DNA from: a virus
Virus record (IMG/VR): IMGVR_UViG_3300037502_001579
Span: 1-26,174 of that record
Length of the DNA stretch: 26,174 nt
Direction: 5' to 3' (one strand)
The notes beneath the pieces were generated by a model, which had not been told where the DNA came from, made no database searches, and was given only the letters and a program-made list of their open reading frames with translations. The position numbers were made by a program, and so were the translations under genes. Shown here in pieces: positions 1 through 26,174 of the stretch (the stretch's first letter is position 1; each line of letters opens with the position of its first letter).

Positions 1-26
1 GTTGCCTCCGGCTGCCTCAACGACAT
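1..26 (-). CDS. Start of an unidentified gene, cut by the left edge
   Basis: An ATG at 26-24 lies directly after the TAA of the HNH gene on the same strand, giving a TAAATG junction. A G-rich stretch just upstream could act as ribosome binding site. Only eight complete codons (M S L R Q P E A) are visible before the window ends, so no function can be read. In many phages an HNH gene sits just before terminase genes, which makes terminase small subunit a reasonable guess, but nothing visible shows it. Confidence 0.4.
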
Positions 27-401
27 TTACCCCACCCCCGGAGATCCGTACGGGGGGGTAGTCGTCGATCGCGTCTCGAGGTTCATCGAATGTTCGCGAC
101 GTCGACCGGTGCCATCCCCACGCCGGCTATTGCATGAGCGGTGGGCGGCTAGCAGGGGAGAGTCCGGGTTCGCCGGATCAACATGATCAGCTGTCCACGG
201 ATCATCATCGCGCGCACCATCACCACAGATCCAGCACACGCTAGCCGCATTGCGGACCACTCGAGCGTGCCGACGATACGCGCCCTTGTAGTGGACACGC
301 CGAGCATTCCGCAACTGTTCGCGCCGAGTCGAGCAGGATTCGCACCGCGACCCGTTCGGCGTCAGCGTCCCACAGTCCAGGCATACCTGGAGGATGGCCA
401 T
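27..401 (-). CDS. HNH endonuclease with N-terminal zinc ribbon
   Basis: The 124-residue product has an N-terminal four-cysteine ribbon (C7, C10, C20, C23), a basic linker, and an HNH-type beta-beta-alpha-metal site: C56-x2-C59, the D72-H73 pair in a TADHVDP motif, then H87 and C90-N91. HNH proteins are metal-dependent DNA nucleases; in phages they often lie beside terminase and help cleave packaging ends. This gene is the last complete one on the strand, and the next begins immediately after its stop, in keeping with a terminase-proximal location off the window. ATG 401 is preferred; a GTG at 413 would add four residues. Nuclease class is well supported; a packaging role is inferred. Confidence 0.85.
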   Translation of the reverse strand: MAILQVCLDCGTLTPNGSRCESCSTRREQLRNARRVHYKGAYRRHARVVRNAASVCWICGDGARDDDPWTADHVDPANPDSPLLAAHRSCNSRRGDGTGRRREHSMNLETRSTTTPPYGSPGVG

Positions 402-437
402 CAGGCTTCCCACTCTTTCACGATTCGTCCCACGCTT

Positions 438-701
438 TCACGTCGACAATCCACGATCACAATAGCCCGACCTTGTCATCTTCTCGAATAGCTCGACGGC
501 TGCACTTTCGATATCCATACCGATCACGGCGATGACTTTCAGATCATTCGTCATGTCTCGGACATGCAGGACCACGCGACCATGATCGCCGATTTGTAGG
601 CCGACTCGGAAGCCATTGGCATACGCGGCGCGGTAGACGCGATCGAGGTCGCGCATCCTCGGCGATGCCGAGCCGGATGGAAGATCATCGTCGAGGATCA
701 T
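438..701 (-). CDS. Hypothetical protein, 87 aa
   Basis: No family recognised. The ATG at 701 overlaps the TGA of the upstream zinc-ribbon gene (ATGA), which favours this start over an upstream in-frame extension with poor phage-like composition. The first twelve residues are acidic and flexible (three consecutive Asp). The rest alternates hydrophobic and charged residues, for example VGLQIGDHGRVVLHVRDM, which suggests a small beta sheet followed by a C-terminal helix with ESAAVELFEKM. No membrane segment, cysteine cluster or nucleotide-binding motif is visible. It is one of three coupled small genes between the iteron-like cluster and the HNH gene, so a replication or regulatory accessory role is possible but unproven. 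Confidence 0.7.
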   Translation of the reverse strand: MILDDDLPSGSASPRMRDLDRVYRAAYANGFRVGLQIGDHGRVVLHVRDMTNDLKVIAVIGMDIESAAVELFEKMTRSGYCDRGLST

Positions 702-982
702 GGGAGCGTCATATCGTTTCGTCGCGCATAGTCTCGAGCAGCTGCACTCGCAGCTTGTGGGCTCGGATACTTCAGCATCGTAGAGATAGTGTCCCACTCG
801 TAGCCACGCCATCGCAGGACGAATGATTCTCCGCTGCGAGGAATGTGGCGCTGCGGCGTGTTCGCGTGAGTGACGGACGTTTCGATTCGGCGTTTGTCGC
901 ATGGCGCGCAGATTGTTTCTCTGCGTTTTCGGTATTGGCTGAGTCGTGCGCCGCAGTCGTCGCATGTTGTGGGGCTAGTCAT
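698..982 (-). CDS. Small zinc-ribbon protein with HTH-like segment, probable DNA-binding
   Basis: The 94-residue product begins with a compact four-cysteine ribbon (C7, C10, C25, C28) containing many Arg and Lys. Its C-terminal half (GYEWDTISTMLKYPSPQAASAAARDYARR) reads like a helix-turn-helix: a short helix, a turn at YPSP, and a positively charged recognition helix. The pattern is typical of small phage transcription regulators; the specific family is not identified. ATG 982 overlaps the last codons of the 88-aa gene by 8 bases, and the stop overlaps the next ATG, so the three genes are translationally coupled. It is close enough to the palindrome cluster at 1264-1427 to be a candidate ligand for it, which is inference. 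Confidence 0.72.
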   Translation of the reverse strand: MTSPTTCDDCGARLSQYRKRRETICAPCDKRRIETSVTHANTPQRHIPRSGESFVLRWRGYEWDTISTMLKYPSPQAASAAARDYARRNDMTLP

Positions 983-1241
983 TCAGCCATGCTCGAGCGT
1001 TGTCGAGGAGGGTTGGGCCCATTTCCTCGAGGAGGTGGGGTGGGAGGGTTAGGACTGTTTCGGGTTGGCGTTTGATCATCTCGAGGATTTGTGTGGCGTA
1101 TTCGACGGTGTCCGAATTGTGTGTGTCGTCGTCGTTGGATCGGATGGTCAGTAGTCCGGCCAGGGCGAGGTATGCGGTCGAGTAGGTGATCGCGTAGAGC
1201 TCGCCCTGGTTGCCCTCGGGTGGGTGTTCGGGTGGGCTCAT
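975..1241 (-). CDS. Hypothetical protein, 88 aa
   Basis: No family recognised. The ATG at 1241 is the first convincing start after the palindrome-rich gap. An ORF read further upstream would translate the repeat region and is unlikely to be real. The ribosome binding site is weak (GAAAG about 11 bases upstream). The N-terminus is Pro/Glu-rich, a central hydrophobic helix (AYLALAGLLTI) follows, then an acidic loop (SNDDDTHNSD) and two helical segments ending in LLDNARAWLND. One hydrophobic stretch of about 11 residues is too short for a membrane span. Its position directly downstream of the GGGGA cluster means its expression may be controlled there. Confidence 0.68.
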   Translation of the reverse strand: MSPPEHPPEGNQGELYAITYSTAYLALAGLLTIRSNDDDTHNSDTVEYATQILEMIKRQPETVLTLPPHLLEEMGPTLLDNARAWLND

Positions 1242-1263
1242 GTTTTTGATTCTTTCATGTATG

Positions 1264-1427
1264 GGGGATGTCGCGGCTGCGGATCGGGGAATCGGGGAAT
1301 ACCTATAGGTATTCCCCGATGTCCCCGATAGCCTTCGCATGGGCCGTTTTCCGCTCTGTTGAGCCATTGGGGAGATCGGGGAATAGGGGAATTCCCCTAT
1401 CGTTTTCGTCGTGCCTAATTCCCCTAT
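1264..1427. repeat. Iteron-like cluster of GGGGA/TCCCC palindromes (origin or operator candidate)
   Basis: The 214-bp gap between the primase-helicase stop (1456) and the next start (1241) carries ten GGGGA cores, counting both strands: plus strand at 1264, 1286, 1294, 1369, 1378 and 1386; complement (TCCCC) at 1313, 1322, 1393 and 1420. Most sit in the larger words ATCGGGGAAT or ATAGGGGAATT. They form a perfect 30-bp palindrome at 1291-1320, flanked by one more copy on each side (1283-1290 and 1322-1329), a perfect 18-bp palindrome at 1383-1400, and a half-site at 1417-1427. Next to a primase-helicase this arrangement resembles an iteron origin; an operator array for the 88-aa gene is the main alternative. 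Confidence 0.7.
1291..1320. promoter_or_regulatory. Perfect 30-bp palindrome within the iteron-like cluster
   Basis: The half-site ATCGGGGAATACCTA is followed at once by its exact reverse complement with no spacer. Tandem ATCGGGGA words lie directly outside on both sides, making a nested 47-bp structure (1283-1329) with one unpaired base. The centre CCTATAGG is AT-richer than its surroundings, which would suit either strand opening or cruciform extrusion. No run of T follows on either strand, so a terminator is unlikely. Confidence 0.75.
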
Positions 1428-1428
1428 T

Positions 1429-1448
1429 TTGTAACACGTTTGTGACAC
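1429..1448. repeat. Short direct repeat TGTAACAC / TGTGACAC
   Basis: Two 8-bp words differing at one base start 12 bp apart (1429-1436 and 1441-1448), between the half-site at 1417-1427 and the end of the primase-helicase gene. Roughly one helical turn of spacing is compatible with a protein binding one face of the helix. The repeat is short and could be chance. Confidence 0.35.
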
Positions 1449-1455
1449 TTTCTGC

Positions 1456-3309
1456 TTATGCGTCGTATTCGATATTGCTTATGAGGTTTGCGTCTTCGAT
1501 GATGAATTCGCGGCGCCCATGATCCGACTTGCGGAGACGCAATCCGCGCTGCTCGAGGTCACTTCGCTGTTTCGCCTTTTTCAGGACGTATTTCGACTTC
1601 TCGGTATCGAAGCCGGCGATGCTGGCGACGTCACGCCAGGGAGCGGTGGCTTCGTCGAGTGCTCTGAAAGCCGAGACGATCAATTCCAGATCAGAGTCGA
1701 TCGGTATAGGTGTCGAGTCGGGCGAGAGGATGCCACTACCCGTCGATCCGATCTTGAGGAAGCTGCATCGCCATTCGGCGGGCGGCTCGTCGTCTTTGAC
1801 CTTCTCGGTCTTGCACGAGACGATGCCGGTCTCCTCGTCTTTCTGAAGTTTCATGATCCAATCCGCGGCATCGCCGATGACGGTCGAGCCGCGCTCGTGC
1901 GACTGATTCCAGCCGGCGTGATGCGTGAACACGATCGCGGCCGACGGGTACCTGTGTCGTAGCTCGTCGATGATGCCGACGAGTTGCGTCATGTCTTGAC
2001 TCTTATTCTCATCGAGGCCGCTGATCGAGCGGGCGAGCGTGTCGAACACGATCAGGCTCGGCGGTTCGGGGAGGTTGTCCAGGGCGAGTGCGAGCTCTGC
2101 TCGAGCCTTCGGATCCGGCAATGGGACGCTCGTGGTGAGCGCATAAAAGCCTGGCACCTCGTCGACGTCTCGCGACTCTTTCCACGCGTTGACGCGCTTT
2201 GCGAGGCCGGCTGATCCCTCTGACATGACGTATGCCACGATCGAGCCTTCGCCGTGCGTTGCGAGATCGTGATACGGCTTTCCTGTGGTGATGCTCAGGG
2301 CGAGATCGAGCGCGTCGAATGTCTTATACGAGCCGCGCCGCCCATACATCAGGCCATACCCGTTTTTCGGAAGGATCTTGTCCACGAGATAGTCGATCGG
2401 TGGCAGGGCGGCGATTTCGGATTCCGAGAGGAATCGATACCTCGGCGCGGTATCGTCTTCGGCGCGTTCCGCGACGAGCTCGTCGAGCGTGATCGTCGGC
2501 ATATACAACGGCACGTCAGACGGCGAATACGATGCGAGACTCTTTGCGATGTTCTCAACTTCGCGCGTCGCAAGCGGCGGCTTACAGATCCGCTGATTCT
2601 CCGCGAGTAGCGCCGCCTCGATCGCGGCCTGCGAGAAGCCGCGGCGTCGCATGGCGCCACCGAGCTCTGTGAGCATCATGTTTCGCGAGCCCTGCGTTAT
2701 CTGCGTCGACTCGTCAACGACGAGCTTCTCTTTTTGCTCTTTGCGGTTGCGGAGGTACTCGTCGAGCCATTGTGTGACGATTGGCGCTGTGGCGGGTGGC
2801 GGATTCTGAATCCACTTGTATTCGATGCCGCTCTTGTGGATGCTCGGCGGCGCGACGATGTACGACACGCCGGCGCGAATGTCGATGCCGGCGTCTTCGT
2901 CGCGGCCTACGCTCGGCGAGTAGTCGCCGCTCGGATCCTCGTAGACTATGTGCCAGCCTTTGCCCGTCTTCGATATGGGCGCGTCTTGCATAGCCTGGAA
3001 CGTGTCGAGGTCGCAGATATCCTCGAATCGTTCGCGCGCTGCGACGCTGTCAATGTCGACGATGAGTTTCCTCGAGGCGCCGGCGACGAGGCCGATGTTC
3101 GCTTGCGGTGTTTCGTCCCATTGGCGCGCGACGAGTTCGGGATCGAGCATGGGCTCGGCGGCGCCATGCTCGCCGAGCGGATGCTTACCTTCGGATTCGC
3201 AATCGACGCGGCCACACGAGCACGAGCCATCTTCGCGAATCCAATGGAGCGGGATGACGCCCCATCCGAGGCTCGCATACTTCGCTGCGGCCGTCTGTAG
3301 GCTCGTCAT
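1456..3309 (-). CDS. Primase-polymerase/helicase fusion (AEP prim-pol plus RecA-fold helicase)
   Basis: The 617-residue protein combines two replication activities. Residues 1-185 are an AEP bifunctional primase/polymerase domain: an N-terminal C30-x-C32-x4-C37 cluster with H43, motif I D85-x-D87 (IVDID), motif II H120 (GKGWHIVY) and motif III D143 (GIDIRAG) followed by the family's APPS signature. A helical linker (about 205-262) resembles a primase C-terminal module. Residues 310-490 are a RepA/RecA-like ATPase: Walker A GRRGSYKT (323-330), Walker B LIVFD (D423), an FTHHAG sensor segment (461-466) and R473. It should prime and unwind phage DNA in the cytoplasm. ATG 3309 overlaps the upstream TGA. 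The iteron-like cluster lies directly after its stop. Confidence 0.95.
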   Translation of the reverse strand: MTSLQTAAAKYASLGWGVIPLHWIREDGSCSCGRVDCESEGKHPLGEHGAAEPMLDPELVARQWDETPQANIGLVAGASRKLIVDIDSVAARERFEDICDLDTFQAMQDAPISKTGKGWHIVYEDPSGDYSPSVGRDEDAGIDIRAGVSYIVAPPSIHKSGIEYKWIQNPPPATAPIVTQWLDEYLRNRKEQKEKLVVDESTQITQGSRNMMLTELGGAMRRRGFSQAAIEAALLAENQRICKPPLATREVENIAKSLASYSPSDVPLYMPTITLDELVAERAEDDTAPRYRFLSESEIAALPPIDYLVDKILPKNGYGLMYGRRGSYKTFDALDLALSITTGKPYHDLATHGEGSIVAYVMSEGSAGLAKRVNAWKESRDVDEVPGFYALTTSVPLPDPKARAELALALDNLPEPPSLIVFDTLARSISGLDENKSQDMTQLVGIIDELRHRYPSAAIVFTHHAGWNQSHERGSTVIGDAADWIMKLQKDEETGIVSCKTEKVKDDEPPAEWRCSFLKIGSTGSGILSPDSTPIPIDSDLELIVSAFRALDEATAPWRDVASIAGFDTEKSKYVLKKAKQRSDLEQRGLRLRKSDHGRREFIIEDANLISNIEYDA

Positions 3310-3755
3310 GACCGCCCCGTGGCGATGCCTGTCTTCTCATGCCACAGACGATGATGACGCTCGCAGAGGAATACCGTCGGGTATGTGTATGCGAGTTTGA
3401 AATCGATGCTCTGAGGCATGACGTGATGCTCTTGCGAGTATTCCTCGGGACAACCCTTCACCGAACACGGATAGTGGCGCCATGCCTCCTCGGCGATCGG
3501 AACATGCGGCGCCAATCCCTTCGGCAGTTTCAGCACGTCCGACAATCGGCTACCGCATCGCTGGCAGTACGCGCGCACCTGCACTCGACCATCCGAGCAT
3601 CGCAATGCGCCGAGACCACGCTTTGACGAGTAACAGTTACCGCACGCGTATGTGAATACGCGATCATGCTCTTTCGGACTGATCGTCTCGAGCAGCACGT
3701 CCTCGATTTCGGCGTCGATTGGGAGCAGGTTTCGGGGATCTTTAGCGTTCCCCAT
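3306..3755 (-). CDS. Zinc-ribbon/HNH-like nuclease, coupled to the primase-helicase
   Basis: The 149-residue protein has two metal sites. The first is a four-cysteine ribbon (C38, C41, C64, C67). The second is an HNH-like site with C97 and C102, the H110-H111 pair in HHVMP, C131 and the H134-H135 to H139 segment (LCERHHRLWHE), which matches the usual HHxxP ... LCxxHHxxxH pattern of phage HNH proteins. It probably binds and nicks or cuts DNA. ATG 3755 has a strong AGGAGG six bases upstream and overlaps the 50-aa gene by 14 bases. Its TGA overlaps the primase-helicase ATG, so the two are made together; a replication role such as origin nicking is an inference. Confidence 0.82.
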   Translation of the reverse strand: MGNAKDPRNLLPIDAEIEDVLLETISPKEHDRVFTYACGNCYSSKRGLGALRCSDGRVQVRAYCQRCGSRLSDVLKLPKGLAPHVPIAEEAWRHYPCSVKGCPEEYSQEHHVMPQSIDFKLAYTYPTVFLCERHHRLWHEKTGIATGRS

Positions 3756-3894
3756 TGAGCGCCTCCTGCGCGATCTTGATCAGCTGCTCGAACTTCGTAT
3801 GCCGGTACGCGCGCGGGGTTCGCTTGTATCGCTCGATCGCCTCGAGGGCGGCCTTGTATCGCTCGTGCTCGTCTGCGATGTCGCGCGGACTCAT
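3742..3894 (-). CDS. Hypothetical protein, 50 aa
   Basis: A short, highly charged, apparently all-helical protein (DEHERYKAALEAIERYKRTPRAYRHTKFEQLIKIAQEAL). The ATG at 3894 overlaps the TGA of the 101-aa gene (ATGA), which fixes the start; an in-frame extension upstream would read through that gene. Heptad-like spacing of Leu, Ile and Tyr suggests a helical hairpin or dimer. No catalytic motif or membrane segment is visible. The last 14 bases overlap the start of the HNH-like gene and contain that gene's ribosome binding site. Confidence 0.68.
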   Translation of the reverse strand: MSPRDIADEHERYKAALEAIERYKRTPRAYRHTKFEQLIKIAQEALNGER

Positions 3895-4196
3895 GACGCG
3901 TCCGCCTGGGCGCGCGTCGCATTGATCAGGACGACAAACATCGCCTGATACAGGAGGAAATCGAGGATCTCCTCGGCGGCCTCGAGGATCAGCCAATTCG
4001 GATCGGACGCGTTCGCGAGCCATGCGCGCTGATGCTCGGCTTCGCCCTTGCGGAACTTGCGCTCGAGGTGATCGAACAGGTCATCGTGCGAGAGGACGTC
4101 GTCGAGGGCGGCGTGGGCGAGACTGATCGCTTCGGGGATATGCTCGCGGACGATCGGCCATACGTCGCGACGCTCGCGCAGCTCGTCCATGCTCAT
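3891..4196 (-). CDS. Hypothetical acidic helical protein, 101 aa
   Basis: Function not recognised. The ATG at 4196 overlaps the preceding TGA (ATGA); a second ATG two codons on could also serve. The sequence is acidic and helix-rich, with His/Asp-rich middle positions (SHDDLFDHLERKF). A C-terminal hydrophobic helix (DPNWLILEAAEEILDFLLYQAMFVV) recalls the EE-x-x-D helices of all-alpha nucleotide pyrophosphohydrolases (MazG-like). The full set of four acidic metal ligands is not evident, so that similarity is only a weak hint. It is coupled on both sides to other replication-operon genes. Confidence 0.68.
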   Translation of the reverse strand: MSMDELRERRDVWPIVREHIPEAISLAHAALDDVLSHDDLFDHLERKFRKGEAEHQRAWLANASDPNWLILEAAEEILDFLLYQAMFVVLINATRAQADAS

Positions 4197-4447
4197 GCGG
4201 CGACCCCGTAATCCTCATCGGCGTACTCGTCGCCATGCTGACGCTTGCCGGTCATGGGGACGAAAAGGGTTTCGGTGTGACCGATGCGACCGTAGACGTA
4301 AGAGCGGATCATGTCGCGCTTCGTCTGCTCGACGATCATGGTGACGAGCCGCGGATCGATATCGAAACCGTAATGCGCGCACGCCGTATTGACGCTGCGC
4401 GTTACGAGCTCTCCGAGGGTCGGTCGTATGCCGAAGATACTGATCAT
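4193..4447 (-). CDS. Hypothetical protein, 84 aa
   Basis: No family recognised. The ATG at 4447 has a good GAAAGGGG element about six bases upstream and is preferred. An in-frame ATG at 4462, overlapping the stop of the 21-aa membrane peptide as ATGA, would add five residues. The protein begins with a hydrophobic patch (MISIFGIRPTLGELV), continues as a helical domain with basic residues (VEQTKRDMIRSYVYGRIG), and ends in an acidic tail (GDEYADEDYG). No cysteine pair or nucleotide-binding motif is present. Context suggests an accessory early function. Confidence 0.68.
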   Translation of the reverse strand: MISIFGIRPTLGELVTRSVNTACAHYGFDIDPRLVTMIVEQTKRDMIRSYVYGRIGHTETLFVPMTGKRQHGDEYADEDYGVAA

Positions 4448-4458
4448 TTCTGCCCCTT

Positions 4459-4524
4459 TCATGGGCGTAGCAGGATGACGATTGCAACGATGATGCTGAG
4501 ACCGATCAGCTGTTCGATACTCAT
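4459..4524 (-). CDS. Tiny membrane peptide, 21 aa
   Basis: A 22-codon frame encodes MSIEQLIGLSIIVAIVILLRP: two charged or polar N-terminal residues, one hydrophobic span of about 15 residues, then Arg-Pro. Its ATG overlaps the TGA of the 36-aa membrane protein (ATGA), and its own TGA overlaps an ATG in the frame of the 84-aa gene (ATGA). These double overlaps match the rest of the operon and are the main reason to believe the frame is real. The role is unknown; a single-span accessory peptide, or merely a translational coupler, are both possible. Confidence 0.55.
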   Translation of the reverse strand: MSIEQLIGLSIIVAIVILLRP

Positions 4525-4631
4525 CGCCGGCGCCACCATTGCCACAGCGTTTCGACGATGGCGGCGCCGATGCTGATGATGATCGTCGCGATGATGACGG
4601 TCTCGGCGTACTCGGCGGCGGCATCATTCAT
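4521..4631 (-). CDS. Small single-span membrane protein, 36 aa
   Basis: The product starts MNDAAAEYAE, has one clear transmembrane segment of about 20 residues (TVIIATIIISIGAAIVETLW) and ends in a short Trp/Arg tail (QWWRRR). The acidic N-terminus and positive C-terminus predict an outside-in orientation with the tail in the cytoplasm. The ATG at 4631 overlaps the preceding TGA and the stop overlaps the next ATG. It lies between a larger membrane-anchored protein and another tiny membrane peptide, so the three may act together at the inner membrane; this is an inference and no family is recognised. Confidence 0.66.
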   Translation of the reverse strand: MNDAAAEYAETVIIATIIISIGAAIVETLWQWWRRR

Positions 4632-4867
4632 CGCGGCCTCTCGGCGCCGTTGAGGCCGTTTCTGAGGGCTGTGCGTACGCCGCGCGCGTGATCGGTCAGG
4701 ATGTCGGCGGCGAGCGCGAGGCCTCGTGTGCGGGCCTCTGCGGCTGTCCTGTCGAGGTTGCGTGCGTATCGCAGCTGTTCGCGGATCATTCGGAAGCGTG
4801 CGACGTTGGCCGCGTCCTCGAGGATCCATGTGGTGCCGTGCGCGTCGAGAATGATCTTTTTCGTCAT
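4628..4867 (-). CDS. Hypothetical protein, 79 aa
   Basis: Not recognised. A short N-terminal beta-like stretch (KKIILDAHGTTWILE) is followed by a long Arg/Ala-rich helical region (MIREQLRYARNLDRTAAEARTRGLALAADILTDHARGVRTALRNGL), giving a basic protein that could bind nucleic acid or a partner. The ATG at 4867 overlaps the TGA of the membrane-anchored lysozyme-like gene, and its TGA overlaps the ATG of the 36-aa membrane protein. No cysteine or membrane segment is seen. Confidence 0.68.
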   Translation of the reverse strand: MTKKIILDAHGTTWILEDAANVARFRMIREQLRYARNLDRTAAEARTRGLALAADILTDHARGVRTALRNGLNGAERPR

Positions 4868-5550
4868 GCCGGCGTCTTTCCATCTGCGCGGAAGCCGTCG
4901 AAATCAAGGCCGGGCTGTGTGTGTACGTCCCATACCGTCGATCCGTATCGCTGGCCCGCGTCGTATGAGCCGCGCATGTCCTGGCCGATTCTGGCATAGC
5001 GCCAGAAAAGCCAGAATGATGCCCACAACTGATCTCGCGGGCTGAGCCTATCTGCGGTATCGGGCCATGCCGGATGCTTCACGTCACGGTAATTTTGTAC
5101 GGTCAGGCCGCATCCGCCGGCAAACGAATAATTTACGGTGTTCGTCCACCAGACGCCGCGCCACCCGTCGCCGGGCTGCTCGAGCTGACAGATTCGCAGG
5201 AATGTGCGCCAGCCGGGCGGCATCGTGCGCTGGCCGACCTTGTAGACGGCCCACGAAGATTCGGCGCCCGACCCGATCCGCGTCTTGACGATCTCGGCGC
5301 CGCTCGCCTTCTCGGCGCCATACCAGCCGGCGAACAGGAACACGGCGGCGACGATCAGGCCCACGAAGAAGCCGCGCCCCCACGCCTTCTCCTTCTCGCG
5401 GTGCTGGCGCTCGCGCTCGCGCCGTCGGCCAATCTCGATGCCGACCTCGCGAGCGAGAACACGATCGCGAGCTTCGCGGCGCTCGCGCTCCTCGCGCTTC
5501 GCCTCGAGCGAATACGCGATCGTCTTTGTCTTCGTCGTATCAACCTTCAT
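4864..5550 (-). CDS. Membrane-anchored lysozyme/Rpf-like transglycosylase candidate
   Basis: The 228-residue protein has a cytoplasmic Arg/Glu-rich helix, probably a coiled coil (residues 15-57), one transmembrane span (about 60-78) and an outer domain (about 108-215). The outer domain resembles the lysozyme-like fold of resuscitation-promoting-factor transglycosylases: a helix with C121-x-x-E124 at the place of the catalytic glutamate, a Trp-rich stretch, Asn-x-Tyr then GGCG (about 138-148), a PRDQLWASF helix, and STVWDVH near the end. C121 and C147 could form a disulfide. It would act on peptidoglycan from the outer face of the membrane. ATG 5550 follows a GGAGG at good spacing. The fold assignment is from pattern only; an unrelated exported domain is possible. 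Confidence 0.6.
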   Translation of the reverse strand: MKVDTTKTKTIAYSLEAKREERERREARDRVLAREVGIEIGRRRERERQHREKEKAWGRGFFVGLIVAAVFLFAGWYGAEKASGAEIVKTRIGSGAESSWAVYKVGQRTMPPGWRTFLRICQLEQPGDGWRGVWWTNTVNYSFAGGCGLTVQNYRDVKHPAWPDTADRLSPRDQLWASFWLFWRYARIGQDMRGSYDAGQRYGSTVWDVHTQPGLDFDGFRADGKTPA

Positions 5551-5600
5551 TGTGAGCCTCCAGGGTGGTGGTGTTGGAGTCTTCGACATGCGGGCTGCGA

Positions 5601-5629
5601 ATCCTACACGCCGCATCCGAGAGCGTCTA
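5601..5629 (-). promoter_or_regulatory. Possible weak promoter before the lysozyme-like gene
   Basis: In the 85-bp gap after the resolvase gene, TAGACG (complement 5624-5629) and TAGGAT (complement 5601-5606) are separated by 17 bp. The match to a sigma-70-type promoter is partial. The stretch that follows contains an ACC-rich tract and an in-frame ATG at 5589 upstream of the main start, recalling the leaders of the plus-strand genes at 7731 and 9711. Confidence 0.3.
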
Positions 5630-5635
5630 CACGAA

Positions 5636-6190
5636 TCACGATCCGAGCATCATTCGCGTCGCATATGCGATGCAGATCGCGTCGGCCGCGTCCTGATCAA
5701 GGTCGGGCCAGATAGCCGTCTGATAACTGAGCGCGCCTTCGGAGTAATTCAGGCATTGATTCGCATACTCGTATGCGGCTGTCTTGCCGCGCATCTTGAT
5801 GCTGACTAGCTTCCGCCATTCGGTCGGCTGCATGAGCGTATGCTCGGCGCCTGGTCGCGATGCGAGCGCGAACGCTTGCATCTGGCCGATGGTGCGCGCA
5901 TGGTTCAGGCTGCCTTGCCGGTTCGGGCCGAGGTATGGCGCCTCAATCGTGATCGCCGAAGCGTCACGCTTATACGAGTCCTCGACGATGCGAATATGAT
6001 TCAGGATCCGATTCCACGCGGCGCGACGCTCGAGCAGCTCGCCCGTGCGCGAGACGTGTTCGGTGCCGAATCGTGTGACGACGTCGTCGACGAGGACGCA
6101 CCATCCGATCCTGCGGGGTGAGGCATCCAATCCGACCAGGATGATCGGTTGGATGCCCCACCCTTCCCGAGGAGACCGGGAATCGATCAT
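5636..6190 (-). CDS. RuvC-like Holliday junction resolvase
   Basis: The 184-residue product has an RNase H-fold nuclease arrangement: D22 in VGLDASPRRIGW at the end of the first strand, E83 in ITIEAP, and D167 with D170 in DQDAADAICIA. The spacing and the sequence around each acidic residue match RuvC-type resolvases. These cut four-way junctions formed during phage recombination and clear branches before packaging, using two metal ions. The ATG at 6190 overlaps the upstream TGA. Length is close to the family norm. It lies in the replication operon with an SSB-like protein, which supports a recombination and replication role. Confidence 0.88.
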   Translation of the reverse strand: MIDSRSPREGWGIQPIILVGLDASPRRIGWCVLVDDVVTRFGTEHVSRTGELLERRAAWNRILNHIRIVEDSYKRDASAITIEAPYLGPNRQGSLNHARTIGQMQAFALASRPGAEHTLMQPTEWRKLVSIKMRGKTAAYEYANQCLNYSEGALSYQTAIWPDLDQDAADAICIAYATRMMLGS

Positions 6191-6717
6191 GCCTCGGCCG
6201 CGTCGACCTTCAATGTTCGGCGCCGCTCCGGCAAGTGTGCTCTGAGCTCGTCAGCCAGGTCGGGCATGGATCCCTCGATCGTCTCGAGGTAGTCCGCGAC
6301 TCTTGCCGGCGTGACGTGTGGTGCGAGGGGCGCGATGTTGTCGACCGCGTCCCACGGGATTGCCGAATCGGATGCTCGCGCCTCGAGGATGTCTCGGATG
6401 CGTTTCGCATTGACGCCGCTGACGGTCCCGCGACTGATCGACTCTCGCGCGACACCGTACGGCGTCTTGATCGGCCCGGCTGTCTCTCTGACACGATGCA
6501 GCATTTCGGATTCCGCCATCGTCCGCATCTCGTAGGCGAGCTTGCGGAGCATCTCGGCGGCGAGAATCCACGACACGAGCGAATCATTATCCGCATCGCT
6601 CGCGGGCAGGACTTCGCCGTCAAGGCTGACGATCATGCCACGCTCGAACAGGTCGCGAATCTGCGCGATGTTCGCCTGTGGCAGGTACGGCTCGACGGCG
6701 ACGCTTCGATCAGTCAT
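6187..6717 (-). CDS. Hypothetical protein, 176 aa
   Basis: No family recognised. The ATG at 6717 overlaps the preceding TGA as TGATG. The protein appears mostly helical: an N-terminal segment with LFERGMIVSLDGEVLP, a helical pair around residues 50-80 (MLRKLAYEMRTMAESEMLHRVRE), a conserved-looking TPYGVARESISRG stretch, a NAKRIRDILEA segment, then Pro-rich and acidic C-terminal helices. No Walker motif, cysteine cluster or membrane span is visible. It is coupled to the RuvC-like gene by an ATGA overlap, so a recombination accessory role is plausible only by context. Confidence 0.7.
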   Translation of the reverse strand: MTDRSVAVEPYLPQANIAQIRDLFERGMIVSLDGEVLPASDADNDSLVSWILAAEMLRKLAYEMRTMAESEMLHRVRETAGPIKTPYGVARESISRGTVSGVNAKRIRDILEARASDSAIPWDAVDNIAPLAPHVTPARVADYLETIEGSMPDLADELRAHLPERRRTLKVDAAEA

Positions 6718-7154
6718 CAGATCACCCGCCGCTCGTGTTCGCCGAGCTCTCGATCGCCGTGAAAAACAACAATCGTGAAGTGATCACGACACGTCAGCTG
6801 TAGGATCGCATTCCGGATCGACCCCTTGACTGCGTGATGATTCGCGCAATACGCCTGGAATCTTGCGTGCTCCGGAAATCCGATCCAAAGCGTCGATCGG
6901 ACAACCGAGATATGAACATTTTCGACCGTCTGTAGGATCGATTGCTCTTTCGGCGTGACCATTTTCATGATCAGCTTCCAAAACGGCATGGGATTCCACG
7001 CGATGTTGCCCCAAATCGTCTCGGCCATCGCCATATTTACTCTCTGCGAGTCGAGAAGATCATTCAAGCTTTTCTCAGTCGCGATCGGTGGTCCGAATGC
7101 CTTCGCCGATTTCAGAATGTACTCGGGCTCTCTGACTGCCATATCCATGCTCAT
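6717..7154 (-). CDS. Hypothetical protein, 145 aa
   Basis: No family recognised. The ATG at 7154 overlaps the TGA of the SSB-like gene (TGATG); no ribosome binding site is evident, so translation probably depends on coupling. Two further in-frame ATGs follow within four codons and cannot be excluded. The middle is rich in Met, Trp and Pro (MAMAETIWGNIAWNPMPFWKLIMKMV). The second half has alternating hydrophobic residues and a CANHH and CRDHF pair (both about residues 102-130) that could bind metal, although the pattern is not a known one. Confidence 0.7.
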   Translation of the reverse strand: MSMDMAVREPEYILKSAKAFGPPIATEKSLNDLLDSQRVNMAMAETIWGNIAWNPMPFWKLIMKMVTPKEQSILQTVENVHISVVRSTLWIGFPEHARFQAYCANHHAVKGSIRNAILQLTCRDHFTIVVFHGDRELGEHERRVI

Positions 7155-7600
7155 CAGAAAGGCAGGTCGTCGACAGGTGCCTTCTCGTCGAACTTCGCGA
7201 CGCGGTCCGCCGTATCCTTCGCGGCCTGCTCGGTTGTCGACGGCGGGATCGTCATCGGCGTCGTCGGCTGATTCGTCAGCGTCCAACCGCTCCGACCACC
7301 ATTCTCCCATCGGCCGAGGTAAAACGGGCCGACACCGTCCGCACCATTCGCCAGGTGCTGCGAGATCTTCCGCGCCTGTTCGGTCCGCTGCGGATTGACG
7401 GCGAACGCGAGCCGCATCTCGTCTTTGTCCTTCTCCTTGATCGTGAAGACGGTCTGCGTGCCGTACTGACCATCCTGCTCCGCGATCGCGCCGATGATGT
7501 AAAACGCGCGCTGCTCGGCGTGCAGCTCTGCCTTGTCCTCGGCGCTCAGGTAGAGTCCGCCTCCGGTCAGGATCTCGTCCGCGCTAACGATGTTCGCCAT
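7154..7600 (-). CDS. Single-stranded DNA-binding-like protein
   Basis: The 148-residue protein ends in an acidic tip, PVDDLPF, the hallmark C-terminus through which SSB-type proteins recruit partners. The N-terminal 100 residues alternate hydrophobic and polar residues (AFYIIGAIAEQ, TQTVFTIKEKD, MRLAFAVN, PFYLGRWENGG, WTLTNQ), as expected for an OB-fold barrel, followed by a Pro/Thr-rich flexible linker. It would coat ssDNA at the replication fork. ATG 7600 has AAAGGAG eight bases upstream; a longer frame reaching 7702 would read through the promoter region and is rejected. It is the first gene of the leftward operon. Confidence 0.75.
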   Translation of the reverse strand: MANIVSADEILTGGGLYLSAEDKAELHAEQRAFYIIGAIAEQDGQYGTQTVFTIKEKDKDEMRLAFAVNPQRTEQARKISQHLANGADGVGPFYLGRWENGGRSGWTLTNQPTTPMTIPPSTTEQAAKDTADRVAKFDEKAPVDDLPF

Positions 7601-7639
7601 TGCCAATGCTCCTTTGCTTGTGGCTTGTGGCCGTGGTGA

Positions 7640-7653
7640 GTACCGAACGGTAC
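7640..7653. promoter_or_regulatory. Palindrome GTACCG-AA-CGGTAC, operator candidate
   Basis: Six-base arms are perfect inverted repeats around AA. The right arm contains the leftward -10 hexamer TACCGT (complement 7647-7652), so a protein bound here would block leftward transcription of the replication operon. Confidence 0.55.
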
Positions 7654-7675
7654 GCGCATCATCGGACGCCCGCAA
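7647..7675 (-). promoter_or_regulatory. Leftward sigma-70-type promoter candidate for the replication operon
   Basis: On the minus strand, TTGCGG (complement 7670-7675) is followed after exactly 17 bp by TACCGT (complement 7647-7652). The -10 word and the spacing are the same as in the rightward promoter at 9676. The first gene, SSB-like, starts about 46 bp further on. The -35 matches only the TTG of the consensus. Confidence 0.5.
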
Positions 7676-7695
7676 CACAAATAGCGTAAAGCCGC

Positions 7696-7724
7696 TTGAC
7701 ATACGCTCGTAGCGTGTCTACCTT
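7696..7724 (+). promoter_or_regulatory. Rightward promoter TTGACA-17-TACCTT
   Basis: A perfect -35 (7696-7701), a 17-bp spacer and -10 TACCTT (7719-7724), with the upstream ATG of the leader beginning six bases after the -10. The spacer contains ACGCT-CGT-AGCGT (7703-7715), an inverted repeat that could be an operator. The transcript start is predicted at or next to the ATG at 7731. Confidence 0.75.
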
Positions 7725-7763
7725 ATTTACATGGCTTCCACCACCACCCGAAAGGAAACAGCC

Positions 7764-7997
7764 ATGACCACCACGAATCCGACCCCCGTCACTCAGCCCG
7801 TCATCTGGCGCGGCGAAGCCGGATGGCGCTTCGCCTTCGTCGAGCACGACGGCAACGCGTACACGCTTCGCAACACGCCGACCGGCATCGACGTCCTCGT
7901 CGACTTCGACGGCGACGACGTGCGCATCGCACAGGTCGACACCGAAGCCGAGGCGCTCGACTACATCAGCCATCACGCGTACCAGGTCATCGGGTAA
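7764..7997 (+). CDS. Hypothetical acidic protein, 77 aa, with alternative in-frame start at 7731
   Basis: The product is unknown. It is acidic with a likely beta-sheet core (VIWRGEAGWRFAFVEHDGNAYTLRN, IDVLVDFDGDDVRIAQVD) and a short C-terminal helix. ATG 7764 has AAAGGA seven to eight bases upstream and is the conventional start. An in-frame ATG at 7731, eleven codons earlier, sits six bases after the promoter -10 and would give an 88-residue form from a leaderless message. The same 33-base double-start layout and similar codons recur at 9711/9744. It is the first gene after the rightward promoter, so it is likely an early, strongly expressed protein; host takeover or anti-defence is speculation. 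Confidence 0.72.
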   Translation: MTTTNPTPVTQPVIWRGEAGWRFAFVEHDGNAYTLRNTPTGIDVLVDFDGDDVRIAQVDTEAEALDYISHHAYQVIG

Positions 7998-8002
7998 GCA
8001 TC

Positions 8003-8260
8003 ATGACTGTCATCATCGGAACGGATCGTGACGAGCTGTTCGATCAGCTCGCGAACGCGTACATCGTCGGCATCGAATCGATCCGCATCGAACACATGAT
8101 CCGCGGCGAGTGCGAGCACCGCGAAAACGATCCGGCGCATACCGCGATGCACGACATGATGCGCGAGATCAGCGCGACCATCCTCCTGTTCGTCGATCGC
8201 CTCGAGGACATCCCCGCGATCGCCGACTACTTCGACGAGCGGCGTAGGCTGATCGCATGA
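8003..8260 (+). CDS. Hypothetical acidic helical protein, 85 aa
   Basis: No family recognised. ATG 8003 lies five bases after the preceding stop. The sequence is acidic and helical, with a His-rich middle (EHMIRGECEHRENDPAHTAMHDMM) holding one Cys and several His that could bind metal, followed by a hydrophobic helix (EISATILLFVDRLEDIPAIADYF). Its last bases (ATGA) contain the start of the next gene. The context is a short early operon of small unknown proteins. Confidence 0.72.
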   Translation: MTVIIGTDRDELFDQLANAYIVGIESIRIEHMIRGECEHRENDPAHTAMHDMMREISATILLFVDRLEDIPAIADYFDERRRLIA

Positions 8261-8460
8261 TCCGCTCGTGGGCATACCGCGGCGAGGGATGGTGGGACTA
8301 TTGGACGAGCTCATGCTTGCGCTGCATGATCGTCCGACACCCGCGCCACGACGCCGGATATCACGTCATCTGGATCGACGGCGAATGCGTCGCCAAAGCC
8401 GACGATCTCGCCTTCGCCAAATGGAAGGCGCACAACTACCTGGAAGGAACCCGATCATGA
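8257..8460 (+). CDS. Hypothetical Trp-rich protein, 67 aa
   Basis: The ATG at 8257 overlaps the preceding TGA and its own TGA overlaps the next ATG. The product has six tryptophans in 67 residues (GEGWWDYWTSSCLRCM; VIWIDGE; KWKAHNY), a C-x-x-C pair and a compact beta-then-helix layout. The final half (GYHVIWIDGECVAKADDLAFAKWKAHNYLEG) looks like a three-strand sheet with one helix. No known family is assigned. Confidence 0.7.
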   Translation: MIRSWAYRGEGWWDYWTSSCLRCMIVRHPRHDAGYHVIWIDGECVAKADDLAFAKWKAHNYLEGTRS

Positions 8461-8711
8461 CGAAGGATTACCTATCCGAGCAGCTGCGGACCATCGCTGA
8501 CGAGGTCATGGATGCCGAGTTCGCCGTCTCGGAGAAGCGGCGCCAGCGCGACGCGCTGATCATCGCCGCCTCGACGGCCGGCCTGAGCCTCCGCACGATC
8601 GGTGATCTCTGCATGATCTCGCATCAGAGCGTCAGGAACATCATCGAGCGCGGATCGGCGGCGGCCGGCGCGAGCGCCACCACCACGCCGGGCGCCGACC
8701 GCCTCGCATAG
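8457..8711 (+). CDS. Helix-turn-helix DNA-binding protein, 84 aa
   Basis: After an N-terminal charged helix (EQLRTIADEVMDAEFAVSEKRRQRDALI), residues about 37-66 form a clear helix-turn-helix: AASTAGLSLRTIGDLCMISHQSVRNIIERG, with the Gly-x-Ser turn and a recognition helix SHQSVRNIIERG typical of sigma-like or resolvase-like HTH units. The C-terminus is a low-complexity Ala/Thr tail. ATG 8457 overlaps the upstream TGA (ATGA). It probably regulates phage promoters, possibly the nearby divergent region; targets are inferred. Confidence 0.8.
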   Translation: MTKDYLSEQLRTIADEVMDAEFAVSEKRRQRDALIIAASTAGLSLRTIGDLCMISHQSVRNIIERGSAAAGASATTTPGADRLA

Positions 8712-8843
8712 ATTAGCCGCTCAGATACGGGATAATCGATTCGGGCATTCTCGATTCCCTCCCGAGAGCGTCCAGCCCCGCCGGTGTTATGAGCACCGGC
8801 GGGGCGCCACCACCACACAACAGACACGTTAGGAGCACGAATC
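8712..8843 (+). other. Intergenic region with a strong stem-loop and ACC-rich leader
   Basis: These 132 bp contain a 12-bp GC-rich stem-loop (8775-8805), then a CCACCACCAC tract, then AGGAG ahead of the ATG at 8844. No convincing promoter was found; a GATAAT at 8732-8737 lacks a -35 at normal distance. Confidence 0.5.
8775..8805 (+). terminator. GC-rich stem-loop without a T tract
   Basis: GCCCCGCCGGTG and its exact complement form a 12-bp stem with a 7-base loop. No run of T follows on either strand, so an intrinsic terminator of the usual type is doubtful; a processing, stability or attenuation element is equally possible. The stem begins with the same GCCCCG word as the hairpins at 10031 and 10640. 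Confidence 0.5.
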
Positions 8844-9122
8844 ATGTCGAATCGTCGACGAAAGAGCATCGGCCAGCGCAAGCTGCGCCAGAATTGGCTG
8901 ATCCGCGTCGCGCGCGGCGGCGGGAACTTGCCCGGCGATGGCCGCTGGCGCGATGAGTACCTGATGGCCGTCGAGAACATCATCGACGATAAGCCCGTGA
9001 TGGTCGGCCGCTACAGCGGTGCTGTGCTGAAGGATCACGCGCAGATCGTCCGCGAGACCGAGCAGCTGCGCGCCGAGGTCGACGAGCTCGTCCTGCCGTA
9101 TTGGCGCGGAGGCGCGTCGTGA
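8844..9122 (+). CDS. Hypothetical basic protein, 92 aa
   Basis: Not recognised. ATG 8844 has AGGAG eight to nine bases upstream. The N-terminus is strongly basic (MSNRRRKSIGQRKLRQ), a Gly-rich turn follows (RGGGNLPGDGRW), and the C-terminal half is helical with a likely short coiled coil (IVRETEQLRAEVDELV). A basic head joined to a coiled coil suggests a nucleic-acid-binding dimer, but no domain family can be named. It is followed after 40 bp by the XRE-like regulator. Confidence 0.7.
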   Translation: MSNRRRKSIGQRKLRQNWLIRVARGGGNLPGDGRWRDEYLMAVENIIDDKPVMVGRYSGAVLKDHAQIVRETEQLRAEVDELVLPYWRGGAS

Positions 9123-9162
9123 AGGCTGCTCGCGTGTCGTATTGGCAGGAGAGTGCCTCCTA

Positions 9163-9648
9163 ATGGCCATCCTCGGAGAGTTCGCGAATCCTGCGCGGAT
9201 GGTGATGCAAGAGCATGGGATCACGGTCGAGGATCTCGCGAGCCTTGCGGGCGCGTCCGAGCGTGCCGCGTACTCGTGGGTCCGAGGCGAGCGCGAGCCG
9301 GCCGAGAAGGTCCATTACGCGATGATTCGCGAATGGGGTTATGCGGGCCGGCAGGTCTCGGGCGCGCTCGCAGCTGCTCGAGAGGCATGGCTCGAGAAGC
9401 ATCCGATCACGCCTGGCAAGGGACGCAAGATCGGCCGCAAGGCTACGCCGGGAAAGGTCGTCAAGCGTGTGTACGCGCCCGAGAAGACGCCGCCGCCGTA
9501 TGCGTACGCTCGAGACGAGCACGATGGTAAGACGTACTCGATCGAGGAATGGAAACGGCTTTTCGGCGAGCCTGGCGGCGGCGGTCCGGATATCAATGGC
9601 CGGTATTCGGGATGTTTCGATACTGAGCCGTGTTGGCTCGGCGAGTAG
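9163..9648 (+). CDS. Cro/CI-type (XRE-like) HTH regulator, 161 aa
   Basis: Residues about 12-55 match the Cro/CI helix-turn-helix layout: VMQEHGITVEDLASLAGASERAAYSWVRGEREPAEKVHYAMI, with helix 2 VEDLASLAG and recognition helix ERAAYSWVRGER. A Lys/Arg-rich segment (about 80-108) and a Gly-rich tail follow, unlike the peptidase-like domain of CI repressors. ATG 9163 is preferred, with GGAGA about ten bases upstream; TTG 9142 would start inside that element. It is the best candidate for a repressor acting on the palindromic control region at 7640-7715 or on the promoter just downstream of it. Class is reasonably sure, target is inferred. Confidence 0.75.
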   Translation: MAILGEFANPARMVMQEHGITVEDLASLAGASERAAYSWVRGEREPAEKVHYAMIREWGYAGRQVSGALAAAREAWLEKHPITPGKGRKIGRKATPGKVVKRVYAPEKTPPPYAYARDEHDGKTYSIEEWKRLFGEPGGGGPDINGRYSGCFDTEPCWLGE

Positions 9649-9675
9649 TGCCTATCCGTCATGCTGTAAACACAC

Positions 9676-9704
9676 TTGACAGGAGGGGCGAGAGGCCATA
9701 CCGT
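9676..9704 (+). promoter_or_regulatory. Rightward promoter TTGACA-17-TACCGT
   Basis: A perfect -35 (9676-9681), a 17-bp spacer and TACCGT (9699-9704). As at 7696, an ATG begins exactly six bases after the -10. It drives the 90-aa gene and probably the stand-alone primase domain. Confidence 0.75.
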
Positions 9705-9743
9705 ATGTGCATGGCAACCACCACCCACCACGAGGAGACCGCC

Positions 9744-10016
9744 ATGACCACCACCACCGAGAAGATTTACGATGCTAGCCAGAGGATGTTTGTCGATCCG
9801 GCGATCATCTACGAGGTGACCGCGACTGAGATCCTGCACATGGCCTCGAAGATGCCGTACGCCTCCGACGAGGACGCGCGCAACATCTACGACTACCTGT
9901 CGGACCGCTTCGGCTTCTGGCCGTTCCGCAACGCGACCGGCATCACGGGCCCGGAGACGCTGATCGAGCGGGCCATTCCGCTGCGCGCCGCCGCTCAGGC
10001 CTCGGCCACCGCCTAA
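9744..10016 (+). CDS. Hypothetical protein, 90 aa, with alternative in-frame start at 9711
   Basis: Not recognised. ATG 9744 follows GAGGAG at six bases. An in-frame ATG at 9711, eleven codons upstream and six bases after the -10, would give a 101-residue form beginning MATTTHHEETAMTTT, close to MASTTTRKETAMTTT of the gene at 7731/7764. Beyond this shared head the two proteins are unrelated. The body is helical and aromatic-rich (EILHMASKMPYASDEDARNIYDYLSDRFGFWPF) and ends in an Ala-rich tail. A hairpin and ACC-rich leader separate it from the primase gene. Confidence 0.72.
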   Translation: MTTTTEKIYDASQRMFVDPAIIYEVTATEILHMASKMPYASDEDARNIYDYLSDRFGFWPFRNATGITGPETLIERAIPLRAAAQASATA

Positions 10017-10030
10017 CCCGCACGTTCACG

Positions 10031-10063
10031 AGCCCCGTCGGCCACACGGTCGGCGGGGCTTTC
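10031..10063 (+). terminator. Stem-loop, probable weak or partial terminator
   Basis: AGCCCCG (10031-10037) pairs with CGGGGCT (10054-10060), with further inner pairing of TCGGCC-like bases, followed by only TTTCTC. It may let part of the transcription continue into the primase-domain gene 30 bp downstream, whose leader begins with a (CAC)n tract. Confidence 0.6.
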
Positions 10064-10092
10064 TCACCACCACCACCACAGGAGACCACACG

Positions 10093-10626
10093 ATGAGCAC
10101 CATGAAGCATCTCGCAAGCGTCCTCGACGACCTCGAGCACGGCCACGACGTCGACCTCGTCGACGCCGCCCACGCGTACATCATGAACGGCTGGACGATC
10201 ACCCTCGTCGGCGACGACAAGCGGCCGATCGGCAAATGGGGCGCCGGCGGCTGGAATCGATTCGACGCGTCGAACATGCACAAGCTCCGCATCGGTCGCG
10301 CGACCGGCCTCGGCGTCATCACGGGCCCGAGCGGCCTCGTCGTCCTCGACTATGACCAGGCGGACGTGTTCGACCTCGTCGCGTTGACGTACGGCGAGCA
10401 TGATACGCGGATCGCGCGCACGCCGCGCGGCTATCACGCGTACTTCTCCGCCCCCGACGGTGTCACGCTGAAGCCGCGCCAGAACATCATCCCCGGCCTC
10501 GACGTCCGCGCCGCAGAGTCGTACATCATCTTGCCGCCGAGCATCATGAGTCACGGCTCTTACGCGTGGCACAACGCGAAGCCGATCAGCGAACTCCCCG
10601 CGAACATCATCCCGCTCATCTCGTAA
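10093..10626 (+). CDS. Stand-alone AEP primase/polymerase domain protein
   Basis: The 177-residue protein is a single AEP prim-pol domain: GW at the N-terminal strand (about 33), K43-x-P and W49 of the K-P-x-x-x-W element, GLGVITG before motif I D86-x-D88 (VVLDYD), motif II H115 (PRGYHAYF), motif III D137 (GLDVRA) and the following ILPPS signature. All catalytic positions are present. No helicase or primase C-terminal module is attached, unlike the 617-aa protein at 1456-3309, which carries its own prim-pol domain. The start has AGGAGA at good distance; a second ATG lies three codons on. It may prime replication, act in repair, or regulate the other primase. Domain identity is firm, role is open. 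Confidence 0.9.
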   Translation: MSTMKHLASVLDDLEHGHDVDLVDAAHAYIMNGWTITLVGDDKRPIGKWGAGGWNRFDASNMHKLRIGRATGLGVITGPSGLVVLDYDQADVFDLVALTYGEHDTRIARTPRGYHAYFSAPDGVTLKPRQNIIPGLDVRAAESYIILPPSIMSHGSYAWHNAKPISELPANIIPLIS

Positions 10627-10639
10627 CCTCGAGCACGCC

Positions 10640-10674
10640 GAGCCCCGTCGCCTCCGAGCGGCGGGGCTCTTTTT
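10640..10674 (+). terminator. Intrinsic terminator of the plus-strand operon
   Basis: GAGCCCCG (10640-10647) pairs with CGGGGCTC (10662-10669), with extra pairing inside the loop, and five T follow (10670-10674). It lies 14 bases after the primase-domain stop and faces the end of the opposing late operon. Confidence 0.88.
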
Positions 10675-10840
10675 ATGCCTGCGACACCGCGAATACACGC
10701 CGCGACGCGACGATTAGGCTACCACTCTCACACGCTCTAGCTTACCGTTTTGCACAACTGTGCACATTCGGCCATGATCGCCAATTGTGCGCGAATCTAC
10801 ACAAAACACGCGCCGAAATAGACGATTAGCAGGCTCCGAA
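10675..10840. other. Convergent intergenic region with a TGCACA palindrome
   Basis: The gap separates the ends of the plus-strand operon and the late operon. It contains TGCACA-AC-TGTGCA (10752-10765), a further TGTGC word near 10795, and the 9-bp direct repeat GACGATTAG at 10709-10717 and 10821-10829. It is AT-richer than its surroundings. No gene and no clear leftward terminator were seen. Confidence 0.45.
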
Positions 10841-11866
10841 TTAGTCCAGGTGCAGGAGATACTCGGCAGTCACGCGGCCACGCTTCGGATCGACGAAATG
10901 CAAGCGTTGCGCCGGATTACTCGTCGCGGCTACAAACTCTTTCGCATACGCCGAATCGCTGACGAGGCTCGGCGTGACGAATACGCGGCCACCATTGTTC
11001 ATCGGCAGCTGCATCGGCGTATGAAAATGCCCGATGTACGCGTCGAGGAATTCGGGCATCACGCCGCTCGCCCACGCCAAATGCTTTTTGATGATGCCAT
11101 ACGCCGGGATCGAGCCGCCGAAGCTGCGAATCGTGTCGCCGTGATGCGCGAGCGCGCGATACGCGCCGACCTCGACGATCGAGTACCACGACTCGGGAAA
11201 GACCCATCGGATGCGCGCGTCATGCTCGAGGCGCTCGCCGATGATACGGCCGACGATGCGATCCCAATTCGTATCAGACTCGTAATCGAGACTCTGCCGA
11301 CCCTTGCCTCGGCCTACGCGGCCATGGTTACCTGGCGTCAGGTAGACCGTTGTCATGTCGAAATTATCGGCCAGAATCGACATGGCCTGCTCGAGAATGC
11401 GCGCCGCGTCGAATACCTGCTCGAACGTGCTCGCGTCGACCGCCCACGCCTGATGCGGAAATTGTGCTGTCTGCTCGATCAGATCCCCGCCGAGGATGAC
11501 GACACAATCCCGCACCGGATGCGCCTTCCGCTGCAATTCTGCGAGACGGATCGTTTTCGCGATCGTGTCCATGATGCGGCGCTCCGCCACGCTCGTGTTA
11601 TACGACGATGTGACAGCGCCAATGTGCGTATCCGTCAAATGCAAGAGCGCCGTCTCGGAATCCTTTTTTTGTGGAGTCTTTGCTCTCTTTTTTGCGGGGT
11701 TCGGCGATCCCGCTACGAGCGCCGCATCCTTCGCGCCCTGATAGACGGCTTGCACAAGGTCAGCCGTCTTCGCCTTCGATCGGGCGAGATTGCGTTCGGT
11801 GCGGCGTAGCGCCTCCTCGAGCTCGGCGATTTTCAGGTCGCGCTCGATATCGTCGCGGATACTCAC
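10841..11866 (-). CDS. Calcineurin-like metallophosphoesterase
   Basis: The 341-residue product has an N-terminal helical, charged region (1-68) and then the five metal-binding blocks of the calcineurin-like superfamily: D79-x-H81 (LTDTHIG), G127-D128 (LGGDLIE), N180-H181 (TPGNHGR), H241-H242 (LAHHGD) and H280-x-H282 (IGHFHTP). The order resembles SbcD/Mre11-type nucleases, although the substrate cannot be read. GTG 11866 overlaps the TGA of the small Zn/HTH-like gene (GTGA), which rules out a longer reading. It is the last gene of the late operon, after lysis. DNA end processing or phosphate removal are possible roles. Confidence 0.88.
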   Translation of the reverse strand: MSIRDDIERDLKIAELEEALRRTERNLARSKAKTADLVQAVYQGAKDAALVAGSPNPAKKRAKTPQKKDSETALLHLTDTHIGAVTSSYNTSVAERRIMDTIAKTIRLAELQRKAHPVRDCVVILGGDLIEQTAQFPHQAWAVDASTFEQVFDAARILEQAMSILADNFDMTTVYLTPGNHGRVGRGKGRQSLDYESDTNWDRIVGRIIGERLEHDARIRWVFPESWYSIVEVGAYRALAHHGDTIRSFGGSIPAYGIIKKHLAWASGVMPEFLDAYIGHFHTPMQLPMNNGGRVFVTPSLVSDSAYAKEFVAATSNPAQRLHFVDPKRGRVTAEYLLHLD

Positions 11867-12093
11867 GTCATGCACGTCTTGCGATGCCGTCGAACCTGTT
11901 TGCCGTCCGGATGCAGCTTGTAGCCGTGCTCGTGCAGGACGCGCGCGATCGCGGCGCCTGGAATGCTCGCATCGGCTAGGCATTGATCGACATCATCGCG
12001 GTCTTTCGGTGACATCTGGTCGAGCGCGACACATACAGCGCAAATAGCCGGCTTCGGTACGCTCGCAATCTTGATCTCATCGGCGAGACTCAT
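11863..12093 (-). CDS. Small protein with possible zinc site and HTH-like segment, 76 aa
   Basis: Cysteines C18-x2-C21 near the N-terminus and H70-x3-C74 at the end could form one zinc site, closing a helical middle (SPKDRDDVDQCLADASIPGAAIARVLHEHGYKLHPDGKQVRRHR). The segment from about 43 to 71 reads like a helix-turn-helix with a basic final helix. Family not named. ATG 12093 has a strong AGGAGGG seven bases upstream. It is translationally coupled to the metallophosphoesterase through a GTGA overlap, which suggests that the two work together, perhaps as a DNA-binding partner for the enzyme. Confidence 0.7.
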   Translation of the reverse strand: MSLADEIKIASVPKPAICAVCVALDQMSPKDRDDVDQCLADASIPGAAIARVLHEHGYKLHPDGKQVRRHRKTCMT

Positions 12094-12147
12094 ACGGGTT
12101 CCCTCCTAGTTCCGGCACATGATACGCCGCCGCGCTAGTGATTCCTG

Positions 12148-13005
12148 TCAGCTGATCGTGAATGCCGTCGGGATCATACTGATCTGGCGGATACGAACCG
12201 CGACGCACCCGCCATCGGACTGCGAGCCGGACTTTCCCTCGAGAGAAGTGTTCGCCTCGACGGTCACGACCTGACTGCGCTTCGGACGCCACTTCTGATT
12301 CGCCGCGAAGACGACCTGGCCGGGCTTCCCGAGGGCAATGCCGACATGATCGACACCGCCACCATTGAAGTCGAATAGGAGGCCCGTGCCCTTCACGATG
12401 CCGCTATTTCGCACGCTCACGGCGCGCAGTCCGAAGCGGCCGGCGCGCGCCATCTCCTGAATCGTCGGCGTGTACAGCGCATTCCAGCGCTGCTCCCTGA
12501 GCCCCGACTTGCCCGCCTCCGAGCCGTGCTGCAGGGCAGCCGTGAAGAGGCCCATCGCGCACCACGGGTAGCGCATCCCGTAGATGTACGGGGAGCAGCC
12601 GAGGCGCTTCGCAAGCGCCGACAACTGCGGGACGAAGTTACTTCCATCGGGCGCCTCGTGCCAATACGCCGTCGCCCACGCCGTCATCGTGTCCGCCGCC
12701 TGCTCGCCGATGTTCTTCTCAGGTTTCCGCGCTCGCGCCTTCGCACGCTGCGCCATGATGACGCTCGGCTTCTTCTTGCCGCGCAGGTACGCGTCGAGCT
12801 GCGGGCCGTATGTCGGCGTGACGTCCTTCAGCGCGTAGCCGAGGCGGTACTTTGCCGCCTTCGCCGCGTTTGCCGTGACGGGGCCGTAGATGCCGTCTGT
12901 CGACTTCGCCGGCATGAAGCCAGTCGACACGAGTGTGCCTTGTGCGGCCTTCACGTCCTGCCCCGTCATCGGCGGCGACGTGAGGCGCAGCGTGCGCGTG
13001 ATCAC
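12148..13005 (-). CDS. Endolysin: peptidoglycan-binding domain plus CHAP domain
   Basis: The 285-residue protein starts with a PG_binding_1-like domain (about 5-75; TGQDVKAAQGTLVSTGF and DGIYGPVTANAAKAAKYRLGY are typical), then a basic linker (77-100) and a CHAP amidase/endopeptidase domain with C149 in YPWCAMG, H220 in GGVDHVGIA and a VEAN segment (E250, N252) supplying the third residue. CHAP enzymes cleave peptidoglycan peptide or amide bonds. No signal peptide is present, so it needs the holin. The GTG at 13005 overlaps the holin TGA, fixing the start against a longer Arg-rich frame. Confidence 0.92.
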   Translation of the reverse strand: MITRTLRLTSPPMTGQDVKAAQGTLVSTGFMPAKSTDGIYGPVTANAAKAAKYRLGYALKDVTPTYGPQLDAYLRGKKKPSVIMAQRAKARARKPEKNIGEQAADTMTAWATAYWHEAPDGSNFVPQLSALAKRLGCSPYIYGMRYPWCAMGLFTAALQHGSEAGKSGLREQRWNALYTPTIQEMARAGRFGLRAVSVRNSGIVKGTGLLFDFNGGGVDHVGIALGKPGQVVFAANQKWRPKRSQVVTVEANTSLEGKSGSQSDGGCVAVRIRQISMIPTAFTIS

Positions 13006-13178
13006 GAGCGGCGCGGATCCGTGACGAGGTAGCCGGCGAGCGCGACGAGGATCGTCACGATGGCGCCCTGCGCGACCTCGGGAATGTCGACGCCGGCGAG
13101 GCTTGCGAGCCACACGACGAGCGTGACGATGGCGGCGACGAGCGTCGCGGCCGTGACCTTGTTGGAGATATTGCCCAT
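13002..13178 (-). CDS. Holin, two transmembrane segments
   Basis: The 58-residue protein has two hydrophobic spans (about 9-27, AATLVAAIVTLVVWLASLAG; about 34-50, AQGAIVTILVALAGYLV) joined by a short IPEV turn, and a charged tail DPRRS. Both ends are predicted on the same side, as in class II holins. It would open the inner membrane at a set time and release the endolysin, whose GTG overlaps its TGA. ATG 13178 follows AGGAGGG and a second AGGGA; a longer reading lacks support. Confidence 0.85.
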   Translation of the reverse strand: MGNISNKVTAATLVAAIVTLVVWLASLAGVDIPEVAQGAIVTILVALAGYLVTDPRRS

Positions 13179-13197
13179 GTTCCCTGTCCCTCCTGGA

Positions 13198-13398
13198 CTA
13201 GATGACGTGAGTAACGATAGCGGTCGTGACACCCGTCGCACACGAGATCCCCGCGATCAGCAGTGCGATCGTGCCGCGCGTCATACTCGCCGCCCGATCC
13301 TGACCCTTCCGCATCGCCTCGAGCTCCTCAAGCTTCGCGAGGCGCGCCTCGATCCGATCGAGACTACGGAAGATGCGCTCGATTTCGGCGTCGCTCAT
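13198..13398 (-). CDS. Membrane-anchored coiled-coil lysis-associated protein (XhlA-like)
   Basis: The 66-residue protein has an N-terminal heptad-like helix (IERIFRSLDRIEARLAKLEELEAMRKGQD) followed by one transmembrane span (about 42-63, GTIALLIAGISCATGVTTAIV). This layout is like haemolysin XhlA-type proteins that assist holins. It lies immediately before the holin and endolysin genes, three bases after the fibre gene's stop. A spanin-like role is unlikely because no lipobox or outer-membrane partner is seen. Lysis involvement rests on layout and context. Confidence 0.7.
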   Translation of the reverse strand: MSDAEIERIFRSLDRIEARLAKLEELEAMRKGQDRAASMTRGTIALLIAGISCATGVTTAIVTHVI

Positions 13399-13401
13399 GG
13401 C

Positions 13402-13938
13402 TTACGACGTCCGACCGATCCACGCGAGCTGTACGCGGGCGGTCGCGTTGAGAGCGCCGCCGGAACTCTGGTAGCCGTACATAGTGATGACGTCGCTGGC
13501 TGCTAGCGTCGTGATACCGCTGACGTTCACCGCAACATCGAAACCAATGTTCGGGTTAGCGCCTGCGACTAGCGGACCACCACCACCACCGGTCGTCGTA
13601 TTGCTGATCGTTGTTCCGTTCTTCCGGAAACCAACCTCGCGGCCACCAGAAGCGTTATTCGCAAACGCAACAGACCCCACGAGAAGATACACACCCGCCG
13701 TCTGAATCGTAATGTCAGTTGACGTTGCGGAGAAACAGCCGTCTGTATCTACGTCCTCAGCATCAAACGAGATAGGCACAATAGTCGTGTTAGCGAGAGA
13801 CTGCGTAGCGTTTCGACGCGCCACAACGATCGGCGGCACGATGAAGTTATTGACATTGGTGACGATGACGTTATGCGCGCTGGCGGTATAGACCTCGCCC
13901 GCGGTCGCGGAACCGGCAGCGGTATACGTCTTAGCCAT
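13402..13938 (-). CDS. Tail fibre/receptor-binding protein with C1q-like jelly roll
   Basis: The 178-residue product has a short N-terminal virion-attachment part (MAKTYTAAGSATAGEVYTASAHNVIVTNVNNF) and a C-terminal domain (about 40-178) with the alternating pattern of C1q/TNF-like trimers: IVPISFDAEDVDTDGCF, ITIQTAGVYLLVGSVAFANN, REVGFRKNGT, a Gly5 loop, and ASDVITMYGYQSSGG near the end. Such domains recognise cell-surface receptors. It directly follows the tail-tip gene and precedes lysis genes. Its GC content is lower than its neighbours by eye (about 54% over 300 bases) and it contains no CTCGAG, consistent with recent exchange. ATG 13938 is the start; the ribosome site is distant. Confidence 0.75.
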   Translation of the reverse strand: MAKTYTAAGSATAGEVYTASAHNVIVTNVNNFIVPPIVVARRNATQSLANTTIVPISFDAEDVDTDGCFSATSTDITIQTAGVYLLVGSVAFANNASGGREVGFRKNGTTISNTTTGGGGGPLVAGANPNIGFDVAVNVSGITTLAASDVITMYGYQSSGGALNATARVQLAWIGRTS

Positions 13939-13956
13939 AGCGTTATCTTACCTTTC

Positions 13957-15297
13957 CTAGAGGCCGAATGGTGAGCCCGTCACGCTGCCACCAGCGAACA
14001 GGCTGAACGGGTACGACGCGACAGCCGTGCCGCCACCGAACACGAACGCGGCCGTGTCGGTCGAGGATAGGGTGAACGTGACGGCGTGCCTGTCAGGCTG
14101 GACAGCGTGCCGAATGCCGATGACCTGGACATCCTTCACGATGCGGTCGCCGATGCCGTTCGGCTGATACTCGACGCGGATGATGTCCGTCAGCTCAACG
14201 CCAAGGACGCTCGTCTGCATCGCCGTCCCGAGGCCGGCGAGTTGCACCGTCAACGCCTCGAAGCGTAGATCGGGCTCGGAATACTTACTGACGAGATAAT
14301 CCGCGAGGGCTTGCGCGTCCGCCGTGCCCGCCGATCCCGACCGGATAAGCAGGCCCGACAAGTCGAGTGACTGGACGCCGTACTCGTTCTGCGAGTCGAT
14401 CGATTCGGCATCCTGCGGCGCGATACCTAGCGGCGCCACCGTGACACGATTGAAGAGAAGTTCCGTGCCGTAACTAATCGCGATGTCCGTGTACGGGATC
14501 GTCGTGCCGCCCGCGTCGGAGAAGACGATCGTCCCAATGGCGGCCGCCGTGTTGCGATCGCGGAACGTGACGTCGTTATCTTTCGACATGAAGAGCAGGC
14601 CGGGCTCGGACGCGGCGACAAGTTGGAGATACTCGAGGACCTCGCGGCCCTGCTCGACGGCGTCCGCCTGGAGTGTCTGCGCCCCCGTGTCGATATCGCG
14701 CAGCCCGCTCGGCCAGTTCACCTCGGCCCGGTCGAGGACGGCGCCGATGCGGGCCCCCGTCGTCTGACTCGTCGCCGTATGCGCCGCGAGCTGCTGACCA
14801 CCGAACAGGATAAAGCCGTCCGTGCAGGACGCGCTCGCCGTCGCGTCACCCTTCACGCTGTAGTCGACGTTCCAATCCTCGATCAGTCCCGTGAACTGCA
14901 CCGCCGTCGAGCCCGCGACGACCGTCGACAGTTTCACGTTTCGGCGCGGCTTGATGTCCGGATAGAACGGCGACGCCGTGTAGAACGGGTCGAAGGCGCG
15001 ATCCTGATTCGTGAACTCGATCTGAGCACCACCCGTCACGAAGCGGTCGAGTTCGCGCGACAGTCCGCGATTGATGCTGACGCTTGTGACGCGATCCGTC
15101 ACGTCATAGAACAGCGTGCCGCCGAACCGATACGTCATGCCGATATCGACACCGTTCGAGATAATCGACTGCGGGTTAGCTGCGATCGCCTCCGGTGTAT
15201 TCGTGGCGGTGCCAGAACCGAAGAGGAAGAACGGCCCGCCGACGTCGGACAGGTCGAAGCCGATCTCGACGAGCATGTCCGGCGACGTGATCGACAC
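13957..15297 (-). CDS. Minor tail/tail-tip protein, 446 aa
   Basis: The segment from about 60 to 130 (VTDRVTSVSINRGLSRELDRFVTGGAQIEFTNQDRAFDPFY) is a recurring signature of phage minor tail proteins in which a beta-sandwich ring at the tail end caps the tube. The rest is beta-rich with an insertion near 200-260 and a hydrophobic, Gly-rich C-terminus. It follows the tape measure by one base after the stop. The GTG start at 15297 has AGGAG eight bases upstream. With the fibre it makes up the entire visible tail tip, so it probably serves as distal-tail and hub protein together. Tail location is firm; the precise ring is not. Confidence 0.82.
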   Translation of the reverse strand: MSITSPDMLVEIGFDLSDVGGPFFLFGSGTATNTPEAIAANPQSIISNGVDIGMTYRFGGTLFYDVTDRVTSVSINRGLSRELDRFVTGGAQIEFTNQDRAFDPFYTASPFYPDIKPRRNVKLSTVVAGSTAVQFTGLIEDWNVDYSVKGDATASASCTDGFILFGGQQLAAHTATSQTTGARIGAVLDRAEVNWPSGLRDIDTGAQTLQADAVEQGREVLEYLQLVAASEPGLLFMSKDNDVTFRDRNTAAAIGTIVFSDAGGTTIPYTDIAISYGTELLFNRVTVAPLGIAPQDAESIDSQNEYGVQSLDLSGLLIRSGSAGTADAQALADYLVSKYSEPDLRFEALTVQLAGLGTAMQTSVLGVELTDIIRVEYQPNGIGDRIVKDVQVIGIRHAVQPDRHAVTFTLSSTDTAAFVFGGGTAVASYPFSLFAGGSVTGSPFGL

Positions 15298-15298
15298 G

Positions 15299-17497
15299 CT
15301 AACCGCTCCTGAGCGAACGGACCCGGTTGAACGTCGCCGCGTCCGAAGCCGTCGACGTCACACCCGCAGCATTCGCCGCCGCGCTGACGATCGGCCCCTG
15401 GAAGACAGCACCGTTCCGCTTCTCGTACCGCTTGATCGAGTTCACGATGACCTGCGACAACTCGTCCGGATTCGTCCCGAGACCAGCATTCACGACGATG
15501 TTATACGTCGCGCCGCCCTGGCCCATCTTATTCAGCGGAATGACAGCCTCGGGACCACCCTCGCCGATCATCGCCAGCGTCGGCGATTTCACGATGCCGC
15601 CCTCGGCTAGGAAAGGAATCTTGAAGCTGTTCCCGCCGAAGCCGGGAACCCAATTCGGGACGGCGAATCCCTTCCCGCCAACGTTTTTATTCCAGAATTC
15701 GCGGATACCATTCACGACCGTCGTAAACACGCCCGTGATGCCGCGAATGGCGCCCTTCGCATACTCGGCGGCACTACCGATGCTATCCCGGATCATTCCC
15801 TCGATCGTCTCGAGCGGCTTCGCGATGAAATCGCGAACACCGATGACGGCACTCTTTAGACCATTGAATGCTGTGACGCTCGCGTCGACGGCGATCTTGA
15901 TCGCCTTCACATACGCGACGATATAGTCCTCGATCAGGCCGCCGATCAGGATCGCGACGGGCTTTATCAGCTCGTAAGCCGTCTTCAGGACCGTGACCCA
16001 TGCGCGAATGTACGTCGCGACAGCCTGGATATACACGCTGACATACAGCTCGACCGCTTCGCCGATCAGTTTCAGAATCGGCTTCGCCTGCTCGTAAAAC
16101 GCCTTTACCGATGGCCAAATCTCGTCAATTTTGACCTTCAGCCACTCGAAGGCCTTGACGAGGTTATCTCGTACGACACGACCGATCTCGTCGACGATCT
16201 CGCGGAACGTCTCGGATCGCTTGTATGCGATCACGAGTGCCGCGATCAGCGCGGCAATCGCGATCACGATCAGTCCGATCGGATTCGCGACCATCGCGAG
16301 ATTCAGACCAATCTGCGCCGCCTGGACGGCGAGAATGATCGAGCGGAGCGCCGCGAAAATCTGAATGGCCTTCCCGACGATCATCAATAGCGGACCAATC
16401 GCCGCGACAATCGCGAGCGTCGTAACGATCACCTCGCGCTGACCCTCCGAGAGCCCCTGAAAGGCGCGCGTGATGCTCTGCAACGGTCCGAAAGCCTTCT
16501 CGAGGACGGGAATGAAGATATCGGCGAAAGCGGCGCCGATCAGCGTGACCTGATTTTTCAGACGCGCCAGCTTCTCCTGCGGACCCTCTGTCGCGGTAGC
16601 CGTCGCGTCGAGCGTGCCCTGAGCCTGATCGAGTGTCGCGATCAGGTCGCCAATCTCGAGCTTGCCCGATCGAATCGCAGCTGCAAGATCCGGACCCGCT
16701 TTCGCGCCGAATAGGTCGATCGCGATCCCCGTCGCCTCGGCCTGCGTCTTCGCATTCTGGATCGATTCGATACCAGCCTCGAGCGCGCCAGGAATATCCT
16801 TCACGCCATCCTTGACGAGATTCACGAGCGCCTTACGCAAACCACCCATCGCGGCCTGCGTATTGACACCACTCTGCTCGAACTGTGCCAGGAGAGCAAT
16901 TGTCGAATTCGTATCGAGGCCGACCTGTGACATCGCCGGGCCGAACTTGACGAGATTCTCTGTCAGATCCTCGACGCCGATACCCGTCTCCTGCGAAGCC
17001 TTCAAGAGAACATCAAGGAATCCGGCGCCGTCAGCCGCCTCGATTCCCATTGCGCTCATCGCCTTCGTGACGCCGATAGCCGCCGCTTCGGCGTCGATTC
17101 CCGTGACGCGCGCAAAATTCAGTACCTTCGTCGATAATGCGTCGAGCGGACCACCGGTCAGATTCAGACGACGATTCAGCTCGGCGACGACGCTAGAGAC
17201 CTCGCCCATTCCCTGCGTCGCATTCGACGCGACACTCTTGAACGTAGCCTCGAGGCCGTCGAGTTCGACGCCCGTAGCGCCCGTTTTCGCGGCAAGATCA
17301 TCAATCGCCGAATCGACCTGATCGAACGCGGCAACAGCTCCAACGGCGAGACCAGCGATCGGAAGCGTCAATCCCTTCGTCAGATTCGCGCCGAGCGCGC
17401 CAACGTTTTTGCCGAGCCTATTTAGCTGCTTTTCGGTATCTCCGACGCCGTTTGCAAGGCCTTTGACGTCGGCAATGATCGGGATGACGATAGCCAT
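15299..17497 (-). CDS. Tape measure protein
   Basis: The 732-residue protein begins with a coiled-coil-rich region (LANGVGDTEKQLNRLGKNVGALG), includes TP901-like tape-measure sequences (TGATGVELDGLEATFKSVASN, QETGIGVEDLTENLVKFGPAM, FEQSGVNTQAAMGGLRKALVNL), has strongly hydrophobic stretches (about 355-430) that can insert in the host membrane, and ends with AEGGIVKSPTLAMIGEGGPEAVIPL, a common C-terminal motif of these proteins. It sets tail length; at the usual 0.15 nm per residue the tail would be about 110 nm. ATG 17497 directly follows the gp10-like stop. It is preceded by frameshifted chaperone genes, as expected. Confidence 0.95.
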   Translation of the reverse strand: MAIVIPIIADVKGLANGVGDTEKQLNRLGKNVGALGANLTKGLTLPIAGLAVGAVAAFDQVDSAIDDLAAKTGATGVELDGLEATFKSVASNATQGMGEVSSVVAELNRRLNLTGGPLDALSTKVLNFARVTGIDAEAAAIGVTKAMSAMGIEAADGAGFLDVLLKASQETGIGVEDLTENLVKFGPAMSQVGLDTNSTIALLAQFEQSGVNTQAAMGGLRKALVNLVKDGVKDIPGALEAGIESIQNAKTQAEATGIAIDLFGAKAGPDLAAAIRSGKLEIGDLIATLDQAQGTLDATATATEGPQEKLARLKNQVTLIGAAFADIFIPVLEKAFGPLQSITRAFQGLSEGQREVIVTTLAIVAAIGPLLMIVGKAIQIFAALRSIILAVQAAQIGLNLAMVANPIGLIVIAIAALIAALVIAYKRSETFREIVDEIGRVVRDNLVKAFEWLKVKIDEIWPSVKAFYEQAKPILKLIGEAVELYVSVYIQAVATYIRAWVTVLKTAYELIKPVAILIGGLIEDYIVAYVKAIKIAVDASVTAFNGLKSAVIGVRDFIAKPLETIEGMIRDSIGSAAEYAKGAIRGITGVFTTVVNGIREFWNKNVGGKGFAVPNWVPGFGGNSFKIPFLAEGGIVKSPTLAMIGEGGPEAVIPLNKMGQGGATYNIVVNAGLGTNPDELSQVIVNSIKRYEKRNGAVFQGPIVSAAANAAGVTSTASDAATFNRVRSLRSG

Positions 17498-18082
17498 TTA
17501 GAATCCCGCCAGGCTCGACCCGGCACCGCCGAGACGATCATTGATTGTCTGTTCCATCTGCTCCTGCGCCATCCGAATACTCGCGAGAACAGCGCCCATA
17601 TTCGCTTCGGCCGCTGGCCACATTGTACGGCTCGGCGTACCACTCATAGCGCCGATGAAGCCATTCGCGATTCGCGGATTCTGCACATACCGGCCCGTCT
17701 TGCCAGCCATGTCATAGATCGCGCCGGCCGCGTTACTCTGAATCACGCTGACAATCGACCGCTCGTATTTGCCATCCTTCCGCGGCGATCGGTACCGGCC
17801 TTTGATGCCCGACTTCACGCGACCCGTGTCCCAATCACGACCGGTGCTGCCGCTCCACTTTTTCCAATGCGGACGACCCGAGCGCGGATGCACGCCGGTA
17901 GGCACATTCGGAATGCGTGATTTCGCATCGTTCGCGATGATCTTCGCGGCTTCCATCATCGGTTTCCGAGCGGCCTTCACGAGCTCGGGATCGATCATCT
18001 TGATCGTGACGAGCGCGTGCGAAATGCTCGCGCTCAACGCTTTCTGATCGATGTAAATCTCTTGATCGTACGGTGTCGCCAT
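17498..18082 (-). CDS. HK97 gp10-like neck/tail-completion protein
   Basis: The 194-residue protein has helical N-terminal parts (LVKAARKPMMEAAKIIANDAKSRIP), a Gly/Arg-rich basic middle (RSGRPHWKKWSGSTGRDWDTGRVKSGIKGRYRSPRKDGKYERS) and the IYDMAGKTG...RTMWPAAEANM pattern found at the C-terminus of many HK97 gp10-like proteins, which join head and tail. ATG 18082 is used, with GGGGG six bases upstream; a frame extending to 18133 would overlap the chaperone gene. Usually this gene sits among the connector genes; here it lies between the tail chaperones and the tape measure, which is unusual. Confidence 0.75.
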   Translation of the reverse strand: MATPYDQEIYIDQKALSASISHALVTIKMIDPELVKAARKPMMEAAKIIANDAKSRIPNVPTGVHPRSGRPHWKKWSGSTGRDWDTGRVKSGIKGRYRSPRKDGKYERSIVSVIQSNAAGAIYDMAGKTGRYVQNPRIANGFIGAMSGTPSRTMWPAAEANMGAVLASIRMAQEQMEQTINDRLGGAGSSLAGF

Positions 18083-18101
18083 CTCGAGCCCCCGAACCGG
18101 A

Positions 18102-18535
18102 TCAGACCGTTCCCGTCCAGGGTGTCGGATCACCGGATTTCACTGCCCTCCATCGTATAACGGCCTGAAGGGTATAGAGCATCCGCGGCGATTCCTCCAA
18201 CAGCTCGTGCGGAGCGATGCCTGTCTCGATCGCCAAATTGGCGATCATCCAATGGAAGGATTGCTCTCCAAAGGGACCATGTCGTCTCCGCCGACCGGCT
18301 CGACCGTCTCGAGCGTCGCGACCCATTCGTCAAAGCCGAGGCTCGTCGCATTCGTCCGCTTCTCGGCGTGCCATGCGAGCCAGAAAAGATCCGTCAGAAA
18401 GACGTTCGACTGTAGCGTCGTGATGCTTTTCTGGAATTCGCGCTCAAACGCGACCATGTCGGCCGGCTCGGCCGTGACCTTACGCGCCTCAGCGCCCTTC
18501 GGCTTCACCTGCATAGTGATGGCGAGAGCCGCCAC
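18102..18535 (-). CDS. Tail assembly chaperone, long form made by -1 frameshift
   Basis: Two overlapping frames read as one by a programmed -1 slip at CCCTTTG (complement 18269-18275). Translation starts at GTG 18535 in the frame of the 96-residue short form, slips one base back at Pro-Leu, continues as GEQSFHWMIANLAIETGIAPHELLEESPRMLYTLQAVIRWRAVKSGDP, and ends at 18102. This gives 144 residues; 434 bases plus one re-read base make exactly 145 codons. In many siphoviruses the two chaperone forms bind the tape measure and recruit tail tube protein. Position between tail tube and tape measure fits. Confidence 0.87.
18245..18535 (-). CDS. Tail assembly chaperone, short form
   Basis: The 96-residue product is the unshifted form: MAALAITMQVKPKGAEARKVTAEPADMVAFEREFQKSI and a helical body with FLTDLFWLAWHAEKR, ending in an acidic tail GGDDMVPLESNPSIG encoded past the slippery site. 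GTG 18535 follows the strong element GGAGGGAGG. It is normally made in excess over the frameshifted form. No membrane segment is present. Confidence 0.85.
   Translation of the reverse strand: MAALAITMQVKPKGAEARKVTAEPADMVAFEREFQKSITTLQSNVFLTDLFWLAWHAEKRTNATSLGFDEWVATLETVEPVGGDDMVPLESNPSIG
18269..18275 (-). promoter_or_regulatory. Slippery heptamer CCCTTTG for -1 frameshifting
   Basis: In frame 0 the codons read C-CCT-TTG, an exact X-XXY-YYZ heptamer. After slipping, the codons CCC and TTT are read and the ribosome continues in the frame that ends at 18102. The frame-0 stop lies about 24 bases further on. Confidence 0.85.
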
Positions 18536-18552
18536 GACTTACCTCCCTCCGA

Positions 18553-18578
18553 ACCGCCTAGCAGGATTACTAGGCGGT
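18553..18578 (-). terminator. Stem-loop between tail tube and chaperone genes
   Basis: ACCGCCTAG and its complement CTAGGCGGT form a perfect 9-bp stem around an 8-base loop, overlapping the tail tube gene's stop. No T run follows, and a strong ribosome binding site comes right after. It may act as attenuator or mRNA end, lowering chaperone levels relative to the tail tube. Confidence 0.55.
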
Positions 18579-18974
18579 GCCGCGCGTGACCGAACCCGAG
18601 ATCGGGAACGTGACCGAAGCGGTCGCGAGCTCTCCGACGGCGCCATTCACAGGGCTGTACTCGGTGATGAGCAGCGTCCCCGAGAACGCGGGATTCGACG
18701 CGCTAGTCGCGGTCCCGTTCGGCTTCACGACGAAGGATGCCGTCGACCCGATCAGGGGAAAGAGAACGCTATCGACAGACGAGTAGTCGTTGTGAATGTC
18801 GAGGGCGAGGCTGCCATCCTTCAGGCCGCCGACGCGAGTGACGTAGCCGCCGCTCCCGAAACTTGTGGTCTCAACCTCGGCACTCGAGGTCGTCAGCGTG
18901 ACCGATGCCACGTTGTTCGAAATGTCAGTACCGGCGATCGTCACGTTCGCCTGGGTGAGCACGAGCTTTGCCAT
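18570..18974 (-). CDS. Major tail (tube) protein
   Basis: The 134-residue protein is almost all beta: VTIAGTDISNNVASVTLTTSSAEVETTSFG, LKDGSLALDIHNDYSSVDSVLFPLIGSTASFVVKP, AFSGTLLITEYSPVNGAVGELATASVTFPISGSVTR. This is the familiar tail-tube pattern: an opening strand with a disordered loop, then a beta sandwich, and a last part resembling many siphovirus tube proteins. It forms stacked hexameric rings. ATG 18974 overlaps the preceding TAA (TAATG). The gene lies between tail-terminator genes and the chaperones, as expected. Confidence 0.87.
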   Translation of the reverse strand: MAKLVLTQANVTIAGTDISNNVASVTLTTSSAEVETTSFGSGGYVTRVGGLKDGSLALDIHNDYSSVDSVLFPLIGSTASFVVKPNGTATSASNPAFSGTLLITEYSPVNGAVGELATASVTFPISGSVTRGTA

Positions 18975-19171
18975 TAGTCTGCGTCCTCCTCCGAGGCTTC
19001 GCGGGTTACAGGCTTCATCTTACCGGACGATTCGGCCTGGACAGGGATAACACGGCCGGACGCGACCATCGCGTCGACGTGCTCGATCTCGTGCTCCTCG
19101 AGCACGCTACCGGCCGGCTGACCATTGACGACGAAACCGTCGCCGACGATGTACGTCTTGCGTTTAGGCAT
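18974..19171 (-). CDS. Hypothetical small protein, 65 aa, before the tail tube
   Basis: A small protein beginning with a beta-rich part (YIVGDGFVVNGQPAGSVLEEHEIEHVDAMVASGRVIPVQ) and ending in an acidic, flexible tail (REASEEDAD). The order V-x-G-x-P-A-G-S-V and the following helix with ASGRVIPV resemble small SH3-like proteins common in phage head-tail blocks. No defined family is assigned. ATG 19171 overlaps the end of the tail-terminator gene by eight bases, and its stop overlaps the tail tube ATG. Confidence 0.65.
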   Translation of the reverse strand: MPKRKTYIVGDGFVVNGQPAGSVLEEHEIEHVDAMVASGRVIPVQAESSGKMKPVTREASEEDAD

Positions 19172-19571
19172 ATACGATCACTCGGAATTCTACCGCTAGG
19201 TATAGGGTGTTGTCGTTTCCCTCGATCGTCTGAATGGCCGTCGCCGAATCGACAATGCACGTCTGCGCATACCCGCCGAGGCTCGTATCACTCTCGATCG
19301 CGTAGCGAATGCCGCCCTGATCGTAGGAGAGGTACTGATCGAGTGTTCGCTCGGCGCTGCGCTCGGCGGCGCGGCCGACGACGACGCTGATCTTATACGT
19401 CTGCGTGACGAGGCCGGCGCGCATCGCGCCGTGATACTCGATCGTCTCGAGCGTCGGAAATGCGAATGGCACGTTCAGCTGATCCGGTTGACGATCATAC
19501 GTCCTGAGACCGCTGATCGTCGCCAATCGCGCCGCAAGAGCCGTCTTGATTTGCGAAACGCTCGAGCTCAT
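19164..19571 (-). CDS. Tail terminator/tail completion protein
   Basis: The 135-residue protein has an N-terminal helix (SQIKTALAARLATISGLR), then a beta sheet with FPTLETIEYHGAMRAGLVTQTYKISVVVGR, an amphipathic helix SAERTLDQYLSY, and strands ending YLAVEFRVIVYA. This alpha-beta layout and its last strands are typical of siphovirus tail terminator proteins, which cap the tube and join it to the head. ATG 19571 overlaps the preceding TGA (ATGA). Position after the connector supports it. A neck protein of the same fold is the alternative. Confidence 0.75.
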   Translation of the reverse strand: MSSSVSQIKTALAARLATISGLRTYDRQPDQLNVPFAFPTLETIEYHGAMRAGLVTQTYKISVVVGRAAERSAERTLDQYLSYDQGGIRYAIESDTSLGGYAQTCIVDSATAIQTIEGNDNTLYLAVEFRVIVYA

Positions 19572-20185
19572 ACGATGTTTCGCATCTTCCGATACGGCTG
19601 GACGAGCTGCTCGACGTCAGCGTCGAGGAATCGACTGACGCGGATCACGCCGAAATCTCCGAAGCCGGCGACGCCAAGCGGCGAGTCGAGACGCTTATAC
19701 AAGCGTGATGCCTGAATGATCGTGGCCTGCTCGATCGCCTTCGGCACGGCAGACCATCCCCATACGGCCGTGATCCTGACGAGTGCCTGCTCGCCGAACA
19801 CGGCATTCGTCGTCGGGAACACATAATCGCCGACCGCGCGAATTCGATCATACGGCCACGCGATGCCGTCGAGATTCCCGTTCAGCGGCTCGAGCTGATA
19901 ATCCGACGCCGTCCACGTCAGATCGAAAACACCATCTGCAAGGGTGCTCGTCTCGATCGTGATCGCCGTCCCGGCAATGTCATCCGTCTGTACATACAGC
20001 GAATCGAACGCGGTAAAGAGTCGCGTCGCCGTGCCGGCGTTATAGAAATTGCGCGCGGCGAATCCATCGATCAGCCTGGACGCGGACTCGACGGCGCCCT
20101 CGAGGAGGGTATCGTCGACGGTATCGGTGATCCTGAGCGCGGCCTTGACCTGCGTCAGAGTGCAATATCCATTCGTGATGGCCAT
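19568..20185 (-). CDS. Head-tail connector protein (HK97 gp6-like)
   Basis: The 205-residue protein opens with CTLTQVKAALRITDTVDDTLLEGAVESASRLIDGFAARNFY, the helical core common to gp6-like connectors: L-x-x-V-K-x-x-L-x-I-x-D, then D-D-x-L-L and A-S-x-x-I-D. A beta insertion follows, and a last helical part (AIEQATIIQASRLYKRLDS) is also typical. The ring binds below the portal. ATG 20185 lies four bases after the epimerase stop; the ribosome site is weak. It would normally follow the capsid gene directly; here the sugar cassette intervenes. Confidence 0.85.
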   Translation of the reverse strand: MAITNGYCTLTQVKAALRITDTVDDTLLEGAVESASRLIDGFAARNFYNAGTATRLFTAFDSLYVQTDDIAGTAITIETSTLADGVFDLTWTASDYQLEPLNGNLDGIAWPYDRIRAVGDYVFPTTNAVFGEQALVRITAVWGWSAVPKAIEQATIIQASRLYKRLDSPLGVAGFGDFGVIRVSRFLDADVEQLVQPYRKMRNIV

Positions 20186-20189
20186 CGCT

Positions 20190-21095
20190 TTATTCTACCC
20201 CGCGCATAATGCGATCACGGACTGCATTGCAGACACGCCGAACACCATCCTCGAGTGTGACACTCGGTGCTACACCTAACACGTCGTATTGGCGCGCAAG
20301 GTGCGGATTTTTCACGAGAGTCATCCGCGGCGGCTGCGGATTCGCGCGGATCAGATCCTTATCGACGCCGTAATAGGCTCGGATCATCTCGGCGAGATCC
20401 GCAACGGGGCGGATATCCGGATGTCCGATATTCACGATCGTGTAATCGCCCTGATGATCGCCAGCGGCGATGATCGCGCGGACTGCGTCAGACGAGTGAA
20501 TCCAGCCGCGCGCACTACCCGAATGAACATCGATCGGCTTATACAAGCAGAGATTCTCGGCGAATCTGATCATCGCTGATCGGTGCGCGCCCATGTCCTC
20601 GTGCTCGTCATACATCATGAATGGTCGCAGCGTGATCGCGTCGAGACCATGCGACGCGACTTCGTATTCGACGAGGCGCTCGCCGAGCAGCTTCGATAAT
20701 CCGTAACGATTGTTCGGCTCGCACAGCATCGTTTCGCGCATCAGTTGCGTCGTATTGCCGTAAACCTCACTCGTCGAGAAATAGACCAGGCGCGCTCGTG
20801 TCCGCTTCGCAATCTCAATCACATTCTGTGTCCCGACGAGATTCGCGTCGATCGTCAGCGTCGGCGCCGCCTCGCACGTCACGCGACTTACATTCGACGC
20901 GAGGTGATAAATCACGTCGGGCGCGAAATCCAGAATCTCGAGCATATCCGCGATATTCCGAACATCCGCAGATAGGTACTCGTCGCGCCATCCCGGCTTC
21001 GTGTCGACCTCGAGCACTTTGTCGTTACGTTCGCGCAATGCGCGGACCAGAGGCTTTCCAATGTTGCCCGCTGCTCCTGTGACGACTACGCGCAT
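20190..21095 (-). CDS. NAD-dependent nucleotide-sugar epimerase/dehydratase (extended SDR)
   Basis: The 301-residue enzyme has the glycine-rich NAD site TGAAGNIG (6-13), a YHLASNV segment (63-69), the catalytic serine region YFSTSE (105-110) and Y131-x3-K135 in NNRYGLSK. Length and order fit extended SDR enzymes such as UDP-glucose 4-epimerase; the exact sugar is not readable. It likely produces the nucleotide sugar used by the three upstream glycosyltransferases in the cytoplasm. ATG 21095 overlaps the preceding TGA (TGATG). Last gene of the cassette. Confidence 0.9.
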   Translation of the reverse strand: MRVVVTGAAGNIGKPLVRALRERNDKVLEVDTKPGWRDEYLSADVRNIADMLEILDFAPDVIYHLASNVSRVTCEAAPTLTIDANLVGTQNVIEIAKRTRARLVYFSTSEVYGNTTQLMRETMLCEPNNRYGLSKLLGERLVEYEVASHGLDAITLRPFMMYDEHEDMGAHRSAMIRFAENLCLYKPIDVHSGSARGWIHSSDAVRAIIAAGDHQGDYTIVNIGHPDIRPVADLAEMIRAYYGVDKDLIRANPQPPRMTLVKNPHLARQYDVLGVAPSVTLEDGVRRVCNAVRDRIMRGVE

Positions 21096-21781
21096 CAGAC
21101 GAGTCCCAATTCTCGCGCATACGCGCGAATCTGCTCATCAGCCATGCTCCGCGTCGCCCCGTCCAGCTGGACACCGCTCCGCGTCATATGAGAATTACCC
21201 TCATCGAACACGATCCTAAGCGTCGACGCCTGATACGTCTTCGCGCCGAGCGCCGCAGCATCCATATAAAACGCCCAATCCGACGAGTAAATATCCGGCC
21301 GGAAACCGCCAATCCGATCGAACAGGCTACGCCGAAACGGTGCCGCACCTGGCAGCGTCAATACGCGCCCGATCGCAGCTGTGTCCCAATGGCCGCGCCA
21401 CGCGTCGCCACGATACTTCCATACGATGCCGTCGACGAGCAGCTCGGCGCCTGCATCCTCGGCATCCTGGATCTCCGTCAACGCGTCCGGTAACACGCGA
21501 TCATCAATACAGACGGGCGCGATCCAATCGCCCGAACACGCCCGCATCACTTCATTCCACCGCTCGGTAAAGCCGTCATCCTCGAGGACGATACCGGTAA
21601 CGCTGACGCCGGGAATGTTTAGGATCGAATCGTACGCGCCAGCCATATCCGGATCCTCGTACCCGATGACGATCTCGTCAGGCTTTCGTGTCATGTTCGT
21701 GATCGCGTCCCACCATCCCGGCACGAAAGACGCGAAATCGCGTCCCCATACGGCAACAGGAATGCTGATCCTTACTCGCAC
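21095..21781 (-). CDS. GT-A (family 2-like) glycosyltransferase
   Basis: The 228-residue protein has an N-terminal Rossmann-like strand (RISIPVAVW), an LEDDGFTERWNEVMRACSGDWIAPVCIDD stretch with D93-D94 in the position of the metal-binding DxD of GT-A enzymes, and PFRRSLFDRIGGFRPDIYSSDWAFYMDAAALGA, a conserved acceptor-side region. It would transfer sugar from a nucleotide donor. The start is uncertain: GTG 21781 has GGGG six bases upstream and is preferred; TTG 21793 is in frame and adds four residues. It overlaps the end of the preceding gene by ten bases. Confidence 0.82.
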   Translation of the reverse strand: MRVRISIPVAVWGRDFASFVPGWWDAITNMTRKPDEIVIGYEDPDMAGAYDSILNIPGVSVTGIVLEDDGFTERWNEVMRACSGDWIAPVCIDDRVLPDALTEIQDAEDAGAELLVDGIVWKYRGDAWRGHWDTAAIGRVLTLPGAAPFRRSLFDRIGGFRPDIYSSDWAFYMDAAALGAKTYQASTLRIVFDEGNSHMTRSGVQLDGATRSMADEQIRAYARELGLV

Positions 21782-22536
21782 ACGATTCCCCAATACAGCT
21801 CCGCAGCCGAATCAACACTCGCCCGCAACACGTCGGGATTATCCCATTCGTCGACGCTCGTGATGCCAACATTCGCATTCGTCACGACGCGACATCCCGC
21901 CAGGACGGCTTCGATAATGCTCCGGCATTCCGACTCGAACGCGATCGGCAAATGGACGAAAACCTCGGCGATACTCATCGCCTCGAGGACTTTCTCGCGC
22001 GGCTGACGCGTAAACACAAGGCACGGATAATCATGCTTCGCCGCCCAAATACGAGCATTTTTCAGTCCCTTGAGCGGATGATTCCGCGACGCCGCGAGCG
22101 CGAAACGCTCTTTATTGCCCGGCGTGATCATGCTCGTATCGATCGCGGATAGCACGAGCTCGACCCGCTTAGGGCTCGCCCACGCGCGCAATCGCGCTTC
22201 GTGAGCCGGCGTATGCACCATCACGACTCGAGCAGCCTCGAGCAGACGCGCACGACCCGTCGACGGATCACCCGCATGATGCAGAAAGACGACAGGATCA
22301 AGCGTCGACAAATGCTGACAATCAGCATCCGACAATCCGTCAATGCTCGTCACGAGAACACGATCGAACGTAGCGGCCTCTGCGGGCGTCGTATACGCCC
22401 ACGAGACGCCCTCCGGCGCCGCCGACAGGTACTCGTGATCCGACAATTCGGCGCCGCCCCTGAACGCTCCAGGCAGCCATTCGGCCGAGGTTTCGCCAAT
22501 ACTCGGCGTATGCGTCGAAATTACGCCGATTTTCAC
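21772..22536 (-). CDS. GT-B (family 4-like) glycosyltransferase, short
   Basis: The 254-residue protein begins with a strand and the GGAE motif (FRGGAELSD, about 25-33) common in family-4 transferases; FLHHAGD (84-90) follows. FESECRSIIEAVLAGCRVV (200-218) corresponds to the donor-binding E-x7-E element. It is about 100 residues shorter than typical family members, with a compressed C-terminal domain, so activity is less sure. GTG 22536 overlaps the preceding TGA (GTGA). It lies in a row with two other transferases. Confidence 0.82.
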   Translation of the reverse strand: MKIGVISTHTPSIGETSAEWLPGAFRGGAELSDHEYLSAAPEGVSWAYTTPAEAATFDRVLVTSIDGLSDADCQHLSTLDPVVFLHHAGDPSTGRARLLEAARVVMVHTPAHEARLRAWASPKRVELVLSAIDTSMITPGNKERFALAASRNHPLKGLKNARIWAAKHDYPCLVFTRQPREKVLEAMSIAEVFVHLPIAFESECRSIIEAVLAGCRVVTNANVGITSVDEWDNPDVLRASVDSAAELYWGIVCE

Positions 22537-23774
22537 GGTTCCCACCTCGCCAGCATCTCCATCGCCGGCCGCCACCGATCCGCATACACACGATCAGCCG
22601 CATACGATTCCATATGCTTCAGCGCGCCAGCGGACGGGCCACGCGGCGCCTGGTATGCCTGCTCGAGCGCGTAAATGATCTCGTCGACACGCGGCGTGAA
22701 AAACCATGAATTCTGAAACGGATCCCACAACGGCTGACCGTCGACGATCCAACCATCGCCCACAAGCTCGGGCTGCGCGCTGAAATTACTCACGATCACG
22801 CGCGTCCCACAACTCTGCGCCTCGATCACGGGAATCCCGAACCCTTCGCCGCCCGAACAGGCGAGCATGACATCAGCACTCGTATAGAGCGCCGCGAGCG
22901 CCTCCTGCGGAAAATTCATCCGATACATGTACTGATCGATGAAGCGGACGCGAGACTCGGGGATATTGCACGCGCGCAATAGGCGCTGAATGTCGACACC
23001 ATCAGTCGCAGCGGAAATATCCGTATGCAGGTAAAGAATCGCATCCGAATGTTTCTCGGCGAACACGCCAAAGGCGAGTAGATTCTCCGCCCACGCTTTC
23101 CGCGGCGGCGTCCGACCCTTATTCGCCGCGTTGATCATCACGACGAAAGCATCCTCGGGCGCGTGCATGATGTCGCGACCCGTGATCGTCTTGCCCGTCG
23201 CGTCTCGCATCGTCGGCGTCGGCCTGAACACGGGATCGACACCATGCGGGATATAGACATGCTCGAGACCTTCGGCTTCCATCATCCGCGAGCCAAACTG
23301 ACTCATCGCGATGGGGAACACATTCGGACGCTGTAGCCATTGTGCTACGTCGGGCGGTGCGGGCTGATGATCAATCGGCGCCCACGCTGCGATCTTCGGA
23401 ATGTTCGCAATCGTCGGATTTTTCAGCGCCCATACATCGAATAGCACGACGACGAGGCCGGGCAGCTGCGAGCCGCTGAACCAATGCTGCGAATGCGCGC
23501 GGAGAATATCGTCGGAATACGCAGTTGCTCCGCAGGGATATAGCTTTACGCCATTCCACATGGTATCGGCGCCCTGGAGACCATAGTTGCACGCGATCGC
23601 GCATTCGTGACCATCATTCGCGAGACGCGATACGACCTGCGCTGTCTGAACGCCGTATCCCGTCGGGGCGAACGGTGCGTTTGAATGCCAGAGTACGCGC
23701 TGGCGTGTGATGCTCGAGGTCGTCTTCGTGGTGGAAGCGGGTCGCGATCGCCGCTTCGTGGCGCGTTTCGCCAT
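22533..23774 (-). CDS. GT-B (family 4) glycosyltransferase
   Basis: The 413-residue protein has a basic, Ser/Thr-rich start (1-24), then a GT-B fold: VLWHSNAPFAPTGYGVQTAQVV at the first Rossmann unit, IPHGVDPVF at the domain joint and GGEGFGIPVIEAQSCGTRVIVSN (309-330), with E310 and E318 as the retaining-transferase E-x7-E pair. It should transfer a sugar to an unknown phage or host target. ATG 23774 has GGAGGGA eight bases upstream. It is the first gene after the capsid terminator, so the cassette may be read by leakage or from an unseen promoter. Confidence 0.9.
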   Translation of the reverse strand: MAKRATKRRSRPASTTKTTSSITRQRVLWHSNAPFAPTGYGVQTAQVVSRLANDGHECAIACNYGLQGADTMWNGVKLYPCGATAYSDDILRAHSQHWFSGSQLPGLVVVLFDVWALKNPTIANIPKIAAWAPIDHQPAPPDVAQWLQRPNVFPIAMSQFGSRMMEAEGLEHVYIPHGVDPVFRPTPTMRDATGKTITGRDIMHAPEDAFVVMINAANKGRTPPRKAWAENLLAFGVFAEKHSDAILYLHTDISAATDGVDIQRLLRACNIPESRVRFIDQYMYRMNFPQEALAALYTSADVMLACSGGEGFGIPVIEAQSCGTRVIVSNFSAQPELVGDGWIVDGQPLWDPFQNSWFFTPRVDEIIYALEQAYQAPRGPSAGALKHMESYAADRVYADRWRPAMEMLARWEP

Positions 23775-23789
23775 GTGGTGAGTCCCTCC

Positions 23790-23829
23790 AGAAAAGGTTA
23801 GGGCGGTCGGACCGCAGTCCGACCGCCCT
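23790..23829 (-). terminator. Strong hairpin terminator after the capsid gene
   Basis: Positions 23800-23812 and 23817-23829 form a perfect 13-bp stem with a 4-base loop. On the minus strand the stem is followed by AACCTTTT, a short T run. It lies 26 bases after the capsid stop and likely limits reading into the sugar cassette. Confidence 0.8.
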
Positions 23830-23854
23830 AGATCCTACCGGATGCGTCAGCCGC

Positions 23855-25045
23855 TTACGCGGTGCCGCCGATGAAGTACTTGACGTGCGACGTCTGCGGC
23901 AGGTTGCCGTCGACGCGGTACGTGAACCTCCAGGAAATCAGCCCCGTGTTGAACGCGAAGTCATCGGACCGGTCGACCCGGATCCCGCCGACCTGGCGAA
24001 CGTAGTAGCTCGGGAGGTGACCGAAGACCACCGACTTGACCGCCGTACCCGGCGACGCGACGGCCGGGTTCTCGTAGATCTCGTAGCCAAGCAGCATGTC
24101 GCGGGCGTTGCCGGACAGGCTGGGGCTGAACAGAAACTGCCCCTGAGAGTCCTTCAACTTTCGGACGGCGCCGATCGAGGCACCGTTCATCATCCAGCCG
24201 ACACCCGGGAGCAGGCGCGCCGCGCCGTCCAGGCTGTAGACGAGATCGATGAGGTTATCCGCGGTGAAGGCGCCCGTGACGCCCGTGCCGCCCGTGATGC
24301 CCGAGCCGGCGGCATTCACGATGCCGGTCGGCTGGACGGTACCGGTGCCGACCGTCAGGAGGTTGTTCACGCGGAAGCCGAGCTCATTACCGGCCTGATC
24401 GGCCAGGAACGCCGCGAAATCGATCCCGGAGTCCTCGACCATCTCGACGGAAGCCTGCACGATGAAGGAGACGCGGTACGCGCTCAGGGTCGTGAAGGAA
24501 TTGAACGTCGGGTCGGACTCGGTGATCGTGCCGCCCTGCGTCGCGACCGTCGCGGTCGAATAGGACGCCAAGCTCGGGATCTGGAGATTCTCGCCGGAGG
24601 CCGTATTCAGGACCGTGGAGGTATCCAGCATCGGGCCGACGAGCCGGGCCTTCATGATCAGCTGATCATAAAAGCTCGTAGGCACGGGGCTGCCGCTGGT
24701 CGAGGTCAGGATGTCGCGACGCTCGGTGCCGAACTCGTGCGAGCGGACCTCGCCACGAGCCATCCGGCGGAGCACCTCGGCGTCGCCCTCGTCGGACGGG
24801 GCCGGAGCCTCGTCCGTGCGAACCTCAGCCGCGACCGCGTCGAGGCGCGCCGCGCGCTCCTCGTCGGACTTCAGCTGCTCGATGACCTGAGCGCGCTGAT
24901 CCAGCTCGCCCGAGATCCGGTCGTACTTCTCCTGCTCCTCGGCGGTCAGGTCGCGATTCTCCTTCGCGGCCTCCTCGAGAAGGTGCTTCGCCTCATGCCA
25001 CGCGGCCTGGCGAAGATCGTGCTGGCGCTTCATGTAATCCTGCAC
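23855..25045 (-). CDS. Major capsid protein, HK97 fold
   Basis: The 396-residue protein has an N-terminal scaffold-like coiled coil (about 2-85; Glu/Ala/Lys-rich) that is normally removed by the prohead protease, then the HK97-type core: GSPVPTSFYDQLIMKARLVGPMLDTSTVLN, LQIPSLASYSTATVATQGG, a spine-helix area with QASVEMVEDSGIDFAAFLADQAGNELGFRVNNLLTVG, and WMMNGASIGAVRKLKDSQGQFLF near the A domain. It forms the shell. GTG 25045 is chosen because AGAAAGGGG lies five to six bases upstream; a frame reaching 25141 is unsupported. Terminated by the hairpin at 23800. Confidence 0.94.
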   Translation of the reverse strand: MQDYMKRQHDLRQAAWHEAKHLLEEAAKENRDLTAEEQEKYDRISGELDQRAQVIEQLKSDEERAARLDAVAAEVRTDEAPAPSDEGDAEVLRRMARGEVRSHEFGTERRDILTSTSGSPVPTSFYDQLIMKARLVGPMLDTSTVLNTASGENLQIPSLASYSTATVATQGGTITESDPTFNSFTTLSAYRVSFIVQASVEMVEDSGIDFAAFLADQAGNELGFRVNNLLTVGTGTVQPTGIVNAAGSGITGGTGVTGAFTADNLIDLVYSLDGAARLLPGVGWMMNGASIGAVRKLKDSQGQFLFSPSLSGNARDMLLGYEIYENPAVASPGTAVKSVVFGHLPSYYVRQVGGIRVDRSDDFAFNTGLISWRFTYRVDGNLPQTSHVKYFIGGTA

Positions 25046-25166
25046 CGTCTTCCCCTTTCTGGGAATCGATCGTTTTCGATTGACACCGGCCGCGGCTCCG
25101 CTAGCCGAACGCCGAGCGCGGCTCCGCGACTCGACGCTCACAGGATACCGCGGAAAAAAGCGTGTT
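25046..25166 (-). promoter_or_regulatory. Capsid gene leader with repeated small hairpins
   Basis: This 121-bp leader has CGCGGCTCCGC at 25091-25101 and CGCGGCTCCGCG at 25117-25128, each able to form a short hairpin and together a direct repeat. On the minus strand six T (complement 25154-25159) follow a weak GCGT/ACGC stem just after the protease stop, which could be a poor terminator. A capsid-specific promoter is plausible, but no clear -35/-10 pair was found. Confidence 0.4.
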
Positions 25167-26174
25167 TTAGACGCGCGCGAGAAGCGTGTCGAGCTGCTTC
25201 TGCTTCATCGCGAGCTTCGCGATGACATCGTCACGCTCGGTGCGGAGCTTCGCAACGGCCGAATCGAGAATGCCGGCGAGCTCGTCGTCGAGCTTCTCGC
25301 CATTCTCGAGCGCCGTAATAGCCGCGTTGAGCTTGTCGGCCTCGAGGCCGGTAGCGTCGACGAGACCGTCGAGGCTGCGGACCGAGGCCGTGGTCGCCTC
25401 GTAAGCGGGGAAGCCTGTCACGATCGATACCTCGTGCAGGCGAACTTCGCGAAGCTCGCGCTCCTGACCATCATCGCTCCACGAATCGCCGCCCTGCGGG
25501 ACCGTGAAGCCGAAGCTCATCGAATCGATATCGCCGCGACGGATCAGGACGGCCATATCGCGACCGTCTGTCGTATCGGGGAGATCAGCCTCGACGCGGA
25601 GACCGTACGCGTCCTCAGAAAGCCGCATCGTGCCGGCCCGCTTCGATGCGAGGACACGACTCGAGTCATGATTCACAAAGAGCTTGATCTCATTACGCGA
25701 ACGTAGCGATCGAGTAAAGGCGCCAGGCGCGATGCGCTCCGTAAAGGGCAGCGGGGCGCTCGGACTGTTGAAGACCGCACCGTATCCAGAGAAGGTCATC
25801 CCCGCGCCGTCAGTAGCCTCGCGAATCTCGAAATCGTTGACATTGATCCTGCGGGTCTCGACACCGTTCTCCATGCGAAACATCGTAGCATCGGGCCGAT
25901 GGCGCACCACGAAACGCTGCGCCTCCTGCTCCTCCTCGGCCTGAATCTCATCCCGCTTCCGGCCGAACCATTCGATCGCCGGCTCGGGGTCGAGAGGGTC
26001 GATTCCCCAGAGGTAGAACGCGACAGCGCCGGCGCCCGGCCAGCCGTCCGCGTCCGCGTCGGAGTTCTGAGGCGCGTCAAGGTCGACGAGATGACGAGCC
26101 GCCCAGGCGGCGACACGGACGACCTTATCCTCGGACACCTCGCCGGCGGCCATCAGGCGAGCCTCGCGGATCGT
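25167..26174 (-). CDS. Prohead protease (HK97/U35-type) with an N-terminal extra domain, 5' end beyond window
   Basis: The frame is open to the window edge: seven more codons (T I R E A R L) read without stop before the first Met at 26153, so the true start lies outside. The first 50 visible residues (VRVAAWAARHLVDLDAPQ...WPGAGAVAFYLWGIDP) resemble a small domain fused to other phage head proteins. The protease part has FSGYGAVFN, IAPGAFTRSLRS, catalytic H in LFVNHDSS, RRGDIDSMSFGF with catalytic serine, and VRLHEVSIVTGFPAY. It cleaves the scaffold part of the capsid protein. A helical Leu/Glu-rich tail of about 60 residues could be a scaffold-like segment. Confidence 0.92.
   Translation of the reverse strand, partial: TIREARLMAAGEVSEDKVVRVAAWAARHLVDLDAPQNSDADADGWPGAGAVAFYLWGIDPLDPEPAIEWFGRKRDEIQAEEEQEAQRFVVRHRPDATMFRMENGVETRRINVNDFEIREATDGAGMTFSGYGAVFNSPSAPLPFTERIAPGAFTRSLRSRNEIKLFVNHDSSRVLASKRAGTMRLSEDAYGLRVEADLPDTTDGRDMAVLIRRGDIDSMSFGFTVPQGGDSWSDDGQERELREVRLHEVSIVTGFPAYEATTASVRSLDGLVDATGLEADKLNAAITALENGEKLDDELAGILDSAVAKLRTERDDVIAKLAMKQKQLDTLLARV

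Follow-up and report, generated by a model that had tools for sequence, protein, structure and literature searches.

A palindrome-cored iteron array next to a PrimPol/RepA-type primase-helicase gene is a probable phage replication origin

The DNA analyzed here, referred to as the window, is virus DNA of 26,174 bases comprising positions 1-26,174 of IMG/VR record IMGVR_UViG_3300037502_001579. Its late genes are located on the minus strand and run leftward. A dense cluster of short repeats lies directly 3' of the primase-helicase gene, and an element is found in this place in most relatives as well. The following features were assigned to the locus.

698-982, minus strand: gene for a Zn-ribbon protein whose C-terminal part includes a conserved HTH-like stretch (GYEWDTI...); relatives also have it downstream of the element
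975-1241, minus strand: conserved small gene without a Pfam match, located downstream of the element; relatives whose iterons differ retain a homologue
1242-1262, no strand: AT-rich flank (76% AT over 21 bp) that separates Array A from the next gene
1283-1329, no strand: Array A, a 47-bp near-palindrome with a one-base bulge and two tandem ATCGGGGA units per arm, containing the 30-bp palindrome 1291-1320
1302-1309, no strand: central core CCTATAGG, the centre of the large palindrome
1330-1365, no strand: spacer between Arrays A and B, nearly identical in the close relative
1366-1400, no strand: Array B, with ATNGGGGA three times in tandem (1366, 1375, 1383) and once inverted (1393), containing the 18-bp palindrome, kept in the close relative
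1417-1427, minus strand: half-site AATTCCCCTAT adjoining the primase stop (unit at 1420-1427), with counterparts in relatives
1430-1447, no strand: TGTAACA-N4-TGTGACA pair before the primase stop
1456-3309, minus strand: primase-helicase gene (Pfam, PHROGs, AlphaFold2)
1492-1695, minus strand: C-terminal winged-helix DNA-binding domain of the primase-helicase, residues 539-606, predicted with AlphaFold2

The primase-helicase harbors the Pfam domains Prim-Pol (PF09250, residues 8-176) and PriCT_1 (PF08708, residues 204-263), followed by a RepA-type AAA_25 helicase domain (PF13481, residues 296-469). The AlphaFold2 model of the full-length protein is poor (mean pLDDT 48); residues 539-606 were modeled with pLDDT values of about 75-92 and show the order H-E-H-H-E-E. 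In a fold search the isolated C-terminal domain matched winged helices of the MarR/SelB type (Z 6-7, weak E-values), which suggests a winged helix at the level of the fold class; the P4 origin-binding domain is absent among the fold-comparison matches listed. A second, solitary Prim-Pol gene without helicase (177 aa) is located on the opposite strand at 10093-10626 (plus). In the relative, the corresponding region shows in addition a short stretch of DNA that matches the main primase.

A first-pass annotation of the window had described ten GGGGA cores in 1264-1427, perfect palindromes of 30 bp (1291-1320) and 18 bp (1383-1400) and a half-site at 1417-1427. All ten GGGGA/TCCCC cores were recovered (starts at 1264, 1286, 1294, 1313, 1322, 1369, 1378, 1386, 1393 and 1420), and both palindromes and the half-site are exact. 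The repeated unit is the 8-mer ATNGGGGA, of which about nine copies occur in 1261-1427, in tandem with a spacing of 8-9 bp as well as inverted. Plus-strand units are positioned at 1283, 1291, 1366, 1375 and 1383 and minus-strand units at 1313, 1322, 1393 and 1420, with a poorer copy at 1261. The flank at 1242-1262 could be a melting region, while the region between the two arrays is not AT-rich (39% AT in the spacer 1330-1365).

The clustering far exceeds expectation. The ten cores in 164 nt compare with 0.23 per 164 nt expected from the density in the window, and the maximum elsewhere is two. The heptamer GGGGAAT has nine matches in the window against 2.15 expected, and seven of the nine are inside the element. 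A perfect palindrome of 30 bp occurred in none of 200 first-order Markov sequences of 26 kb, in which the longest had 22 bp. Palindromes of at least 18 bp were present in 76 of these 200 sequences, and the 18-mer alone is not exceptional; it was also found in two other contigs, and tandem GGGGAAT in six others, all of which look like chance or unrelated occurrences.

An exact search with the 30-bp palindrome identified a close relative, contig G001 (29,926 bp; locus L005), whose DNA is about 84% identical to the window. This contig starts at the base homologous to the window start and ends just beyond the small terminase gene; it is thus a nearly complete phage genome and served as reference for the part missing from the window. 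Positions 1-60 of both sequences share the same homologous first base and a conserved inverted-repeat block, TTTACCCCACCCCCGGAGATCCGTACGGGGGGGTA, which also occurs at the ends of relatives L028 and L029 and likely marks the genome's cos or packaging end. Outside the element, exact ATNGGGGA is present as two isolated copies in the window and is absent from the near-complete relative. The motif is therefore not scattered at promoters across the genome, a distribution that the first-pass annotation had named as evidence against its proposal. Instead, the repeat units are clustered and nearly confined to one locus, as in iteron origins. Cumulative GC skew is uninformative, with neither a maximum nor a minimum at the element.

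The block at about 1270-1407 (about 138 nt, spacer included) differs from the close relative at three positions, compared to about 84% identity in the surrounding coding DNA. The core at 1264 is not conserved there, and the 18-bp palindrome is imperfect through one change of ATA to ATC, which makes the two variants of the unit look interchangeable. TGTRACA is conserved between the two phages at 1430-1447 with two middle bases exchanged (TGTGACA-N4-TGTAACA in the relative), and this pair is a possible accessory factor site.

More distant relatives were collected in several ways. A nucleotide search of the phage collection with the element region gave no matches and a scan of viral contigs with a single window protein gave no relatives. 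A profile search found phages whose primase-helicases are 59-61% identical to that of the window, and a second search, with the helicase domain, yielded 80 loci; counts in post-primase gaps refer to 78 relatives. One further relative, in a Hyphomicrobiales MAG, came from a scan of genome contigs and harbors a GCGAACAT array and a CCCTAAAGGG core. Lack of conservation in relatives with a syntenic primase-helicase had been put forward as a second argument against the proposal. As described above, the close relative keeps the sequence itself, and the syntenic relatives with 59-61% identity keep its position and layout, consisting of a half-site near the stop, a small palindrome with tandem units, a spacer and a large palindrome centred on CCTATAGG, but in these the repeat word is replaced at every site. 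The word is ATNGGGGA in the window and its close relative, CTCACCGG in L028 and ACCCCCTGCA in L029, L030 and L040.

The boundaries of this replacement are evident from L028 and L029. Their primase-helicases are 97% identical over the first 535 residues and 52% identical in the C-terminal domain, and the next two genes are 94% and 93% identical. At the DNA level, identity is about 78-100% before -250, 35-62% from -200 to +190 of the primase stop and 78-90% thereafter. The drop, from about 88%, covers the C-terminal domain together with the gap, and identity recovers in the next gene. No such dip was observed between L029 and L040, which share the same C-terminal type. In other pairs the exchange boundaries were again located at about -230 to -350 and at +180 to +560 or beyond.

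Family-specific repeated words follow the primase gene in most of the 80 loci, usually around a palindrome centre resembling CC(C)TWWAGG(G), and a large inverted repeat 3' of the gene recurs in relatives. CYTWWARG was present in 33 of 78 post-primase gaps versus 58 of 2273 control windows. Among cultured phages, the layout was found in the Roseobacter phages CRP-823 (CTACAAA) and CRP-831 (GTATAAA), which have the core CCCTTTAGGG in common, and also in Alteromonas phages XX1924 and PB15, Idiomarinaceae phage 1N2-2, Salicola phage CGphi29 and Rhizobium phage 16-3; it is also present in the uncultured MW202867. In Wolbachia phage WOVitB and in CRP-406 the arrangement is weaker or different. A 28-bp palindrome, GGACAGGACACTCTCTAGAGTCCTGTCC, is letter-identical in about 20 contigs of the L041-L056 family, in which the surrounding gap differs. 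About ten of the 78 relatives have no clear array in the gap. The loci L109, L114, L080, L085, L100, L102 and L065 show no clear iteron array after the primase stop; the origin of array-less relatives may be located elsewhere. The contigs L027 and L030 end within the palindromic array or shortly before it, and assembly may thus often lose origins of this class at contig ends.

Co-variation of repeats and protein was assessed in 445 phage pairs with a helicase identity of at least 45%, with sharing defined as repeated 6-mers in common. Iterons were shared in all 196 pairs with a C-terminal identity of at least 50% and in 13 of 222 pairs below 35%, at similar mean helicase identity, although the pairs are not independent and the gap adjoins the C-terminal domain, so that some co-inheritance is due to linkage alone. 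Among helicases at least 95% identical, sharing was 49 of 49 for similar C-terminal domains versus 1 of 24 for dissimilar ones. Within clades defined at 85% helicase identity, as many as four C-terminal types occur, along with four words; a count across clades would require at least six exchanges. Linkage alone is a disfavored explanation, because words are retained even where divergence has brought the remainder of the gap to near the random level of about 50%: XX1924 and PB15 each harbor 12 GGTTCA copies at 56% gap identity, and L062 and L073 harbor eight and seven TGGGCA copies at 58%.

We conclude that the element probably (at about 0.82) serves this phage as its origin of replication, to which the adjacent PrimPol/RepA-type helicase would bind through its C-terminal winged helix. 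The first pass had already suggested an origin of the iteron type, or a site of replication control, next to the primase-helicase, and confinement, conserved layout and co-variation lend this proposal comparative support. The primase-helicase, the HNH-like protein and the Zn-ribbon protein had been named as candidate binders. The primase-helicase gains from the comparison, since its C-terminal domain co-varies with the repeats, which supports a role as cognate initiator of the array. The Zn-ribbon protein does not co-vary, being 93% identical in two phages whose repeats differ.

The origin would comprise two clusters of ATNGGGGA iterons directly 3' of the initiator gene, one of which forms a large palindrome with CCTATAGG at its centre. 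The predicted C-terminal winged helix of the PrimPol/RepA-type helicase is the proposed reader of the iterons and would bind the individual units. If the palindrome were occupied symmetrically, two helicase assemblies would face outward, and either the CCTATAGG core or the AT-rich flank at 1242-1262 would melt. The helicase would then load and the PrimPol domain prime, which would initiate replication. Recognition would be modular, in that relatives swap winged helix and array jointly, as a single cassette, and retain the remainder of the enzyme.

Two other functions were considered improbable, to a similar degree. The element could be an operator array at which the primase-helicase or a repressor controls the genes that follow (the small gene, Zn-ribbon and HNH) or limits read-through, without origin function. 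Its palindromic nature and its position before a minus-strand gene would suit an operator, a repressor-like HTH gene is present at 9142-9648, and autoregulation could coexist with origin function. However, a scan of 1000-1700 for sigma-70-like promoters found none, and other families keep the array beside quite different downstream genes. An operator is further disfavored because the word follows the primase C-terminal domain and not the downstream genes, which stay 93-94% identical, and because the units are nearly absent elsewhere. The iterons could alternatively form a control or incompatibility site that titrates the initiator or handcuffs copies while synthesis starts elsewhere, as for P4 crr and plasmid inc. 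The iterons of iteron plasmids often serve such control, and both the presence of two separate clusters and the failure of GC skew to mark the element agree with it. Against this, the near-complete relative contains no second array, and the elaborate palindrome with its recurrent core suggests an assembly site. A structured RNA, a terminator or an extended coding sequence is highly improbable, although both strands can form strong hairpins (z -5.6 and -6.0) and a minus-strand frame is open through the element in window and close relative. The best Rfam match is a chance sub-threshold one (19.3 versus 60 bits), no minus-strand terminator-like site was found, and in relatives the units persist although pairing of the arms is poor or interrupted by indels. 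Coding in the open frame was rejected on its substitution pattern (11 of 14 changed codons non-synonymous, no third-position excess; 179 synonymous versus 82 non-synonymous in the primase).

The reading of the element as an origin was compared with known systems. The alpha protein of phage P4 has a TOPRIM-type primase, in contrast to the Prim-Pol domain (PF09250) of the window protein, and the P4 layout of ori and crr is unlike that of the window. Both proteins nevertheless combine primase, helicase and a C-terminal winged helix, predicted for the window protein, in a similar plan that does not amount to homology, and in alpha this winged helix binds the origin repeats (PMC4234260, review). 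The annotated origin of Streptococcus phage Sfi21 (AF115103), a 302-bp non-coding 'phage inhibitory sequence', harbors 11 GTAAC/GTTAC iterons and directly follows the 3' end of the gene for the replication helicase. PrimPol and PriCT_1 domains are also present, but in the neighboring gene, and the separate D5/SF3-type helicase is unrelated to that of the window. The Sfi21 iterons flank a long AT-rich stretch, whereas the window has a GC-rich palindrome with CCTATAGG. In phage-inducible chromosomal islands (SaPI and relatives) the origin is located immediately 3' of the initiator gene and contains two iteron sets (PMC6092414), as does the window. These islands are satellites and not complete phages, their iterons flank an AT-rich melting region, unlike the window spacer 1330-1365 with only 39% AT, and a CCTWWAGG core is not described for them (PMC6092414).

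Plasmid pRN1 requires for replication a stem-loop 3' of orf904, a gene for a PrimPol-helicase-winged-helix protein, and for the Bordetella phages BIP-1/BPP-1 a similar large inverted repeat 3' of the gene was predicted, in BIP-1 (PMC4234260). The 47-bp near-palindrome of the window resembles these in position. Specific protein binding to the downstream region of pRN1 could not be shown and no iterons were found there (PMC4234260); the sequence of the stem-loop is poorly conserved, and the helicases of pRN1 and BPP-1 belong to SF3 (D5_N in BPP-1), in contrast to the AAA_25/RepA type (PF13481) of the window. In the PLEs of Vibrio cholerae, the origin iterons vary in step with the DNA-binding domain of RepA, the two are swapped as one module, and swaps have been tested experimentally (PMC8263062). 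The PLE initiator is of the RepA_N type and not a PrimPol-helicase, and the PLE origin is attacked by the phage nuclease Odn. The origin type is thus already known from Sfi21, satellite islands and pRN1, and what appears new is a palindrome-cored, cassette-swapped class. A publication describing this class of phage origin was not found in the literature searched, which left out subscription papers.

To our knowledge, phage origins are rarely known beyond a few model phages. A single locus of this kind is unremarkable as an origin; what makes it interesting is the combination of a conserved core and a specificity that can be exchanged, through which the initiator-iteron code becomes testable. 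The relatives form a natural library of about 20 pairs of initiator domain and iteron, several of them in near-identical enzymes, and reading of the origin by the winged helix is therefore directly testable by swaps. More tentatively, and with some doubt on our part, PrimPol/RepA-type phages might have a single origin class in common, characterized by a fixed CCTWWAGG-centred palindrome, freely exchangeable cassettes of winged helix and iterons and a readable code, in which similar domains read GGTACA, GGTTCA, GGTAAC and GGGACA, its diversity being driven by competition among co-infecting phages, satellites or origin-directed defences. If the origin reading is true, the origin of phages with a PrimPol/RepA-type helicase would often be readable from sequence, just after the helicase gene. 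The exchange of a single small cassette would then be the way in which phages change the specificity of their origins, a point relevant to competition with satellites, to origin decoys as annotated for Sfi21 and to origin-directed nucleases as in ICP1.
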